Origin: Halonatronum saccharophilum DSM 13868
GTDB lineage: Bacteria; Bacillota; Halanaerobiia; Halobacteroidales; Halobacteroidaceae
Assembly (NCBI RefSeq): GCF_000517025.1
Contig: NZ_KI912094.1
Span: 364,707-428,706 of the forward strand
Length of the DNA: 64,000 nt
Reading direction: 5' to 3'
In this document: positions 1 to 64,000 of the stretch, piece after piece
Layout: each line of letters starts with the position of its first letter
Position numbering within the stretch: the stretch's first letter is position 1
The notes under the pieces: generated by a model
The model's database searches: none
The model's input: only the letters and a program-made list of their open reading frames with translations
What the model was told of the DNA's origin: nothing
Translations under genes and position numbers: made by a program

Positions 1-573
1 GTTACAACAAATTCTAATCATAGCCTGCCAATAAAAGATAATATTCTTAACCGAGAATTTGATGTATACTCAAAAAATAAAGTCTGGGTCTCAGACATCA
101 CATATATTCCTACTCAGGAAGGTTGGCTTTACCTTGCTGTCATAATAGATCTATATTCTCGTAAAGTTGTTGGTTGGTCAATGGATAGCACAATGAAAAA
201 GAATCTTGTAATAAATGCTCTTAATATGGCTCTAAACAATCGCCAAGTCTCAAGAGGACTTATATTTCATTCAGATCGAGGAAGTCAGTACGCTAGTATA
301 GAATTTCAAGAACTATTAATTGAAAATGGATTTAAATCATCAATGAGTCGTAAGGGTAATTGCTGGGATAATGCAGTGTCAGAAAGCTTTTTTGGAACAT
401 TGAAAACAGAATTAATTCATCATAATAACTATATAACAAGAGCTCAAGCAAGAAGAGATATATTTGTATATATTGAAGTCTTTTACAATAGATTTAGAAT
501 GCACTCGACTTTAAATTATAAAAGTCCAGAAAAATACGAAAACGAGAGAAAAGCCACTAAACTTAGTGTCTAA
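1..573 (+). CDS. IS3-family transposase OrfB, 5' end outside window
   Basis: The reading frame is open from base 1 and ends at TAA 571-573, so the first residues lie outside the window. It carries the DDE integrase core of IS3-family OrfB: D32 in SDITYI, D92 in HSDRGSQY and E128 in [11 protein letters not shown], counted from base 1. The second D and the E are 35 residues apart, the DD(35)E spacing of this family. The C-terminal [18 protein letters not shown] matches the usual end of the IS150/IS3 group. It catalyses strand cutting and joining of the insertion sequence. OrfA and the frameshift window would lie to the left. The visible part looks intact. Confidence 0.93.
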
Positions 574-591
574 TTTAATGGGGGAACCTCA
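1..591 (+). mobile_element. IS3-family insertion sequence, right end
   Basis: The transposase frame is followed by a short tail ending in GGGGGAACCTCA at 580-591. This fits the right terminal inverted repeat of an IS3 element, which ends in CA. The AraC-type gene on the other strand stops resembling its family exactly here, so base 591/592 is taken as the junction. The left end and the target duplication are outside the window. Confidence 0.8.
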
Positions 592-812
592 ATAATACGA
601 TCACTACAATTAGTTAAAGTCTCAGCTGCATTGGCCAACCGGCGAAGCCTTACATACTCCATTACAGGCTTATTCACTAAACATCTGAACAACCTTTGAT
701 AATAAAAGGGTGAAAGATATGCCATCTGTGATAATTGTTCAATTCCAATTTCCTCTGATAAATTGTCCTCAATAAAATTTAAAGTTTCTTGTACTGACTC
801 CCATGATTTCAT
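592..812 (-). pseudogene. AraC-family regulator truncated by the IS insertion
   Basis: Translation from ATG 812 gives about 74 residues of an N-terminal AraC-type helix-turn-helix (LSEEIGIEQLSQMAYLSPFYYQRLF, then VMEYVRLRRLANAAETL). After CSDRIIEV the frame runs into IS sequence and stops. Proteins of this kind (Rob-like HTH plus GyrI-like ligand domain) continue with the second HTH, so both that and any effector domain are lost. The start at 812 is preferred to the upstream ATG at 839 because AGGAGGTG lies just before it. A truncated DNA-binding fragment may still be made, but function is unlikely. Confidence 0.75.
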
Positions 813-839
813 AATATATACACCTCCTAACCTTATCAT

Positions 840-1146
840 AACAGAATATCAACATATTATCTTGACTTACAATGCCTAATTTAGGCATACTCATCCTCAA
901 GTTAACCACTTTACACAAAAGCAAAATTAAAATCAACTCTAAACTTTGGTTCTAGAAGCAAGAATATTTTAACTAATTTTATTATTTATTCTTTGTTATA
1001 CTATACTAGCCTTAGTTTCTTTATCTCCCCCTGATGCTGCTTTTAAAGATAATCTGTAAACTGCTTCTATCAGCGTGCTTTTACAAAGTGAATATAAATT
1101 AAATGATATTTGCAAAATCAGAAGTAAATTTTCAAACCAAAACTAT
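840..1146. other. Intergenic stretch with a weak gene remnant
   Basis: No complete gene was found. On the minus strand an open frame of about 40 codons ends at 996-998 and reads KSTLIEAVYRLSLKAASGG then DKETKASIV. It has protein-like composition but no start or ribosome site, so it may be the tail of a decayed gene. The family was not recognised. Confidence 0.2.
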
Positions 1147-1180
1147 AAAAAAAGGGCTGCCTCCAAATGAGACGCCCCTT
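1147..1180 (-). terminator. Intrinsic terminator after gatB
   Basis: On the minus strand an imperfect GC-rich stem (AAGGGGCGTCTC paired with GGAGGCAGCCCTT) is followed by a run of seven T. It starts about 10 bases after the gatB stop codon. Confidence 0.8.
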
Positions 1181-1189
1181 CTAAAAAAT

Positions 1190-2638
1190 CTACCCTTCTA
1201 ACTTTTCTCTTAAAATCTTATTTACCATTCCTGGATTGGCTTTTCCACGAGTTGCTTTCATAGTTTGACCGACTAAGAATCCAATAACATTCTTGTTACC
1301 ACTGTTATAATCATCAACAGCACTTTGATTCTCTTCTAGTACCTTAGAAACTATATTCTCTAATTCAGAAGAATCACTAATCTGTTTTAACCCTTTCTCC
1401 TCTACGATGGTATCAGGAGTCTTTCCAGTTGCAAACATCTCTTCAAATACAGTCTTAGCTATCTTACTAGAAATTATTCCGTCATCCATTAACTTAAGCA
1501 TCTGGGCCAAATCTTTAGGTTCAAATTTCACCTCAGAGATTGTTATATCCTCCTCATTGAGTAACCTTAAGAAATCTCCCATCATCCAGTTACTAACAGC
1601 TTTAGCATTGTCATAATCACTTACAACTCCCTCAAAGAAGTCTGCCATCTGGCGATCAGCAGTAATTACACCTGCATCATATTCAGGAATACCAAGCTCT
1701 TCTACATAACGCTTCTGACGAGTGTCTGGAAGCTCTGGTATCTCCTCCTTAATCTTAGCAACCCATTGGTCATCAACAACAACTGGTACTAAATCTGGCT
1801 CTGGGAAATATCTATAGTCATGAGCCTCCTCTTTACTACGCATAGCTCTAGTCTTACCTGCTTCATCATCCCAAGTCATAGTACCTTGAACAATCTCTCC
1901 TCCAGATTCTAATACCTTCTTTTGACGCTTTGGTTCATAATAAAGCGCCTTCTCAATAGCCTTAAAGGAGTTCATATTCTTAAGTTCAGTTCTAGTTCCT
2001 AATTTATCAGAGCCAACTGGAGCTATTGAAATATTAACATCAGCCCTCATAGACCCTTGAGACATATCACAATCTGAAACTCCTATATATTCTAAGATAC
2101 TTCTTATCTTCTTTAAATAAGCAATTGCTTGAGCAGGAGAGTGAATATCTGGTTCACTTACAATCTCAATTAAAGGAGTTCCCACACGATTATAATCTAC
2201 TAAACTAGAATTAGCATTAGAAATGTCTCCATCATGATTCAACTTACCAGCATCCTCTTCTAAATGAATCCTAGTAATTCCTACTATCATCTCTTCTTCA
2301 CCTTCAGGATTAATCTTAACTTCTCCATCCTCACAGAAAGGAAGATCAAATTGAGATATCTGATAAGCTTTAGGTAGATCAGCATAGAAATAATTCTTTC
2401 TATCAAACTTACTAAAAGTTGCTATCTCACAGTTTAAAGCAAGACCTGCCTTAATAATATAATCTACTGCCTTTTCATTTAAGACTGGCAAAGTACCTGG
2501 TAACCCTAAACAAATAGGGCATGTATGAGTATTTGGCTCTCCACCAAATTCGTTCTTACAGCTACAGAAAATCTTTGTATTAGTATCTAATTGAGCATGA
2601 ATTTCCAACCCAACCGTCATCTCATAACCATCTAACAT
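1190..2638 (-). CDS. gatB: Asp/Glu-tRNA amidotransferase subunit B
   Basis: GatB is the tRNA-binding and kinase subunit of GatCAB, which converts Glu-tRNA(Gln) and Asp-tRNA(Asn) to Gln-tRNA and Asn-tRNA in the cytoplasm. The 482-residue length is normal. The N-terminus shows the family signature VGLEIHAQLDTNTKIFC, zinc-site cysteines in CSC and CPICLG, and HDYRYFPEPDL in the middle; the C-terminal part is the YqeY-like tRNA-binding domain ending in NPGMVNKILREKL. GGAGGTG precedes ATG 2638. gatA and gatC follow upstream in transcription order, so the three genes form an operon read gatC-gatA-gatB. The 275-base gatA-gatB gap is unusually long and holds only a short GGCCAAC/GTTGGCC inverted repeat and one GGGCCAA-type motif. 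Confidence 0.97.
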   Translation of the reverse strand: MLDGYEMTVGLEIHAQLDTNTKIFCSCKNEFGGEPNTHTCPICLGLPGTLPVLNEKAVDYIIKAGLALNCEIATFSKFDRKNYFYADLPKAYQISQFDLPFCEDGEVKINPEGEEEMIVGITRIHLEEDAGKLNHDGDISNANSSLVDYNRVGTPLIEIVSEPDIHSPAQAIAYLKKIRSILEYIGVSDCDMSQGSMRADVNISIAPVGSDKLGTRTELKNMNSFKAIEKALYYEPKRQKKVLESGGEIVQGTMTWDDEAGKTRAMRSKEEAHDYRYFPEPDLVPVVVDDQWVAKIKEEIPELPDTRQKRYVEELGIPEYDAGVITADRQMADFFEGVVSDYDNAKAVSNWMMGDFLRLLNEEDITISEVKFEPKDLAQMLKLMDDGIISSKIAKTVFEEMFATGKTPDTIVEEKGLKQISDSSELENIVSKVLEENQSAVDDYNSGNKNVIGFLVGQTMKATRGKANPGMVNKILREKLEG

Positions 2639-2913
2639 AAAAACTACACCTCCACTTTTTTAGCTACTGGCCAACGGCTAATAGTTGTTGGCCCGGTTTT
2701 AATATACTTTCCATTTAACACATACTTTTTAAATTATATAATTTCATTTTAACAATACAATGTAGGGACAGCCCTATATGTCTTGCCCTAGGCGTAACTG
2801 TTTGGGCAAACATTACTATATTTGAAATCTTATATAACTTGTATGATATATTCAAACTTTAATTCAAAAAAAATTCAACTTAAATAATTTTAAAACAATT
2901 CACTTACACCTAC

Positions 2914-4374
2914 CTACAAACTCGGTTTTTCCTTATGATGCTTCGTTTCTTGTTCAAAGGCATAAGCAACTTGGAATATCTTCTCTTCTTCGAAATGATT
3001 CCCCATTATCTGTAAACCAATAGGTAAACCTTTACTATCTAAACCACAAGGCATAGATAAAGCTGGAATACCAGCTAAGTTAATTGGAATTGTACAGATA
3101 TCAGATAAATACATTTGTAATGGATCATTTGATTTATCTCCAATCTTAAAGGCTGTAGTTGGAGTAACTGGAGAAATAAGAACATCATACTCTTCAAAAG
3201 CCCTCTCAAAATCTTGTTTAACTAAAGTTCTAACCTTTTGAGCTTTCTTATAGTAAGCATCATAATAACCTGAACTTAAAGCATAAGTACCAAGCATTAC
3301 TCTCCTCTTTACCTCATCACCAAAACCTTCTCTTCTAGTCTTCTTATACATATCAACTAAACCATTAGCCTCTTCACTGCGGTGGCCATATCTTACACCA
3401 TCATAACGGGCCAAATTCGAACTAGCCTCAGCTGGAGCAATTAAATAATAAGCCGACAAAGCATAGTCTGTATGAGGTAAAGAGACCTCTTCATATTCGG
3501 CTCCTAACTCTTCTAGCTTATTAATCGCTTTCCAAACTGCATCCTTAACCTCTTTATCAATACCATCACCAAAATATTCACTTGGAACACCTATCTTCAT
3601 TCCTTTAATATCCTTACCCAAAGCCTTAGTATAATCTGGTACCTCTACTTGAGCAGAAGTAGAATCCATCTTATCATGACCAGCAACATAATTCATAGCC
3701 AAAGCACAATCTCTAATATCCTTACTAAAAGGACCAATCTGGTCTAATGAAGAAGCAAAGGCTACTAATCCAAAACGAGAAACTAAACCATAAGTAGGCT
3801 TCAAACCGACAACTCCACATAAAGCAGCCGGTTGTCTAATTGAACCACCCGTGTCAGAACCAAAAGAGATTATTGCTTCGTCAGCTGCTACAGCTGCAGC
3901 AGATCCTCCACTTGATCCGCCAGGAACTCTATCTAAATCCCAAGGATTAGTAGTAGTCTTCATTCCTGAATTTTCAGTAGAAGAACCCATAGCAAACTCA
4001 TCCATATTAGCTTTTCCTACCATAACTGCATCAGCATCAAATAATTTCTCAACTGTAGTTGCATTATAAGGTGGTTTATAATTATGTAATATCTTAGATG
4101 CACAGGTTGTCCTAACACCTTTAGTAGACATATTATCCTTAATAGCAATAGGAATACCTGCTAACGGGCCAACCTTCTCCCCATTGGCAATCTTTTCATC
4201 CACCTCTTTAGCTTTTTTTAAAGCCTCCTCTTTAGTCAAAGTTATGTAAGAATTTACTTTATCTTCAACCTCATCAATTCTACCATAAACCGATTCTACT
4301 ATCTCTTCTGCACTAACTTCCTCATTTACTAACTTCTTATGAAGCTCATGGGCAGTTAATCTGTATAATTCCAT
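2914..4374 (-). CDS. gatA: Asp/Glu-tRNA amidotransferase subunit A (amidase)
   Basis: GatA hydrolyses glutamine to supply ammonia to the GatB site. The amidase-signature catalytic triad is visible: K79 in GIPIAIKDN, cis-Ser S154 in [10 protein letters not shown] and nucleophile S178 in [11 protein letters not shown], the same numbering as in well-studied GatA proteins. Its 486 residues are full length. It lies between gatC and gatB; the gap to gatC is about 100 bases and contains a short heptad-repeat array. Confidence 0.97.
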
Positions 4375-4396
4375 CTTAATTCCCTCCTTATATTTT

Positions 4397-4425
4397 AGCT
4401 ATCAACTATCTGCTGTCAGCTAAAG
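4397..4425. repeat. Short heptad-repeat array (AGCTATC flavour)
   Basis: Four degenerate 7-bp units (AGCTATC, AACTATC, TGCTGTC, AGCTAAA) lie in the gatC-gatA gap. No inverted partner is obvious nearby, so this is probably a solo arm of the repeat family described in the findings. Confidence 0.5.
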
Positions 4426-4471
4426 TTCAAAATCTCTTTGTTCTTTCTTATCTATTCTCTGCTCTTCTAGC

Positions 4472-4759
4472 TTATTCAACAATCTTAGGAACCTTGAACA
4501 TACCTTTGTCTTTATCAGGAGCATTAGATAATGCCAACTCTCTATCTAAAGAATCTTCCACCTTATCTTCTCTAAAGACATTCTTAATTGGTAAAACATG
4601 AGCAGTAGGCTCTACATCATCAGTATCCAACTCATTTAACTTCTCAGCGTGATCTAAAATATCACTTAATTGATGAGCAAAAGTATCCTTCTCCTCCTCA
4701 TTAACCTCTAAACGGGCCAAATGAGCAACCTTCTCAACAGTCTCCTTATCGATCTTCAT
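4472..4759 (-). CDS. gatC: Asp/Glu-tRNA amidotransferase subunit C
   Basis: This 95-residue protein matches GatC, the small belt-like subunit that stabilises the GatA-GatB contact. The typical N-terminus KETVEKVAHLARLEVNEEE is followed by FAHQLSDILDHAEKLNELDT and the later VLPIKNVFREDKV region. It is the first gene of the gatCAB operon. A GAGGGTG ribosome site precedes ATG 4759. Confidence 0.95.
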   Translation of the reverse strand: MKIDKETVEKVAHLARLEVNEEEKDTFAHQLSDILDHAEKLNELDTDDVEPTAHVLPIKNVFREDKVEDSLDRELALSNAPDKDKGMFKVPKIVE

Positions 4760-4842
4760 CCTTAATCACCCTCTCTTCATTTATATTAAAACATCAACGA
4801 ATTCAACTAATTAATCATTATATCATAATTACTTATCATGGA

Positions 4843-4972
4843 CAATACTAGTGGCACGATCGTGCCACTAGTATTGAGTGACAGGTAATGAGTAAGGTCA
4901 AAACCTAAAAATCTCTTATGAACCCCGGTCAACACAGGAGTTTCAATCTTTTCAAGGTATTACTCATTACTC
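4843..4972 (-). repeat. Heptad-repeat element (ATGAGTA flavour), copy 1
   Basis: The element begins with a perfect 34-bp palindrome at 4843-4876 (core GTGGCACGATCGTGCCAC). Next comes a heptad arm at 4877-4896 (GGTAATGAGTAAGG), a spacer of about 60 bases and an inverted arm at 4956-4972 (ATTACTCATTACTC). Read on the minus strand, spacer and arms align with the copies at 5481-5660 (plus) and 62437-62605 (minus). The right arm runs over the last codons and stop of the cyclophilin gene. The second end hairpin is missing here. Confidence 0.8.
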
Positions 4973-5404
4973 TTCTACTATCTTAACCTCTTTAATAACA
5001 TCCCCTGCTCTAATATCATCAATAACATCTAAGCCTTCTACAACTTTACCAAAGCAAGTATGATTCCCATCAAGGTGAGCAGTTCTATCTCTACTATGGC
5101 AGATAAAAAACTGAGATCCACCAGTATTTCTCCCAGCATGGGCCATTGACAATACTCCGCGATCATGGTATTGATTATCTCCATCCAATTCACAATCTAT
5201 AGTATAACCAGGACCACCAGTTCCTGTCCCCTTTGGACATCCTCCTTGAATAACAAAATTAGGTATTACTCTATGAAAAGTCAACCCATCATAAAATCCA
5301 TCCTTAGCCAATTTACAAAAATTATCTACTGTATTTGGTGCATCCTTCTCATAAAATTCAATCTCCATAGTTCCTTTTTCAGTCTCCATTATCGCTTTTC
5401 TCAT
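4967..5404 (-). CDS. ppiB: Peptidyl-prolyl cis-trans isomerase, cyclophilin type
   Basis: A compact single-domain cyclophilin of 145 residues without signal peptide, so cytoplasmic. It speeds proline isomerisation during protein folding. The active-site signature [13 protein letters not shown] is intact, followed by [16 protein letters not shown] and the hydrophobic-pocket region [13 protein letters not shown] good ribosome site (AAGGGGGA) precedes ATG 5404. Its stop codon lies inside the heptad array of the repeat element at 4843-4972. It may be monocistronic; no promoter was identified. Confidence 0.93.
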
Positions 5405-5480
5405 TATAAATCCCCCTTAAATAAAGTTATTAAAAATTATAAAAATGCGCTGTGCTAATATTAAAGTGATGCTTAATAGG

Positions 5481-7648
<2,168 letters not shown>

Positions 7649-7754
7649 CTAACCACCTCTTAGTAGACATTAACCTTTATTATATCTAAAAACAACTATA
7701 ATCATACATCTCAAATTATTAACTTAGAGATAGAAGTAAAAAATCCTTCATTTA

Positions 7755-7870
7755 TGTAGAAATAAAGCAGAGCTTTATTTCTACAGCTATCAGCTTTCAG
7801 TCGTCAGCTAAAAGGATTAAGGTCTTAATCTTAGCTGATGACTGACGACTAGTAGTGCGCTAGTGCTACT
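7755..7870. repeat. Compact heptad-repeat element (AGCTGAT flavour)
   Basis: It has an end hairpin at 7755-7785 whose inner part is AATAAAGC ... GCTTTATT, a heptad arm at 7786-7810 (GCTATCAGCTTTCAGTC), a spacer of only about 20 bases, an inverted arm at 7831-7850 (TAGCTGATGACTGACGACT) and a second hairpin at 7851-7870 (AGTAGTGCGCTAGTGCTACT). The two end hairpins resemble those of the ATGAGTA copies although the heptads differ, so the families share one architecture. It lies between divergent ligA and the TrkA-like gene. Confidence 0.75.
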
Positions 7871-7895
7871 TAATTTCAAATATATGTCAGATTCT

Positions 7896-7924
7896 TTGCA
7901 TTTACTTTATTAATATAGTATAAT
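7896..7924 (+). promoter_or_regulatory. Sigma-A promoter of the TrkA-like gene
   Basis: TTGCAT (7896-7901) and TATAAT (7919-7924) are separated by exactly 17 bases. They lie about 60 bases upstream of the ATG at 7987, which has an AAGGAGG ribosome site. Confidence 0.7.
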
Positions 7925-7986
7925 ATTGGTGGATTTGTTTTTTGAAAGGAAATTCCCTAAGCCTAATTTGGCAAGGAGGTTAAAGT

Positions 7987-8661
7987 ATGAAAATTATTAT
8001 TGTTGGTGGAGGTAAAAAGGGTTATCAACTAGCTAAATACTGTCATGAATTTGGTCATAGTGTAAAAGTTATTGAATCAGATAAGAATAAAGTTCTTAAG
8101 CTAAAAGAACTACAAGTAGAAGTGGTGTTAGGTGATGGTACTCAAAAAAAGTTCTTAGAAAAAGCTGGAGCTGAAAAATCTGATATTGTAGTTGCAGTTA
8201 CTAGTAATGACCAAGATAACTTAGTAATCTGCCAATTAGCCGAGAGACAATTTAATGTGAAAAGAACATTAACTTTGGTCAATAACCCTGGAAATGAAAA
8301 ATTATTTGAATGGTTAGGAGTAAATCAAGTTATAAGCTCTACTTCATTAATGTTAGGATTAATTCAAGATGAAATTGAGATTAAAAAGAACTCAAATCTG
8401 TGGGCTGATAGTGTCAAAGATTTAAAGATGCATTATATTCAAATAAATGAATTATCCCCAATTAAAGATACTATGGTCAAGAATATTCATATCCCTGATG
8501 AAGCAATCTTGATAACAATCTTAAGGGGGGATGAAGCGATAGTACCACGTGGTAACACAATAATTAAAGCTAAAGATACTATAATTGCTTTAGCAAATTC
8601 TGAAGCTGAAGAACAACTAAATGAACTACTAACTGGTGGAGAAAATAAAAAAGTAGTATAA
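7987..8661 (+). CDS. TrkA/KtrA-type potassium-uptake regulatory protein
   Basis: A 224-residue cytoplasmic RCK protein that gates a TrkH/KtrB-type K+ channel in response to bound nucleotide. The TrkA-N Rossmann domain starts at once (IIIVGGGKKGYQLAKYC) and holds the acidic second-strand end (VIESDKN) and VVLGDGT. The TrkA-C domain covers about residues 145-205 (ILRGDEAIVPRGNTIIKAKD). The length fits the one-unit KtrA class, not the double-unit TrkA of enterics. No membrane partner is adjacent, so it must work with a channel encoded elsewhere. It has its own promoter and a terminator downstream. Confidence 0.9.
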   Translation: MKIIIVGGGKKGYQLAKYCHEFGHSVKVIESDKNKVLKLKELQVEVVLGDGTQKKFLEKAGAEKSDIVVAVTSNDQDNLVICQLAERQFNVKRTLTLVNNPGNEKLFEWLGVNQVISSTSLMLGLIQDEIEIKKNSNLWADSVKDLKMHYIQINELSPIKDTMVKNIHIPDEAILITILRGDEAIVPRGNTIIKAKDTIIALANSEAEEQLNELLTGGENKKVV

Positions 8662-8700
8662 TTGATATAACCTAAAAAAATACCATTAGTTTATAATATG

Positions 8701-8745
8701 AAAAGAGTAGGTTCTGAATAATTTTTATCCAAGACCTACTCTTTT
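8701..8745. terminator. Bidirectional terminator between convergent genes
   Basis: Perfect 12-bp arms AAAAGAGTAGGT / ACCTACTCTTTT flank a 21-base loop. T-runs on both strands let it end the TrkA-like transcript and the rubrerythrin transcript. Confidence 0.8.
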
Positions 8746-8749
8746 TATA

Positions 8750-9166
8750 TTATCCAAAGTATCTATCAAGTAATCCTTTTAGCATAGTTGCATGTCTAGC
8801 CTCATCCTTAGCAGACTCTTCAAAATAACCACTTAAAGTATCAATCCCCTTTTCTTTAGCCTTCATAGCAGCCTGATGCTTAGCACGATTGGCCCCTTGC
8901 TCACCTCTTAACATCTGCTCTAAATTTTCCTTAGTAGCTCCAATCTTAGCATTTAATTCAGCAAAACGAGACGCATGATCAAGTTCTTCTAAAGCAATTC
9001 TTTTAAGAACCTCTGCAATTTCAGGATAACCTTCTCTTTGGGCTTGACGAGCCATAGCAAAATAAAGTCCTGCTTCCTTAGTTTCACCATCAAAGTTCAT
9101 CTCCACTGCATCCTCTAACTTCGTATCCTTAGCAATACCTAATTCATTCTCAGTAACAAATTCCAT
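8750..9166 (-). CDS. Rubrerythrin-like ferritin-fold protein without rubredoxin domain
   Basis: A 138-residue four-helix ferritin-like protein that probably forms a di-iron site. Candidate ligands are E28 and E31 in [10 protein letters not shown]61 and H64 in EELDH, and E117 plus E122/H125 in [11 protein letters not shown]. Rubrerythrins reduce hydrogen peroxide in anaerobes, but the C-terminal rubredoxin electron-transfer domain is missing, so an external donor would be needed. A strong AGGAGGAG site precedes ATG 9166. It is likely cytoplasmic and fits an obligate anaerobe. Confidence 0.85.
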
Positions 9167-9199
9167 TTATATCTCCTCCTTTAAATTATTGACTTGGAA

Positions 9200-9574
9200 T
9201 TAATTATTCTTAAACTCAAACCCATCCCATGGGATTATATTTCCATAAAGCATTAACTGTAATGCTTCTCTTGTATTATTTAAAAAACACTTTTTTGTAT
9301 GGTATGTACCACAATGTTCACAACAATTATTTACTGCTTCATAGATCTCTTCTAGCTTATCTTCCTCATAATTTTTCTCATCCGAGAAATCAAAGCTTTC
9401 TTTAATAAACTTCTCATCTAACCTCTTCTCATACTTACTATAATTAAGCAAATTAGACTTAACCTTATCTAACATACAAGCTGATGAGATATCAAAATGA
9501 TTATCACACTTTAGACAGGCTCCTCTAGCTAAATTATATGATTTTAGAACTTTATACTTCGGTATTTCAAACAT
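9200..9574 (-). CDS. Cysteine-rich hypothetical protein
   Basis: The family was not recognised. The 124 residues have no signal peptide or membrane segment. Seven cysteines fall in two groups, C20/C23/C33 (ACLKCDNHFDISSAC) and C84/C85/C88/C96 (NNCCEHCGTYHTKKC), with several histidines close by, which suggests a zinc or iron-sulfur site. The middle is charged and helical (DEKNYEEDKLEEIYEAV). A GGAGGGG site precedes ATG 9574. It lies just upstream of the rubrerythrin-like gene (33-base gap) on the same strand and may be co-transcribed with it, hinting at an oxidative or metal role; that is inference from position only. Confidence 0.7.
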   Translation of the reverse strand: MFEIPKYKVLKSYNLARGACLKCDNHFDISSACMLDKVKSNLLNYSKYEKRLDEKFIKESFDFSDEKNYEEDKLEEIYEAVNNCCEHCGTYHTKKCFLNNTREALQLMLYGNIIPWDGFEFKNN

Positions 9575-9657
9575 TATACCCCTCCAATCCTTGAATATTC
9601 AACTAATAGTAATAGTTACTGTTATTATTATAGCAAAACTGTTTTACCTTGTCAAAT

Positions 9658-9686
9658 AAAAAACTGGGCCATTGGCCCAGTTTTTT
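9658..9686 (-). terminator. Intrinsic terminator after ppaC
   Basis: A near-perfect palindrome with stem AAACTGGGCCA / TTGGCCCAGTTT is flanked by A- and T-runs, so it could work in both directions. It lies about 47 bases past the ppaC stop and contains one copy of the TTGGCCC heptamer. Confidence 0.85.
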
Positions 9687-9732
9687 ATTCTCTCTATTAT
9701 ATATAATCGTATGCTGTAAAACTTTATTACTA

Positions 9733-10659
9733 TTAAGCTAAATAATCAGATAAGACAGGTACAACCTGCTTCTTCCTTGATAATACAGCATCTAGGTAAA
9801 CTTCAGTTTCTTTAACATCTACTGAGAAGGCTTGAGAGATATCACTATTTGCTTCGTTATTGAATAACAAAAGGCTTCCTTCTGCTATAATATCTGTAAC
9901 CATTAAAACTAAGAACTTATAACCTTTCTCTTCAACTATCTCTTCTATAGCTTCTAATAGATCTTCTTTAACTTCATCTATCTCACTTAAACTCATAATT
10001 TCAATCTGCCCTACACCAATAAGATCACCAGCAAATTCATACTCTTTATAATCATTCTCTATAATCTCTCTTGGAGATAATGTACTTATTACAGAACCGG
10101 CTTTAAATAGTTCTATTCCGTACTTCTCAATATCAAGATCTAACCTTTTAGCCAACTCCTTAGCAATCTCCTTATCAACATCTGTACAAGTTGGTGATCT
10201 GAAAATAACTGTGTCTGAGAGAATAGCTGATAATAACAACCCAGCCATCTGATCACTAACCTCTACACCATTTTCTTTATATAACTTAGTTATGATTGTA
10301 CAAGTAGAACCAACAGTCTCATTTTTAAAGAAGATTGGCCCATCAGTCTCAATTCCACCCAATCTATGGTGATCAACTATACCAACTATCTGATTCATAT
10401 CCAAGCCTGAGATAGCTTGGCTCATTTCATTGTGGTCAACTAAAACAACCTTTTCATCACCTTTTAACTTTTTAACTAATTTAGGAGCTTCTACCTCAAA
10501 TTTATCTAAAACAAATTCAGTCTCAGCATTGATCTTACCAGATCGAATAGCCTCAACCTCTTCTCCTAATTCCTTTCTTAAATTAGCATAAGTAACTGCA
10601 GCACAGATAGAATCTGTATCTGGATTTTGATGTCCTACAACATAAGTCTTCATTTTCAA
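9733..10659 (-). CDS. ppaC: Manganese-dependent (family II) inorganic pyrophosphatase
   Basis: This DHH-family phosphatase hydrolyses pyrophosphate from biosynthesis to two phosphates. Metal ligands are visible: D14 and D16 in GHQNPDTDS, D75 in VDHNE, and D96-H97-H98 in the DHH motif. The DHHA2 C-terminal domain ends in LDAVLSRKKQVVPVL with the usual SRKKQ substrate-binding motif. At 308 residues there is no CBS or DRTGG insertion, so it is the short, constitutively active class. The initiator could be M1 or M3. It is separated from pcrA by a heptad-repeat element. Confidence 0.95.
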   Translation of the reverse strand: MKMKTYVVGHQNPDTDSICAAVTYANLRKELGEEVEAIRSGKINAETEFVLDKFEVEAPKLVKKLKGDEKVVLVDHNEMSQAISGLDMNQIVGIVDHHRLGGIETDGPIFFKNETVGSTCTIITKLYKENGVEVSDQMAGLLLSAILSDTVIFRSPTCTDVDKEIAKELAKRLDLDIEKYGIELFKAGSVISTLSPREIIENDYKEYEFAGDLIGVGQIEIMSLSEIDEVKEDLLEAIEEIVEEKGYKFLVLMVTDIIAEGSLLLFNNEANSDISQAFSVDVKETEVYLDAVLSRKKQVVPVLSDYLA

Positions 10660-10678
10660 ATTCCTCCCTTTTTATTAA

Positions 10679-10865
10679 TTGATAGTTGTCAATTGATAAT
10701 TGATAGTTATAAGTCAAAAGCTGAAACAATTATAAAATTTCTATTTATATAATAATTTCAGTTTTAGATTTCAAAAAACAAATCCTTTATACTAAAAAAA
10801 TCATAAATATATATTAACTTTTTTCACTTCAAGATCTTTACTATCAATTATCAATTATCAATTTT
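10679..10865. repeat. Heptad-repeat element (AATTGAT flavour), pcrA-ppaC gap
   Basis: The left arm at 10679-10710 consists of ATTGATA/GTTGATA-like units and the inverted right arm at 10840-10865 of ATCAATT units. The 130-base AT-rich spacer holds no reading frame. The right arm ends four bases before the pcrA stop codon. Confidence 0.8.
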
Positions 10866-10868
10866 AAA

Positions 10869-12983
10869 CTATATTTTTTTCAGTTTAACATACTCCAACG
10901 CTAACTCTTTAACACCCTTCTCAGGGAAGGCTACTGTCACCTTCTCTAAGCCATCACTTTTATCAAAGGAAATGACTGTTCCTTGGCCCCAGCTTTGGTG
11001 AATAACTCTATCACCTAAACCAAAATCATAGCCTTTCTTCTCAACTACCTCTTCTACCTTTATCTCCTCATCTCCTCTAAAAAGATCCTCTGGAATCTCT
11101 GCCAGAAAGCGCGAAGGTCGATTATATTGTACTGAACCATAAACCTTGCGATAGGTAGCGTGAGTTAAGTATAACCTTTCTTGGGCTCGAGTTATACCTA
11201 CATAACATAGCCTTCTCTCTTCAGCAATATCCTCTTGTGATTCTAAGGATCTAATATGTGGGAATAACTCTTCCTCCATTCCTACTAAAAAGACAACAGG
11301 AAATTCAAGCCCTTTGGCACTATGTAAGGTCATTAGCAAAATGGCATCTGCCTGCTCATCTAATTTATCTATATCAGAGGTTAAAGCAACATCCTCTAAG
11401 TATTCTTCTAAACTAGCTTCGACTTCACCACTAATAAATTCCTCCATAGAAGCTAATAACTCTTTAATATTTTCTAACCTAGTTTGAGCTTCAATTGTAT
11501 TCTCTAGCTCTAATTGTTTCTTATAACCACTTCTTTTAAGTACTTCTTCAGTTAAGGATAAAACATCATTCTCTTTAGCTACTCCCTTTAATTCCTCTAT
11601 TAGTTCACCAAAGCCTCTAACCTTATTAGCAAAACGACTACTTATAGTTGATATCTGATCAACTATATAGATAGCATCTAATAAATTAATTCCTTCCTCT
11701 TGAGCAAAATCCTTTAACCTCCCAACCGTCGTTGACCCAATCCCTCTTTTAGGAACATTGATAATTCTCTCTAGGCTCAACTGATCTTCTGGATTATAAA
11801 TAACCCTTAAATAAGCTAAGATGTCTTTGATCTCTTTTCGATCATAAAACTTAAGGCCACCAACTATCTTATAAGGAATTCTCTCTTTCATCAAGGTTGC
11901 CTCTAAAACACGGGATTGGGCATTAGTTCTATAAAGGATACTAAAATCAGAGAACTTATAACCTTCCTCTTCTTTAAGCTCTTTGATTTGGCTGCATAAA
12001 TACTTGGCTTCATCACTACCACTAGAAGCCTTATATAAAGTTAAAGGATGACCTTTATCATTATCAGTCCATAGCCTCTTCTCTTTACGGTCTAAATTAT
12101 TAGAAACTACATTAAATGCTGCATCTAAAATCACCTTAGTAGAACGATAATTCTGCTCTAACTTAATCACCTTAGTATCGGGATAATCTTGCTCAAAGCT
12201 TAGGATATTAGTAATATCTGCACCTCTAAATCCATAAATCCCTTGATCATCATCGCCAACTACACAGATATTTCTATATTTTTGGGCCAACAAAGAGACC
12301 AATCTATATTGGGCATAGTTAACATCCTGATACTCATCTACCATAATATATTTAAATCTCTCTTGGTAATGATCTAAAACTAATGGGTATTCTTCAAAAA
12401 GTTCTACCGTCTTCATAATCAGATCATCAAAATCTAAGGCATTGTTGGCCCTTAATCGTTTCTGATATTCCCTATATACCCCTGCAACGGTACTTTCAAA
12501 GTAATTATTCTCTTCATAATCTTGGGCAGAGATAAGTTGATTTTTAGCACTGCTTATACTCCCCAATATAGCTCTAGGATTAAACTTCTTAGGATCTATA
12601 TCTAAATCCTTTAAGATATTCTTAATTAAAGTTCTTTGGTCTGCAGTATCAAATATAACAAAGTTAGATTCATAACCCACCTTTTTAATCTCTCTTCTTA
12701 ATATCCTAACACAGATTGAATGGAAGGTACTAATCCACATTCCTTTACTATCTTTATCTACTAGTTTTTCTACTCTCTCCTTCATCTCATTAGCAGCCTT
12801 ATTAGTAAAAGTTACAGCTAAAATATTTACTGGAGATACACCATATTCATAGATTAAATTTGCCACCCTATAGGTCAAAACTCTAGTCTTTCCGCTTCCA
12901 GCCCCTGCTAAAATTAGCAAAGGACCTATATTATGTATTGCTGCTTCTTGTTGCTTATCATTTAAATCAGATAATATATCCAT
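10869..12983 (-). CDS. pcrA: ATP-dependent DNA helicase PcrA (UvrD family)
   Basis: A superfamily-1A helicase that unwinds DNA 3'-5' in repair and in removal of RecA and stalled polymerases. Walker A is AGAGSGKT (residues 26-33). Further motifs are TFTNKAANEMKERV (Ia), VDEYQDVNYAQYRLV (II), VGDDDQGIYGFRGAD (III), LEQNYRST (IV) and TLHSAKGLEFPVVF (V), then YVGITRAQ (VI). The 704 residues are close to the usual PcrA length, and the C-terminal Tudor-like tail (GDRVIHQSWGQGTV) that contacts RNA polymerase is present. Divergent from the redoxin-like gene. Confidence 0.96.
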   Translation of the reverse strand: MDILSDLNDKQQEAAIHNIGPLLILAGAGSGKTRVLTYRVANLIYEYGVSPVNILAVTFTNKAANEMKERVEKLVDKDSKGMWISTFHSICVRILRREIKKVGYESNFVIFDTADQRTLIKNILKDLDIDPKKFNPRAILGSISSAKNQLISAQDYEENNYFESTVAGVYREYQKRLRANNALDFDDLIMKTVELFEEYPLVLDHYQERFKYIMVDEYQDVNYAQYRLVSLLAQKYRNICVVGDDDQGIYGFRGADITNILSFEQDYPDTKVIKLEQNYRSTKVILDAAFNVVSNNLDRKEKRLWTDNDKGHPLTLYKASSGSDEAKYLCSQIKELKEEEGYKFSDFSILYRTNAQSRVLEATLMKERIPYKIVGGLKFYDRKEIKDILAYLRVIYNPEDQLSLERIINVPKRGIGSTTVGRLKDFAQEEGINLLDAIYIVDQISTISSRFANKVRGFGELIEELKGVAKENDVLSLTEEVLKRSGYKKQLELENTIEAQTRLENIKELLASMEEFISGEVEASLEEYLEDVALTSDIDKLDEQADAILLMTLHSAKGLEFPVVFLVGMEEELFPHIRSLESQEDIAEERRLCYVGITRAQERLYLTHATYRKVYGSVQYNRPSRFLAEIPEDLFRGDEEIKVEEVVEKKGYDFGLGDRVIHQSWGQGTVISFDKSDGLEKVTVAFPEKGVKELALEYVKLKKI

Positions 12984-13108
12984 AGTATCCCCCTTATTGA
13001 CGGATAGGTTTTATTTGTATATTATATATTAAAATTATCTTCTTGTCTAATTCATAGGTCATATTAAAGGATAGAAAATCATACCTTTTAAGAGAAGGAG
13101 GTTTGTAA

Positions 13109-13624
13109 ATGAAAAAACTTATTATCATCTTCATAATATTTATTTTGATAATATCTTTTTTAATCGGAGGAACCATATACCTTATTATCAACAGAAGACC
13201 TAAAACTGATACTGAAGAAAAAGTCTATTTACCAGAGGTAGTTATACACGATATAAAGGAGAATCAATTTAAGATAAATAAGATAGAAAAGGATTCAATC
13301 TTAGTGTTCTGGCTTCCTCAATCTAAAAGCTCCAAATTACAATTAAAAGCTTTAAATAATATCTATCAAGATCACAAAGAAAATATTGATATTTTAGCAA
13401 TTGCTATTGGTAATATAGATCATAATCAACTAAGTGATATCAAAGAAAAATATAAATTAGATTTCCCCTTATTAATCGACTTAAAGGTTGAATTAACAGA
13501 AAAAATGCAGATAAGTACAATTCCAACTTTAGTCTTCTATAAACCCTATGGAGAACCTACAATTAAATATGGTCTAATAAATGAGTTAAAACTAGAGAAA
13601 TTAATCAATACTTATCTAAAATAA
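13109..13624 (+). CDS. Membrane-anchored thioredoxin-fold protein lacking CxxC
   Basis: The 171 residues start with one membrane segment (about residues 3-27), after which the rest would face the cell exterior or periplasm. The layout is that of TlpA/ResA-type redoxins: LPEVVIHDI, then the strand ILVFWLP and the cis-Pro loop STIPTLVFY (P139). Where the catalytic CxxC should follow FW there is QSKSSK, and the protein has no cysteine at all, so it cannot do dithiol exchange. It may be a chaperone-like or cytochrome-maturation-like relative; the function is unknown. An AGGAGGT site precedes the ATG. The TAA lies inside a long inverted repeat. Confidence 0.8.
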   Translation: MKKLIIIFIIFILIISFLIGGTIYLIINRRPKTDTEEKVYLPEVVIHDIKENQFKINKIEKDSILVFWLPQSKSSKLQLKALNNIYQDHKENIDILAIAIGNIDHNQLSDIKEKYKLDFPLLIDLKVELTEKMQISTIPTLVFYKPYGEPTIKYGLINELKLEKLINTYLK

Positions 13625-13672
13625 CTAATAGCAGTAAGTTGGCTTGTCCAACTTACTGCTATTAGTTATTTT
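13618..13672. terminator. Long hairpin between convergent genes
   Basis: Perfect 25-bp arms (13618-13642 and 13648-13672) flank a CTTGT loop. A/T runs at the base suit termination on both strands, for the redoxin-like gene and for the first abrB. The arm length is greater than termination needs. Confidence 0.8.
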
Positions 13673-13683
13673 AGAACGTTAAT

Positions 13684-13938
13684 TTATGCACCTTTAAGTT
13701 CTTCTGCCATCTCTTCTAAACATCCAGAACAAATAATCTTTCCTTTAAAATCAACTGTATCTCCTGCTTCGCCACAGAAAGTACAAGCTGGCTCATATTT
13801 TTTAAAAATAACCTTATCATTATCTACATAAATTTCCAATGGATCTTTAGTGTCAATGTTTAAAGTTCTCCTTAATTCGATTGGAATTACCATTCTCCCT
13901 AAATTATCTACCTTTCTTACAATACCTGTTGATTTCAT
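13684..13938 (-). CDS. AbrB-family transition-state regulator, paralogue 1
   Basis: An 84-residue DNA-binding protein. Residues 1-50 are almost a standard AbrB swapped-hairpin domain (STGIVRKVDNLGRMVIPIEL, then RRTLNI, LEIYVD). The C-terminal half is not the B. subtilis multimerisation domain but a small zinc-ribbon-like segment with C52/C55 (CTFCG) and C70/C73 (CSGC). AbrB proteins repress stationary-phase and sporulation genes during growth. It is the most divergent of three tandem copies. No clear sigma-A promoter or Spo0A box is seen upstream, but TGATAGTCTATCA at 13970-13982 is a small palindrome that could be an operator. Confidence 0.9.
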   Translation of the reverse strand: MKSTGIVRKVDNLGRMVIPIELRRTLNIDTKDPLEIYVDNDKVIFKKYEPACTFCGEAGDTVDFKGKIICSGCLEEMAEELKGA

Positions 13939-14136
13939 TTCTATTATCCCCCTTTAGGATATTATTTTATGATAGTCTATCACGATTTTAGAATTTTAAA
14001 ATGTGATTCTTAATTCGTTGATAACTTGCTTATACCTTATCGAGGGGGATCTTCTTATTACTAAAACTAAAAAGCCCCCATTTAACCACATCATTACAAA
14101 ATTTGTATTTTGAATTAAGTATAATGATCAAACTAA

Positions 14137-14385
14137 CTAACCAACCATCTCACCTAGACATTCTTCACAGATAACCTTGCCCTTAAATTCAGTTACATCT
14201 CCAGCGTTACCGCAGAAGATACAAGCCGGCTCATATTTTTTAAATATAATTTTATCACTATCTACATAAATCTCTAACGGATCTTTGATATCAATCCCTA
14301 ACGTCCTTCTTAATTCGATAGGAATTACAATCCTACCTAAATTATCCACTTTTCTTACAATACCTGTTGATTTCATATATTTCAC
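14137..14385 (-). CDS. AbrB-family transition-state regulator, paralogue 2
   Basis: An AbrB N-terminal domain (MKSTGIVRKVDNLGRIVIP) plus a four-cysteine C-terminus (CIFCGNAGDVTEFKGKVICE, then ECLG). The initiator is M1 or M4; MKSTG at 14376 aligns with the paralogues and is favoured. Its own promoter with a Spo0A box lies immediately upstream (14404-14462), so it is transcribed separately from the third copy. It very probably represses growth-phase genes and is itself shut off by Spo0A~P at sporulation onset. Confidence 0.92.
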   Translation of the reverse strand: MKYMKSTGIVRKVDNLGRIVIPIELRRTLGIDIKDPLEIYVDSDKIIFKKYEPACIFCGNAGDVTEFKGKVICEECLGEMVG

Positions 14386-14403
14386 TCCTCCTTTTTTATT
14401 TTA

Positions 14404-14462
14404 TAAGACACGCTTCGACATTTCTTTGGATAAATTATATCAGTTAGTCCAACTTATGTCAA
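14404..14462 (-). promoter_or_regulatory. abrB-2 promoter with tandem Spo0A boxes
   Basis: On the minus strand TTGACA (14462-14457) and TATAAT (14439-14434) are 17 bases apart, a consensus sigma-A promoter. Just downstream lie a perfect 0A box TGTCGAA (14420-14414) and, 10 bp further on, TGTCTTA (14410-14404). This places two boxes over the initial transcribed region, as at B. subtilis abrB, which Spo0A~P represses. Confidence 0.8.
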
Positions 14463-14538
14463 GATATTTTTTCCAAGAATTTTTTTGCACTAATTACTTA
14501 TAAATGCTAATAAGTTTTTACTTATGAAATGACTTGTA

Positions 14539-14778
14539 TTAGTTAGCTATTTCATCCAAACATTCTAAACAAACTATCTTTCCTTTAAACTCTGTTACAT
14601 CCCCAGCATTATTGCAGAAAGTACAAGCTGGTTCATACTTTTTAAAGATAACTTTATTAGCGTCTACATAAATTTCCAATGGATCTTTTATATCAATCCC
14701 CAAAGTTCTTCTTAACTCGATCGGAATTACAATCCTACCTAAGTTATCCACTTTCCTTACAATACCTGTTGATTTCAT
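14539..14778 (-). CDS. AbrB-family transition-state regulator, paralogue 3
   Basis: Same architecture as the other two: AbrB swapped-hairpin DNA-binding domain, then a C-terminal CTFCNNAG ... CLEC zinc-ribbon-like part, about 79 residues. The start at ATG 14778 is chosen over the upstream GTG 14814 because AAAGAGGTG is well spaced from it and the product then aligns with its paralogues. It has its own promoter and tandem Spo0A boxes. The three copies probably arose by tandem duplication, and copies 2 and 3 also share their upstream region. Confidence 0.92.
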   Translation of the reverse strand: MKSTGIVRKVDNLGRIVIPIELRRTLGIDIKDPLEIYVDANKVIFKKYEPACTFCNNAGDVTEFKGKIVCLECLDEIAN

Positions 14779-14806
14779 AAAATATTGCACCTCTTTCTTT
14801 TGTTTT

Positions 14807-14868
14807 TTAGACACTTTTCGACATTTTTCTTACATATGAATTATATCAATTATTCCAACTTGTGTCAA
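14807..14868 (-). promoter_or_regulatory. abrB-3 promoter with tandem Spo0A boxes
   Basis: On the minus strand TTGACA (14868-14863) and TATAAT (14845-14840) have a 17-base spacer. A perfect 0A box TGTCGAA lies at 14823-14817 and a one-mismatch box TGTCTAA at 14813-14807, 10 bp apart. The layout is nearly identical to the abrB-2 promoter. Confidence 0.85.
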
Positions 14869-14998
14869 TACTTTTCCCATAAATTTAAAAATTGTTAAAA
14901 TTCACTTCTTAAATAATAAAAAATAACTTTATAAATATTATATATAATAATATATCGCATTAAATGTTAAATAACAAAAAATTACTAACTATATAAAA

Positions 14999-15033
14999 AA
15001 AGAAAGTTTAAGGAATTCCCTTAAACTTTCTTT
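14999..15033 (-). terminator. Terminator overlapping the FAD dehydrogenase stop codon
   Basis: Arms AAAGAAAGTTTAAGG / CCTTAAACTTTCTTT surround a 5-base loop and are followed on the minus strand by a run of T. The last codons and the stop of the upstream gene (15021) form part of the stem. Confidence 0.8.
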
Positions 15034-16400
15034 AATATATCTTGGGCTATTACAATACCTGATGATGATGCTTGCATTAAACCGCGAGTTATTCCTGCTC
15101 CATCACCGGCTGTATAAAGATTTTCAATTTTAGTTTCTAAGCTGTTATTAACCTCTAAACGCGAAGAATAAAATTTAACCTCTACACCATATAAAAGGGT
15201 ATCTCTAGAATAAACACCTGGAGCTAACCTATCTAAAGCTTGTAACATTTCATCTATAGCCTTTAAATGGCGATAAGGAAGAACTAAACTCAAATCACCA
15301 GGAGTAGCATCCTTTAATGTAGGATCCACCAAACCTCTCTTAATCCTTTCAGGAGTCGACCTTCTTCCATTTAAAAAGTCACCTAGTCTTTGTACTATAA
15401 CCCCTCCACCTAAAAGGTTAGCTAATTTAGCAATATCCTTACCATAAGTAATTGGTTCTTTAAAAGGTTCAGTAAAGGTCTTACTTACCAAAAGGGCAAA
15501 ATTAGTATTCTTACTCTTTCTAGTAGCATGACTATGACCATTTACTGTAATCAAACCATTATTATTTTCATTCACAACTTCACCATTAGGACACATACAG
15601 AAGGTTCTTACCTTATCATCAAAGGTAGGTGAATGATAAATAAACTTTGATTCATATAAGATATCAGTAAGATCATTCATTACAGCAGCTGGTAATTCAA
15701 CTCTTACACCTATGTCTACTGGGTTAATCGTCTTATTTACTTCTAATCTTTGTGCTTCATTACTAAGCCATTCTGCATTCTCTCGACCTGGTGCTACTAC
15801 AAGAACTTCACTTTTGATATCTTCACCTTTACTAGTTCTTACTCCAATTGCCTTATTTTCTTTAGTTAATATTTCTTCTACCTTGACTCCTATCCTAACC
15901 TCAACACCTTGTTCTATTAAATATTCTTTCATATTAGCCAATACTTCTTTGCTATGTCCAGTTCCTAAATGTCTAATCTTAGATGGAATGAATTTTAATC
16001 CCGCTTTAATTGCATCATCATATATCTCATTAATAGTCTCTTCATCTGGGCCAAAGACCCTTTCAGGAGCTCCAAACTTCTTATAAACTTTGTCAGCATA
16101 TGATATTAGTTTAGCCAACTTCTCTTTACCTATATAATCATCTAAATTACCACCAATCTCATTTGATAAGGTTAACTTACCATCACTATAGGCTCCAGCG
16201 CCTCCCCATCCACATACAATTGAACAATTCTTACATTTAACACAATTTATATCCTTAGACTTCATAGGACAATCTCTCTTATATATATCCCTACCCTTTT
16301 CTAAAATCAAAATCTTTAAAGACGAATTTTCTATCAACTCCAAAGCAGTAAAGATACCTGCCGGCCCTGCACCTACAATTACTACATCATACAAACTCAT
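15021..16400 (-). CDS. FAD-dependent dehydrogenase (COG2509-like)
   Basis: A 459-residue flavoprotein of unknown substrate. An N-terminal dinucleotide-binding motif (VVIVGAGPAGIFTALEL) is followed by a cysteine-rich insert C44, C53, C56, C59, C63 (CVKCKNCSIVCGWGG) and the AYSDGKLTLS segment typical of this uncharacterised oxidoreductase family. The C-terminus has the second FAD contact, YTAGDGAGITRGLMQASSSG. Family members are annotated only as dehydrogenases, and the cysteine group could hold an iron-sulfur centre; both points are family knowledge or inference. It has its own sigma-A promoter and a terminator that overlaps its stop. Confidence 0.85.
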   Translation of the reverse strand: MSLYDVVIVGAGPAGIFTALELIENSSLKILILEKGRDIYKRDCPMKSKDINCVKCKNCSIVCGWGGAGAYSDGKLTLSNEIGGNLDDYIGKEKLAKLISYADKVYKKFGAPERVFGPDEETINEIYDDAIKAGLKFIPSKIRHLGTGHSKEVLANMKEYLIEQGVEVRIGVKVEEILTKENKAIGVRTSKGEDIKSEVLVVAPGRENAEWLSNEAQRLEVNKTINPVDIGVRVELPAAVMNDLTDILYESKFIYHSPTFDDKVRTFCMCPNGEVVNENNNGLITVNGHSHATRKSKNTNFALLVSKTFTEPFKEPITYGKDIAKLANLLGGGVIVQRLGDFLNGRRSTPERIKRGLVDPTLKDATPGDLSLVLPYRHLKAIDEMLQALDRLAPGVYSRDTLLYGVEVKFYSSRLEVNNSLETKIENLYTAGDGAGITRGLMQASSSGIVIAQDILKKV

Positions 16401-16455
16401 TAAACCACCCCTTAAAAAATGATAACGTTCGCATTATTTCTGAACAACACTACTT

Positions 16456-16484
16456 ATAATACCATATTTTTCGGGATTAGTCAA
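16456..16484 (-). promoter_or_regulatory. Sigma-A promoter of the FAD dehydrogenase
   Basis: On the minus strand TTGACT (16484-16479) and TATTAT (16461-16456) are 17 bases apart. AATGCGAACGTTA just downstream (about 16422-16435) resembles a PurR box (CGAAC core), but a properly spaced partner was not found, so only the promoter is claimed. Confidence 0.6.
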
Positions 16485-16529
16485 ACAAAGGCTAATTTTA
16501 TTAGCTTAATTCTTTTTGAATGTTCGTAT

Positions 16530-17192
16530 TTATCGGAATGGAGATGCTAACAAAGCCATCTTTATTAATTGGGCTAGGTAAATATAAAATAAAGCAACTA
16601 ATAAAAAAACTCCATAATTAGGTAACATCCCACCTATGACCAAGAAATCATAAATACCATGAAGTAAAATTACCTGGATCAAACCTATATAAATTAAATT
16701 TGGCTTACCTTCGCATTTAGCTCTACCTAAATAATATCCCATTATTCCAGAGAAAGACGCATGAATCAAACTAGTTATTATAGCCCTAATCAATCCAACT
16801 TGATAACCAAAGACGTAAGCATACAATAAATTTTCAAATGCTGCAAAACCTAATCCAGCTGCTATTGAATATACTATTCCATCCATAACCTCATTGAATT
16901 CAGAAGAATTATATATTGTATATCTGATAACAGCAAACTTTCCAAACTCTTCTACCAAACCAATAACTCCAATTGTTAAAAGTAATAATACCATTAAATT
17001 CGGTGGTTGCGAGATCAAAGGAGCAAAAGGCATTTCAATTATTCCTACAGGGATAACAACCAAAGCACCATAAAAGAAAGCTAGCAGCACCAGCCTCTTT
17101 GGTTCAGGCTCATACTTATCCTTTCTATAAAAAAAATAAACCCATAATAAGCCTGGCAGAAAAGAGATTAATAATAACCAGAATAATCGCAT
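16530..17192 (-). CDS. PrsW-family intramembrane metalloprotease
   Basis: A 220-residue polytopic membrane protein. It keeps the PrsW/CPBP-type conserved sites: E81-E82 with K85 (EEFGK), F119-E120-N121 (FEN), H144 in LIHASFSG, and H178 with D182 (HGIYDF). In B. subtilis PrsW performs site-1 cleavage of an anti-sigma factor in the envelope-stress response; here the substrate is unknown and no sigma/anti-sigma pair is nearby. About seven or eight hydrophobic segments are present. It is followed by the FAD dehydrogenase gene on the same strand, which has its own promoter, and is preceded by the terminator at 17354. Confidence 0.85.
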   Translation of the reverse strand: MRLFWLLLISFLPGLLWVYFFYRKDKYEPEPKRLVLLAFFYGALVVIPVGIIEMPFAPLISQPPNLMVLLLLTIGVIGLVEEFGKFAVIRYTIYNSSEFNEVMDGIVYSIAAGLGFAAFENLLYAYVFGYQVGLIRAIITSLIHASFSGIMGYYLGRAKCEGKPNLIYIGLIQVILLHGIYDFLVIGGMLPNYGVFLLVALFYIYLAQLIKMALLASPFR

Positions 17193-17353
17193 CGCTTTCC
17201 TCCTAAATAACCTTTTTAATTATTATATCTGTAACTTGGATATCTTATTCCTTATATATAATATCTAAAATCTAAATTAATAAACAATAAATTTGACTAT
17301 CAGTAGTCAACTAAAAATCAAAACCCTAAACTTATTAAAAGTATAAAAAATAT

Positions 17354-17391
17354 AAAAAGTACCGGCACTTAATTAAGTGCCGATACTTTTT
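17354..17391 (-). terminator. Intrinsic terminator after the tail-anchored protein gene
   Basis: Arms of 19 bp with one mismatch (AAAAAGTACCGGCACTTAA / TTAAGTGCCGATACTTTTT) form a strong hairpin ending in a T-run on either strand. It ends the 17391-18377 transcript. Confidence 0.85.
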
Positions 17392-18377
17392 TAAAACAAC
17401 ATCCCTATAATTACTACTAATAAAGTAAGAAGAACTAAGAAAGCAGAAAATATTATAACTATACCTTTATCAATATTCTTATTAGCCATTTCTTTATTCT
17501 CTGTTTTATTTCTATTCTCTACTAAAACTTTAAGCTCAGGATCTAAAACTAAATTCCCAAAAATATTTTCTCTAAATTGCAATAAAATATTATAACGTTT
17601 TAAATCCTCATTAAATTCTATTTCTACAATATCCCCTTTGATATTACCCTCTTCATCTTCTAAAAGTTCAACTATATTCTTAATAATTCCTGTATCTTCA
17701 TTGAGCTTAACTATAACTTTATCACCTATATTTAATTTACTAGCCTTCTGCCCTTTAACAGGTGAGATAATAGGTAAACAATTAAGTTTAATATCTAAAT
17801 CAGACCCCTCTGAACTATCTTCTTCATCATCATTTATACCTTTTTTCTCACTTCCTTCTTCTTCAGGATCAGCCATTAAATCAGGATAAAAAGATCCCAT
17901 TTCTGCTCTACTAAAAAATTTACTACAGATATCAACATCAGTCTGTTCTTGGAGTAAATTTGCTAGCTTTTCCTCGATAATCTCTTCAACCTCATTTTTC
18001 TTGGAATTGCAAAGAAGAGAGAATATTTCTTTAGATTTTTCTCCGCTAAGTTCCTCTTTTAACCCATTAATTAAATTAGTTCTTTGGTAATCACCTTCTT
18101 TAGTAATTGTTAATAAAGCCTCATCAAAATCTTCATTATTATTAAAAGATAATTCTAATTTAGAAATGGCCTCATTTCCTCCTAAAACCAATTCCACCTT
18201 TAAGACCTTTTCCTTATCTTCTTCTAAAAGAAAAGAAAATAGGCCATAGTTCTTAACTCTACTACCATAAGCTAACTTTCCACGAATCAATAAATACCTA
18301 TTATCTGAAACTGAAGAATTTTCTTCACTTCCTTCTTCAATTAAACCTTCTTCTAAGTGTTCTTTCTTCATCAGCAC
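17391..18377 (-). CDS. Acidic tail-anchored hypothetical protein
   Basis: The family was not recognised. The 328 residues are strongly acidic, with a low-complexity Glu/Asp/Ser stretch around 170-195 (DPEEEGSEKKG, DDEEDSSEGSD). One membrane segment lies at the extreme C-terminus (about 303-326, IVIIFSAFLVLLTLLVVIIG), so the bulk should face the cytoplasm. Before it a compact region (IGDKVIVKLNEDTGIIKN) looks like a small beta-barrel. It lies downstream of the lipoprotein and barrel genes on the same strand with a 60-base gap, so co-transcription is possible. Confidence 0.75.
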   Translation of the reverse strand: MLMKKEHLEEGLIEEGSEENSSVSDNRYLLIRGKLAYGSRVKNYGLFSFLLEEDKEKVLKVELVLGGNEAISKLELSFNNNEDFDEALLTITKEGDYQRTNLINGLKEELSGEKSKEIFSLLCNSKKNEVEEIIEEKLANLLQEQTDVDICSKFFSRAEMGSFYPDLMADPEEEGSEKKGINDDEEDSSEGSDLDIKLNCLPIISPVKGQKASKLNIGDKVIVKLNEDTGIIKNIVELLEDEEGNIKGDIVEIEFNEDLKRYNILLQFRENIFGNLVLDPELKVLVENRNKTENKEMANKNIDKGIVIIFSAFLVLLTLLVVIIGMLF

Positions 18378-18436
18378 CAGCCCTTTTAATTTTTTTGTTA
18401 AAGAATCACTTAACTTAGAATAAAATTATTCAAGAA

Positions 18437-19666
18437 TTAAAATTGTATCCTGAAGTTAAATGCCCCTTCAACACCTTCAGAATTATTAAATAACCCTTTA
18501 AGATCAGAAACACCTACATCTGCTTTAATTGGCCCTAAATAAAAGCCAAACCCTCCTGCCCATTTAGTTCTACCTTCTAATGTTGAATAATTAAAACCTG
18601 TTCTTAAAGGCAAAAACCTTAATGGAGCAATCTCAACCGCGGTAGAAAATCTATGATCATTAAGTTGCTGATAATAGTTAGTATAAGAATAATCAGCAAA
18701 TAAAGTTAACCAACTTCTTTGATCTACTTGCACTCCTAATCTATAAGTAGAAGGAAGAACCCATTCAATCTTCTCATCTCTTTGTTCATTATATACCTCT
18801 TCAAATTCTTCAAACTCACCTTCTTCATCAAATAAAGCTTTATATTCAATGTACTCAATTTTATTTGCACTTAATGAACCTATATTCATAGCACTAAATC
18901 CGATGCTATATTTGTCATTAAGTCTAGCCCGAGCACCTATATCTAAGGCTGAACCTGTTGCAAAATCGTCTTCAGTACTGCTTCTAACCTTAAATCCACC
19001 ATCTCCAGTTACAAATTCATTTGCCTTATCACCATAATTAAATTTAATGTTTCCATCGCCTTCAAAATTAAATATCATTCCTTCTAAATAATGATAGGTA
19101 AAACCTACATAAAGATCTTGTACTCCCCACTCTTCAATCAAATCTTGAGGTGCTCTTAAAGAAAGATTAAAACCAACATCACCATAAATACCGCCATAAC
19201 CTTGACTACTATCAAAACTATATTCCTTATCAATCTCGTTACCCTTTAAAATTAATTCGCCAATATCAGGGGCCAACTCCAAAATGGCCTCCCCTTTCAC
19301 ATCAGCAAATAACCCTACAGGGCCAACAATCAACTTCATTCCCGTTCTAGTATCCAAACCTACTAACCAACCATCTTCTATACCAGCTAAAAGATCATCC
19401 TTCTCCTCGTCACTAATATAGTCATTGTATAAAAGATTGTTCCATAGCCCAACTTTAGTGCCAAGCTCTAAAGTAAACCTTTCTGAACCAGCGTTAACAC
19501 CTGCTGGATTAGAGTACAAAGCATCCGCTCCAGTCAAAGTTACAAAATCATCACCAAAAGCTACATTCTTAGCCGTAGAAGCTAAAACTTCTGGGGCTAA
19601 AGCTACAAATACCGCCAATACAACAATTAAAGTTAATATTTTATCTCTTTTTAACATACCTTTCAC
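18437..19666 (-). CDS. Predicted outer-membrane beta-barrel protein
   Basis: 409 residues with a signal peptide cut after about residue 29 (LAPEVLA|S). The N-terminal motif GADALYSNPAGVNAGSERFTL resembles the start of FadL/PorV-like and DUF5723-type barrels. Alternating amphipathic strands run to the end and the last residue is phenylalanine (NFRIQF), the usual C-terminal signal for outer-membrane assembly. It starts four bases after the stop of the 656-residue lipoprotein gene, so the two are translationally linked and probably act together. Substrate unknown. Confidence 0.8.
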   Translation of the reverse strand: MKGMLKRDKILTLIVVLAVFVALAPEVLASTAKNVAFGDDFVTLTGADALYSNPAGVNAGSERFTLELGTKVGLWNNLLYNDYISDEEKDDLLAGIEDGWLVGLDTRTGMKLIVGPVGLFADVKGEAILELAPDIGELILKGNEIDKEYSFDSSQGYGGIYGDVGFNLSLRAPQDLIEEWGVQDLYVGFTYHYLEGMIFNFEGDGNIKFNYGDKANEFVTGDGGFKVRSSTEDDFATGSALDIGARARLNDKYSIGFSAMNIGSLSANKIEYIEYKALFDEEGEFEEFEEVYNEQRDEKIEWVLPSTYRLGVQVDQRSWLTLFADYSYTNYYQQLNDHRFSTAVEIAPLRFLPLRTGFNYSTLEGRTKWAGGFGFYLGPIKADVGVSDLKGLFNNSEGVEGAFNFRIQF

Positions 19667-19669
19667 CTC

Positions 19670-21640
19670 CTATTTATTAAGATCTCTTTGATTTACACTA
19701 TAAACTAAGCTAGCGCGAAGGTTCTTAATTTGAATATAATCATCTGGATCTAACGTCATCTCACCCTCTGGAATTATAACTTTGGCCCCTACATATAAAT
19801 TATCTTCTTTAAAACGATTGGCTTCTTTTGTATCAAAGACCACTTCAAAGTTCTCATCATTAGTTCTTCTTTTAAGTTCAACCCTAGTTGCTAGCTTATT
19901 TTCTTCTTGATAAAGCTGATCCTTTAACCCATCGTCATCATCATAATTAGAAACACTACCGACATAAAACTCTAAAGTAATTCCAACTGGCAGTTGATTA
20001 TTTATTTGCCCTCTTAGCCTAGCTGATTTTATCCCTTCTTCTATTATCTCAACCTCATCACTAGTTAAGCTATCCATTTCTTCTGGGTCTAAGCGATGCT
20101 CTATATTCTCCTTTAAAGTTAACTGAATTGGAATTTGAGCATTTAAAGAGATTTTAACCTTAGTATCAGAAGTTATTGTAGCCGTACCCTCTGACTTAAT
20201 ACTATAGTCTCCACCATACTTGATAGTATCTACACCTTCAGTAGTTAATAAGTCCAATAAATCACTGTCCTCTGCAGTTAATGATACTTTATCGTTAACT
20301 TCTCCTAAATTAAAGCTCTTACCTTCGATTGGATTCTCACCTTCATCATAAGCAGTAAAAGTAACCTCTGATAAATCTAAGCTTATTCCTAAATCTTCTA
20401 AACCTTCTAGAAAGAGTTCTAATTCTACATCATCACTAAATTCAACCTTAAATAACTCTTCTGGTACCTCAATGCTATCTTCCTCTATAGTTCCATTTAT
20501 ATCTTCTAAGTCAAATTGAGCTAAGTTGATATCTATAGATGCTATTTGAACATCATTAAACCCACCTATAACATCTATTTTGCTATTAGCACTGTCATAA
20601 TTTATAGTTCCTTCTGCTAAAAGGCTAGCTTTCACCTTGAACTCTAAATTTTCACCTAAATTAATAGCTTTACCTGCTAGGTTAATTTTCCCGTCTTTAG
20701 AGTACAAAAATTGCTCATCATTAATTAGTTCAAAACTCTCTAAGTTAAGCTTAAGTCCTGTTTCTTCTAAACCTACAATATTTAATGCTAAATTTCCACT
20801 TGCAAAGCTAATATTTTCTACTCCAGCAGGAAATTCTTCAATTTTTACTGTTTCAGTTATACTGTCATTAATATTATCAATAGCAAGATCAGTTACTTTT
20901 TCCACCTCTATATCATCTTCAAAACTAAATTCGATATCTATTTCACCTTGTTCAAAATCTTCGGAAGTTTCTATACTAAATTCAATATCTACTCTATCTC
21001 CTAAACTAGCTTCTCTTAGATCCCAATAAGAATATTTTGAATCTCCAGAATTTATTTCTTTAATAGTAACTTTTTCTCCTATAATTTCATCACCAGATTT
21101 AAAGGTTAAAGTAAGACTTTTAACCTTTACATTATGTCCTTCACTATTAGTAACAGTTACTTTCATTTTATTTGAATCATTATTACTAAATACTATCTTT
21201 TCAAACATAGTAAATTCTATTGAAGAAAAGTCTTCTGGTTGATCATCTAAATCTGATAAACCTTCATCACCAGTCAAACCACCCACTATTTTTATACCCT
21301 CAATCGATGGCAACTCCTCAATGGCAGGGACTTCGATTGCACCAAAACTAATAGTGTCATTAAATTCTGGCAAATCCTCTGTAACCTTGTCCAACTCACT
21401 TCCAAAATCAACCTCTTCTATCTCATCTTGATAACTAAATTTAACAACTTCCCCACTTAAATCTAAATCATCTACATCCTCTAACATCTCTGCAACCGTC
21501 TCTTTCTCATCCCCAATTAGTGGGATATCTAAAGCCAAATCCCAAGCTGGGCCCCAAGTTCCTCTATCATTTTGTGAACACCCTATCAATAATAAAGCAG
21601 ACAGAAGCCCTATTATTAATAGTTTTAAATTTTTTCTCAT
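19670..21640 (-). CDS. Large predicted lipoprotein
   Basis: 656 residues beginning with a lipoprotein signal (LLSALLLIGCSQ, lipobox cysteine C21), so it should be acylated and anchored in the inner or outer membrane. The body is acidic and consists of repeated beta-rich segments (for example VKSLTLTFKSGDEIIGE and LSEVTFTAYDEGENPIEGK). This suggests several Ig-like or lipid-binding beta domains, but no family was recognised. It is tightly coupled to the barrel gene downstream. A lipoprotein with partner barrel suggests an OM transport or assembly role; that is inference from context. Confidence 0.75.
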   Translation of the reverse strand: MRKNLKLLIIGLLSALLLIGCSQNDRGTWGPAWDLALDIPLIGDEKETVAEMLEDVDDLDLSGEVVKFSYQDEIEEVDFGSELDKVTEDLPEFNDTISFGAIEVPAIEELPSIEGIKIVGGLTGDEGLSDLDDQPEDFSSIEFTMFEKIVFSNNDSNKMKVTVTNSEGHNVKVKSLTLTFKSGDEIIGEKVTIKEINSGDSKYSYWDLREASLGDRVDIEFSIETSEDFEQGEIDIEFSFEDDIEVEKVTDLAIDNINDSITETVKIEEFPAGVENISFASGNLALNIVGLEETGLKLNLESFELINDEQFLYSKDGKINLAGKAINLGENLEFKVKASLLAEGTINYDSANSKIDVIGGFNDVQIASIDINLAQFDLEDINGTIEEDSIEVPEELFKVEFSDDVELELFLEGLEDLGISLDLSEVTFTAYDEGENPIEGKSFNLGEVNDKVSLTAEDSDLLDLLTTEGVDTIKYGGDYSIKSEGTATITSDTKVKISLNAQIPIQLTLKENIEHRLDPEEMDSLTSDEVEIIEEGIKSARLRGQINNQLPVGITLEFYVGSVSNYDDDDGLKDQLYQEENKLATRVELKRRTNDENFEVVFDTKEANRFKEDNLYVGAKVIIPEGEMTLDPDDYIQIKNLRASLVYSVNQRDLNK

Positions 21641-21689
21641 TTTTACTCACCCCTTATTGTTTAATATTTATAACCCTAACCCTATAAAA

Positions 21690-21847
21690 CTAATGTAAGC
21701 TGCCTTCACGATGTACCACATCATAAGCAAATAAAGCATATCCAATATCTACAACCTTCATTCCTTCTTCTTTAGCTTTTGAGGATATAAACCAGAAGTA
21801 TCAGGGTAAATACCTAAGTACTTCTTAAAGTCTATCTTTTTTGGCAT
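21690..21847 (-). pseudogene. Frameshifted small gene
   Basis: ATG 21847 follows AGGAGGGG and opens MPKKIDFKKYLGIYPDTSG. The frame then runs into a stop, but in the adjacent frame ISSKAKEEGMKVVDIGYALF continues as AYDVVHREGSLH and a stop at 21690. The span is one base short of 53 codons, so a single-base deletion near codon 20 has split a roughly 52-residue protein. The family was not recognised. The rest of the 21641-22041 gap holds only the terminator listed next. Confidence 0.55.
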
Positions 21848-21984
21848 ATTCCCCTCCTAACCTAACTATAAAATTATCTTCTTTAGTTTTTTTATCTAAT
21901 ATTAACACTTATATCTCCAATATATTTATATACTTCTCCAAAAAATTTCATAAACCTTCTTTGGAATTTTAGATACAGCAATAA

Positions 21985-22038
21985 AACAAAGAAAAAGGGC
22001 AAGGGTAGCTTAAGCTACCCTTGCCCTTTTTCTTTGTT
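21985..22038 (-). terminator. 54-bp perfect palindrome, terminator after the SpoIID-TPR gene
   Basis: Every base pairs across 27-bp arms (AACAAAGAAAAAGGGCAAGG... on one side). The U-rich side follows a GC-rich centre on both strands, so it ends the 22042 gene and could block read-through in the other direction. It starts four bases after the stop codon of that gene. Confidence 0.85.
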
Positions 22039-22041
22039 CCT

Positions 22042-24183
22042 TTATCTCTTTTCAATTTCAATGTCAGTATAGAAGTGTTTAATAATATCTATATAACTAT
22101 GGCCTGCTTCGATCATTGAAGGAACAGCTACCTGATCCATTCCTACGCTATGGCCCCAGCCACTACCATAGAACTTGTATCCTATCAACTCTCCTTGCTG
22201 ATATTGTGGTTGGATCCAAAAACGATTACTCCTTAATCCCCCAAAACGAGATCGTAAATTATTCCTAAATTCTCTCTCTTCTGATTCACCAACTACTTTT
22301 AATGATGTTATACTTCCTGCATAACCTCTAGCCGTTGGAGTTACAGATTTAATCCCTTCAATACCTAGTCTATCCTCTAGATACTCTATAGATACAAACC
22401 TCTGCCAGCGATAATTTCTAGCAGGTGTATATTTGGGATTTCCTGAGTAAGATTCTGGTCTCTGCCTTAACCAATCCTTTAACTCCATTGGAGATAGAGG
22501 AAATTCTGATTCACCTATATTACCTACACCAGTAGATACCCCCCTTAGATAAGGAACCTTACCACTCCAAACATCTTCACTATTTTCAGTATGGCCTCCA
22601 GAGTTGGCGCTATAAACAGCATCAATAGCCCTACCTTTATGGGTTGCAATCTCTCCAACAGTCTCAACTACTGCTTGAGTAGCATTAGGGTGTTCCTTGT
22701 TAATCCCTCCGTAAGCAGCAGACATAACAGTGTCACATAAATCATACCCTCTAGCTCTAAATCTACCTAAATTATTAATAGTATAGCTTCTAGCTGCTAC
22801 TGATTGTACCTTTAAAGGATCTACTCCCCAAGAAGCTGGCATCTCAGAAGGTACAACTGCTAGCAGATACTCCTCTAATCCAACCAAGTTAATAGCTGTA
22901 ATACCATTATCCCTTGGTAGAAGCTCTAAAGCACCTCGATATTGACGATCCTCTAGACCTCCCCAGTAATATCCTCTACCATAGACTACATTATGAAGTA
23001 GAATTGGAGCATATTCCTTAGGACGAATCACAAGTGCTTCATCAAAAGAAATTATTTTTTCTCCAATCTCTAGGTTATACTTTCCATTTACAAAGGTTGC
23101 CTTCAATAAGTCTCCCTTTCTCCCTTCATCAATAATCTCTTCATTATATTCAACAACAAAGTCACTACCTACCCTAAAGTAGATCTCTTCTTCTTCATTT
23201 TTTATACCTATTCTAATTTCTTCACCTTGAACTTCTAAAGGTTCTATATCTTTAAAAGTTACATTTTCAGGAATCGGTCTTTGGATCTCCTCAGGTAGTA
23301 CTCTTCTTTCATCTACAAAATACTGAGGGTGTTCAGCCTCTAATATATCTAATATCTCATCGACCTCTCGATCACTTCTATTTTCCGCAGCAGCTTGCTT
23401 TAAGCGCTGAGAAGCCCTTGCATAATCCTCTAAATGAAGATAAGCTATACCTCTATTCTTATTAACTCCAACTAAGCTACCATCAATTCTTGTAGCTCTA
23501 TTATAGGAATTTACAGCTTCTTGATAATCTTCTAAAGCAAAGTACACATCTCCTAATTGACGATATCCAATTGCAAATTCTTCATACTCAAGTGATCTCA
23601 ATATATAAGCTTCAGCCTTGTCATAGTTGGCCCTTCTACTTTCTGTTAAGCTCAATTGATAATATGAATCCCTTAATACATAGCCTTCTGATTCATCATC
23701 ATTTACAACTGATTTTAATAATTCCTCTGCTATTAATAACTCATCTAAGTTATAATAGACAGCTGCTAAATCTAACCTATACTTAGGCTGATTATCCAAA
23801 ATTAAAAGTTCTTTGTACTCATTACGGGCCAACTCATAATTACCTAACTCTTCATAAATCGCTGCTAAGTCTCCTCTAGCCCTCTTATTATTCTCATAGC
23901 CTAAGATTTCATTGTACTTCTCTATACTACCATTATAATCACCAGAGTAATATAAATCTCTAGCTTCAACTAAAAGTTCAGAGATATCATACTCTATCTT
24001 CTTCTCTGTTAGAATATCTTCTGCTTCTTGTTCACTCTTGACTTCATTTTCTAATTCATCATCCCCCAGGCTTGCCTGAGTATAATAAGCAAATAAACCT
24101 GATGTCAAAAATGATATAACAATAACACCAGTCAATAGAATCTTAAAATCTTTATCCTTAATCTCTTTTAGAATATTTTTCAT
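22042..24183 (-). CDS. TPR and SpoIID/LytB domain protein
   Basis: 713 residues. An N-terminal membrane anchor (about 14-34, ILLTGVIVISFLTSGLFAYY) is followed by TPR repeats over about 65-300 (for example YEELGNYELARNEYKELLIL and YFALEDYQEAVNSYNRA), and then a SpoIID domain from about 390 with the typical LVGLEEYLLAVVPSEMP, QSVAARSY, YSANSGGHTENSEDVW and YGSGWGHSVGMDQ. SpoIID proteins are peptidoglycan lytic transglycosylases acting in spore engulfment; the TPR part probably docks partners. The anchored, outward-facing topology fits a cell-wall enzyme. It may be sporulation-specific or a general LytB-like hydrolase. Confidence 0.88.
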   Translation of the reverse strand: MKNILKEIKDKDFKILLTGVIVISFLTSGLFAYYTQASLGDDELENEVKSEQEAEDILTEKKIEYDISELLVEARDLYYSGDYNGSIEKYNEILGYENNKRARGDLAAIYEELGNYELARNEYKELLILDNQPKYRLDLAAVYYNLDELLIAEELLKSVVNDDESEGYVLRDSYYQLSLTESRRANYDKAEAYILRSLEYEEFAIGYRQLGDVYFALEDYQEAVNSYNRATRIDGSLVGVNKNRGIAYLHLEDYARASQRLKQAAAENRSDREVDEILDILEAEHPQYFVDERRVLPEEIQRPIPENVTFKDIEPLEVQGEEIRIGIKNEEEEIYFRVGSDFVVEYNEEIIDEGRKGDLLKATFVNGKYNLEIGEKIISFDEALVIRPKEYAPILLHNVVYGRGYYWGGLEDRQYRGALELLPRDNGITAINLVGLEEYLLAVVPSEMPASWGVDPLKVQSVAARSYTINNLGRFRARGYDLCDTVMSAAYGGINKEHPNATQAVVETVGEIATHKGRAIDAVYSANSGGHTENSEDVWSGKVPYLRGVSTGVGNIGESEFPLSPMELKDWLRQRPESYSGNPKYTPARNYRWQRFVSIEYLEDRLGIEGIKSVTPTARGYAGSITSLKVVGESEEREFRNNLRSRFGGLRSNRFWIQPQYQQGELIGYKFYGSGWGHSVGMDQVAVPSMIEAGHSYIDIIKHFYTDIEIEKR

Positions 24184-24315
24184 AAAATCACACCTTCTAA
24201 TTTATAGAATTATTTAATCCTATTATACCGTGCTTAATCACAAGGAGCAATGTTAATTTTAGTTATCACATTAAGTTCAGTTACTAGTAAATAATTGATA
24301 TTAAAATAAATAAAA

Positions 24316-25443
24316 TTAAATTCTAGAACTTTTTCTTTGTTCCTTTATTTTCTCAAGGATTCTCTCACTAGCTTTTCCATCACCATAAGGATTATTAACA
24401 TTGGCTATTTTCTTATACTCTTTCTGACTATTTAAGATAGCTTCAACCTCTTTAACTACACCTTCTCTGTCCCGACCAATTAATTTCAAACACCCTGCTT
24501 CTAAACCTTCTATTCGTTCAGTATTATCTCTAAGAACCAAAACAGGCTTATCAAGGCTTGGGCCTTCTTCTTGGATACCACCTGAATCGGTTAAAATAAA
24601 ATATGATTTAGCCATTAAATTTACAAAATCTTTATAGTCTAAAGGTGGTAGTAGATGAACTCTTTCCACATCTTTTAAATAATCTTTAGCAGACTTCTGT
24701 ATTTTAGGGTTTAAATGCATAGGGTACACAACTTCAACTTCAGCATCTTGTTCAACTATATCCTTAATTGCTTTAAATATTTCTTTCATTGGAGATCCTA
24801 AATTCTCCCTGCGATGTAAAGTCAAAAGTATTACCTTCTTAGTAAAATCCACTTTCCTTAAAACTCTTTCATTAAAAGAGTAAGTACTATCAACAGTAGA
24901 TAAAAGACTATCTATAACTGTATTACCTGTTATAACTATACTACTTTCTGCTATCCCTTCTTTTAAAAGATTACCCTTGTCCTTTAAAGTTGGGGCAAAG
25001 TGTACATCAGCCAATCCCCCTACCAATCTCCTGTTAATTTCTTCCGGAAAAGGTGAATATTTATCCTCACTTCTTAAACCCGCCTCAATGTGGGCCAACT
25101 TTACTTGATGATAAAAAGCTACCAAAGAAGCCATCAGAGTACTAGTCGTATCTCCATGGACTAAGACTAAGTCTGGAGATTCCTTAACTATAATATGGTC
25201 TAATCTATCTAATATTTTAGAAGAAATTGAAGATAGGGTCTGTTCTTTCTCCATAATATCCAAATCATAATCGGTATTTATAGAAAATGTCTTTAAAACC
25301 GAGTCTAGCATCTCCCGATGTTGACCCGTTACCGTTACTATAGTTTTGATCTCCTTTTCATTTTTAAGCGCCTTAATTACCGGTGCCATCTTAATCGCCT
25401 CTGGCCTCGTTCCAAAGACTGTCATTACCTTTAGTTTATCCAT
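24316..25443 (-). CDS. wecB: UDP-N-acetylglucosamine 2-epimerase (non-hydrolysing)
   Basis: Interconverts UDP-GlcNAc and UDP-ManNAc for surface polysaccharide synthesis. Full length at 375 residues, with the family starts TVFGTRPEAIKMAPVI and TVTGQHREML, the middle VHGDTTSTLMASLVAFY and HIEAGLRS, and the late TLHRRENLG and LTDSGGIQEEGPSL. It opens the polysaccharide region that continues with GT9, CpsB, CpsD and Wzz further upstream on the same strand. Its Shine-Dalgarno lies inside a long hairpin (25443-25487), so translation is probably regulated. Confidence 0.95.
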   Translation of the reverse strand: MDKLKVMTVFGTRPEAIKMAPVIKALKNEKEIKTIVTVTGQHREMLDSVLKTFSINTDYDLDIMEKEQTLSSISSKILDRLDHIIVKESPDLVLVHGDTTSTLMASLVAFYHQVKLAHIEAGLRSEDKYSPFPEEINRRLVGGLADVHFAPTLKDKGNLLKEGIAESSIVITGNTVIDSLLSTVDSTYSFNERVLRKVDFTKKVILLTLHRRENLGSPMKEIFKAIKDIVEQDAEVEVVYPMHLNPKIQKSAKDYLKDVERVHLLPPLDYKDFVNLMAKSYFILTDSGGIQEEGPSLDKPVLVLRDNTERIEGLEAGCLKLIGRDREGVVKEVEAILNSQKEYKKIANVNNPYGDGKASERILEKIKEQRKSSRI

Positions 25444-25487
25444 CCCAACCTCCGTATACCTTTTTTATTAGTATATGGAGGTTGGGA
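25443..25487 (-). promoter_or_regulatory. Hairpin sequestering the wecB Shine-Dalgarno
   Basis: As RNA on the minus strand the arms 25487-25471 and 25459-25443 pair over 17 bases with one mismatch, leaving an 11-base loop. The 3' arm contains GGAGG and ends at the A of the wecB start codon, while the 5' arm carries its exact complement CCUCC. No T-run follows, so it is not a terminator. Confidence 0.65.
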
Positions 25488-25502
25488 GTATTTATACTAG
25501 GT

Positions 25503-25756
25503 GGCTAAAGGAAGAGTCTGGAATCAGGAATCAATGATGTCAAGATATTAAATCAAAGGCTTATCACAGATAAAAAATGATTAAAGCATAAATCCAAAAG
25601 ATAGGCGCAGACTAAACCTTAGATAAAAGATGACTAAGGTTCGACTAGACCCTTATTAATTTTAATACTAGATTTTATTTTAGATTCGTTTAATTCGTGT
25701 TGATTAGTGGCTAACCATTTGACTTTGACCTATGATCTTACTGATTCCAGATTCCT
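25503..25756. repeat. Degraded repeat element (GGAATCA flavour)
   Basis: Arm 25510-25533 (TCTGGAATCAGGAATCAATGAT) and inverted arm 25734-25756 (ATCTTACTGATTCCAGATTC) flank a 200-base spacer. The spacer has weaker internal repeats (GACTAAGG, GCAGACTAA) that recall the CTTGTC/CTTAGTC blocks near 39460 and 58770. It fills the gap between the GT9 gene and wecB and touches the GT9 stop codon. Confidence 0.55.
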
Positions 25757-26737
25757 CTAACAGAAATTTCCTATAAAATCTGTTACTGTCTCAACTTTAA
25801 TATTGGATACTTGGTCATCTGGGCCCTTTAAAACCAGATTGTTACCCTCATATGGGCCAACTTTCTGACTTTGACTATTGCTTAAAGCTATAGTTGGTGT
25901 TTTGCTTATGTTTGCTAAAGCCATCGCAGTAATATCATCAGTAATTAATATATCAACTTGCTTTAATAGTTCAATTTGACACTTTAAATCCATCCTTCGC
26001 ACTAGAGTATGAATCCTCTTATTTCTTTTAGAGCTAATTAAAGCATCTCCTATTCCTTGACCATTAGTAAATACTAATGCATCCTGCTGCAAATTCTCCT
26101 CTATCCACTTATCAAGTTGACGATAATCATCCTCACTCCACCCTCCTTCTTTACCTGATGGATAAAGGGCTATTAATGGTGAATTATTAAAAAATTCATT
26201 CTTATTACATATATTCTGGACATAGCCTTTGGCCCTTTCCCATTTAGGAAGTGGATACTCTAATTTTTTATTCTTATCTACCCCTATAGTATCTAACAAA
26301 GATAAATACTGCCCTAATTTATGTTCACCTTTTCGCGATATAGTATAATTATAAAATAATCTATATAGTCTATCTTCAAACCCTACTCGCTTCTTAACTC
26401 GACTTAAAAGGGATAATAGAGAACTTCTAAAGTTTCCTTCCAAATCAAAACCAAGGTCATAGTTTCCTTTTTTTAATTCCTTCTTCAATGATTTAAAGGA
26501 GTTTAAAACCTTGATCTTACCACCTTGACGCTCTTCAACAATTCCATTCTTATCAAATAATATAAGTTGATCAAGCAAAGGATGATTTAATAAGATCTCT
26601 TCATTCTCCTTTAAAGTCAATAGGGTCAGTGAAATATCTGAATACCCCTTTAAAATATCAAAAATAGGAAGAGTTAAAACCAAATCACTTATTTCACCAA
26701 AATTTATTAACAAAACCTTCTTTGCAGTTAAATCCAT
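25757..26737 (-). CDS. Glycosyltransferase family 9 (heptosyltransferase-like)
   Basis: 326 residues with the GT9 framework: N-terminal KKVLLINFGEISDLVLTLPI, a middle GFDLEGNFRSSLLSLLSR and, at the donor-binding side, LIALYPSGKEGGWSEDDY followed by ILITDDITAMALANISKTP. The canonical GDSGPxH motif of ADP-heptose transferases is altered to TDDITAMALA, so donor specificity may differ or activity may be weak. It is separated from wecB by a repeat element and from cpsB by about 190 bases. A cytoplasmic enzyme of lipopolysaccharide or capsule assembly. Confidence 0.8.
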   Translation of the reverse strand: MDLTAKKVLLINFGEISDLVLTLPIFDILKGYSDISLTLLTLKENEEILLNHPLLDQLILFDKNGIVEERQGGKIKVLNSFKSLKKELKKGNYDLGFDLEGNFRSSLLSLLSRVKKRVGFEDRLYRLFYNYTISRKGEHKLGQYLSLLDTIGVDKNKKLEYPLPKWERAKGYVQNICNKNEFFNNSPLIALYPSGKEGGWSEDDYRQLDKWIEENLQQDALVFTNGQGIGDALISSKRNKRIHTLVRRMDLKCQIELLKQVDILITDDITAMALANISKTPTIALSNSQSQKVGPYEGNNLVLKGPDDQVSNIKVETVTDFIGNFC

Positions 26738-26924
26738 TTACAAACCTCCAAAAATACATTATTGCCCTTACTTAAGGTAATATTCAAGATAAAAGTTTAG
26801 ATTTCCTTTATTTCTATTATGAAAATTGCAATATATAATACTAATAAATATAAAAATACAAAGAACCAATGCACAAATTAATCTTATCAAACAAAAAGCA
26901 ATGAGGATATCCTCATTGCTTTAC

Positions 26925-27704
26925 TTAAAAACCTAAAGCCTTCTTAAACCTACCAAAGACCCCAGACTTTATTTTATATAATATAGGATTAACTTCAACA
27001 TCCTTGCCTTCTACAACATTTTCTGTATTAACCAAAAATTTTTTATGTCTATCACCAATTAAGCCTTCTAGAGCTTTATAAGATTCTTCCAAACACTCCT
27101 TGCGATAGCGGTTAGAATGGAGATCTGACCCTATTAATTGAACAAGATTATGCTCAACTAATATCTCTGCTGTCTCCTTTACTTTAGTACCAAACTGTCC
27201 AAGAAGACTTCCACCATTAAGCTGGGCCAACACCCCACCTTCTACCCAATTATAAAGAATATTAGGATCCTCCATAATTTCAAAGTAGCGCTCTGGGTGA
27301 GCAATGATTGGTTTATAACCTAAAGCATTTAAATCATAAAGAACATCATCAACATAAGAAGGCATACTTCGCATAGAGAACTCAATTAATAAATACTTAG
27401 TACCATTAATAGTAGTCAACTTACCATCCTTAGCTTTCTTAGCTAAGTCAGCTGTTAAGTAGACTTCACTACCGGTCAATAATTCAATCTCTATACCTTC
27501 TCGATCAAACTCCTCTTGCAAAGCTACAACCCGATCTTGAAGTTCCTTGAAACTTAATTCATACTCTCCTTCTAAATAATGAGGGGTGGTCACTATCTTA
27601 GTAACCCCTTGCCTCATTGCTTCTCGTCCAATTTCCAAAGACTCACTTAAGTCCTTAGCACCATCATCAACGCTTGGTAGTATATGAGTATGCAAATCGA
27701 TCAC
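26925..27704 (-). CDS. cpsB: CpsB/CapC-type PHP-domain protein-tyrosine phosphatase
   Basis: A metal-dependent phosphatase (259 residues) that removes phosphate from the BY-kinase CpsD and so tunes capsule chain length. PHP motifs are clear: HTHILPSVDDGA at the start, TTPHYLEGEY, IIAHPERY and IGSDLHS near the end, giving the usual His/Asp metal ligands. It sits directly downstream of the kinase gene (27752) and the chain-length regulator (28483), the classical cpsB-D-C module in another order. The reading start ATG 27704 has a GGGGGTG site. Confidence 0.93.
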   Translation of the reverse strand: MIDLHTHILPSVDDGAKDLSESLEIGREAMRQGVTKIVTTPHYLEGEYELSFKELQDRVVALQEEFDREGIEIELLTGSEVYLTADLAKKAKDGKLTTINGTKYLLIEFSMRSMPSYVDDVLYDLNALGYKPIIAHPERYFEIMEDPNILYNWVEGGVLAQLNGGSLLGQFGTKVKETAEILVEHNLVQLIGSDLHSNRYRKECLEESYKALEGLIGDRHKKFLVNTENVVEGKDVEVNPILYKIKSGVFGRFKKALGF

Positions 27705-27751
27705 CTATTTCACCCCCATTGTTTATTATAAAGTGTACGGTTTTTAATTGA

Positions 27752-28483
27752 TTATCCTTTCAAAGAGTTTCCATAATAATAGTAGTATTGATTGCTACTA
27801 TCTTTAACTGGACACTTTGTCATTACCACACCAATGAGATTGGCCCTAGCCTTATCTAGTAAATCCTTAGCTTGAGCTACCATCTGTTCTTGAGCTTGAT
27901 GAGAAGCTACTACAATAATAGTTCCATCAACCTTGCTTGATAAAACAGCAGCATCAGTAACAGCAATGACTGGGGGAGTATCGATAAATAGAATATCTGC
28001 TTCCTCTTCGGCTTTATCAATTAAATCATCCATCCTTTTTGAATTTAAAAGTTCAGCAGGATTTGGAGGTGTAGTTCCTGTAGTTATTACTCGCAAATTA
28101 TCTATATCAGTATCCTTAATCCCCTCTTCAAAGCTTATATCCCCTGTTAAAATATTGCTCAAGCCTTCAAAATTGGTCAAATTATAAAACTTGTGTTGCA
28201 TTGGCTTTCTCATATCTGCATCAATTATTATTACCTTTTTCCCATTTTGAGCCATTGAAATTGCAAGATTAGCAACAGTTAAAGACTTCCCTTCACTTGG
28301 CCCGCTACTGGTTAAAAGAATCTTCTTTAATGGATTATCAGGGCTTAAAAAACTGATATTAGTCCTAATACTTCGATAAGCTTCAGAGGCAGGAGACTTA
28401 GGGTTATGATGAACTATAAGCTCATTATTTCTAGTCCTTAGATTTTGCCTACTATCATTCTTTTTCTTAAAAAGATTAAACAT
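27752..28483 (-). CDS. cpsD: CpsD/CapB-type bacterial tyrosine kinase
   Basis: A 243-residue cytoplasmic BY-kinase. Walker A is SSGPSEGKSLT, Walker A' is VIIIDADMRKP and Walker B is ILFIDTPPV. The C-terminus has a cluster of five tyrosines (Y233-Y237), the autophosphorylation tail. It couples with the membrane activator Wzz encoded immediately upstream (start and stop share a base) and is dephosphorylated by the neighbouring PHP phosphatase. The controlled process is polymerisation and export of a surface polysaccharide. Confidence 0.95.
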   Translation of the reverse strand: MFNLFKKKNDSRQNLRTRNNELIVHHNPKSPASEAYRSIRTNISFLSPDNPLKKILLTSSGPSEGKSLTVANLAISMAQNGKKVIIIDADMRKPMQHKFYNLTNFEGLSNILTGDISFEEGIKDTDIDNLRVITTGTTPPNPAELLNSKRMDDLIDKAEEEADILFIDTPPVIAVTDAAVLSSKVDGTIIVVASHQAQEQMVAQAKDLLDKARANLIGVVMTKCPVKDSSNQYYYYYGNSLKG

Positions 28484-29940
28484 TACATATCTCCCCTTCC
28501 ATAACCTTGGGAATGATCTATCTCACCTAAGTCTGGGGTAATACCTAAGACAGGTAACCCTGTCAACCTTTCAATATCATTTGCATCCTTAACTGTCGTA
28601 TCTAAAAATTCAATTAAAAAGATTATACCTACAGCTATAAAAATAGCTAAAACAAGAGCTATTGCCATATTCAACTTAATTCGTGGACTAATAGGATTCT
28701 CGTTAATTATAGCCTCATCAATTACAATCATATCTGAAGATTGCATCGCTCTTTGGATATTAATTTCTTCTCTACGCTCCATTAACATAGTATAAAGAGT
28801 TTCTGCTATCTTAGTTTCTCTTTGTAACCTAGCCAAATCCAGTTCACGCTTAGGTAAAACAGAAACCTTTCCTTCTAAAGAAGCCACTTCATCTTTATAA
28901 GCCTCTAATTTTACTTTAGAAGCAATTATTTTAGTTTGTAACTGAATAAAGTCAGCTTCTAAACTTCTATATAATGGGTTAACACTTTCAGTTCGAGAAC
29001 TGACAATCTCATTTACCTCTTCACCTATTCTACTTTCCAACTCTTTAATCTTAGTTCTAAGTTGTCTAACTTGCGGATGATTATCAGTATAATTCTCCAA
29101 AAGCCCTACCAATTCTATCTCCAAATCAGCCAATCTAGCCTTTGAACTTCTAATTATCGGATTCTCAGTAATATTCCTACTTGAGACTATTTGGGCATCC
29201 TTTCTCTCTAGATTATTCTCAACTTCAGCCAAACTAGCTTTAGCCTGCTTTAGCTCTACCTCTCCTTCAGCAATCCCCATCTCTAAATTAAATAAACGAT
29301 TTAAGGATGCTTCACCCTGCTTGCTAGGATAAATTACTCCATGCTCATCCTTATACTCTAAAAGTGAATTTTCTAACCTAATTAAATTATCTTCTACTTC
29401 AGTCAATTGATCATTAATAAAATCTGAAGCCCCAGTAAGATTAGCCTGATTTATTCTTTGATTCTCCCTTTGAAAGGTACTCACTAAAGTATTGGCTATC
29501 TCCTTGGCTATAACTGGATCTGGATAATCAGCTGTAATCGTTAAAAGATTAGTATCTCCACCACTACTTATGCTAACATTATTTCTTAAAGAGCTAGTTC
29601 TAATATATTCCCCACTCTCCTCATCTCTTAAATCTAATTTTTGGATTACACCATCTAATATTCTCCTGCTTTTTAAAATTTGAGTATAAGTAGCAGCTTT
29701 ATTAGATCTAGAACCAAACCCACCCATCATCCCATCAGTAAATAAAGCTTCCATACCGCCATCCTCTTCTATCATAACTAAGGTAGAAGATTGATAGATT
29801 CTAGTCATACGATTACTAAAAACAAAAGATACTATAAGGGCCAAAGCAGCAAAACCTATAATAATCCACTTCTTAGCCCATAATATATTAAAATATTCCC
29901 TTAAATCTATCTCTACAAAATCTTGGTTCATCTCTTCCAT
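28483..29940 (-). CDS. Polysaccharide chain-length determinant (Wzz/CapA family)
   Basis: 485 residues with membrane segments near 26-44 (WIIIGFAALALIVSFVFS) and 427-447 (MAIALVLAIFIAVGIIFLIEF) bracketing a long coiled-coil periplasmic part with the GNVR region (VLPKRELDLARLQRE). It lacks a fused kinase; the kinase is separate, as in Gram-positive systems. It regulates polymer length by activating CpsD. The C-terminal DVNDIERLTGLPVLG-like tail (DANDIERLTGLPVLGITPDL) contacts the kinase. The next gene upstream is the four-helix-bundle gene in the repeat element, so the promoter may lie there. Confidence 0.93.
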   Translation of the reverse strand: MEEMNQDFVEIDLREYFNILWAKKWIIIGFAALALIVSFVFSNRMTRIYQSSTLVMIEEDGGMEALFTDGMMGGFGSRSNKAATYTQILKSRRILDGVIQKLDLRDEESGEYIRTSSLRNNVSISSGGDTNLLTITADYPDPVIAKEIANTLVSTFQRENQRINQANLTGASDFINDQLTEVEDNLIRLENSLLEYKDEHGVIYPSKQGEASLNRLFNLEMGIAEGEVELKQAKASLAEVENNLERKDAQIVSSRNITENPIIRSSKARLADLEIELVGLLENYTDNHPQVRQLRTKIKELESRIGEEVNEIVSSRTESVNPLYRSLEADFIQLQTKIIASKVKLEAYKDEVASLEGKVSVLPKRELDLARLQRETKIAETLYTMLMERREEINIQRAMQSSDMIVIDEAIINENPISPRIKLNMAIALVLAIFIAVGIIFLIEFLDTTVKDANDIERLTGLPVLGITPDLGEIDHSQGYGRGDM

Positions 29941-29963
29941 ATCTATCCTCCCGACTTTATACT

Positions 29964-30493
29964 AGTTGAAAATTGATAGTTGATAATTAATAGTTAAAAC
30001 CAAATTGTTAATTATCACCTTTGCTGGTTTTTATTATAGCAACCAATATTCTAATTATTTCTCTTGCATCAGATAAAAGACTATCAACCTTATTATATTC
30101 TACAAGTTCTGCTGCTACTAATAATTCAAGCCAGTACTCTGTCTCAACAGCCTCCTTTAATGCAATCGATAACTTTGAAATAAAGTCTTTCTTACTCTGC
30201 CCTTCTAAACCTTCTCTAATATTGGCACCTACACTGGTTCCAGATTTTAATAATTGTTTACCTATAACATACTCTCTTCTTTCTTCTAAAAACTTATACA
30301 ATTTTACCACCTTAACAGAAAAATCAAACGCTTTAATATATACAATACTATCTTTTCTGCTCATAATAACCACCCTTTGATTTTAATATTAATTCTAGTG
30401 GTTATTATTACCAAACGTTCAACTTTTATTCTTCAACTATCAACTGATCTTCATACTCTTAAACTTTCAATTATCAATTATCCACTCTCAATT
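29964..30493. repeat. Heptad-repeat element carrying a four-helix-bundle gene
   Basis: The left arm at 29964-29998 (GTTGAAA, ATTGATA, GTTGATA, ATTAATA, GTTAAAA) and the inverted right arms at 30434-30449 (CAACTATCAACTGATC) and 30461-30493 (CAATTATCAATTATCC and on) enclose 430 bases. That interior is almost filled by the gene at 30008-30364. The right arm overlaps the stop codon of the polysaccharide export gene. The arms are of the same flavour as the gene-less elements at 10679, 39383 and 60100. Confidence 0.75.
30008..30364 (-). CDS. Four-helix-bundle protein (23S rRNA IVP / Avd-like)
   Basis: About 118 residues of the S23/IVP family: FDFSVKVVKLYKFLEERREY, the hallmark LLKSGTSVGANIREG, then KKDFISKLSIALKEAVETEY and WLELLVAAELV. 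Relatives are encoded in 23S rRNA intervening sequences, and the Avd subunit of diversity-generating retroelements has the same fold, but most free-standing copies have no assigned role. ATG 30364 is preferred to GTG 30373 because AAGGGTGG lies before it. No reverse transcriptase is nearby. It lies between Wza-like and Wzz genes but is unrelated to polysaccharide work and is bracketed by inverted heptad arrays, which suggests that it travels with them. Confidence 0.9.
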   Translation of the reverse strand: MSRKDSIVYIKAFDFSVKVVKLYKFLEERREYVIGKQLLKSGTSVGANIREGLEGQSKKDFISKLSIALKEAVETEYWLELLVAAELVEYNKVDSLLSDAREIIRILVAIIKTSKGDN

Positions 30494-31360
30494 TATTAGA
30501 TCATTTATTTCATTAATTCCACCAACAAAGAAGAATAAATTTCTCCAAAATGACATCCTTCTTGGGTTAAATCTAGACTTATTGATATAAAGAGTAGCAC
30601 CATCTTCTAAGTTTAAATTATCATCTCCACCCTTTAGAATATCTCTTAAATCTAAGCTTCTACTTTCTCCATTAAGAGTATATTCAATTTTATTAGAAGC
30701 CTCTGAGCTAACTCCTCCAGCTTTAGCAATTAAGTCCTTTATACTACTTCCTTCTTTTAAGTCATAACTACCTGAGCTTCTAATTTCACCTAAAATATTA
30801 ACTTCAATACTATTCTCACCTAAGTATAAGGTGTCTCCAGCTTTAAGAATCATATTATCTATATTATCATTACCTTCTAAGAGATCCTTAAGATTTAGAT
30901 TATAAGATTCTTCCTTACGATTTAACCTTAAATCTTCTAAGTTGGCACGATTTGTTGGCCCTCCAGCTAAAGAGATTAAATCCAAGACCCGATCTCCACC
31001 TCTTATCTCATAACTTCCTGGATTAGCTACCTCACCTAAAAGCCTTACTCTAACTCTTCTATACTCTTTTAAAGTTACATTGACATAAGACCTATCGATT
31101 TTGATATAATTAATCAACTCTTCCCATATTAAATCTGTAACTTGGCTAACCTTCAAGCCTTCAACCTCAACTTCACCTAAAAGCGGAAAATTAATCATTC
31201 CAGATGGATCAACCCTAACCTCTCTTTGCAGATCATTATGACCCCAGATAGATATGTAGATACGATCATCTACTTGTAACCTATAATCTGCTCCTTCTAC
31301 TGGAAGAGCAGCTCCTATAATAGTAAAAATAAAAATAAGTATAAGGACCGACTTCTTCAT
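30488..31360 (-). CDS. Polysaccharide export protein (Wza-like, SLBB domains)
   Basis: 290 residues. The signal peptide ends at about VEGA|DY. A Poly_export domain follows (YRLQVDDRIYISIWGHNDL, VRVDPSGMINFPLLGEVEV), then two SLBB domains (VRLLGEVANPGSYEIRGGD and VNILGEIRSSGSYDLKEG), each followed by a second half. There is no lipobox cysteine. The C-terminus (PRRMSFWRNLFFFVGGIN) is amphipathic and could insert in the outer membrane. With Wzz, CpsD and CpsB it forms a complete export and regulation module. Shorter than enteric Wza (about 380), as usual in diderm Firmicutes. Confidence 0.92.
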   Translation of the reverse strand: MKKSVLILIFIFTIIGAALPVEGADYRLQVDDRIYISIWGHNDLQREVRVDPSGMINFPLLGEVEVEGLKVSQVTDLIWEELINYIKIDRSYVNVTLKEYRRVRVRLLGEVANPGSYEIRGGDRVLDLISLAGGPTNRANLEDLRLNRKEESYNLNLKDLLEGNDNIDNMILKAGDTLYLGENSIEVNILGEIRSSGSYDLKEGSSIKDLIAKAGGVSSEASNKIEYTLNGESRSLDLRDILKGGDDNLNLEDGATLYINKSRFNPRRMSFWRNLFFFVGGINEINDLIN

Positions 31361-31577
31361 ATATAACCTCCTATTAGTTTTATCTATTAATATATATTTA
31401 ATTAATCTCTTTTTCTAATAACTTTTTAGCTATTATATATATAATTCAACACCCTTATCAATTTATCCTGCTCAAATATAACTTTAGAATACATTACCAA
31501 TTTAATTATTCCACCATTTAACATTATAACATAAAGGTAGGAAGATTTAAATTGCTATTAGCAATTCAAATTATTGA

Positions 31578-31715
31578 TTAAACTTCGAATATCTTCTTTT
31601 CAATATTATCAATCATCTTTTCTAATGAAAAATAATTTTGAGCTATTTCGCTTCTCATTATCAATCATATTCTTAGCTATATCATCTGAATTTTTATTTT
31701 CTACTAAACAACTTT
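31578..31715 (-). pseudogene. Remnant of a glycosyltransferase C-terminus
   Basis: In two adjacent minus-strand frames the sequence reads KNSDDIAKNMIDNEKRN and then AQNYFSLEKMIDNIEKKIFE followed by a stop at 31578. Both pieces look like the end of a GT4 glycosyltransferase (compare NSQDIADKILQMI in the intact GT4 of this window). The rest of the gene is absent and a frameshift separates the pieces. The remainder of the 31361-31797 gap shows no gene. Confidence 0.45.
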
Positions 31716-31797
31716 TTTCACTATTTATGAATTAGCTAGTATTAATAAAGACCAATAACCTGGCTGCTAATTAATTACTACTATTTAACTAGTATTC

Positions 31798-32988
31798 TTA
31801 GCCCTTAGCACCTTCAACTAAATTATTAATAATTACAACTGCTAAACCTAATATAAACCAAACAGATCTACCAGGTATAGACCGATAAAAATTAGATTCA
31901 AAAAACCCTAAGATTACAAAGACCCCTAAGAACACAGCAAAGGTAGATAATACAAATAACTTATAGTAATTCTCTTTTATCTTAGAATAATTAATGTATA
32001 AATACTTTAAAATAAAGTATATTAAATAAACAAAACCTGTAAAACCAATAATTCCTGTCTCAGCTAAGAAATTAAAAAAGTTATTATGAGCATGAGAAGT
32101 AACAGTAACATAAGGATCGTGATAATAATCTTCATAAACCTCTTTAAAATTACCTAAGCCAACACCATTAATTAGATGGTCTTGAAACATTTCTATAGCT
32201 CCTCGCCACAAATAAATTCGTTGTAAATTACTTCGATTATATTCTAAATTAGTAATACTCCTAATTCTACTCTGTATGGGTTCTGAAGCAAATGAAGCTA
32301 CTAATACAATAATAATCAAAAATATAGGTATCCATTTTTTATCATAAAACCAAAAGGAGAGCACAGAAGAACCTATTAAACCCAGCCAAGCTCCTCTAGT
32401 CTGATTATAAATAAGAGTTAAAGAGATAAGAACTAACAATATCCCATACTTAGCCTTATCTTTAAAACCATTACTACCCCATAATAAATAAATTAAAGTG
32501 AATAATGAATATATCAGCAATACTGCACCAAAATCAATGGCCATCCAGCCAGAATCAACCCGCCTCATACCCAACTTATAATGCTGCCAAAACAGAGCAT
32601 AAGAAGCAGATATAACTGTAGAAGCCAACCCAAGATTAAATAACTTTTTAACTGTATTTAAGTTGGAAATATTAGAAACTATTATATAATATAATATAAC
32701 AGGTAAAAGATAACTAGTTAACTCATCTATACTCTCTGTTAAATTATAACTACCAATGAATGATATCATAGCTGTTATCAAAAATATACTAATCGGTATA
32801 TTTAATGGATTGTTTTTAATTTCTGTTTCTTTAGTAATGGTCATCTTAATTAACCACCCTAATAATGCCAAACCAAATCCTATACTAGAACCAGCCATAG
32901 CCAGCGCTGAACTAAAAGCCATTAACCCCAAACCACCAATAATCAACTTATCTATATAATTAATGACTCCTTCTTTTTTCATAATCAT
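31798..32988 (-). CDS. O-antigen ligase / Wzy_C family membrane protein
   Basis: 396 residues with about 11-12 membrane segments. Landmarks are YNQTRGAWLGLIGSSVLSFW, the large external loop and TSHAHNNFFNFLAETGIIGF, the conserved histidine region of the WaaL/Wzy_C family. It either ligates O-polysaccharide to lipid A-core (WaaL) or polymerises repeat units (Wzy); sequence alone does not separate these. Position next to the core kinases favours a ligase. It acts at the periplasmic face of the inner membrane. No intact flippase is seen in the window. Confidence 0.85.
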   Translation of the reverse strand: MIMKKEGVINYIDKLIIGGLGLMAFSSALAMAGSSIGFGLALLGWLIKMTITKETEIKNNPLNIPISIFLITAMISFIGSYNLTESIDELTSYLLPVILYYIIVSNISNLNTVKKLFNLGLASTVISASYALFWQHYKLGMRRVDSGWMAIDFGAVLLIYSLFTLIYLLWGSNGFKDKAKYGILLVLISLTLIYNQTRGAWLGLIGSSVLSFWFYDKKWIPIFLIIIVLVASFASEPIQSRIRSITNLEYNRSNLQRIYLWRGAIEMFQDHLINGVGLGNFKEVYEDYYHDPYVTVTSHAHNNFFNFLAETGIIGFTGFVYLIYFILKYLYINYSKIKENYYKLFVLSTFAVFLGVFVILGFFESNFYRSIPGRSVWFILGLAVVIINNLVEGAKG

Positions 32989-33012
32989 CTCCTTATTATT
33001 TGATTTATTATC

Positions 33013-33876
33013 TTATTTTTTATTATAAATAGAACTCAAAATATTATCTTTATTGATTCGATAAATTTTATTATTTTTAGTTAATCTTTTAATTGTTAAA
33101 TGATTAATTCTATCTATAAATTCAGACTTTTTAATTTTTGTATGATAGTGCTTGAATAATTTTTTTACAAACAAAATTCTTTCTTGAGCTGTTAATGATT
33201 TGGCATCAGTCTGATGAAAGTTAGATAAAGATCGATCATAAAACCTAACTAATGATTCTAATACTACTCTTTTAACCGATATTGGAATCCAATAAATATT
33301 ATCTACATCAATTAAAACAATTTTATTACTATTAAGATTAATCATAAAATTTTGCAAGCCTGGATCTTGATGGGAAAAATTATTGCCAAGCAACTTTCCC
33401 CAGATCTGACCTAGTCCTTTGACAATATTTCTTCTTTCTTTCAAGTTATAATCTTTATTTTTTATATAATCAAATAAACTAATGCCTTCAAACTCCTTAG
33501 TAACAAAAATACTATCAGTAATAAATAAATTTTGTTTATATGTTAAAGATAATACTGGTTCAATCACTGGAATATTAGCTGACTTTAATCTAAGTATAGT
33601 CTTAAAATGTCTGATTGCTTCTACAGGTCTAAACAAATTTTTAATGACTTTTTTAGTTCTTCTATGCGCATAATATTTTAAATAATAAGCTTGCTTATCA
33701 AACTTAAATCTATAAACCTTTCCTTTTTTATCATCCTTAACTAATTTAAATCTATGAGCATTAGTTCTATCTTCAAACCAAATATACTCAATAATCTCTT
33801 GGGCTAAATCTTTTTGATAATTATTTTTATAATAAATTTTAATTTTGGAATTATAATTCTCTTGTTCTAAACCCAC
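33013..33876 (-). CDS. WaaP/Kdo-kinase family protein, copy 1
   Basis: A 287-residue protein-kinase-like fold. A probable nucleotide-binding lysine is in FKFDKQAYYLKYY. The catalytic loop is SHQDPGLQNFMI (D in HxD, N downstream) and the metal motif is VLIDVDNIY, an IDxDN variant of DFG. LPS kinases of this family phosphorylate Kdo or heptose of the inner core, adding charge that stabilises the outer membrane. It is clearly paralogous to the next gene (shared IKNLFRPxEAIR and ALTYKxNxFxxDSIFVT blocks). Low GC even for this window. Confidence 0.8.
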   Translation of the reverse strand: MGLEQENYNSKIKIYYKNNYQKDLAQEIIEYIWFEDRTNAHRFKLVKDDKKGKVYRFKFDKQAYYLKYYAHRRTKKVIKNLFRPVEAIRHFKTILRLKSANIPVIEPVLSLTYKQNLFITDSIFVTKEFEGISLFDYIKNKDYNLKERRNIVKGLGQIWGKLLGNNFSHQDPGLQNFMINLNSNKIVLIDVDNIYWIPISVKRVVLESLVRFYDRSLSNFHQTDAKSLTAQERILFVKKLFKHYHTKIKKSEFIDRINHLTIKRLTKNNKIYRINKDNILSSIYNKK

Positions 33877-33911
33877 TATAATATGATCCTTTCCTGTGCA
33901 ATAATAATAAT

Positions 33912-34787
33912 CTATTTATCTTTTAATTCTTTATATGTTTGATTTAAAATTTTATCATTAAAAATCCACTCTCTCTTCTCCCATTTAAGTAACTTTTTCA
34001 CTGTCTTTAAATTAATATAATTCATAATTTCTTGAAACTTCTCACCTTTATTATACTTATTTACAACCTGCTTAAAGAAATGAATCCTATCCCTATAACC
34101 CAACTCTGTAATTTCAGGTTCATTTAAGGCAGAATATATATGAGCATTAAATTTAATCAAAGCCTTTAAAACTCTCTTCCAAGTAAAAAAAGGAAAGCTT
34201 TTAATGTTATCTACATCTACTAAAGATAACTTAATATCATTTTCTTTAAAAGCAATTAAAACATTTGCTAAGCTAGGATCTCCATGATAAAAATTGTTGT
34301 TAAGCAATTGAAACCATAATTCTCCTACTCTTTTAAATTGCTTTCTTATTTCTTTATCAGTATACTCATTTTCTATCAAGTTCTGCTTGAAATCTATTCC
34401 ATCAGCCTCTTCTGTTACAAAGATACTGTCATATGTGAAAAAATTATGTTTATAAGTTAAAGCTAGAATAGGCTTAACTACAGGAATATCATTCATTAAT
34501 AATTTATTTGAAGTGATAAAACTTCGTATAGCTTCTTCAGGCCTAAATAAATTCTTTATTCTTTTACTCAACTTTCTATATGAATATTTCTTTAAATAAT
34601 AAACTTTACCCTTAAAATCTAACTTAAAGACTTGACGGTTCTTTTCATCCTTTATAAGATGAAACCCACCTTGAGAATGACAATCACTATTAAAACATTC
34701 TATGACTTTTTGATATAGCTTCTTATTAAGATTATCTTGGTAATAAACCTTAATCTTATGATCAAAAGCTTCTTTTTTTAATGACAT
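33912..34787 (-). CDS. WaaP/Kdo-kinase family protein, copy 2
   Basis: 291 residues, paralogue of the neighbour at 33013. Catalytic loop YHGDPSLANVLIAF and metal motif LSLVDVDNIK are intact. The same RIKNLFRPEEAIR and YKHNFFTYDSIFVTEEADG blocks occur, so the pair comes from a tandem duplication. It should be a cytoplasmic, membrane-associated sugar kinase of LPS core. The 35-base gap to copy 1 indicates one transcript. Confidence 0.8.
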   Translation of the reverse strand: MSLKKEAFDHKIKVYYQDNLNKKLYQKVIECFNSDCHSQGGFHLIKDEKNRQVFKLDFKGKVYYLKKYSYRKLSKRIKNLFRPEEAIRSFITSNKLLMNDIPVVKPILALTYKHNFFTYDSIFVTEEADGIDFKQNLIENEYTDKEIRKQFKRVGELWFQLLNNNFYHGDPSLANVLIAFKENDIKLSLVDVDNIKSFPFFTWKRVLKALIKFNAHIYSALNEPEITELGYRDRIHFFKQVVNKYNKGEKFQEIMNYINLKTVKKLLKWEKREWIFNDKILNQTYKELKDK

Positions 34788-34835
34788 AAAAATAAAACCA
34801 CCTTTTGACTTATTAAATTTTCCTCATATCAACAA

Positions 34836-35666
34836 CTATATAAATTTTTTAATCTTCTTTCTAATTCTTCTAATCTTCTTTCTTCTTGCTCTACTCTTTC
34901 TCATTAACTCTAACCACTTTTTACTATTTTGAGGTTCATAATTATTAATAAAGATTTCTTCTTCTGTAGCAGTTAATTTAAATCTAGCTAAATCCTTCAT
35001 CCTAGCCTTGCGACTTAATTTTTTCTTAATCCGACCTCGATTCAAATCGATATAATAAAACTCTGGATTATCTATATTCTTAACCAAGATATTCCCAGCA
35101 TGAAGATCATAATGAACGACTCCTGCATCATGCATTTTCCTTATATCTTGAGCAATCTGTGGTAAAAATTCTTTAACCTTTTCCCTTAAGGGGTGACCAT
35201 CATCCTTTACAATATCTAATAAATTATAATTATAATCTACATACTCACAAATAAAGTAACTATATAATATTTTCTTATACTTATCTCTCTTTTCAATTAC
35301 TGCAATTGGCTTTGGCGTATTAATACCAATCTTCTCTAAGGCCATAGCCAACTTCAATGAACGTATTGCTTTAGACTTTAGGAATCTAAATCGCAATTGA
35401 TCATATTTTCGAGTTAACTTAAACTTCTTAATTACTACATCTTGCTTAATACCTAAGTTTTCATCTACTGGAATACGAACTAATAGATTACGTTTGTCAT
35501 AAATAATATCTCCTGAAGCTATTTGATTAGGAATAGACTCTATATACTCTTGAAATTGATTACTCTTCCACTGATCAGCTATCCACAGCAATTGATTATC
35601 TGCTGTAATATTCTGATTAATCTTATCTACACCTCTACTCACCTCTTGTAATTTAATATCTACCAT
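34836..35666 (-). CDS. WaaP/KdkA-type LPS kinase, divergent third copy
   Basis: 276 residues. The N-lobe has LVRIPVDENLGIKQDVVIKK with the candidate ATP lysine, then YSYFICEYVDYNYNLLDIVK. The catalytic loop is VVHYDLHAGNILVKN and the metal motif is FYYIDLNRGRIKK, closer to classical LPS kinases than the other two copies. The C-terminus is extremely basic (about residues 255-276, SRARRKKIRRIRKKIKKFI), suited to binding acidic lipid headgroups. It starts one base before the GT4 stop region, so it is coupled to that gene. Confidence 0.85.
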   Translation of the reverse strand: MVDIKLQEVSRGVDKINQNITADNQLLWIADQWKSNQFQEYIESIPNQIASGDIIYDKRNLLVRIPVDENLGIKQDVVIKKFKLTRKYDQLRFRFLKSKAIRSLKLAMALEKIGINTPKPIAVIEKRDKYKKILYSYFICEYVDYNYNLLDIVKDDGHPLREKVKEFLPQIAQDIRKMHDAGVVHYDLHAGNILVKNIDNPEFYYIDLNRGRIKKKLSRKARMKDLARFKLTATEEEIFINNYEPQNSKKWLELMRKSRARRKKIRRIRKKIKKFI

Positions 35667-35667
35667 C

Positions 35668-36771
35668 TTATCTCTCCTTAAAGTATATTCTTTCTAGTTG
35701 ATCTACCTTATCTGTAAATATAAAGTTATCTCTTACTACTTCTCTTCCTTTTTGTCCCATTTGCCTTTTTTGATCATTTCTTATCATTTGCAAAATCTTA
35801 TCTGCTATATCTTGAGAATTCTTAGCTTCAGCCAAATAACCTGTCTGCCCATCAACCATAATCTCAGCTATATTGCTCACATCAGTACTAACTACCGGTT
35901 TAGCAACGGCCATCGCCTCTGCAATCACAAAACCAAAGCCTTCCCACAATGCAGTATGTACTAAAAAATCAATCTGGTCCATCAAACTATAAACATCAGT
36001 TCTAAAACCAGTAAAAATAATATAATCCTCTAAACCTAACTCTCTTACTTGTGCTTTTATTTTAATTTCTAATTCTCCCTTACCTACCAACAACACTTTA
36101 AAATTATCAACCTTTTCTCTTAGTAAATCAATGGCCTTAACTAAATATTGATGACCTTTTTGCCGACTTAACCTTCCTACATTAGCCATTAAAACCTCAT
36201 CTTCACCTATACCAAACTCTTTTCTAATATTAGTACCTAACTTAACACTATTAATCTGTTCTAATTTTATCCCGTTATAAATAATCTCTATCTTATTCTC
36301 ATCTAACCACTGGGAAGTATTTCTTAAAATTGTCTCTTTAGTAGCTTTAGAATTAGCAATTATATGAGTTACACAACCTCCTAATAAAAACTTTGTATAA
36401 AATCTATCTTTAATTGGAATTGCACTACCACGCCGATAAATTATTTGTTCTACACCTGCTAACCTTCCTGCAATAGCACCAAATTTAAGGTCTTGAGATA
36501 AATTTAAAAATAAAACCTCTATATTCTCTCTCTTTAAATAATTAACAAAAGAAAAAAGTTTTATAGGATTAAGTAAAGAAGCACTCCCCTTTATCGGCAC
36601 TACCTTAGCCTCTATTCCAGATTTTTGAGCTCGCTTATAAAGCTCACTCTCTTCTACACTACCAACTATAACTTTATAACCTCTCTTATCTAACTCCTTT
36701 GCTGTTTCAAAGGTCCATTTCTCTCCTCCGCCCCAAGCTACACAGGTATTTAAGAAAAATATTTTTTTCAT
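35668..36771 (-). CDS. Glycosyltransferase family 4
   Basis: 367 residues with the two-domain GT-B fold. The N-terminal acceptor domain has WGGGEKWTFETAKELDKRGY. The C-terminal donor domain has VGRLSRQKGHQYLVKAIDLL, VGKGELEIKI and the nucleotide-sugar motif ALWEGFGFVIAEAMAVAKPVV (the EGFGxxxxEA signature). It adds a sugar to LPS core or an O-unit in the cytoplasm. The exact donor cannot be told. Part of a tight run of LPS genes on the minus strand. Confidence 0.9.
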   Translation of the reverse strand: MKKIFFLNTCVAWGGGEKWTFETAKELDKRGYKVIVGSVEESELYKRAQKSGIEAKVVPIKGSASLLNPIKLFSFVNYLKRENIEVLFLNLSQDLKFGAIAGRLAGVEQIIYRRGSAIPIKDRFYTKFLLGGCVTHIIANSKATKETILRNTSQWLDENKIEIIYNGIKLEQINSVKLGTNIRKEFGIGEDEVLMANVGRLSRQKGHQYLVKAIDLLREKVDNFKVLLVGKGELEIKIKAQVRELGLEDYIIFTGFRTDVYSLMDQIDFLVHTALWEGFGFVIAEAMAVAKPVVSTDVSNIAEIMVDGQTGYLAEAKNSQDIADKILQMIRNDQKRQMGQKGREVVRDNFIFTDKVDQLERIYFKER

Positions 36772-36815
36772 CTTATTTAATCTACCCCTTCTACTCTTAT
36801 TTTAGTTCTTAATTT

Positions 36816-37574
36816 TTATTTATTATTCTTCTCCCAAAGCTTTATATATTTTAAGAACTGATAGTAAGAAGATAGAACTGATAATATAAACCCTTGCTTC
36901 CCAAGCAAAAATCCCTTTTTAAAGATAAACTTCTTGATAAACTCCAATAAAGGTCTAAAAATTATATAAGCTATCCCCTTCTTCTTACCCTTTAAATACT
37001 TTTCATTAGCATCTAAAGTAGTATAATGATTGATTTTATTAAGGTAGTGGGCCAAATCCCTATAAGTGTAATGAATCAAGGAATTTTGCAAATCTATAAT
37101 ATTCCTCTTAAGATTTGGGCTCTCATGCACCTTCCCACTATAACGAATATGAGATTTAAATAAACGCAGAGTATGATCAGGATACCATCCACAGTATTTA
37201 ATCCATTTACCTAAAAAAAAGTTCTTCCTTGGAACTCTATATCCATCCCCTTTAGCTTCTTTAAGTACAGAATTTATCTCCTCTTTAAGGACTGAAGTTA
37301 TCCGTTCATCTGCATCAACTACAAGAACCCAATCTGATTCTATTCTATCTAGCCCATAATTTCTCTGACTAGCAAAGTCATCAAAGCTTCTCTGATAAAC
37401 CTTATCCGTATATTCTTTTGCAAGCTCTAAAGTCCTATCCTTACTATAAGAGTCAACTAGGACTATCTCATCAGCCCATTTAACACTCTCCAGGCACTCT
37501 TTAATATTCTCCTCTTCATTATATGTAAGAAGCAAAACTCCTAATGTCACTATTCGCTCCCCCTTTTTTATCAA
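36816..37574 (-). CDS. Glycosyltransferase family 2 (WaaE/KdtX-like)
   Basis: 252 residues. The GT-A domain starts with LLLTYNEEENIKECLESVKW and has the metal-binding VVDADERI. The later FFLGKWIKYCGWYPDHTLRL and KVHESPNLK are typical of the WaaE/LpsC beta-1,4-glucosyltransferase group that acts on LPS inner-core heptose. A C-terminal amphipathic or membrane region (FIFKKGFLLGKQGFILSVL) would bind the inner membrane. Next to the ParB-like gene (12-base gap). Confidence 0.9.
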   Translation of the reverse strand: MIKKGERIVTLGVLLLTYNEEENIKECLESVKWADEIVLVDSYSKDRTLELAKEYTDKVYQRSFDDFASQRNYGLDRIESDWVLVVDADERITSVLKEEINSVLKEAKGDGYRVPRKNFFLGKWIKYCGWYPDHTLRLFKSHIRYSGKVHESPNLKRNIIDLQNSLIHYTYRDLAHYLNKINHYTTLDANEKYLKGKKKGIAYIIFRPLLEFIKKFIFKKGFLLGKQGFILSVLSSYYQFLKYIKLWEKNNK

Positions 37575-37585
37575 TAAATAACAAC

Positions 37586-38359
37586 TTATCTATAATCACC
37601 TTCAACTTTATTTAAAGCCCTTCCTAAACCTTCTAAAGAAAATTCTCCTCTAATTCCTATAGCTTCTTTCTCCACCCACTTGGGATGAATATAGATTACC
37701 TTAAGAGGAATTGATTCTACACCGACAAGTTTTGCAATTGCTAAACGATGGCGTCCTCTTTGCATCTTGATAACCTCTCCATTTCTTCCAATAGCAGCAA
37801 AACCTATATCAATAGCTTTTCCAGGCAGATACCCGTTCTCTTCCATACTCTTAAATACCTTTAGATATCGTTTGAAATATCTTTCTCTAACATCTTCTTT
37901 GGTCTTCATCTTTGGCCCTTTATGTTTGAACTTCTCTCCTTTATCGATAACCTCCATCAAATCTTTATACCTTTGAGTCTGAGTATAGTCATCGCTCTCA
38001 TAGATTTCTTTCATATATTTATAAGTCTCATAATCTCTATAAGAGCTAGCCTTTAAATCCCAATCTCCCGATATAAAATAAAGTTGTCTTATTAGCTCTT
38101 CTTTATCTAACAAAAAATTCTTTAAGCTCTTACCCCAAGATATCTTTTTGCAACGTTTCTTAAAATGACTATGTGGCTTTGTACTATATAGATCAACTTT
38201 TCCAGGGTTTACATTAATAACCAAAGGGTCGTTAGCCATTTTTTCCATCATAACCTTTAAACTCTTCCCAATATAATAAGCCATCCTCCACCAACACCTC
38301 TTTAAATAATTTTTAAAACTTTCATAATTAATTGACAAATTATAATGTTCATTATTCAT
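37586..38359 (-). CDS. Hypothetical protein with a ParB/Srx-like C-terminal motif
   Basis: 257 residues. The most conserved-looking part is IKMQRGRHRLAIAKLVGVES, then IPLKVIYIHPKW, which resembles the GxHR core of the ParB/sulfiredoxin fold, where it can bind nucleotides or act as a kinase or nuclease. The middle YFISGDWDLKASSYRDYETY is unassigned. The first 25 residues are coded by heptad-repeat-like DNA, so ATG 38284 (MAYYIGKSLK) is a plausible alternative start. Its place inside the LPS core cluster suggests sugar or lipid modification, but the function is unknown. Confidence 0.65.
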   Translation of the reverse strand: MNNEHYNLSINYESFKNYLKRCWWRMAYYIGKSLKVMMEKMANDPLVINVNPGKVDLYSTKPHSHFKKRCKKISWGKSLKNFLLDKEELIRQLYFISGDWDLKASSYRDYETYKYMKEIYESDDYTQTQRYKDLMEVIDKGEKFKHKGPKMKTKEDVRERYFKRYLKVFKSMEENGYLPGKAIDIGFAAIGRNGEVIKMQRGRHRLAIAKLVGVESIPLKVIYIHPKWVEKEAIGIRGEFSLEGLGRALNKVEGDYR

Positions 38360-38391
38360 TGTAAATTATAATTTATCAATTACCTTTTGAT
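38300..38391. repeat. Heptad-like repeat over a gene junction (TCATTAT flavour)
   Basis: Period-7 AT-rich units (TCATTAT, TCATTGT, AATTTAT, CAATTAC and others) cover the start of the ParB-like gene and the end of the GT9 gene. Conservation is weaker than elsewhere and AT-richness could mimic periodicity. Confidence 0.35.
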
Positions 38392-39367
38392 ACCCTACCT
38401 TCTCCATACAATTATGATGCTCTAAAGGGCACTGATGCTCCCCACAAGGACGACACTCAATCCCATTCTCTAGAACTATATGCCCTTCACCATAAGGTCT
38501 ATACTTCTTCTCATCTGACGGGCCAAAGATCGCAACTGTCTTGGTCCCTACAGCCGCCGCAACATGGATTGGCCCGCTATCTCCACTGATAAAGAGCTCA
38601 CAAAGGCTAGCTAAAGCCGCTAACTCCTTTAAGCTTGTCCGACCTGCTGCAATTATCGGAGTTTTCTCCATCATACCAACAATCTCTTCTACACATTTTA
38701 CATCAGTTGGACCACCAAAGAAGATCACCTTATCACCTCTAGTCATTAAAGCATCAGCAAGCTGGGCAAAACCCTTCTTAGTCCACCGCTTAGTGGGCCA
38801 ACTTCCACCAGTGTTGATCCCAACTATCCTATCACCTTCACTTACACACTCTTCTTTCAAGAAATCCTCCATAGACTCCTTAGCTTTAGAATCTACTCCT
38901 AGCTCCAATGATCTATCCTTATCTACTGCTAACCCTAAATCCTTTAAAAAATCTAGATAAACCTCTACCATATGTTTCTCCTTAGAAGGGGCCAACTCCT
39001 CTTGTAAGAAGATTCCTCTTCCTTTACCACCATAGCCGATACTATACTCAGGCTTAATAGACCTTAAAAGCAGAGCCGTTCGCCAATTACCATGAATATT
39101 AAGACCCAACTGATAATTTTCTTCTCTTAAGCTCTTAGCAAAGTTTAGGGACTCCTTAATAGACCACTTTTTATTATAAGCATAGATATTATCCAAATGG
39201 GGATTATCCTCCATAATCGGGGCAAAGATAGAATTAGCCACCAGATCAATTCTTGCCTTTGGATAAGCCTTTCTTAGACTCCTTAAAAAAGGGGTAGTAA
39301 AGATCAAATCACCCAGATAAAGTAAATCAATTATTAATATTTTCTTAGCTTCTTTTATATTATTCAT
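38366..39367 (-). CDS. Glycosyltransferase family 9, heptosyltransferase
   Basis: 333 residues with the full GT9 set: ILIIDLLYLGDLIFTTPFLR at the N-terminus, VGINTGGSWPTKRWTKKGFA, and the ADP-heptose site LFISGDSGPIHVAAAVGTKT followed by AIFGPSDEKKYRPYG. Two cysteine pairs at the C-terminus (CRPCGEHQCPLEHHNC) may bind zinc, as in many GT9 enzymes from diderm Firmicutes. It probably adds heptose II (WaaF-like) to the LPS inner core, next to the WaaA-heptosyltransferase fusion. Confidence 0.92.
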   Translation of the reverse strand: MNNIKEAKKILIIDLLYLGDLIFTTPFLRSLRKAYPKARIDLVANSIFAPIMEDNPHLDNIYAYNKKWSIKESLNFAKSLREENYQLGLNIHGNWRTALLLRSIKPEYSIGYGGKGRGIFLQEELAPSKEKHMVEVYLDFLKDLGLAVDKDRSLELGVDSKAKESMEDFLKEECVSEGDRIVGINTGGSWPTKRWTKKGFAQLADALMTRGDKVIFFGGPTDVKCVEEIVGMMEKTPIIAAGRTSLKELAALASLCELFISGDSGPIHVAAAVGTKTVAIFGPSDEKKYRPYGEGHIVLENGIECRPCGEHQCPLEHHNCMEKVGYQKVIDKL

Positions 39368-39382
39368 AGCTCACCTCTTAAG

Positions 39383-39554
39383 TTCAGTTGAAAATTGATA
39401 ATTAAGAATTGACAGTTCAAAGCAAAAACTAAAATCTATTAATTTTATTATTTAATCTCTTGTCCTGACCTTGTCGGCTCTTGTCAGACCTTAGTCAGCG
39501 TCTAAGCCTTTGATCTTTTTCTTTTAAAGATTTATAACTATCAGTTATCAATTT
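39383..39554. repeat. Heptad-repeat element (AATTGAT flavour) with CTTGTC spacer
   Basis: The left arm at 39383-39417 (CAGTTGA, AAATTGATAATTAAG and on) and the inverted right arm at 39536-39554 (ACTATCAGTTATCAATTTA) flank a spacer. From 39437 to 39520 the spacer has CTTGTC about every 10 bases and aligns closely with 58748-58832. The right arm and part of the spacer are translated as the C-terminus of the WaaA fusion protein. Confidence 0.75.
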
Positions 39555-41876
39555 ATTCACGCAAACTAAAACATCTTCGACACTAATAGCACTCATACAA
39601 GTTTTCCCCTTCTTGCATTTACGCTTCCAGCAGCCTAAGCAGTCCATCTCCTTTTGGATAACGGTATGCTTATGCCCATAAGGGCCATGGGTTTTAGGGT
39701 CTGTTGGCCCAAAAAGGGCTATTACTGGAGTATCTACAGCAACTGCTAAGTGCATTGGCCCGGTATCTCCTCCAATAAAGAAGTCACTTTCTTTATAAAT
39801 TCCAGCCAGTTCCTTTAAAGTTGTCTGTCCAGCTAAATTTACAGCCCACCTTCTCATCAACGCTCTTATCTTCTCTACTCCACCTCTATCAGCTGGACTT
39901 CCTGTAAATATAACCTCACATCCATACTCTTCAATCAACTTATCAGCCAATTTAGCATAACGTATCTTCAACCAATTCTTTGATGACCAACTGGTAAAAG
40001 GATTAATAACTATTAAAGGTTTATTCTCATTTAAATTTAAATCCCGTAATACCTTTTGCACCTTTAATTCTTCTTGAGGATTTAAAGTTATCCCAAAATC
40101 CACCTGCCCACTTACTCCGCCTAATGACTTGGCTAAGTAAAAGCTCCTATCTATCTGGTGTATCTTCCCTTTTGGCAAATTAACCATCTCATTATAAAAG
40201 ATTTTAGAACCTTCTCTCCCATCTGCAGGACCAATTCTTCTCTTAGCACCACTAAAAAAACAGGTTATACCACTCTTAAATAATCCATGAACATCTAAAG
40301 CAATATCAAATTTATTACTTCTTAGCTCTTTAAAGAAAGCCCTTATTTCTTTTAAAGTACCTAGCTTATCATCCTTAAACTCTCTCTTCCATTTAGCCTT
40401 AGGCATAACTATAATCCTATCTAAATAAGGATTATTAGCTACTACAGCTTGGGCCTTATCTTCTACTATCCAAGTTATTTTAGCTTCTGGATAGTTCTCT
40501 CTTATCTCTTTAGCAATAGGAAGAGAGTGAATAACATCACCAATAGCACTTAAGCGGATTAATAATATCTCCAAAGTACCGCCTCTCTTAACTAAATGTG
40601 AAGCCAACTCCCCGTTACGCCAAGAAGCACCTTTATTCTCTTCTATAACCTTTAAAGCTAATTTCTCCTTCTCCTTTAACTTCTTAGGATAAGAAAGGTA
40701 ATATCCCATCTTGTTTAATAACTCATTGATACCTTTAACCTCAACTCCAACTTCCTTATCCAATAGGAGCTTCCTGCTATCCTTAAAATTAAAAGTATGC
40801 GGCCCAAAGAAGACTAACTTACCTTGGGAAGCAGGCTCTAAAATATTATGTCCACCTCTAGGAATTAAACTCCCACCTACAAAGATTAAGTCACCAATAC
40901 CATAAAACTTGGCCAACTCACCAATAGTATCAAGAATGATTAGTGACTCTCCATTGCGCTCATCTATCTTAGTTCTACGGATAGTCTTAATACCTTCTTC
41001 ATTATAAATCTTCTCAACCTCTTTAGCTCTATCTGGATAACGAGGTGCAATTATAGTTACAAGCTTAGAGTGTTTATCCTTTAATCCCTTATATAAAGGA
41101 ATTAACATCTCCTCTTCATTCTCATGAGTACTCCCTATTACCAAAATTGGATCCTTAGGATTTAAACCAAACTCCTTGTAAATACCAGCTTTTTCTTTGT
41201 TGTCTAAAGTTCCATAATCTTGGTCAAACTTAGTATTTCCGTTATTACAGACCTTATCAGCCTTGGCCCCTAAAGATATTATCCTCTTCTTATCCTTCTT
41301 TGATTGCATACTAAAGAGATCCACCTTAGATAAAGTATCCTTTAATAATGGACCTAAATATTTATACTTATTATAACTCTTATCTCCAATACGCCCACTG
41401 GCTATCATAATTTGAGCTTCATTACCCTTAGCTACTCTAATTAAATTAGGCCAAAGCTCTGTCTCTATAATCAATAAAAGTTCTGGTTTTACTAATCTCA
41501 TAGTCCTTTTAACTGCAAATGAGAGATCACAAGGCACATAAATTAAACCATCAATTTCTTTTACTACCGTCCTTCCCATTCGCCTACCTGTAGCTGTCAT
41601 AGTAGATAAAAGAATCTTAGCATCTGGAGCTTTATTCCTTAATTCCTTAATCAAAGGACTAGCTGCTCCCACCTCTCCTACAGAAGCTGCATGAACCCAG
41701 ACAACCTTATTACCTCTTGTTATCTCTTTAATCTCATTAGGCAAAAAACCAAAACGCTCCCAGAATCCCTCCTTATATTCCCTTGTTATTAAGGTCTTGT
41801 AAAAAATTACTGGCGAGTAAATTATTAATAGTACTATAAGTAAGATATCATAGATAATGTAATATAATCTCTTCAT
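39495..41876 (-). CDS. waaA: Fusion of Kdo transferase WaaA and a GT9 heptosyltransferase
   Basis: 793 residues, about twice the usual WaaA. Residues 1-425 are a complete WaaA: membrane anchor (8-27), WVHAASVGEVGAA with catalytic E68, LLIIETELWPNLIR, VGGSLIPRGGHNILEPASQG. Residues 432-780 are a complete heptosyltransferase: ILLIRLSAIGDVIHSLPIA, NPFTSWSSKNW, FIGGDTGPMHLAVAVDTP and a cysteine cluster CLGCWKRKCKKGKTC. One chain would add Kdo to lipid A and then the first heptose. There is no stop or frameshift between the halves. The last 16 residues after about VNKLI are encoded by a repeat element, so the natural end may have been replaced. Confidence 0.92.
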   Translation of the reverse strand: MKRLYYIIYDILLIVLLIIYSPVIFYKTLITREYKEGFWERFGFLPNEIKEITRGNKVVWVHAASVGEVGAASPLIKELRNKAPDAKILLSTMTATGRRMGRTVVKEIDGLIYVPCDLSFAVKRTMRLVKPELLLIIETELWPNLIRVAKGNEAQIMIASGRIGDKSYNKYKYLGPLLKDTLSKVDLFSMQSKKDKKRIISLGAKADKVCNNGNTKFDQDYGTLDNKEKAGIYKEFGLNPKDPILVIGSTHENEEEMLIPLYKGLKDKHSKLVTIIAPRYPDRAKEVEKIYNEEGIKTIRRTKIDERNGESLIILDTIGELAKFYGIGDLIFVGGSLIPRGGHNILEPASQGKLVFFGPHTFNFKDSRKLLLDKEVGVEVKGINELLNKMGYYLSYPKKLKEKEKLALKVIEENKGASWRNGELASHLVKRGGTLEILLIRLSAIGDVIHSLPIAKEIRENYPEAKITWIVEDKAQAVVANNPYLDRIIVMPKAKWKREFKDDKLGTLKEIRAFFKELRSNKFDIALDVHGLFKSGITCFFSGAKRRIGPADGREGSKIFYNEMVNLPKGKIHQIDRSFYLAKSLGGVSGQVDFGITLNPQEELKVQKVLRDLNLNENKPLIVINPFTSWSSKNWLKIRYAKLADKLIEEYGCEVIFTGSPADRGGVEKIRALMRRWAVNLAGQTTLKELAGIYKESDFFIGGDTGPMHLAVAVDTPVIALFGPTDPKTHGPYGHKHTVIQKEMDCLGCWKRKCKKGKTCMSAISVEDVLVCVNKLITDSYKSLKEKDQRLRR

Positions 41877-41898
41877 ATGCGCACTCCTTGTTATTAAC

Positions 41899-41985
41899 CA
41901 TCATACATCAGCCTTCAGCCATCAGCTTAAAACTCCTAGACATTTAAACTTTGGCTGATAGCTGACGGCTGATAGCTGACAGCTA
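41899..41985. repeat. Compact heptad-repeat element (AGCTGAT flavour)
   Basis: Left arm at 41899-41927 (ATCATACATCAGCCTTCAGC then CATCAGCT), 23-base spacer, inverted right arm at 41951-41985 (GGCTGATAGCTGACGGCTGA and on). It lies immediately after the lptD stop codon and forms a strong hairpin between lptD and waaA. Confidence 0.75.
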
Positions 41986-43896
41986 CTAATATTTCAAATC
42001 TAATCCAAACCTTATACCCCTATCTATACCATCGATCTCAACACCTGCACTAAAACAGTCAAATTCCCTGTTAAAGGAGGTATTTAATCTAGAAAGCTTA
42101 CCTTCTTGTATATCATAGGCAGCCTCTAAATCGACATCCCAGTAAGGATACTTCTGTCTGTTAGTTCTAAAGGAATAAGTTCCAATTACCTCACTAAAGC
42201 TTTCTATCTCATCATCTTCTAAAATTATTCTTCCTTTAGTACCTCTATAATTATAACTAAGGCTTAGTGAATTATAGTCATTTATCTCATAATCTATCCC
42301 TGCCTCTAAGCCATAACTTGTATATTCACTAAAATCTTCATAATAATTTTTAGCTCCTGATAAAGACCAATTCAAATCTAATCTATCATTTAAACTTGAA
42401 GAATTACTTAACCTTCCACTTAAATAGTGTCTCCCTCTAATGAACTTATCCTCTACTAATCTATCTTCTGTTAATCTATCGAATTCAAAAGGGGTCTCAC
42501 CTAATTCATTATAATAGGTGTAATCCAAATTCAAGTTGGCCCCTAACACTTTAGTATCAGTTCCTAAGTTAAAGTTATAAGTCCTATAGCTATCTTCATT
42601 ACTATAATAAGAGTCTTCTATCCTTCCACTCCAGTATAGATTGCTATCTTCACTTAAAGAGATATTATTATTTCTAAGACTGAAGCTAAACTTATCCCTT
42701 CTTAGATCTGTCTCCTCTTCAACTATTCTGCCTCTACTTAATTGAGTAGATAATATTGTACCATCACCCAAATCCTTTTCATCTATACCCACAGATAAAT
42801 GAGGTCTATAATCAACATCCCTATTTTGACTCCCTTTTAAAGTCCAATAATAATCAGACCACCGCTTCTCTAGGGTAAATAATTCTTCTATCTCTTCTTT
42901 TTCACCATCTTTTTTAAAGTTTAAACTAGCATCTATACCTAAGATTTGTGTATTAATATCCCAATGGGCTAAAGACTTGACCTCTTTATATTCATCATCC
43001 TCATCATCTCTAATTGTATATTCTCTAAAATTAAAATCACTGCTTATATTACCTAATTCATTTTGTAACCCTATATAAGTGTCTAAACCATACTTCTGGC
43101 TATAATTTATCCTAGGATTAAACTTTATAAGATCACTTGGATTATAAATATAATCTAAATCAAGTCTATTTCTACCTCCAGTAGTAGCCCTAGCCAAGAT
43201 ACTACCTTCAAATGATTGACTTATATAATGGTCATACTCTATACCTACATATAGACCATCTTTACTGCTATAACCTATCTCTGGCTTAGGAATAGACTCT
43301 CTTTGCCTCTCTTCTGACTTTAAACTGGTTACATAGGTTGGTAAAGGTATTATCTTTCTCCCTCTAATCCAAAGATAAACCCCTCTAGCCACCACCTTGT
43401 CATTTGGATAAACTGTTATACTCTCCGCTGTCAACTTATAATGTGGCCTCTTACTATGAGAACAAGGGGTTAATTGGCTATCTTCAATAACAAATTGATC
43501 TCCAGAGATATTCATAACCTCACCAGTAAAGGTAAGCTTGTCCTGAACGATCTTCCCTTCTAGGAATCTACCTTCCTCAGTACGATAATTATATTCTAAA
43601 CTCTCACCAGAAAGCTCTTGTCCATCCTGAACTAAGGTTATATTCCCTTGGGCCAAAACCCTTTCCTCATCTAAATAAACTATTAAACTATCACCTCTAA
43701 TAGAGTTTTCACCAAACTCTATACTAACTCCCCCTCCAGCTTCTACTACATTAGTCTCCTCATCAAAAAATAGATATCCATCTGTATCAATTATAAAAGG
43801 AGATTCCTCTGTAAAACCTGGTATTGAGCTTGCTATTATAATAAAAGTAGTTATAAGTATTACTAAAACCATTCTTCTCTCATTCAAAACTTCCAC
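41986..43896 (-). CDS. lptD: LPS-assembly outer-membrane protein LptD
   Basis: The 636-residue LptD inserts LPS into the outer leaflet of the outer membrane. An N-terminal hydrophobic signal is followed by an LptA/OstA beta-jellyroll (VEAGGGVSIEFGENSIRGD and VLAQGNITLVQDGQELSGES), then LTPCSHSKRPHYKLTAESI and a barrel of about 400 residues. The final residues (GIRFGLDLKY) end in an aromatic residue. Shorter than enteric LptD (about 780), as in other diderm Firmicutes. The start is uncertain: GTG 43896, TTG 43887 and ATG 43872 are in frame, and GGGTGG near 43897 favours TTG or ATG. It is direct evidence for an LPS outer membrane. Confidence 0.93.
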   Translation of the reverse strand: MEVLNERRMVLVILITTFIIIASSIPGFTEESPFIIDTDGYLFFDEETNVVEAGGGVSIEFGENSIRGDSLIVYLDEERVLAQGNITLVQDGQELSGESLEYNYRTEEGRFLEGKIVQDKLTFTGEVMNISGDQFVIEDSQLTPCSHSKRPHYKLTAESITVYPNDKVVARGVYLWIRGRKIIPLPTYVTSLKSEERQRESIPKPEIGYSSKDGLYVGIEYDHYISQSFEGSILARATTGGRNRLDLDYIYNPSDLIKFNPRINYSQKYGLDTYIGLQNELGNISSDFNFREYTIRDDEDDEYKEVKSLAHWDINTQILGIDASLNFKKDGEKEEIEELFTLEKRWSDYYWTLKGSQNRDVDYRPHLSVGIDEKDLGDGTILSTQLSRGRIVEEETDLRRDKFSFSLRNNNISLSEDSNLYWSGRIEDSYYSNEDSYRTYNFNLGTDTKVLGANLNLDYTYYNELGETPFEFDRLTEDRLVEDKFIRGRHYLSGRLSNSSSLNDRLDLNWSLSGAKNYYEDFSEYTSYGLEAGIDYEINDYNSLSLSYNYRGTKGRIILEDDEIESFSEVIGTYSFRTNRQKYPYWDVDLEAAYDIQEGKLSRLNTSFNREFDCFSAGVEIDGIDRGIRFGLDLKY

Positions 43897-44121
43897 CCTT
43901 TCTAGTTTATTAGCTAATAACCACCAGTCCTTAGCTAATAGTGAAAATCAAGGTATTATAATTGTTTATTAACTATTTTTAGACAAATTTCAATCTTGTG
44001 TTCTCTATCACTTCTTATCTTAGCTAATATCTACTAACTACCTATATATAATCTTACTAGAATATAGGGAGAAATTCAAGGATTATACTTTAAGTCCTTC
44101 AAGTAATTAGTGGGGGCTTAG

Positions 44122-44158
44122 TAAAAAAAAAGAAGCACCATTTTAAGTGGTACTTCTT
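44122..44158 (-). terminator. Intrinsic terminator after the 452-residue barrel gene
   Basis: Stem AAGAAGCACCA / TGGTACTTCTT with one mismatch, followed on the minus strand by nine T. The rest of the 43897-44121 gap is AT-rich without gene or convincing promoter. Confidence 0.8.
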
Positions 44159-44178
44159 AAAGCTATATAATAATATAG

Positions 44179-45537
44179 CTAAAAATTAATCTTGTATCCA
44201 AAGCTAAATCTCTTAAACCATCTTCCATCTGAAGTTAAAGGACGATTTAAACTTAAGGTTCCATTTAAAGTATGATTATCACCAATTGAAAAATTGGCCC
44301 TTTGTCTAGTAGTAAGGTAAAATTCATCTTCATATTCTAAACTTGTATCTATATTATAATCTAAAGAATTAAATATCTTTCTACCATAATCTAGCGATAC
44401 TTCACCCTTATTACTTCTTCCTTTTCTTAAATCCCAATTATAACTCCCACTTAAAGTAGAACGATCCAAATCATAACTGCCTGCTGCTCTTATACTATTC
44501 TCTCTCCATACTAGCCTATAATCTAATCTATCCCTCTCATAAGCTAAGGAGAATGAATTGTCTTCATTACTCCAAGCAGTCTCATCATTAGCAATATCAT
44601 AACTTTTATTCATTTTATAAAAGATATTAAAGGTATAACTACCTCCACTACCATTAAAGTATCTTAATCTAAAATTATTAGATAAATTTCTTCTAGTATA
44701 ATTTAAATCTCGGGTCAGATTATCTTCATCATAATTAATACTATTTTCTATATAATAAGATGAAAACCCTTTATAAGTCCTTAAAGATAACTTATAATCT
44801 CCATAACCTCCAAGAGAATTTAAACTATGAAAACTAGGGCTTCTATATCGGGCACCTAAATTATAATTTAAACCCTTAATATTAGAATTATAATTTAACT
44901 GACCAGCCCATCCTAAATCCTCTTCATCTAAGTTAAACCCTATACTATTATCTACAGATAGATAAGAATTGCCTAATGAAAAATAATTATTATAAGTAAT
45001 ATAATGATTACTTCTCTCTTCTCTTCTCCTGTAATCATAATCTTCTTCTATAAGATAAGCTATAGTGCCTATATCCCCTTTATAAGATAGACCCACTTGC
45101 TCTTTATTAGACCCTGATGAAAATCCAGCTCCACTTCTTCTTAAATCTCCAATCCAAAGATCTAGCCCTCCATTTTTTAGATTAATCCCCTCAATCTGGC
45201 CAATACTTACAAATCTTGAAGGAGAAGAGATATTTACGTGACCTAAGTGTAATTCCTTCTCCTTATTTATAACTCCAAAGCTATAATCTCCTATATCCCA
45301 TAGCCCATCATCCCATTGGCCCATCCTAATTCGATAATAATTAAAGAAATTAATAGAACCTTTAATTCGATAATCTCCCCACTTTTGACTTGTATCTAAA
45401 GTTAAATTCTGAGATAAGTTACTTGTATACTCACCAACATTTAAATTTAACCTATAAGAACCTCCTCCATATACTCTAGTGCTATTAAATAATAGGATAA
45501 AGAGCAGAGTGAAGATGCCAACCTTTTTGATATACAT
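44179..45537 (-). CDS. Predicted outer-membrane beta-barrel protein, function unknown
   Basis: 452 residues. The signal peptide ends near VYG|GG. Nearly the whole protein is made of short alternating amphipathic strands rich in Tyr, Asn and Ser (for example RDLNYTRRNLSNNFRLRYF), and the last residue is F (FGYKINF), both marks of an outer-membrane barrel. Not recognised as a named family. It forms a minus-strand run with a lipoprotein gene 15 bases upstream and precedes lptD, suggesting envelope biogenesis. Confidence 0.75.
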   Translation of the reverse strand: MYIKKVGIFTLLFILLFNSTRVYGGGSYRLNLNVGEYTSNLSQNLTLDTSQKWGDYRIKGSINFFNYYRIRMGQWDDGLWDIGDYSFGVINKEKELHLGHVNISSPSRFVSIGQIEGINLKNGGLDLWIGDLRRSGAGFSSGSNKEQVGLSYKGDIGTIAYLIEEDYDYRRREERSNHYITYNNYFSLGNSYLSVDNSIGFNLDEEDLGWAGQLNYNSNIKGLNYNLGARYRSPSFHSLNSLGGYGDYKLSLRTYKGFSSYYIENSINYDEDNLTRDLNYTRRNLSNNFRLRYFNGSGGSYTFNIFYKMNKSYDIANDETAWSNEDNSFSLAYERDRLDYRLVWRENSIRAAGSYDLDRSTLSGSYNWDLRKGRSNKGEVSLDYGRKIFNSLDYNIDTSLEYEDEFYLTTRQRANFSIGDNHTLNGTLSLNRPLTSDGRWFKRFSFGYKINF

Positions 45538-45552
45538 TATAATACTAACCCC

Positions 45553-46179
45553 TTAATTACGAATAGTTATAGTTCCAGGTTCTTGGTAATCTATAGTCAA
45601 ATGGTCAATTTTCCATCCCCTATAAGTATTTATCAGTTCAAAGGTTATAATCCCATTATCAGTATCTTTCATCTCTCCTTCAACCTCTTCATAGACTACA
45701 AAATCTATATCAAATATAGCTGATCTGGAAAAGTAATCCCCATTATCTAAGAATCGAAAGGAATAACTCCTATTACCTTCCTCATCTTCAAATACTAATC
45801 TATAACCATCCCTCTGCCTTTCAAAGATGGTTGCTTGCTCCTTTAATTCCTCCCTTAATTTATTAAACCGCTTAGTATCGGACCCTCCATGCATTTCTTT
45901 TATAGTTAATACCTCCTCCAAATCTCCCTTATCTGGATCAAATAATCCTTTATCACTATCAGATAATCCAACTAACTTCTCAATATCAAGGGTATAGTCA
46001 CTCTCTGGATCATACTGGTTATAAATAAAGAAATCCTCAACTAGCTTTTTTGCTTCACTTTGTATCTCTTTTTTATCTTGAGAACTTATTAAAGTTGTAG
46101 ATCTATCTACCAATAGACAGCCAGATAATATCGACATCATCAGCAATAATAAAAAATACACTTTAACTCTTCTTCTCAT
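45553..46179 (-). CDS. Predicted lipoprotein, function unknown
   Basis: 208 residues with a lipoprotein signal (LLLMMSILSGCLLVD, lipobox cysteine C21). The mature part has a helical start and an alpha+beta body ending in YRGWKIDHLTIDYQEPGTIT, which recalls small NTF2-like or DUF4878-type domains; no firm family. It lies between the 865-residue secreted protein gene and the barrel gene with short gaps (32 and 15 bases), so all three are probably one operon and could form one envelope complex. Confidence 0.7.
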   Translation of the reverse strand: MRRRVKVYFLLLLMMSILSGCLLVDRSTTLISSQDKKEIQSEAKKLVEDFFIYNQYDPESDYTLDIEKLVGLSDSDKGLFDPDKGDLEEVLTIKEMHGGSDTKRFNKLREELKEQATIFERQRDGYRLVFEDEEGNRSYSFRFLDNGDYFSRSAIFDIDFVVYEEVEGEMKDTDNGIITFELINTYRGWKIDHLTIDYQEPGTITIRN

Positions 46180-46211
46180 CTTAGAACCTCCTTTACTATA
46201 AATTTTATAAG

Positions 46212-48809
46212 TTAGTCTATTAGCAAACGACCAAACCCAAAACCTCGCCTCTTTTTTATCACCCTAAAAGAAACATCATTTCTTGAATGCTCATCATCTT
46301 GATTAAGAACAGATACCTCTATTCTATTATTCTCGGGTGGAATTATCCTAGAGAAGATGATTATTCGTCCTCTCTCACTTCCTAAATGCTCAAAGAACAT
46401 CACATTATAATCACTATTGATATACTCCTCTACTCCCTCAGGTGTATTGCCTATCTCTATTATTCGCACTCCATTATTCTCTACTCTTAAATACTCATCT
46501 GGTCTTAAGTTATCATTATCGATGATGATCTCAATTGCAGAAGAGTCATTAATGTTATAAGTACCCTCTTCAATACTAAATCTAATATCATACTCTACAA
46601 AACCTATAATCTTAAATATATCTTCAAACTCCACTACTTGTCTATTATTAAACTCATCTACAACCTCTATCCTAAGGCTATATGTACTCTGATTCAAAAT
46701 CCTACGTGGCTCTACAAGTATTGTATATATATTATTACTGCCATCACTATCCGGTTCACCACTTGTAGCCTGCCCTAAGATCCGCACACCGTCCCTACCA
46801 ATAAATTCAACCGTTATATTGTTGTAATCAATATTTGAAAAGTTACTAAATTGCAATTCAAAAGCAGGTTGTACTTGAGTTATTTCATATTCATCTCCCT
46901 CTCCAAGAGGTACCCTCCTGTCTGTATCGCTGATATCAGGTACATAATTTATACCATGACTCTCTCTATATTCAGGAGGTTGCCCATCAAGTATGACCTC
47001 AAACATTCTTTTAGATCTTCTCCCATCCTCTACTTGCTCTTGATAAATACTTTCTATTTGATCTTTTTTAACCCAACCATAATCTTTTCCATATAAATCA
47101 CTTAAAATATTATAATCTATCTCTTTTTCATCACCTAATATCACAATTTCATAACGACCATTTTTAATTTTTCCATCTGAAAAGAACTCTGTACCTACCT
47201 CAGTAAAGTTGGTAAACTCTTCTCTTATATATTGAGTATGATAATTTAAAGAGTCTCTTTTAACTATAAACCAATCACTACCTTCTCCTTCACCATATCT
47301 AATTCCATATATCATCTCCTGCATACCTAGAGCCTCAAAATAAAGCTCTAACCCTTGAGCATTTACTGGTTCACTCAGACCATCTCCACTATCTGTACCT
47401 ATAATGGTCTGATTAAAGGAGATATTCTGAACTCTAGGATCTGTCTGATCTATATTAAGGTAAAAGATAAAAGGACCCTCCTCATGATCATTACTACTAT
47501 TTCCTGCCATATCAACAGCAGTAACTAAAACTGCATACTCTCCTTCACCCATCTCTGCCTCTGCTCTAAAGGATTGTCGGAAATTGCGCTCATCACCTTC
47601 AATGCGCTCCTCTAAACTAGTATTAAGGATATTCATAAATTCTTCATCTCTAAAGTCATTTATATTAAGATGATCAATATCTTCTTTATTGTCAATTGAC
47701 TTATATCTTACTTCAAGATCATTTATACTATCAATACCTGATATAATATCTGTAACTCTTATTCTAAGCTGAGGATTTCTAGTTTTATAAGTTCCAAAAC
47801 TATCACCATAATCTTCACTACCTCGAGGTCGAGCTTCTATAAACGGCTTTTGATTATCCCTAACAAAATAGTAAGTTGCTTGAGAATAATCTAACATATC
47901 AGTCCCACGAGCTCTAGCTCTTATCTTAACTGCTTGAACACCAAGATTATTAACATCACCTGCAAGTATATTTATTATCTCCTCAATATTAGAATCAATA
48001 GTCCACTCTCTTTCTACATCATAGTCAGGATCATAGCCATCAGTACCTTCATAATTAAAAATGTTTTCTAATTCATTTCTATTTGAAACTTGTCTAAAAG
48101 AAGATAAATCAACTGCTCTATTACTAGGAACATCGCCAGGATCTTCATTAGATTCTCTCCATTTTAAATAAATCACCTCTGATTCATGACCTGTAAGTAT
48201 AATAGATAAAGTCTCTCCTGCTAAATCATCTGAAATATAGTGCACTTGATCCTGATCTAAATCACCAAATACATTAGTATAACTATCCAACTCAGCAATT
48301 ATTCTAGGGTTAGGAAAAGCAAGCCTCCTTTCTAAATATGCTAAAAACCTTCCACCAGCATAAAGTTCAAGTTCTTCTCCTATTCCTGGATTAATATTAT
48401 CCATTCTAATTTCAATCGTTACTCTCTCATCATCAAAATCAATGAAAGTTCTTCCTGATGTTTCAGTAGGTCTTCTAAAATAATTATTAGCAAACCCTAA
48501 ACCATTAATAGACATTTCATCTTCAATCCACTCTTTTATTGTGTCTCTATCACCCTGATCTGTTATTGTACTTAAACCATCTATTATAAATTCAATATAT
48601 GGATTCCCAGTACCAACATCCCTGAAAATAAATCTATTTCCTCCTTCATCAAAAACAGCTTCCCAAGGTGATATAGTAATACTACCAAATTGTATAGAAT
48701 CAATTAATTCAGCTTTATCATTAATACCTTCTGCCAAATTAGAAAAAATAAAAATAAAAACAATCAAAAATAAACTAATTTTGATAAATTTGTTGTTCTT
48801 TCTATTCAT
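46212..48809 (-). CDS. Large secreted protein with Ig-like domains
   Basis: 865 residues, signal peptide about 1-28 (ISLFLIVFIFIFSNLAEG). No transmembrane anchor or lipobox was seen later. Several segments have the pattern of bacterial Ig-like or cadherin-like domains: FVRDNQKPFIEARPRG, MGEGEYAVLVTAVDMAGNSS and YLNIDQTDPRVQNISFN, then STYSLRIEVVDEFNNRQVV. The C-terminus is basic (IKKRRGFGFGRLLID). It is the first gene of a three-gene run with a lipoprotein and a barrel. The role is unknown; surface structure or adhesion is possible. Confidence 0.7.
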   Translation of the reverse strand: MNRKNNKFIKISLFLIVFIFIFSNLAEGINDKAELIDSIQFGSITISPWEAVFDEGGNRFIFRDVGTGNPYIEFIIDGLSTITDQGDRDTIKEWIEDEMSINGLGFANNYFRRPTETSGRTFIDFDDERVTIEIRMDNINPGIGEELELYAGGRFLAYLERRLAFPNPRIIAELDSYTNVFGDLDQDQVHYISDDLAGETLSIILTGHESEVIYLKWRESNEDPGDVPSNRAVDLSSFRQVSNRNELENIFNYEGTDGYDPDYDVEREWTIDSNIEEIINILAGDVNNLGVQAVKIRARARGTDMLDYSQATYYFVRDNQKPFIEARPRGSEDYGDSFGTYKTRNPQLRIRVTDIISGIDSINDLEVRYKSIDNKEDIDHLNINDFRDEEFMNILNTSLEERIEGDERNFRQSFRAEAEMGEGEYAVLVTAVDMAGNSSNDHEEGPFIFYLNIDQTDPRVQNISFNQTIIGTDSGDGLSEPVNAQGLELYFEALGMQEMIYGIRYGEGEGSDWFIVKRDSLNYHTQYIREEFTNFTEVGTEFFSDGKIKNGRYEIVILGDEKEIDYNILSDLYGKDYGWVKKDQIESIYQEQVEDGRRSKRMFEVILDGQPPEYRESHGINYVPDISDTDRRVPLGEGDEYEITQVQPAFELQFSNFSNIDYNNITVEFIGRDGVRILGQATSGEPDSDGSNNIYTILVEPRRILNQSTYSLRIEVVDEFNNRQVVEFEDIFKIIGFVEYDIRFSIEEGTYNINDSSAIEIIIDNDNLRPDEYLRVENNGVRIIEIGNTPEGVEEYINSDYNVMFFEHLGSERGRIIIFSRIIPPENNRIEVSVLNQDDEHSRNDVSFRVIKKRRGFGFGRLLID

Positions 48810-49163
48810 TTATCTAGCTCCTTTCTTCATTTAAATTATCTTTTTCTATCAAAAGGTTGTACTGCTATTTGATTTTAAATATTAGATACTATATTAAAGA
48901 GATTAAATTAGAGCTTATTCTATCCCTATCCTCATTTCAAGTAAATATGATAACCATAAAAACATCTTGAGCCTTTAAAAAAGAAAACAAATCTTCAGTC
49001 TATTATTAAAATAAGCCTTCATACCATTGCCAAAAATAATTTTTTACTCTAACTAATTTGCTGAAACTTCTTTTCACCATCCTTTACATTTGATTATTAA
49101 CCTTCTTTAAATATATTCTATATCTAACCCCAAATCTCCTTTTTAGCTTTTAGCTTTATCATT
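48810..49163. other. AT-rich intergenic region, no gene seen
   Basis: It holds the leader of the 865-residue protein gene. No protein-like frame, tRNA or clear promoter was found. Short direct repeats occur but no heptad array. Confidence 0.5.
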
Positions 49164-49204
49164 AAAAAAATCAGAGTGCAGCTAAGCTGCACTCTGATTT
49201 TTTT
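49164..49204 (-). terminator. Intrinsic terminator after the 94-residue protein gene
   Basis: Arms ATCAGAGTGCAGCT / AGCTGCACTCTGAT pair perfectly around a single central base, flanked by seven A and seven T, so it can act on either strand. It lies about 13 bases past the stop at 49217. Confidence 0.85.
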
Positions 49205-49216
49205 AAATGTTTCTAT

Positions 49217-49501
49217 TCAATTTAATCGATAATAGATTCTAATTAAATTTCCCTTAGTATATAGAAATTCCACTATATCTATCCCTTCTCCTTCTTCTAG
49301 AGAATAATCTATATTATCCTCTACAAGCCTTCTAATTATATCAATAAAAGAATCAAACTTCTCTTCTAAAGCCAGTTCTATTAATTGAGACTCTTCTACC
49401 TCTACAACCTCTCTTTGAATGCTAATATTTTCGGCATAAGAGACAGGGCTTGAGAGGATAAAGAAAGAAAAGACTATTAAAAAGATACTTATCTTGCTCA
49501 T
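49217..49501 (-). CDS. Small secreted hypothetical protein
   Basis: 94 residues with a cleavable signal peptide (FLIVFSFFILSSPVSYA|E). The mature 71 residues are acidic and helical (VEVEESQLIELALEEKFDSF) and end in a beta-like stretch. No family was recognised. It lies downstream of the SLH porin gene on the same strand but is separated by a terminator hairpin and a repeat element, so it probably has its own promoter. Confidence 0.6.
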   Translation of the reverse strand: MSKISIFLIVFSFFILSSPVSYAENISIQREVVEVEESQLIELALEEKFDSFIDIIRRLVEDNIDYSLEEGEGIDIVEFLYTKGNLIRIYYRLN

Positions 49502-49519
49502 CTAATCACTCCTTTAGAT

Positions 49520-49701
49520 TAGCTGTCAGTCGTCAGCCTTCAGGCTTCAGCTAAAACCTTTAAATAAATCTTATAAAAGGCAGGAGTGCAAATCTGCACG
49601 CCTGCCTTTTATTAATAACAGCTATACCAATCACAATCCAAGCGTTGTTAGACTCTTGAGATTTGGCTGACTGCTGATAGCTGATAGCTAATAGCTGTCA
49701 A
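49520..49701. repeat. Heptad-repeat element (AGCTGAT flavour) enclosing a terminator
   Basis: Left arm at 49520-49551 (AGCTGTCAGTCGTCAGCC and on), inverted right arm at 49674-49699 (GGCTGACTGCTGATAGCTGA then TAGCTA). The spacer holds the porin terminator. The right arm ends two bases before the porin stop codon. Confidence 0.75.
49575..49610 (-). terminator. Intrinsic terminator after the SLH porin
   Basis: Arms AAAAGGCAGGAGTGCA / TGCACGCCTGCCTTTT with one mismatch form a strong GC-rich hairpin inside the repeat element, about 90 bases past the porin stop. Confidence 0.8.
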
Positions 49702-49702
49702 T

Positions 49703-51388
49703 TTAGAAGTTGATGCTAAATCCACCAGTAATACTTTGAGTATCGAAAGAAGTTTCCTCATCTGCACCAGTAAAGTCAGTTCTTTCAAGGTTAAGTGTAG
49801 CAGCAGAAGAGTCAGTTACTTTGTACTCTAATCCTGCATTAGCAGTAGTATTTCTTCCTGCTTGGTCTACTCTAGCTTCCATATCAGCAAAATTATATCC
49901 AGCATTTAATGATAATCTGTCATTTACTACATAAAGCGCACCAATACCAGCTTCAGTATTAAGAGCTCTATTGTTATCTCCATCAAAGATAGTTGCTACC
50001 TTAGCTTCTGGAGTAAATTGAATTCCAGCGAAGTTAAGTTCTGTAGCATAAGCTGCACTTAATACCTTATCGTCTAAATCGTCTGAGCTATCGAAATCAT
50101 AGATAGCTGCTAAGTTAAGGTTTCCTAGTTCTTTGTTCCCTTCAACATATCTTACTTCATTCTTAGAGTTAACTTCATACTCATAGTTACCAAATACGTC
50201 TACCCCAAAGATAGTATAAGGGTTTTCATCACTTACTTCTGCAGCTAAGATTACTTCATCTACATCATCATAGCTTTCATAAGTTACTCCTACTTCTACT
50301 TTACTAATATCAGTAGCAGCACTTAAGTCATAACCTTTTCTATCTGCTTCAAAGTCTTCATCAACTTGAATTCCTACAAAGTTAGCTGTATTTTCATAGT
50401 TACCAGCTAATCTAAAGATTCCTAGATCTCTTTGTCCACCCAGTTTAAATAGTCTTCCATTTAGATTAGAATCACTAGCTGCAAATTCACTCGTAAAGTC
50501 AATATCCATCATATTAAATTCAGTATCCATACCAGCAATTACATTTCTACCTTCTTCAGCCCACTCTGCACCTAAGAAAGCATTTAATGGTAGGTTAAAT
50601 AGACCTTCTTGCTTAGCGCCAACACTTGTTACGTCTTCTTCATCTCTTCCTACTGCTACTGTAGAGTTTCCAGCATTAAGAATAATTCCATCTATATTAT
50701 CCTCATCAGCAAATAGGTAGTCTTTCCAATCTAAATCTTGTTCATCTCCAATAGTAGCTACAAAATCTTCAGTAGTTACAGAACCAGAGATACTATCTAG
50801 TTCAAAGTTAGTTCCTTCTTCTTCAGACCCGAAGTAATTTGCAACTCCAGCTAAGCTTAAGTCAGCAATTACTCCATCCTTTTCAATATTTACATCAAAT
50901 TCTGCAAAGTGCTTGAAGAACTCTTCTGCACTGATTACTTCATCTTCATCAATATCAAATGGATTTTCATAAGCTACTTCTTCGTTTCCACCAACAGTTA
51001 CATTGCTATATTCTACACCAGTTTCACCTGAGATAGTTACAACTTCTAATCCAGCTAACCTTGAATCAATAGCTGCTAATTCATTGTCAAATTCAGCTGC
51101 TAATTGATTAATTACCTCAATTACCTCTTGGCTTAACTCTGAATTTTCATTTTCAACCTTTTCAACAACACGAGAAGTCAATACAGCAACTTGATATCTA
51201 CTTAGAGATTCTTCACCTCTATAAGTTCCATCTCCATACCCCTCAAGCAACCCTGCAGTTGCTACTTGCTCTAAAGCATCATGTGCCCAGTGATTTGCAG
51301 GTACATCATTGAAAGGATTTGCCATTACTGGCATTGTCATAGTGAACACCAACGCTAATGCTAATACTAATGTTAAATTCTTTTTCAT
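49703..51388 (-). CDS. SLH-domain outer-membrane porin (OmpM-like)
   Basis: 561 residues: signal peptide (MPVMA|NP), one SLH domain at about 24-75 (FNDVPANHWAHDALEQVATA, GYGDGTYRGEESLSRYQ), a short coiled coil to about 115, then a barrel of about 400 residues ending in F (GGFSINF). In diderm Firmicutes such proteins tether the outer membrane to peptidoglycan through the SLH domain and act as porins. D145-E156 (DIDEDEVISAEE) fits the 12-residue EF-hand calcium loop. Very clean signal, strong ribosome site (AGGGGG) and a long structured leader suggest high expression. Tandem Spo0A boxes lie further upstream. Confidence 0.92.
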   Translation of the reverse strand: MKKNLTLVLALALVFTMTMPVMANPFNDVPANHWAHDALEQVATAGLLEGYGDGTYRGEESLSRYQVAVLTSRVVEKVENENSELSQEVIEVINQLAAEFDNELAAIDSRLAGLEVVTISGETGVEYSNVTVGGNEEVAYENPFDIDEDEVISAEEFFKHFAEFDVNIEKDGVIADLSLAGVANYFGSEEEGTNFELDSISGSVTTEDFVATIGDEQDLDWKDYLFADEDNIDGIILNAGNSTVAVGRDEEDVTSVGAKQEGLFNLPLNAFLGAEWAEEGRNVIAGMDTEFNMMDIDFTSEFAASDSNLNGRLFKLGGQRDLGIFRLAGNYENTANFVGIQVDEDFEADRKGYDLSAATDISKVEVGVTYESYDDVDEVILAAEVSDENPYTIFGVDVFGNYEYEVNSKNEVRYVEGNKELGNLNLAAIYDFDSSDDLDDKVLSAAYATELNFAGIQFTPEAKVATIFDGDNNRALNTEAGIGALYVVNDRLSLNAGYNFADMEARVDQAGRNTTANAGLEYKVTDSSAATLNLERTDFTGADEETSFDTQSITGGFSINF

Positions 51389-51587
51389 AATTAATATTCC
51401 CCCTAGATTATTTATTAGTTTGATTTTTAGTATATAGAGATACCTTAGCTTAAGCTCTATAATCAGAGGGTAATATCCAAATTGAGTGGCCGTGTTTCCT
51501 CAATATCTTCTTACTCTTCTGATTATATTCTCTTTGCTAAAACATCTTTGTTAAGTATTCACCGCTCTTTAAATTATTCTCACCGGC

Positions 51588-51627
51588 TAATCTCTAGGGT
51601 TCACCTCCTTTTTTACCAGAGAGATTA
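51588..51627 (-). promoter_or_regulatory. Hairpin presenting an SD-like sequence in the porin leader
   Basis: As minus-strand RNA, UAAUCUCU (51627-51620) pairs with AGAGAUUA (51595-51588), and the loop displays AAAAAAGGAGGUGAACCC. It lies about 210 bases before the start codon and no start codon follows it at ribosome spacing. Its 16S complementarity is near maximal. This fits a 5' mRNA stabiliser (STAB-SD) rather than a translation start. Confidence 0.55.
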
Positions 51628-51659
51628 AGAGAGGATAGTACTTAAACACGAGGTTAATA

Positions 51660-51919
51660 AATTGGCTAATGCCAATTTGAGCTATGAGCTATCAGCTATG
51701 AGCCTTCAGCTAAAAACTTTAAAACAACTAAAACAAAATCATTTTCGACAAAATTCGACAATTGGAGTTAAAAAATATATGTATCAGAAACTCCTTAGAG
51801 GAGACTCGTTCTATAACAGTCTTTTATATAATCCCCACTAAGCAATCACCGATACTAAACTCATTACTTCTGTAAGCCACTTTTTTATTTTTAATTCTTA
51901 ACTCTTAATTTTTAATTGC
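51660..51919. repeat. Repeat-rich region upstream of the SLH porin
   Basis: It contains a small hairpin AATTGGCTAATGCCAATT (51660-51677), a heptad array GAGCTATGAGCTATCAGCTA and on (51680-51713), and a second array of TTAATTC/TTAACTC units (51890-51919). The two arrays differ in flavour. The rest of the 51389-52118 gap holds the porin leader and the Spo0A boxes listed separately; no gene was seen. Confidence 0.6.
51744..51760 (-). promoter_or_regulatory. Tandem Spo0A boxes upstream of the SLH porin
   Basis: Two perfect 0A boxes TGTCGAA (51760-51754 and 51750-51744 on the minus strand) are 10 bp apart, the same spacing as at the abrB promoters here. They are about 360 bases upstream of the porin start. 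A matching sigma-A promoter was not identified with confidence. Confidence 0.6.
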
Positions 51920-52118
51920 TTTATAATATGTATCTATCCATATTATAATTATTTATCTTTTATTAATCAATGGTAATTAGAACTAAATAAGATCAATTAC
52001 TTTCAATGAAAAAAGTTTTTGCCCTTCTCTTAAAATTCATTATCAATACTAACTAGATTATAGTTGTTTTTTTAATATTAATCAATGGTAATTGATAGTA
52101 AAAATTTAAATCTATACA

Positions 52119-52148
52119 TAAAAAAACCCCCAAGTAAGTACTTGGAGG
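52119..52148 (-). terminator. Intrinsic terminator after the 371-residue barrel gene
   Basis: CCTCCAAGTA / TACTTGGGGG forms a 10-bp stem (one G-U) with a T-run of eight on the minus strand, 20 bases past the stop. Confidence 0.8.
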
Positions 52149-52167
52149 TCAATTAATATAGATTTAA

Positions 52168-53283
52168 TTAAAACTTAAGATTAACTCCTGCCATTATAGA
52201 TAGTTCATCGTCATCCTCATTATCTCCACCGTAGATCTCATAGCTAAGCTCTGAGATAAAGGTTAAATCTTGGCTTAATGGCATCTCATAAGTTGCATAT
52301 GGCTTAAGAACAGTTTCTGAATAGTCTACTTCCATAAAATCAAGATCCAAATCATACATTCTATAAGTAAAATCTGCACCTACATTAAGGCCAGGAAGAG
52401 ACTCTACTTCCATCTCTACATAAGGCTTAATTCCAAAAACAGTTAGTGAAATATCACCTTTCGTCGCATATACAAATAGTTGGTCATCATCATATTCATC
52501 AATTGCAGTATCAAAATCAATTCCACCCATAACTCCAAAAGTAAATGCTCCTTCTACTTTCTCTAACTTAGGAGTTACTTCTAAAGTTATAGTTCCATCA
52601 TCAGCATCAGTATGTTTGCTATATTCTAAGCTATTATCAGCTACAAGAGTAGCACCGTTTCCTAGAACAGTATCTACATTATAGAAAGCTTCAAGACCTA
52701 ATGTCTTATCATCGAAATCAAATTCAAACTCAGCATCTTCTAGTTCATAGTCAGCTTTAAATCCAGCAGTTGCATCTTGAGATACTGCTAATTCATACTT
52801 AACAAATGGATTAATTGTTACAGTATCATCAGACTCGTCTCTAATTACAAAGTTATTATCAGACCCTAAAGTCCAACCAGGAGCTAAATTCATCGCATAG
52901 TCTCCATAAAACTTAATAGCATAATCATCTTCATAATCTCCAACTTGATCTCCAGCTTGGAACATAAAGTCATCATCTAAATCACCCATCACACCTAAAG
53001 TGAAGTTTTCAACTCCAGTATACTCAAAATTTGGGCCAACTCTAAATAAAAAGTCGCCATCATCATTTCTTTCTACATTAAATAGAGAAGTTAATTCCAT
53101 ATCCTCCGGCATATCAACAAATGCTAACTCTCCATCAGCAAGTATTAAATTTACTTCAGAATCACCATCTACAACATCAACCTCTACTTTAGAATCTAAT
53201 TCACCTTCTACAGCTGCAAAAGCTGGTACAGCCAATGCTAAAACTAAAGCCAAAACAATCATTACAGAAAATTTCTTTTTCAT
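52168..53283 (-). CDS. Predicted outer-membrane barrel protein, paralogue A
   Basis: 371 residues with a signal peptide (VLALAVPAFA|AV) and an acidic, strand-rich body ending in aromatic F (MAGVNLKF). It is clearly paralogous to the next gene: shared DMELTSLFNVE, RVGPNFEYTGVENFTLGV, GDLDDDFMFQ and INPFVKYELAV. The many Asp/Asn-rich turns suggest a barrel with acidic loops, in keeping with a halophile. No named family was recognised. It has its own promoter, so it is not only a read-through product of the paralogue. Confidence 0.8.
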   Translation of the reverse strand: MKKKFSVMIVLALVLALAVPAFAAVEGELDSKVEVDVVDGDSEVNLILADGELAFVDMPEDMELTSLFNVERNDDGDFLFRVGPNFEYTGVENFTLGVMGDLDDDFMFQAGDQVGDYEDDYAIKFYGDYAMNLAPGWTLGSDNNFVIRDESDDTVTINPFVKYELAVSQDATAGFKADYELEDAEFEFDFDDKTLGLEAFYNVDTVLGNGATLVADNSLEYSKHTDADDGTITLEVTPKLEKVEGAFTFGVMGGIDFDTAIDEYDDDQLFVYATKGDISLTVFGIKPYVEMEVESLPGLNVGADFTYRMYDLDLDFMEVDYSETVLKPYATYEMPLSQDLTFISELSYEIYGGDNEDDDELSIMAGVNLKF

Positions 53284-53329
53284 TATTATTTCCCCCTAAT
53301 TATAATCTTATTATGAACCTTCAAAATTA

Positions 53330-53359
53330 ATTATAACCCAAAACATCAATTTTTGTCAA
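53330..53359 (-). promoter_or_regulatory. Sigma-A promoter of barrel paralogue A
   Basis: On the minus strand TTGACA (53359-53354) and TATAAT (53335-53330) have an 18-base spacer. They lie about 45 bases before the ATG at 53283, which follows AGGGGGA. Confidence 0.8.
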
Positions 53360-53401
53360 ATATTTTATTTATATCATTAACTAGAATATCTTGAATATAA
53401 A

Positions 53402-53429
53402 AAGCTTCCAAGTTTAAACTTGGAAGCTT
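53402..53429 (-). terminator. Palindromic terminator between the two barrel paralogues
   Basis: A perfect 28-bp palindrome (AAGCTTCCAAGTTT with its complement) starts 17 bases after the stop of paralogue B and ends in T-rich sequence. The T-run is short, so efficiency is uncertain. Confidence 0.65.
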
Positions 53430-53445
53430 AATAAATTAGATTCAA

Positions 53446-54570
53446 TTAAAACTTGTAGTTAACTCCTACAGTAACTTCATATTCTCCATCAAAATCAATG
53501 TCATCTAAGATAGTGCTTAACTCATAGCTAGCTTCAGTAAAGAAAGTAGTATCTTGAGCTAAAGGCATTTCATAGTTAACATATGGCTTGATAACAAGCT
53601 CAGTATTATCAATCATATCAGAAGCATCTCTACCATCATTAGCTTCTTTTGAAGCAGTAAGGCTATTTTCTGAACCTACAGCTACACCAGGCATAAGAAC
53701 TACTTCATAATCAGCATAAGCCTTAGCAGCAAAGTGAATACCATCAAAGTCTGGCATAACTAATAACTCATCATCATCATAATCATCATTATCCATAGCA
53801 CCAGTAATACCCATTGTAAAGTTCTCTACACCAGTATACTTAAGGTGAGCCGAGATAATTAAATCAGTTTCAGAATCATCACCATCATGTGTAAACTCAA
53901 GGCTATTATCAGCAGTAAATGTTAAATTATCTGCTAATACAGTATCTAGATTAAAGAATGGCTCAAAAGTAAATTCTGTATCATCAAAATCAAACTCAAA
54001 TTCTTTATCGCCTAATTCGTAATCAGCATTGAATCCAGTAGTCATATCCTCTGCTACTGCTAACTCATACTTAACAAATGGATTAATTGTTAAAGAATCA
54101 TCTTCTTCATCTCTAATTACGATATTATTTTCAGAACCTGCAGTCCATCCTGGAGCTAAAACCATTTCATAGTCAGCAAAGAACTTAATTGCAAAGTTTT
54201 CTTCACCATCATCAGTCTTACCCTCATCAACTTGGTCTCCAAATTGGAACATAAAGTCATCATCTAAGTCACCAATAACACCTAAAGTAAAGTTTTCAAT
54301 TGCAGTGTACTTAAATGACGGGCCAACTCTAAAAAGCAAATCATTATCGTCATCCATCTCTACATTAAATAAAGAAGTTAATTCCATATCTGCTGGCATC
54401 TCAGCAAATACAACTTCTCCATCAGTAAGTACTACAGTAGTTTCTGCTCCATCTTCTCCTTCTTCAATTACAACTTCTGAAGTTGCTTCTCCTTCTATAG
54501 CAGCAAAAGCTGGAACAGCCAACGCTAAAACTAAAACAAATGTAAGTAATACAGAAATCTTTTTATTCAT
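53446..54570 (-). CDS. Predicted outer-membrane barrel protein, paralogue B
   Basis: 374 residues, signal peptide (LALAVPAFA|AI), acidic strand-rich body and C-terminal F (VTVGVNYKF). The first 200 residues align closely with paralogue A; the later part is more diverged (MITGAMDNDDYDDDELLV-like acidic turns). Its leader contains the hairpin-presented SD-like block shared with the SLH porin. Probably an abundant porin-like protein; substrate unknown. Confidence 0.8.
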   Translation of the reverse strand: MNKKISVLLTFVLVLALAVPAFAAIEGEATSEVVIEEGEDGAETTVVLTDGEVVFAEMPADMELTSLFNVEMDDDNDLLFRVGPSFKYTAIENFTLGVIGDLDDDFMFQFGDQVDEGKTDDGEENFAIKFFADYEMVLAPGWTAGSENNIVIRDEEDDSLTINPFVKYELAVAEDMTTGFNADYELGDKEFEFDFDDTEFTFEPFFNLDTVLADNLTFTADNSLEFTHDGDDSETDLIISAHLKYTGVENFTMGITGAMDNDDYDDDELLVMPDFDGIHFAAKAYADYEVVLMPGVAVGSENSLTASKEANDGRDASDMIDNTELVIKPYVNYEMPLAQDTTFFTEASYELSTILDDIDFDGEYEVTVGVNYKF

Positions 54571-54645
54571 TATTATTTCCCCCTAATTATATTCTTATTT
54601 TAGAATTTTAATTTGTAACATATAGTCTCTCATAAAATAAAATTC

Positions 54646-54676
54646 TGGCTTATGGGGTTCACCTCCTTTTTCGCCA
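54646..54676 (-). promoter_or_regulatory. Hairpin presenting an SD-like sequence, paralogue B leader
   Basis: UGGC (54676-54673) can pair with GCCA (54649-54646), with AAAAAGGAGGUGAACCCC in the loop, about 85 bases before the ATG and close to the likely 5' end of the transcript. Downstream AGAAUUUUA and UAAAAUUCU form another stem. The SD-like block matches that of the SLH porin leader over at least 16 bases. Confidence 0.55.
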
Positions 54677-54865
54677 ATAATAAACACTATATCTTAATTT
54701 CTACAAAGACTAGATTTCTCCTTCTTTTTTCAGAATGTTTTTTAATATTTTTTTAATGTTTTTAATAAAAAAAGAATTTTAATTTAGCCTTACATCTTAT
54801 GTGGGCTTTGTAGAGGTGTTATCCTTTTGAATATATCTGTTGCCTTTTGATTTATTCTTTAATTG

Positions 54866-55111
54866 TCAATGACAATCCTTCTGTTCTTCATCTTCTTTCT
54901 TGCAATGATCATCTTTCATCATACCCTTCATCATGAAGATATGCATTATCGGGCATATTAGAAAGAATATCCAACTACTGTTAATTCCTGCACCTTCACT
55001 TCCTAACCCACCAAATAACCAGATACCACCAAACATCAGCAAACAACAAACTAACATCATCCACATATGTCCACCATGTCCATGGCTGTGATTACTCTTC
55101 TTCTTTGACAC
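54866..55111 (-). CDS. Small His/Cys-rich membrane protein
   Basis: 81 residues. The N-terminus is His-rich (SNHSHGHGGHMWMML), two hydrophobic segments follow (about 17-34 and 46-62), and the cytoplasmic tail has more metal ligands (MMKDDHCKKEDEEQKDCH). It resembles the small membrane proteins that accompany heavy-metal transport genes (DUF2933-like), but the family assignment is tentative. It lies with another small membrane protein, an Lgt-like protein and a SHOCT protein. A metal-binding or metal-sensing role is inferred. Confidence 0.65.
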   Translation of the reverse strand: MSKKKSNHSHGHGGHMWMMLVCCLLMFGGIWLFGGLGSEGAGINSSWIFFLICPIMHIFMMKGMMKDDHCKKEDEEQKDCH

Positions 55112-55154
55112 TATAATAACCCCCTCTTATTTTTCACTCTTGACTCTACTAGCT

Positions 55155-55277
55155 TTAATGGCAGCTAAAATCATCATCGCTATTATCTCGATCAAAAATT
55201 CCCATCTTCTTTCCAACTACATAAAATCCACCTGCTACAAGTCCAATCAAAATAATACCTCCTAAAACTTCTTCCAT
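55155..55277 (-). CDS. 40-residue single-pass membrane protein
   Basis: ATG 55277 follows a strong GGGAGGG site and encodes MEEVLGGIILIGLVAGGFYV, then VGKKMGIFDRDNSDDDFSCH and TAA. One hydrophobic segment (residues 5-21) is followed by an acidic tail ending in Cys-His. The clean ribosome site and intact frame in a gap of otherwise non-coding DNA support it as a real gene. It sits between the His-rich small protein and the Lgt-like gene. Confidence 0.6.
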   Translation of the reverse strand: MEEVLGGIILIGLVAGGFYVVGKKMGIFDRDNSDDDFSCH

Positions 55278-55381
55278 TTTATTCCCTCCCTTTTAGCTAT
55301 AACCTTAAGTCAAAACCTTCAAAGACCTAACACCTTATTTATTTAACAAGTAACCTGTAGCTAGCAACCATTAACTAAATA

Positions 55382-56218
55382 TTAGTAGATACCATAATAG
55401 ATAAAAATGGATAATATAATCATACCTAGAACAATCAAGGTATCTCTTAGTTTCTCTTCCTTCTTAATTGCATCAATCTCTCTTTCTTCAATAGATTGGC
55501 CCTTCTTTCTAATATAAATCAAAACGGACACGGCTAAGAATATAATAACCAAACTTGTTATATGGGCAACTGTAAAGATACCCATGAAGATAAGATTAAC
55601 CCTAAAGAATTCTACAACCCCTCTATTAATCGAAAATCCAATTAGATAATATAAGAATAGCTCTCCTTTATACTTAGTCTTGTCTCTATAATTCCAGATA
55701 AAGATAAATAGCATATAGTTTAGGATAGCCTCATAAATCTGAACTGGATGTAATAGTTGATTACCTATCTCTACTCCCCAGAAGATTCCTCTTTCTACTG
55801 GAACTCCAAAGACATCACACCCAACTCTACCAATTGCTTGGCCCAAAATAATTGCTGGAGCAAAAGCATCTGCCATCCCCCAAAAGGATAATTCTTTTCT
55901 TCTTAAATAAATAAAGGCAAAGATTATCCCTCCAAGTAGCCCGCCCTGTATAGAGAGTCCACCTTGGTGAATCATAAATATCTCCATTGGATTACTCAAA
56001 TAAAAGACTGAATTAAATACCAATACATAATAGATTCTTGCACCCACCATTGCAGCTAAAATTACATATAAAGCAAAATTAAATACTCCATCCTTATCAA
56101 ACCTCTTCCTCTTTGCCTCTAAATTCAATATATAAAAACCTGCTAAAACTCCTAATCCAATAAATATACCAAATAAATGTATGGAAAATGGACCAACCTC
56201 AAAAACCTCCGTAGCCAT
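55382..56218 (-). CDS. lgt: Prolipoprotein diacylglyceryl transferase (Lgt-like)
   Basis: About 278 residues with seven membrane segments. Lgt transfers diacylglycerol to the lipobox cysteine of prolipoproteins. Matching features are IHQGGLSIQGGLLGG, GQAIGRVGCDVFG and NRGVVEFFRVN. The usual GRxGNxxNG signature is altered (GCDVFG), as in a second class of Lgt homologues in clostridia, so it may be a paralogue beside a main Lgt elsewhere. The start at ATG 56218 is chosen over 56227 because AAGGGA lies before it and the other ATG overlaps that site. Confidence 0.82.
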   Translation of the reverse strand: MATEVFEVGPFSIHLFGIFIGLGVLAGFYILNLEAKRKRFDKDGVFNFALYVILAAMVGARIYYVLVFNSVFYLSNPMEIFMIHQGGLSIQGGLLGGIIFAFIYLRRKELSFWGMADAFAPAIILGQAIGRVGCDVFGVPVERGIFWGVEIGNQLLHPVQIYEAILNYMLFIFIWNYRDKTKYKGELFLYYLIGFSINRGVVEFFRVNLIFMGIFTVAHITSLVIIFLAVSVLIYIRKKGQSIEEREIDAIKKEEKLRDTLIVLGMIILSIFIYYGIY

Positions 56219-56295
56219 CTTAATCATCCCTTCTGTTTCATTATATCAAAAATTAATATACTTTACCCTTGTAAGGTATATTAATAGTAAAAAAA

Positions 56296-56529
56296 TTATT
56301 CTTCCTTAAGAATCCTCTTTCTTTCAACAAAATCTTCTTTACTAATCTTGCCTTTGGCAAACTCCTCTTCTAGGATAGGCAAAGCACTATTATTAACTTT
56401 ACTTCCTCCAGAAGATATCATTCTCACTAACAGATAAATACCTCCACCAATTAAAAGAAGATAAAGAAACATTCCACCCCAACCATGCCATCTTCCACCT
56501 ATAAAATCATCCTGACAAAAAGACCACAT
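56296..56529 (-). CDS. SHOCT-domain small membrane protein
   Basis: 77 residues. One membrane segment at about 20-37 (MFLYLLLIGGGIYLLVRMI), and a C-terminal SHOCT motif (LEEEFAKGKISKEDFVERKR), a short helical module often found at protein C-termini and linked to oligomerisation. The N-terminal WSFCQDDFIGGRWHGWGG is rich in Trp, Gly and His. Such proteins are common near heavy-metal and stress genes; the precise role is unknown. Confidence 0.75.
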   Translation of the reverse strand: MWSFCQDDFIGGRWHGWGGMFLYLLLIGGGIYLLVRMISSGGSKVNNSALPILEEEFAKGKISKEDFVERKRILKEE

Positions 56530-56656
56530 AACTATACACCCCTCTCTTTTATGCTTAATTCAACTTAATAAAAATTATAACTTTAATTCTTTCACCTTTA
56601 TTTCATATTATAAAGGATAAATATTAAGAAAGTATTAAGAAGCAGAAATTAAGAAT

Positions 56657-56680
56657 GGAAAGTCAGCAAGCTGACTTTCC
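56657..56680 (-). terminator. Possible hairpin at the aprB stop
   Basis: GGAAAGTCAGC / GCTGACTTTCC pair around two bases and include the aprB stop codon. No strong T-run follows, so it may be a 3' protective hairpin rather than a terminator. Confidence 0.4.
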
Positions 56681-56953
56681 ACTCTTAATTATAAACTCTA
56701 CCTTTTCACTTTTCTTCTTGGCCCTAAGAGTAGCTCCTCTTCCATCGATCTCTGGTTGAAGATACATCTCTATTGCCCCTTTAGGACACTCTTTAACACA
56801 TCCTGCACAGTCCCAGCACTCGCCCTTATCTCTAATCTCTGCCTTCTTGTCAATATCCTTATATAAAAGATTACCAGGACAGATCCTCACACATAAAGGC
56901 TCCTTAGCCTTACCACAACCATCACATAAATTTTTATCAATCCTAATGGTCAT
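56663..56953 (-). CDS. aprB: APS reductase beta subunit (AprB-like ferredoxin)
   Basis: 96 residues with two 4Fe-4S cluster motifs: CDGCG...CVRICPGNLL and CWDCAGCVKECPKGA. The wording matches AprB, the electron-donating subunit of adenylylsulfate reductase, but the C-terminal tail of sulfate reducers (about 150 residues in total) is missing. It passes electrons to AprA, whose gene overlaps its start by 11 bases (ATGACCATTAG), so the two are translationally coupled. Short AprB forms are found in assimilatory clostridial systems. Confidence 0.9.
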   Translation of the reverse strand: MTIRIDKNLCDGCGKAKEPLCVRICPGNLLYKDIDKKAEIRDKGECWDCAGCVKECPKGAIEMYLQPEIDGRGATLRAKKKSEKVEFIIKSGKSAC

Positions 56954-58634
56954 CTAAATCACCTATTCCTTTATGTTCTCTCTCAATTATCTTAATCTGG
57001 TCTTCTTTAGAGTCATAAACAGAGTTAACAAACTTAAACCAATTTTGATCATCTCGTTTAGGATAATCAGTCCTCTCTTGATAAACCCTCCATCGAGTCT
57101 CTTTTCTCCAAAGCAGATGTTCAACCAAAACTCTAGCTACATCTACTCTATCTACGACCTCATGAAAGTTCATCAATTGGTGAAGGCTGTTGGCCCTAGC
57201 TTTAACCAAATCCTCTTTCAATGAGTTAAGTAATCTTCTAGCCTCTAGTAACTTAGTCTCATTCACCCTATAATTAGAACTTATACCTCCTGCATACTCA
57301 TCCATTAGCTTTTGTAATCTCTCTTCTAACTCTCGAGGAGTAAATCCTTTCTCTCTATTTAACGGGCCAACGACCCGATTAAATTCTTCTTTAACAATAC
57401 TCTTATCTACATCTACGCCTTCAACTGATCTTATATATTCTAAAGCATCCAATCCTGCTATCTCACCCTCGACCATAGATCCTGTCACATACTTCTTAGG
57501 AGCACCACCAGCCACATCTCCAGCAGCATATAAACCTTCAAGAGTACTTCTTCTATTTTGGTCTATCCAATAACCAGCTTGTGCATGACCTCCTACAATA
57601 TAAGGTTCAGTACCACAGATCTCTACTCCTTCTTCATTAGGCTCCACGCCTCTGTTGGCCCATCTTAATAAGATAGATGGGGACATATGTAGGTAAGCCT
57701 CTTTTAAAGCCTCTGCCTTATGGTCATCAAGGTGAGTAGTATCCAAATAACAAGGACCCCTACCCTCAAAGTTTTCCTTTAAAGTAGCTAATAGTCTGTA
57801 AGGTGTACTCTTTTTGGAATAATTTTTTTGATACTCTTCACCCAAAGAGTTCAACTGCTTAGCCTTAAATCCTACAGCTAAGGTTCCTGTAGGAGAGATA
57901 GTATCCTTAGTCCTAAGAGCGATAAATCTCATCTCAAAGGTTGTCATCTCAGCACCAGCTCTGATTCCCATAGCGTAACCTGCACCCGTATTAAAGGGTG
58001 AGTACCAGATCTTATGGCGGGCAGCCCCAGGATTGTTAGGCTTATATATTCCTGAAGCCCCACCTGTAGCACAGATAACAGCCTTAGCCTTGATAAGATA
58101 GAATTTATTCTCTCGCACAGAAAAACCAAAGGCTCCTCTTACCTTTCCATCAATGACCAAATAATTAGTAATATTTACCCTATTCAATACCCTAGCCCCA
58201 CTCTGGTAAAGAGCTTTGGCCATAACTGGTTTAATACTCTCACCTTTAATCTTAACACTCCTCTTTCCTTTAGGGATATAATTACCCTCTTTATCCTTGA
58301 TAAAAGGAAGACCCCACTTGTCTAAATCATGGGTAGCTTTATTAAGCCCCTGGGCTATAGTATAGATAAGATCTTCTCTGACTAAATCTTCTGAATCCTT
58401 CTTCACATAATCGACAAAGTCTTGAGGTGTTACTCCAGGATTTAGATAAGCATTGATAGCATTAATACCTGCTGCAAGACAACCACTACGCTCAACTTGA
58501 CCTTTATCAACTACCAATACATTAACATCTTCATCCTCTTCTTTTATCTTAATTCCAGCATAACACCCAGCAGCTCCCCCACCAATAACCAAAATATCCG
58601 TCTCAAGCTCTACAATTTGAATGTCGCTTTTCAC
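56943..58634 (-). CDS. aprA: Adenylylsulfate (APS) reductase alpha subunit
   Basis: A 563-residue FAD enzyme that reduces APS to sulfite and AMP. N-terminal FAD site: ILVIGGGAAGCYAGIKI and VDKGQVERSGCLAAGINAIN. Further AprA-like parts are GGASGIYKPNNPGAARHKIW and SPFNTGAGYAMGIRAGAEMT, then CGTEPYIVGGHAQAGYWID and LYAAGDVAGGAPKKYVTGSM. It is shorter than dissimilatory AprA (over 600). No QmoABC or dsr genes are near, whereas Sat, a sulfate transporter and a homocysteine-forming enzyme are, so an assimilatory role is favoured. Confidence 0.93.
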   Translation of the reverse strand: MKSDIQIVELETDILVIGGGAAGCYAGIKIKEEDEDVNVLVVDKGQVERSGCLAAGINAINAYLNPGVTPQDFVDYVKKDSEDLVREDLIYTIAQGLNKATHDLDKWGLPFIKDKEGNYIPKGKRSVKIKGESIKPVMAKALYQSGARVLNRVNITNYLVIDGKVRGAFGFSVRENKFYLIKAKAVICATGGASGIYKPNNPGAARHKIWYSPFNTGAGYAMGIRAGAEMTTFEMRFIALRTKDTISPTGTLAVGFKAKQLNSLGEEYQKNYSKKSTPYRLLATLKENFEGRGPCYLDTTHLDDHKAEALKEAYLHMSPSILLRWANRGVEPNEEGVEICGTEPYIVGGHAQAGYWIDQNRRSTLEGLYAAGDVAGGAPKKYVTGSMVEGEIAGLDALEYIRSVEGVDVDKSIVKEEFNRVVGPLNREKGFTPRELEERLQKLMDEYAGGISSNYRVNETKLLEARRLLNSLKEDLVKARANSLHQLMNFHEVVDRVDVARVLVEHLLWRKETRWRVYQERTDYPKRDDQNWFKFVNSVYDSKEDQIKIIEREHKGIGDLDDH

Positions 58635-58747
58635 CTTTTCACCTCCGCTTGGCTATCAATTAAAACTTTAACCTTCTTAAAACCTGAAAATCAAAGACTT
58701 AGCGCAAATTAAAACACGATAAAAGCCGATTAAATCTGATTAAACCT

Positions 58748-58914
58748 TTATTAATTTAAATAATTTAATCTCTTGTCTGGATCTTGTCGGCTCTTGTCCG
58801 AACTTAGTCTGCGTATAGCCTTTGATCTTTATCTTTTTTTATTTCTTTATTCTTTATTCTTTATTATCTGCCCTTGATCTTAACTATCAATTCTCAATTA
58901 TCAATTTTCAACTG
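58748..58914. repeat. Composite repeat: CTTGTC block, CTTTATT array and AATTGAT arm
   Basis: 58748-58832 aligns with 39437-39520 at roughly 85 percent by eye, with CTTGTC units about every 10 bases. 58838-58866 is a CTTTATT heptad array, and 58882-58914 is an AATTGAT-flavour arm (AACTATCAATTCTCAATTAT and on) ending three bases before the sat stop. A left inverted arm is not recognisable, so the element looks partial. Confidence 0.65.
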
Positions 58915-58917
58915 TAC

Positions 58918-60075
58918 TTAACTGCTTTTCGCCATTCCTCGGATTAAGACATCTGCAACCTCTGGTCTTGTTAACTCCTCTGGTGGTCTCTTCCCTGCGC
59001 TTAATAAACTTCTTACCTTAGTACCACTTAGTGAGATATGATGCTCACTATCGTGAGGACAGGTCTTTGCTGTAGCCATTGACCCACACTTCTTGCAATA
59101 AAAAGCATGTTCAAAGCATAAGGGCTCTATCCCAATTTCACAGAAGGCAAATTCGTGGAATATCTCCTGAGAATCATAAGTACCATAATAATCACCTACA
59201 CCAGCATGATCGCGACCTACTATAAAGTAAGAGCATCCCATATTCTGACGACACAGGGCGTGAAAGACTGCCTCCCTTGGCCCGGCATAGCGCATTGCAG
59301 CAGGAAATACTGATAAACCTGTTCTATCCTGAGGATAGATCCTATTCATTACTACCTCATAACTCTCTATACGATACTCAACTGGAACATCACTACCTTT
59401 AGTCTCTCCTACTAAGGGAGTCAATAGTAATCCATCACAGATCTCTAAAGCACACTTCTGGATATACTCATGGGCACGGTGGATTGGATTTCTCGTCTGG
59501 AATCCAACTACTCGCTTCCACCCCTTCTCTTCAATCAAAGCCCTTGTATCCTTAGGATCTAGCCTATAGTTATTAAATAAACCATGCTCTACCCTCTTAA
59601 ATAAAGAGATCTTACCTCCTAAAAGAACATTTCCTCTCTTATAAAGGTTAGCTACTCCTGGATGCTCCCTCTCATCTGTCTTATATACTAGCTTAGCTTC
59701 TTTAACCTTGTCATAAGTATACATATCATCTAAGAATAATACCCCATACTCAACGCCATCATAATCTGTTAAAAGGATATCATCACCTGGCTCAAACTCT
59801 TTAGCCTTCTCTTCATCTACTCCAAGAACAACAGGAATAGTCCAAGCCAATCCATTATCTAAATGCATCTCTTCAACAACCTTCAAGTAATCTTTTTCAG
59901 TCATAAAACCTTCTAAAGGACTATAAAGCCCTGTTGCAATATTCTCAGCCTCAGTCAAGTCCCTTAAAGATAAAGCTAGCTTCTTTAAGTTCTTGTTTCC
60001 TTCAAGTATATGGGCCAACTGCTCCCTCTCAACAATTCTATTTATCAATTCTCCTCCATGCGGTTCTATTAACAA
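58918..60075 (-). CDS. sat: Sulfate adenylyltransferase (ATP sulfurylase)
   Basis: A 385-residue homo-oligomeric Sat, converting sulfate and ATP to APS. Active-site motifs are VGFQTRNPIHRAHEYIQKCA, VVMNRIYPQDRTGL and YFIVGRDHAGVGDYYG. A zinc-binding group near the C-terminus (CKKCGSMATAKTCPH) is typical of prokaryotic Sat, and SLSGTKVRSLLSAGKRPPEE follows. It supplies APS both to AprAB (sulfite branch) and CysC (PAPS branch). A GGAGGAG-type site precedes ATG 60075. Confidence 0.96.
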   Translation of the reverse strand: MLIEPHGGELINRIVEREQLAHILEGNKNLKKLALSLRDLTEAENIATGLYSPLEGFMTEKDYLKVVEEMHLDNGLAWTIPVVLGVDEEKAKEFEPGDDILLTDYDGVEYGVLFLDDMYTYDKVKEAKLVYKTDEREHPGVANLYKRGNVLLGGKISLFKRVEHGLFNNYRLDPKDTRALIEEKGWKRVVGFQTRNPIHRAHEYIQKCALEICDGLLLTPLVGETKGSDVPVEYRIESYEVVMNRIYPQDRTGLSVFPAAMRYAGPREAVFHALCRQNMGCSYFIVGRDHAGVGDYYGTYDSQEIFHEFAFCEIGIEPLCFEHAFYCKKCGSMATAKTCPHDSEHHISLSGTKVRSLLSAGKRPPEELTRPEVADVLIRGMAKSS

Positions 60076-60099
60076 ATTAATCTCCTCCTTAATTAAAAA

Positions 60100-60292
60100 C
60101 AGTTTAAAATTGATAATTGATAGTTGATAGTTAAAAACTCAAAACTAAATTACCGATAATCTAAATCTAATCTGTAAAGTCCCACCTTTTCCTGAATAAA
60201 CTTAATAATCATCTTTAAAAGAACTATATCTCACTACCAACTACTGTTTAGGTCTTTACTATCAATTATCAATTATCCACTATCAATTGCTC
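60100..60292. repeat. Heptad-repeat element (AATTGAT flavour), sat-transporter gap
   Basis: The left arm at 60100-60136 (AAATTGATAATTGATAGTTG and on) and the inverted right arm at 60258-60291 (ACTATCAATTATCAATTATC and on) flank a 120-base spacer without a gene. The right arm reaches the stop codon of the SLC13 gene. Confidence 0.8.
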
Positions 60293-61734
60293 TAAATAAT
60301 AATCTCCAACCCGATAAAGGGCCAATAAAATCTAACTACAAATAGATAAATAAACCATGAAGCTATATTTAAAATAATCCCTACAGATATAGAGTCTTTA
60401 ATATCGTAATAACCTGAAGAGAAGGCAATAGCATTAGGTGGGGTTCCCATAGGCAAACAAAAAGCCAAGCCTCCTGGCAATGCTACAGAGAGAGTAGTTA
60501 CAATTGGATTAATACCATATACATCCCCCAAACTATAGCCAAGAGGTAAGATAATCGCTACTGCTGCTACATTGCTGATCCCCTCAGTTAAGAAGATTGT
60601 GAAGATTGATATTAAAGCTAAAAAAGCAAATGGTGAAAGATCTACTCTAGAGAACAACAACTCTGAAAACCACTCAGTTGCTCCAGTCCTATTTAGTGCA
60701 GTAGCTATAACTATAGCCCCTCCAAACATTAAAATAACTCCCCAATTTACATAACCTTCAATCTCCTTCCACTCAACTACCTTCAATATAAAGGTTGCTC
60801 CAACTCCTAATAAAGCCACCAGTGAAATATCAATTATTTGGGGGAGAAATAACCACGCCCCTAAAACCAGACTAAAGATAATAGCCAATTTCTTCTCTTC
60901 TAAAGATAAAGAACCCTGTTCTTTAATCTTAATCTGTAAAACCTTTTTAGCTTTCTCTACATTATTAATATCTATCTTAATTAACCTAAGTATTAAGATA
61001 TAAGCTAAACCCAAACCAATTACAGGAATAGGCCAAGCATATCTAACCCACTCAAAAAATCCTATAGTGATTCCATAACTCTCTTCAAGTAATCCTACAG
61101 CCAAAGGATTGCGAGCCCCTCCTAAGAAGGTGGTTATACCACCTATAATAGCTCCCCAGGCCATAGCTAGAAATAACAACTTACCATAGTTACTCTTTAA
61201 GGGATCTAACTCTAAGCTTTTAGCAATCTCTTTTACTATAGGAAATAACATTGCCGCAGCTGCATGTTCAGGCATAATACATGAAAGCAGAGCAGCAGTT
61301 ATCATAACACCAAAAATTAATTGCTGAGGACTATCACCAAAGATCTTTAAAATACTAAGGGCCATCCTAGATCCTAACCCTGTCTTATAAAGCCCAGCTG
61401 CTAAGATTAAAGCCCCTAGAATAAAGAAAACTGACTTATTCCCAAAAAGAGCAAATGTCTCTTCTACAGATAATATATTTAATGTCGGAATTAAAGCCAT
61501 TCCCATTAAGCTTGTTACTGGTAATGGGATAATGTTGCTAACCCAGAAAATTAATGATAAAATAAAGACAGCCAGGGAGTTTTTAGCTGCTATAGATAAC
61601 CCAGTAGGGGACGGTGCTATGATTATTAGTAGGAATAGTACAAGCCCCCCTATAGCAGTTAGCTCCTTTCTTTTTTTTGATAATAATCTCACCTTATCAT
61701 AGAAGGAATTAACTCTTTGATTCTTTAAATTCAA
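60292..61734 (-). CDS. SLC13/DASS-family sodium:sulfate (dicarboxylate) symporter
   Basis: 480 residues with about 11-12 membrane segments. The family pattern of two repeated halves is visible: IMPEHAAAAMLFPIVKEIAK and GGITTFLGGARNPLAVGLL in the first, EGISNVAAVAIILPLGYSLG and FCLPMGTPPNAIAFSSGYY in the second (SN and TPPN sites bind anion and Na+). It imports sulfate or dicarboxylates with sodium. Context between sat and cysC, whose gene it overlaps by 26 bases, makes sulfate the likely substrate. Using Na+ coupling suits a salt-loving anaerobe. Confidence 0.87.
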   Translation of the reverse strand: MNLKNQRVNSFYDKVRLLSKKRKELTAIGGLVLFLLIIIAPSPTGLSIAAKNSLAVFILSLIFWVSNIIPLPVTSLMGMALIPTLNILSVEETFALFGNKSVFFILGALILAAGLYKTGLGSRMALSILKIFGDSPQQLIFGVMITAALLSCIMPEHAAAAMLFPIVKEIAKSLELDPLKSNYGKLLFLAMAWGAIIGGITTFLGGARNPLAVGLLEESYGITIGFFEWVRYAWPIPVIGLGLAYILILRLIKIDINNVEKAKKVLQIKIKEQGSLSLEEKKLAIIFSLVLGAWLFLPQIIDISLVALLGVGATFILKVVEWKEIEGYVNWGVILMFGGAIVIATALNRTGATEWFSELLFSRVDLSPFAFLALISIFTIFLTEGISNVAAVAIILPLGYSLGDVYGINPIVTTLSVALPGGLAFCLPMGTPPNAIAFSSGYYDIKDSISVGIILNIASWFIYLFVVRFYWPFIGLEIII

Positions 61735-62320
61735 TATAGCTTAACACCTCCTTTACAGACTCCTCAATTGAAAGCTCAGTTGTATCTATAACCAGCTCAG
61801 GATCGATAGGCTCTTCATAAGGGGCAGATATCCCAGTAAAATTATTTATCTCACCCTTCTTAGCCATCTCATATAACCCTTTAGGATCCCTTTGAGCACA
61901 GATCTCTACATCAGCCTTAACAAATACCTCAATGAAGTTATCATCTCCAGCCCTCTCTCGAGCAAAATCTCTCATCTTTCGATAAGGAGAGATAAAAGAG
62001 GCTAAGGTAATTAATCCTGCATCCTTAAATAGAGTTGCTACCTCTGCAATCCTTCTGATATTCTCATTCCTATCTTCAGCGCTAAAACCTAAATCTGAGT
62101 TCAACCCATGTCTCATATTATCACCATCAAGCCTATAAGAAACCTTACCCAGTTTTAAAAGTTCCTTCTCTAACTCAACAGCAATTGTAGACTTTCCGGC
62201 ACCAGATAAACCAGTAAACCAAATTACAATGCCTTTTTGGTCTAATTGTTGGCATCTATCAGTATAACCCACCTTTCCACTATGCCAGGTAATATTCTTC
62301 TCATCATTAGAATTACTCAT
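61709..62320 (-). CDS. cysC: Adenylylsulfate kinase
   Basis: 203 residues. APS kinase makes PAPS from APS and ATP. The P-loop is FTGLSGAGKST, followed by RLDGDNMRHGLNSDLGFS, RNENIRRIAEVA and SFISPYRKMRDFARE (the common KDRDxxR is KMRDFAR here). Later EVFVKADVEICAQRDPKGLY is standard. PAPS may feed sulfation or an alternative reductase, since sulfite can already be made by AprAB; no PAPS reductase is seen in the window. A strong AGGAGGA site precedes ATG 62320. Confidence 0.95.
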   Translation of the reverse strand: MSNSNDEKNITWHSGKVGYTDRCQQLDQKGIVIWFTGLSGAGKSTIAVELEKELLKLGKVSYRLDGDNMRHGLNSDLGFSAEDRNENIRRIAEVATLFKDAGLITLASFISPYRKMRDFARERAGDDNFIEVFVKADVEICAQRDPKGLYEMAKKGEINNFTGISAPYEEPIDPELVIDTTELSIEESVKEVLSYIEFKESKS

Positions 62321-62436
62321 ATAAGCTTCCTCCTAAATTAAATTCTTCACTTATTTTTTGGACAACCATCAAACCAATATCAAACCAGGTGTTATTTTTT
62401 TAACAATATAGCTTAGAAATGTATATTTTGTAGGAT

Positions 62437-62605
62437 TAAAGTGACACTTTCGTGCCGCTAGTAATGGGTAATTAGTGATGAGTAATGAGTAAGATTAAAA
62501 TCTCAAGAACTCTTATAATCATAGGGAACGAAGGGGCTTCTGGTTTTTAAGGTTTTACCCATTACTGATTACTCATCACTAGTAATAAAGCATAGCTTTA
62601 TTACT
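62437..62605 (-). repeat. Heptad-repeat element (ATGAGTA flavour), copy 3
   Basis: The reverse complement aligns with 5481-5660 end to end: hairpin a (AATAAAGCATAGCTTTATT here), heptad arm, spacer containing ACCTTAAAAACCAGAAGCCC, inverted arm and hairpin b (GCGGCACGAAAGTGTCAC). It lies between metY and cysC. Small indels and about 10-15 percent substitutions separate the two copies by eye. Confidence 0.85.
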
Positions 62606-62669
62606 ATTAACCCACACCCTAATTCTCAATATATTCTTCAACTTATCTTTATGTGAATCCATATCTTTT

Positions 62670-62703
62670 CAACTCTTAATTTTTAATTCTCAACTCTCAA
62701 TTC
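62670..62703. repeat. Heptad array (TTAATTC flavour) at the metY stop
   Basis: Units TCAACTC, TTAATTT, TTAATTC, TCAACTC and TCAATTC follow each other with period 7 and include the TGA stop of the sulfhydrylase gene. The same flavour occurs at 51890-51919. Confidence 0.6.
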
Positions 62704-63913
62704 CTTCAAGCCCTTGCTCAAAGTCCTCTTTAAGATCCTCTACATCCTCTATCCCTACACTTACTCTAATCAAATCATCATAAACTCCCAAACTCTCCTG
62801 CTCTTCTTTGCTATTTCTACTATAAATTGTAGAAGCAGGATGGATAATTAGAGATTTAACATCGCCGATGTTGGCTAAGTTGTAGAAGTACTTTAACTCA
62901 TTAATTAGCTTAAAAGCTCTCTCTTTACTACCAACTCGTAGAGTTAACATCCCACCAAAACCACCTTTAAATAGGCCCTTAGCTCTTTGGTGATAAGGAT
63001 TACCCTCTAGACCTGGATAGCTTACCTCTTTAACCTCAGGATGGTCTGCTAAGAATTTTGCCAACTCTAAAGCATTATCACAATGAACCTTCATCCTTAA
63101 CTTTAATGTTGGAACCCCTAACTCATTCAAGAAAGCATTCATCGGTGAAGAAGCTACTCCTAAATTTCTAAATACTTCACTTCTAGCCTTAACTGAAAAG
63201 GCGAATTTACCATATTTCTTATAGTCTGCAAAGGAATCTAAACTGCCCCAATCAAAGTTAGCACCATCAATTATCACTCCACCAATAGAATTTGATGTAC
63301 CATTTATATATTTAGAGGTAGAGTGGATTACAACATTGGCCCCTAGCTCTAAAGGGTTAATCAAAGCTGGAGTTGTCATTGTACTATCTACAATTAGAGG
63401 GACTCCTTTATCCTTGCATAATCTAACTATCCCCTTTATATCAGGAATATCTAGCTTGGGATTTCCTAAAGTCTCTAAAAAAACCAACTTAGTCTTTGAA
63501 TTTATTAACTTTTTAATATCCTCCACCTCAACACCCTCTGCAAATTTAGGTGTGATCCCATAATTGCTATAACTCTTAAATAAGTTATAAGTACCACCAA
63601 AGAGTGAACTAGTAGCTATAAACTCATCACCATTCTCTAGAACATTCAAGGTAGCCGTAGCTATAGCAGCCATTCCTGAAGAGGTCAAAATTCCTTCTTT
63701 TCCCTCTTCTAAAACCATTAACTTCTCCTCTATTGCTCTAACCGAAGGATTACTTACCCTACTATATGCATAGCCAGGTGCCCTTTTATTAAAGATCTTC
63801 TCCAAATCTTCAGCACTCTGGTGAGCAAAGGAGTTGCTTAAATATACCGGTGTATTTGTCGCTCCATACTTATCCTTTAATTCTAAATTGACTAGTTTCG
63901 TACTAAATCTCAT
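62690..63913 (-). CDS. O-acetylhomoserine sulfhydrylase (Cys/Met metabolism PLP enzyme)
   Basis: 407 residues of the Cys/Met-metabolism PLP family. Features are YSRVSNPSVRAIEEKLMVLE, SSGMAAIATATLNVLENGDE, FLETLGNPKLDIPDI and the PLP lysine in VVIHSTSKYINGTSNSIGGV, then VSVGIEDVEDLKEDFEQGL near the C-terminus. O-acetylhomoserine sulfhydrylase makes homocysteine from sulfide, which fits the sulfate-assimilation genes next to it. Cystathionine gamma-synthase or methionine gamma-lyase cannot be excluded from sequence alone. The C-terminal GIES and stop are within a heptad array. Confidence 0.88.
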   Translation of the reverse strand: MRFSTKLVNLELKDKYGATNTPVYLSNSFAHQSAEDLEKIFNKRAPGYAYSRVSNPSVRAIEEKLMVLEEGKEGILTSSGMAAIATATLNVLENGDEFIATSSLFGGTYNLFKSYSNYGITPKFAEGVEVEDIKKLINSKTKLVFLETLGNPKLDIPDIKGIVRLCKDKGVPLIVDSTMTTPALINPLELGANVVIHSTSKYINGTSNSIGGVIIDGANFDWGSLDSFADYKKYGKFAFSVKARSEVFRNLGVASSPMNAFLNELGVPTLKLRMKVHCDNALELAKFLADHPEVKEVSYPGLEGNPYHQRAKGLFKGGFGGMLTLRVGSKERAFKLINELKYFYNLANIGDVKSLIIHPASTIYSRNSKEEQESLGVYDDLIRVSVGIEDVEDLKEDFEQGLEGIES

Positions 63914-63922
63914 CTACTCACT

Positions 63923-63951
63923 CCTCTCCTTGTGAGCTGTGAGTCATGTGC
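63923..63951. repeat. Heptad array (GAGCTAT-like flavour) upstream of the sulfhydrylase gene
   Basis: TGAGCTG, TGAGTCA, TGTGCTA and TGAGCGA follow with period 7 just before the start codon region. A partner arm, if present, lies beyond the window. The few remaining bases to 64000 show no gene. Confidence 0.45.
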
Positions 63952-64000
63952 TATGAGCGAATGGTTTTTATTACGGAAGGTCTTGTTTTTTAAACCTGTA

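Follow-up and report, generated by a model that had tools for sequence, protein, structure and literature searches.

An IVP-family gene between phased inverted heptad arms in Halonatronum saccharophilum, probably a widespread mobile element akin to 23S rRNA intervening sequences

The 530 nt segment that separates a wza-like gene from wzz in Halonatronum saccharophilum DSM 13868 probably represents a widespread mobile element, in which an IVP-family gene is enclosed by two inverted arms of five phased heptads each, which is of the same kind as the intervening sequences (IVS) of 23S rRNA, and which would move by means of a pentameric protein and a hairpin. The segment was analysed within a stretch of 64,000 nt (contig NZ_KI912094.1, hereafter the window). 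Sequence comparison shows that the two arms of a locus correspond to each other and are passed on together with the gene, and that gene-less arm pairs have been amplified as separate families. The features of the element and of related sites in the window are collected in Table 1.

Table 1. Positions in the window of the IVP element, its parts and neighbours, and of related sites.
Feature	Position	Strand	Remarks
Whole element (arm, IVP gene, arm)	29964..30493	-	530 nt
5′ arm on the sense strand of the gene	30462..30493	-	32 nt, five ARTK units: AATTGAG AGTGGAT AATTGAT AATTGAA AGTT
3′ arm, inverted	29964..29995	+	32 nt; the + strand shows five ARTK units: AGTTGAA AATTGAT AGTTGAT AATTAAT AGTT
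IVP / S23p / four-helix-bundle gene	30008..30373	-	121 aa, GTG start
Inner partial heptad array, between 5′ arm and gene	30418..30445	-	inverted repeats I3, I6, I9
wza stop codon	30488..30490	-	contributed by unit 1 of the arm (AATTGA)
Upstream host gene, wza-like (Poly_export / SLBB)	30488..31360	-	PF02563
Downstream host gene, wzz (chain length determinant)	28483..29940	-	PF02706
Empty site of the L014 element	36772..36824		in G010 this junction of two glycosyltransferase genes holds ~598 nt
Gene-less element, focal-arm heptads	60108..60290		similarity of arms
Gene-less element, same heptad type as focal element	10676..10863		TRF and array comparison
Gene-less element, amplified AATGAGT family, hairpin ends	5480..5670		heptads match arms of IVP gene L001

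The earlier note on this DNA, made from the letters alone, had described a gene of the IVP/Avd family between inverted heptad arrays, and this description was borne out. The ORF scores 102 bits against PF05635 (cut-off 33.8) and 112.7 bits against TIGR02436 (cut-off 24). Positions 29964-29998 pair with 30459-30494 at 79-83% complementarity (inverted repeats I1, I2 and I4), and a period of 7 or 14 was found by TRF in both arms. Under the heptad rule A[AG]T[TG]NNN, with cores at 7-nt spacing, exactly five A[AG]T[TG] cores are present in each arm, spread over 32 nt. IVP is the sole gene between the arms, the ORF on the opposite strand (30021-30380) being its antisense frame. Among the ORFs of the element there is neither a transposase nor a reverse transcriptase, and it thus does not qualify as an IS or autonomous transposon. 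The predicted fold of its transcript, in which the arms are paired, is better than that of shuffled sequences (z -2.65).

Conservation of the gene at its locus had been named in the earlier note as a finding that would speak against a mobile element, and the gene proved to be absent from this locus in two other genera. Homology between the window and genome G012 is interrupted from about 29956 to about 30496, and wzz and wza are only 47 nt apart in G012 and 62 nt apart in G006, which belong to two other genera, while the window has about 540 nt more. A second case, with the unit missing from relatives of Orenia, is L014 in G010, where two glycosyltransferase genes are separated by 598 nt, as compared to 22 nt in G012, 23 nt in G011, 79 nt in G007 and 52 nt in the window. 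Three further cases, all from Nostoc plasmids, could be resolved at base level. L262 carries an element of 422 nt where four sister Nostoc plasmid loci have 188 nt of other sequence. An element of 466 nt (L265-L267) replaces 328 nt within a DNA cytosine methyltransferase gene, which is intact in L275 and L276. In L261, 61 nt at the cas1 3′ end have given way to 586 nt; the gap between cas2 and cas1 is 2 nt in L277. In all three cases the ends of the insert are occupied by the heptad arms or are only a few bases away from them. Two of the targets at the left junction read GGACAATTCGAC and AGACAATTAAAT, with an AATT core at the point where the arm begins. Between 61 and 328 nt of the target were lost, at insertion or soon after it, and the breakpoints coincide with the arms. 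Alignment of occupied and empty sites shows that arms and gene are mobile as one unit.

It had also been claimed that the gene has no functional link to the polysaccharide operon around it. This is too simple, as most members of the focal clade in the order (seven or eight) are found in polysaccharide clusters, each in a different slot. Besides the element in the window these are L010, L011, L014, L019, L020, L021 and L022, and the slots are those between wza and wzz, between SIS/CBS (kdsD-like) and HAD (kdsC-like) genes, at a sugar transferase, between GT4 and GT2, between two GT9 genes, between CpsD-like and CpsB genes, at a ManC-like gene and at Wzz. This clustering would be in line with a host regulatory gene, the product of which binds heptad arrays and thereby controls nearby operons such as those for surface polysaccharide, and a regulatory role has indeed been proposed for TAACTGA arrays near start codons (PMC4679880). 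However, no two members share a slot, the slots that were tested are empty elsewhere, and other members interrupt a methyltransferase gene, separate cas2 from cas1 or belong to drmD-methyltransferase loci. We therefore give a host regulator very little probability, and a mobile element remains the preferred reading.

Several of the members on cyanobacterial plasmids lie in defence loci (cas, drmD). Target choice, tolerance of insertions or mobility of the clusters themselves may underlie such locations in polysaccharide and defence regions. In L261 and L263 the IVP gene is placed between cas2 and cas1, and in L104, L105 and L264 between drmD or a helicase gene and a methyltransferase gene. The 23S rRNA IVP has been listed among CRISPR-associated proteins (PMC10910872), and IVP elements inside cyanobacterial defence loci may explain this listing. 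The corresponding drmD-methyltransferase slot of Oscillatoria is occupied by another ORF, of 200 aa and without a Pfam match, beside GACTCCC heptad arrays (L270, 1262-1864).

Arms are not a peculiarity of the element in the window. The order has 22 IVP genes, distributed over 9 of the 13 genomes, and most of them are adjoined by period-7 runs, the heptad being a different one at almost every locus. For a wider search, a profile built from one clade was used; all 22 members from the order were too diverse when aligned. The scan of GTDB genomes added 80 further IVP genes from Bacteroidota, Bacillota, Acidobacteriota, Elusimicrobiota, Thermodesulfobacteriota, Peregrinibacteriota and other phyla. 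In the 350-nt flanks of 102 homologues the mean score of period-7 runs is 20.2 on the 5′ side and 13.7 on the 3′ side; the means for periods 4-6 and 8-12 in the same flanks are 4.1-4.9, so that only period 7 is enriched. We carried out the comparison with other genes that the earlier note had suggested, and matched inverted arms were found for 76 of 96 IVP genes but only for 6 of 192 control ORFs from the contigs that carry these genes (odds ratio 118, p = 5e-43). Arms that flank IVP genes are thus the rule and not a chance finding, and most other family members do have arrays; a lack of these had been named in the note as a point against its proposal.

The two arms of a locus resemble each other closely. 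When the 5′ flank is compared with the reverse complement of the 3′ flank, the median arm-pair score is 20 for true pairs and 9 for mismatched loci, and the match may be perfect over long distances (41/41 in L051, 34/34 in L028, 25/25 in L098), odd units being present in both arms. The pooled unit can be written ARTKNAN, with A (0.89), A/G, T (0.83), T/G, any base, A (0.61), any base. On the sense strand of the gene the purine-rich arm is on the 5′ side and its complement on the 3′ side; a search in the opposite orientation yielded far fewer chains.

About one fifth of the homologues lack clear arms, for example L009, L017, L094 and the clade L257-L259, which counts against our interpretation. 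The contigs of the arm-less, IVP-like clade L257-L259 are labelled as phage or viral, but the neighbouring genes look bacterial by eye (xylulokinase-like, aminopeptidase-like, GuaA-like). Phage and viral contigs had been considered as DGR controls and were given up; there were few matches, and the three that were examined resemble bacterial DNA with free-standing, arm-less IVP genes.

Similarity of the arms decreases with divergence of the IVP proteins (Mantel r = 0.32, p <= 0.0005). Close proteins share their heptads (L262 and L264 both have AATTCGT) and distant ones do not. Such co-divergence would be expected if protein and arms evolve together, but plain linkage would give the same result, and it is no proof of recognition.

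The number of units in an arm has a sharp mode at five, which is found in 31 of 101 5′ arms and in 40 of 103 3′ arms; four units occur in 12 and 16 arms, respectively, and six units in 5 and 5. The mode is retained when only one sequence per 70% protein cluster is counted (18 5′ arms and 23 3′ arms of up to 69). Many arms are expanded or eroded from five units, which does not favour our interpretation, and the 5′ arms of L006, L014, L044 and L068 are plainly expanded. Such expansions, together with the excess of heptamer repeats in bacteria that has been attributed to slippage or regulation (PMC4692102, PMC4679880, PMC2700814), could be taken to mean that the arrays are a simple-sequence effect, either generated by slippage at fragile intergenic sites where IVP genes merely land, or independent regulatory repeats. 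Slippage, however, would give a decaying distribution of unit counts rather than a peak at five. The two arms are inverted copies matched within the locus and hence more than mere period-7 runs, their orientation relative to the gene is fixed, and arms and gene are absent together at empty sites. A simple-sequence effect is already largely refuted by these results and we regard it as very unlikely. The three loci L265, L266 and L267 represent the same plasmid element in three Nostoc strains; L265 and L266 have five units in both arms and L267 has four in both, as if the arms had changed together, in this one case.

The closest solved relative, which supplies the fold, is 2RLD (E 2.8e-40 with a profile of the focal clade), and five chains are listed in this entry as well as in 2GSC, another solved relative. 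In TRAP, one subunit binds per repeat unit. Given the five-unit mode and the five chains, an equivalent arrangement with one IVP subunit per heptad is a natural hypothesis. Two properties of the protein family do not favour our interpretation of the element. IVP proteins carry only a small positive net charge (median +2.5), and to our knowledge they lack a catalytic domain.

Gene-less look-alikes of the element, which the earlier note had reported from the window, are real (5511-5633, 10676-10863 and 60108-60290, among others). Over 31 nt, odd unit included, the 5′ arm of the focal element (30463-30493) shares 93.5% identity with one arm of the gene-less element at 60108-60290. In ~464 kb sampled from the host genome (G000), period-7 arrays occur 12-14 times per 100 kb and arrays with other periods are close to zero. 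The AATGAGT family has at least 40 MITE-like copies, and seven of them do not differ from each other along 151 nt. The end hairpin of this family was counted 103 times in the genome, the reversed pattern not once. These elements are MITE-like in that they are short, lack a gene, have terminal inverted repeats and reach a high copy number. The family, represented in the window at 5480-5670 and at about 100 other sites of the genome, was amplified recently, with hairpin ends TATAGTAATAAAG...CTTTATTACTATA around the heptads. A match to the arms of IVP gene L001 from the same genome (E = 3e-7, with two sequences compared) covers its heptads together with the neighbouring GTAAAACC. The view of the focal segment as a coding-competent element that has non-autonomous relatives and carries no transposase or reverse transcriptase of its own is supported.

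The further suggestion that the shorter elements are derivatives of the gene-carrying ones holds in part: non-autonomous relatives do exist, but some of them have no counterpart in a resident IVP gene. Gene-less heptads resemble the arms of resident IVP genes in G000 (0.42 versus 0.05 on average) and in G010 (0.21 versus 0.03), and such a resemblance is absent in G007. When compared with every IVP arm of the order, they had their top match more often in a foreign IVP gene. The assumption that gene-less heptads always match the resident IVP was dropped, as the arrays of G007 are unlike the arms of its own IVP genes. It was also assumed at one point that genomes without IVP are free of arrays, and in the census, which covered the genomes other than G005, G009 and G012, G001 and G011 had 0.5 and 0.8 arrays per 100 kb as compared to 3-12 in genomes with IVP; alignment, however, revealed about 20 arms of the AGTTGAC type in the IVP-less G011, which counts against dependence on a resident IVP. 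Given the sharing in G000 and G010, its absence from G007 and the arms in G011, the gene-less copies appear to include both active families and remnants of former ones.

For the gene-less family of G000, conserved hairpin ends TATAGTAATAAAG...CTTTATTACT are found outside the heptads, and similar ATAAAG/CTTTAT ends occur on heptad elements of G010 and G007. Long terminal repeats also extend past the heptads in L036 and L077. These ends could belong to a conventional transposase that is encoded elsewhere and acts in trans, in which case IVP would be a passenger and the heptads a part of the terminal repeats, as in MITEs. We consider this distinctly unlikely. The ends outside the heptads are lineage-specific while the heptad rule is common across lineages, IVP homologues of many phyla bear arms without visibly common transposase ends, and within the focal arms IVP is the only gene. 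Replacement of 61-328 nt of the target without a visible duplication would be unusual for a DDE transposase. The lack of a readable target-site duplication is a point against our interpretation; none was recognised consistently in the flanks of 30 gene-less copies. MITEs, REP/RAYT elements and repeats derived from IS200/IS605 are likewise short, gene-less, palindromic and amplified, as are the present ones with more than 100 copies, but they differ from the present elements, which have period-7 arms and the gene-carrying relatives of which hold IVP instead of a Y1/HUH or DDE transposase.

Avd, the accessory protein of DGRs, is a homologue of IVP from the same superfamily and works with a reverse transcriptase (PMC10053308). 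IVP might accordingly be the Avd-like partner of a reverse transcriptase that acts in trans, of the group II intron or DGR type, so that the element moves via an RNA hairpin. Three RVT_1 frames are encoded in the host genome; at 453-497 aa they are about as long as group II intron proteins, which would be compatible with such retromobility. None of its three IVP genes, however, is adjoined by a reverse transcriptase; RVT_1 was found on contigs C8 and C3 (at C3:93083, ~78 kb from L001) and none near C5:394747. Tested by adjacency to a reverse transcriptase, the focal element is not a DGR. Retromobility is in our view unlikely, and an element moved by IVP and its arms is the reading we retain.

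The closest known systems are the IVS found in 23S rRNA of Leptospira and Coxiella. These have a length of about 430-530 nt, carry one IVP ORF, have complementary termini that form a long stem, and are sporadic and horizontally acquired, as is the case here. The IVS of Coxiella (428-444 nt) encodes S23p, a protein of the IVP family, its terminal inverted repeats form a 28-bp stem, and it is excised by RNase III (PMC4990558). As in the focal element, heptamers are found at its termini and are in tandem at the 5′ end, where GACAGAT heptamers precede the gene in a number that varies between strains (PMC4990558). The elements described here are thus not of a wholly new kind, as might have been concluded from the earlier note. 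The rRNA IVS are located inside rRNA helices, while the loci gathered here are found in protein operons and plasmid genes and are accompanied by dispersed gene-less families; four short rRNA probes detected no rRNA genes beside them. The focal element has the IVP ORF, the stem-forming termini and the terminal heptamers and differs in its location between wza and wzz. Since all IVS features that can be tested except for location in rRNA are present, it would be of the same kind but is not itself an rRNA IVS. It is best read as an element of the 23S rRNA IVS kind outside rRNA, this kind being far more widespread than known. What appears to be new is that a kind of element previously known only from inside rRNA genes is found between ordinary genes across many phyla. 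The protein of the Coxiella IVS is thought not to be made (PMC4990558), which counts against our interpretation.

Heptamer repeats have also been described from Xanthomonas and Nostoc (GGGAATC, GGGGATT), Beggiatoaceae (TAACTGA) and Geobacter metallireducens. They share the period of 7, occur partly as inverted pairs and often consist of a handful of units, but have been described as quadruplex or regulatory sequences. In the three papers on heptamer repeats cited above, which are from the open-licence literature, no link to IVP genes is drawn; a prior description elsewhere is possible.

The mechanism that we propose is as follows. A homopentamer of IVP would bind the arms with one subunit per heptad and would hold one strand, of single-stranded DNA or of RNA, as a hairpin. 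New copies of this hairpin might be made at other sites by the replication or repair functions of the host, possibly with a polymerase provided in trans, and capture at AATT-like sites could proceed by host annealing or template switching. Capture at such sites and the loss of tens to hundreds of target bases fit better with single-strand annealing or template switching than with a cut-and-paste transposase. The claim that the mechanism is a new one is unproven. In RNA, the paired arms would be a substrate of RNase III, by analogy with the rRNA case, and the element would be cut out of transcripts, which would make insertion into operons and rRNA tolerable.

A more far-reaching view is that an unrecognised class of mobile elements exists in many phyla, which lacks its own transposase or reverse transcriptase. 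A pentamer of the four-helix-bundle protein would read the five heptads of each arm, much as TRAP does with its repeats, and guide the hairpin to new sites, and gene-less copies would parasitise this system; rRNA IVS, several heptamer families and perhaps the ancestor of the DGR protein Avd would be facets of it. We put this forward tentatively and lean slightly against it. PF05635 is common in bacteria, yet no role has been assigned to it outside DGRs, and a defined DNA structure makes its role testable, the arms being a concrete candidate ligand with five units for five subunits. Rather separate observations would be joined in this way: the intervening sequences of rRNA, the heptamer repeats that bacterial genomes contain in excess, the origin of Avd and the listing of IVP genes beside CRISPR loci. 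A new way for DNA to spread would be added, should the element move with no enzyme of its own.

Two further observations concern heptad arrays. A run of 180 nt of TTACTCA-type heptads occurs in L107 (2809-2988), and there is no IVP gene on that stretch of contig C5. At 41898-41984 and 49533-49697 the window contains inverted heptad pairs of another type (GCTGATA/TATCAGC) and of opposite polarity, with the pyrimidine-type arm on the left and the purine-type arm on the right.

Follow-up and report, generated by a model that had tools for sequence, protein, structure and literature searches.

The site studied here is TGTCGAATTTTGTCGAA, a perfect tandem pair of TGTCGAA boxes at 51744-51760 on the minus strand of the window, i.e., of the whole stretch of 64,000 nt of DNA that was analysed. 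The pair precedes the gene of an SLH porin of the OmpM type, and the distance from the first base of the site to the ATG of the porin is 372 nt. The non-coding gap holding the boxes is 779 nt long (51389-52167). On the far side of the gap lies an ORF (52168-53283, minus strand) that reads like a secreted beta-barrel protein and gave neither a Pfam nor an NCBIfam match. The preliminary description of this DNA reported TGTCGAA twice at a 10-bp spacing in the long non-coding gap, and both copies were confirmed, at 51754-51760 and 51744-51750 (minus strand). The features of the locus and two control sites elsewhere in the window are the following:

49703-51388, minus strand: SLH porin (OmpM-type) of 561 aa, with a Pfam SLH match
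51390-51642, minus strand: 5' leader of the porin mRNA, a structured RNA; scored at 97.2 bits (E 5e-17) by a covariance model that had this sequence in its building set
51399-51403, minus strand: GGGGG, core of the porin Shine-Dalgarno sequence
51458-51470, minus strand: arm CCCTCTGATTATAG, able to pair with the Shine-Dalgarno region; predicted duplex of -18.0 kcal/mol within this genome
51484-51501, minus strand: invariant hairpin GAGGAAACACGGCCACTC, with a GAG/CUC stem and the loop GAAACNNGGNNA
51602-51611, minus strand: leader element AAAGGAGGTG, 223 nt before the ATG
51744-51750, minus strand: second 0A box TGTCGAA, at a 10-bp period with the first box; sequence match and shuffles, kept in 7/8 family genomes
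51754-51760, minus strand: first 0A box TGTCGAA, promoter-distal to ompM; sequence match and shuffles
51770-51779, minus strand: tract TATATTTTTT upstream of the boxes, found in 5/7 genomes
51774-51779, minus strand: TATATT ending 13 nt before the first box, with no good -35
51942-51970, minus strand: promoter-like TTGATT-17-TATAAT, recognized by its consensus only, some 180 nt upstream of the boxes
52057-52085, minus strand: second copy of the promoter-like TTGATT-17-TATAAT; consensus match only
14807-14823, minus strand: control, tandem 0A boxes with 1 mismatch that follow the -10 of an abrB paralogue by 16 nt
14404-14420, minus strand: control, tandem 0A boxes with 2 mismatches, after the -10 of a second abrB paralogue

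The perfect tandem occurred once in the window, compared with none in 100 dinucleotide shuffles, and it is the only one in the 2.88 Mb of the genome. When up to two mismatches were allowed, three sites were found in the window against 0.08 expected, a number that none of the 100 shuffles reached; the other two sites are the promoters of the two abrB paralogues. A lone TGTCGAA box was unremarkable in the window (5 seen vs. a mean of 1.8 expected). Genome-wide, tandems with up to two mismatches showed no excess, with 11 sites against 34 for the backward pattern, an imperfect control that contains no CpG. Thus, the weight of the argument rests on the perfect site and its conservation. Only four of these 11 sites, those of the two abrB genes, an NhaC-like gene, and the porin, are near genes with an evident abrB-like arrangement or a promoter match. 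At the NhaC-like locus (L109, positions 1091-1107; C8 of this genome), TGTCGAAAAAAGTCTAA is found 7 nt after a TATAAT, upstream of the transporter ORF. An origin of the boxes from a repeat element was rejected, with no copies in the gap and a single perfect tandem per genome.

A search of 61 genomes identified OmpM orthologues in 60, and the upstream DNA was read by region for 13 genomes of the order, eight from the same family (f1) and five from a sister family (f2). A perfect tandem was present upstream of the OmpM orthologue in seven of the eight f1 genomes (G000 and G002-G007), at positions -297 to -529 relative to the start codon; this is far for a classical Spo0A site and counts against an operator. 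Searched as whole genomes, each of these seven contained exactly one perfect tandem, always at ompM. The f1 DNA around the boxes is otherwise not alignable, and, within 420 nt upstream of the leader, all common words of at least 12 nt shared by at least five of the seven genomes overlap the boxes. In the eighth f1 genome, G001, no perfect tandem was found genome-wide; loss of sporulation was rejected as the cause, since this strain has both SpoIVA and Spo0A.

The sister family keeps a weaker site in four of five genomes: three carry TGTCGAA with AGTAGAA ten bases on, and a fourth carries TGCCGAA. The block around the f2 box reads GCAGGAATATGTCGAATTAAGTAGAA, and in three f2 genomes the pattern GCAGGANNNTGTCGAA matches once per genome, upstream of ompM. 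In G010, also of f2, only a degenerate box remnant was recognized by eye upstream of the porin, and the GCAGGANNNTGTCGAA match of this genome, located before an rpiB-like gene, was taken as chance. The preliminary description had asked whether porins of other Halanaerobiales keep the boxes; they do in seven of eight f1 genomes and, in degenerate form, in four of five f2 genomes, but not in G001 or outside the order, where 17 porin loci of other families in the class and phylum were read and none showed a tandem box. The only perfect tandems outside f1 among the 61 genomes were two in G045 and one in G060. Both G045 tandems (L034 and L042) seem, by eye, to be part of a palindromic repeat with TTTACTTGTCGA, and that of G060 adjoins unrelated genes; they neither support nor harm the case for a Spo0A operator.

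All 13 order genomes contain both Spo0A_C and SpoIVA. When Spo0A of this genome was aligned with the solved DNA-binding domains 1fc3 and 1lq1, the stretch of its DNA-reading helix, NTTASRVERAIRHAIEV, proved identical to that of 1fc3. Spo0A of C. difficile and B. subtilis is reported to read TGTCGAA and to contact G2, C4, and G5 (PMC3485338); these three bases are retained in both boxes before the porin.

The abrB genes of the order provided a positive control, in which 28 of 30 loci were readable and two were left out, having no fitting start codon. In 22 of the 28, the box start lies 12-22 nt after the -10 (rows read by eye; chance level not computed). A script tally gave 13 loci with a tandem of up to two mismatches; a perfect box within 220 nt was counted at 18. 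The boxes of the second abrB paralogue in the window (14404-14420) lie 13 nt after TATAAT, and the earlier statement that the porin boxes have the same spacing as at abrB is true for the abrB genes of the same genome. Three AbrB-like genes stand in a row in the window (13684-14814, minus strand), two with Spo0A boxes after their promoters and the third without. At abrB, boxes downstream of the promoter have been described as a roadblock (PMC12090719). The ompM site has the same box sequence, spacing, and orientation as the abrB operator. However, the abrB boxes lie 12-22 nt after a strong TTGACA-17-TATAAT, whereas the ompM boxes lack a good -35; in addition, ompM is a gene of a structural envelope protein and abrB that of a regulator.

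Direct control of the porin by Spo0A, as put forward in the preliminary description, is thus supported by the conservation of the boxes, by Spo0A in 13/13 genomes, and by the grammar shared with abrB, whereas the lack of boxes in G001 speaks against it. We propose, with a probability of roughly 0.65, that the tandem boxes are a Spo0A~P operator that controls the OmpM gene, most likely by blocking transcription. Judged from the sequences compared, binding of Spo0A to the boxes is quite probable, and repression as the direction of its effect appears to be about an even call.

The direction, which the preliminary description did not state, was approached through the promoters around the boxes. 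In five of the seven f1 genomes, a TATATT is located with its end 12-13 nt ahead of the first box, and a sixth has CATATT. As a candidate sigma-A -10, it occupies the position of the -10 in abrB genes, but no good -35 accompanies it, and such a -10 was found at 6.5% of random anchors. The earlier remark that no confident promoter adjoins the boxes was a fair one. Promoter matches upstream of the boxes were present in all seven f1 genomes with the tandem. The gap of the porin also contains a 54-nt direct repeat (51934-51987 and 52049-52102, 115 bp apart) whose two copies both include TTACCATTGATTAAT and a TATAAT, and doubled promoter-like elements, 103-110 bp apart, occur in G002 and G001 too.

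In the stretch from the boxes to the leader, no promoter match scoring at least 9/12 was found in six of the seven f1 genomes, and L003 has a weak match. The promoter scan argued against a promoter between the boxes and the leader as the general layout, the exceptions being L013 and, weakly, L003. Because the boxes stand just before the transcribed leader with no good promoter between them in six of the seven f1 genomes, repression is favoured; occlusion or a roadblock, the mode known from abrB, has a higher probability than activation, with the promoters themselves only predicted.

The best surviving alternative is that the same Spo0A operator activates, so that porin transcription would go up at the stationary transition, perhaps together with sigma-H. 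Matches to the sigma-H-like consensus AGGAWWW-N13-15-GAAT were found ahead of the leader in 6 of the 13 order genomes, where 0.01-0.05 were expected in each; those of the form AGGAWWW-N14-GAAT are upstream of ompM in L011-L014, L006, and L008. Activation is also favoured by L013 of the sister family, where a good TTGAAA-18-TATAAT lies between the boxes and the leader, which speaks against repression; this match and the weak one of L003 are as compatible with activation or with no role as they are with repression. In addition to the result of the promoter scan in f1, two observations oppose activation. In G003, the outer strand of leader helix P1 (helix defined by eye) is only 13 nt away from the second box, a distance too short for a promoter that leaves this strand intact. 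In three f2 genomes, the box is inside the spacer of TTTGCA-18-TAGAAT, the nearest promoter-like match, which suggests occlusion. We therefore consider an activating operator unlikely.

It is still less probable that the boxes are the operator of another regulator that reads a similar sequence. The f1 block includes the T tract upstream of the boxes, a feature not shown for abrB operators, and the sister-family block has its own reading, as given above. However, the 0A core and period match exactly, the abrB genes of the same genomes share the grammar, and the Spo0A helix is unchanged. Finally, although TGTCGAA alone is common and the boxes are absent in G001 and outside the order, chance or functionless leftover sequence is highly improbable in view of 0/100 shuffles and of one site per genome at the same gene in seven of eight genomes that cannot otherwise be aligned in their upstream DNA; by these sequence counts, the tandem before the SLH porin is not due to chance.

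Downstream of the boxes, the order genomes have a common leader that comprises AAAGGAGGTG, the hairpin GAGGAAACNNGGNNACTC, and the Shine-Dalgarno sequence CTAGGGGGA. The hairpin pattern gave 61 matches in 49 of 59 genomes of the class, and the backward control gave 0. All 61 hairpins lie 78-144 nt upstream of an ORF of the outer-membrane type (N-termini judged by eye): 53 precede SLH-type porins and eight precede porin-like genes without SLH, again by eye. AAGGAGGTG is located upstream of the hairpin in 48 of the 61. In 398 genomes of the phylum, the combined pattern had 31 matches in 30 genomes (backward pattern, 3); with the exception of L130, the 30 loci read precede SLH or porin-like genes (29/30), and 21 of those 29 are outside the class, in ten families. 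The covariance model with strict filters detected the leader in 8 of 101 phylum genomes, six of them outside the class and all before porin-like ORFs, and did not detect it in G013, a genome of the class. Scans of the window stretch and of 26 loci with relaxed E-values gave a few sub-threshold overlaps and no Rfam 15 family above its gathering score. A second porin-like gene in the window (53446-54570) has a leader at 54570-54708 (minus strand) in which AAAAAGGAGGTGAACCCC is present and the GAGGAAAC hairpin is absent, with a model match of 36 bits. Three Orenia-like genomes also have a second such leader match, 4-6 kb from ompM.

The structure of the leader was evaluated on an alignment (A3) of 44 of the 61 leaders, from which near-duplicates, divergent rows, and the eight leaders without SLH had been dropped. 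The proposed pairs were standard in 84.8% of cases, compared with 43-50% when slid. Covariation was 0.195 vs. 0.155 (sd 0.006) in shuffled alignments, and none of 500 shuffles reached it; in the same 44 leaders, the double-change pairs (14 vs. 11.5) and the pair types were not above shuffles. Helix P1 showed double changes in nine of ten pairs. In the helix covering the Shine-Dalgarno bases, variation is confined to one side, and the flanking part of this helix has double changes in three of five pairs. The predicted duplex of the arm with its own Shine-Dalgarno sequence was -12.7 kcal/mol vs. -6.2 with a shuffled arm; with arms swapped among genomes it was -11.3 kcal/mol, so most of the duplex signal reflects conservation rather than co-change. 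In the hairpin stem, five further pairs were paired in 60-77% of 84 contexts, in which two sites are counted twice (L120/L147 and L122/L141), against 43-58% in shuffled ones; with the stem slid by +1, two positions were 67-69% paired. The single-sequence fold was mildly better than that of shuffles (z -1.6). On this model, the leader is predicted to mask the ribosome-binding site.

Judged from the published description, the leader probably corresponds to the SLH motif reported by Stav et al. (2019; PMC6429828) or is a close relative of it. The SLH motif was presented as a riboswitch candidate with 80 examples from Synergistaceae, Clostridia, and Negativicutes. Like the leader described here, it is a cis leader before genes of SLH proteins and others, and it occurs in Firmicutes and Synergistaceae; unlike it, the motif precedes SLH genes in about 60% of cases vs. 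53/61. Halanaerobiales are unnamed in the portion of that paper available. The OmpM of Negativicutes has the same combination of an SLH domain and a barrel, and Halanaerobiales were named among the OmpM-bearing lineages (PMC10628300); neither "sporul" nor "promoter" occurs in the text of this paper. In the literature searched, we found no paper that treats OmpM and Spo0A together.

Under the proposed repression, Spo0A~P would occupy the tandem boxes as a dimer of DNA-binding domains and would block ompM transcription by occlusion or roadblock, as at abrB. The rise of Spo0A~P at the onset of sporulation would then mean that less of the tether is made, and we hypothesize that this loosens the tether for engulfment. 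Any porin message made would still have the structured leader, able to hide the ribosome-binding site, and may thus be subject to a second, translational control. More tentatively, and possible rather than probable, both layers may belong together: in diderm spore formers Spo0A would directly silence the tether as sporulation begins, so that the outer membrane is loosened from the cell wall before the septum forms and engulfment starts. An ancient leader RNA, common to outer-membrane-protein genes of several diderm Bacillota lineages, would at the same time sense the state of the envelope and set the translation of the same message.

In conclusion, a conserved and genome-unique putative Spo0A operator at the gene of the outer-membrane tether is a real finding at the level of sequence comparison. 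With the leader, the known range of a scarcely described RNA element grows to include Halanaerobiales and porins that lack SLH domains, and its position beside a Spo0A site would place the porin message under two layers of control. The Spo0A site makes it directly testable how a diderm spore former keeps, loses, or rebuilds its outer membrane during sporulation. The putative operator suggests that sporulation and outer-membrane anchoring are wired together in two-membraned spore formers.
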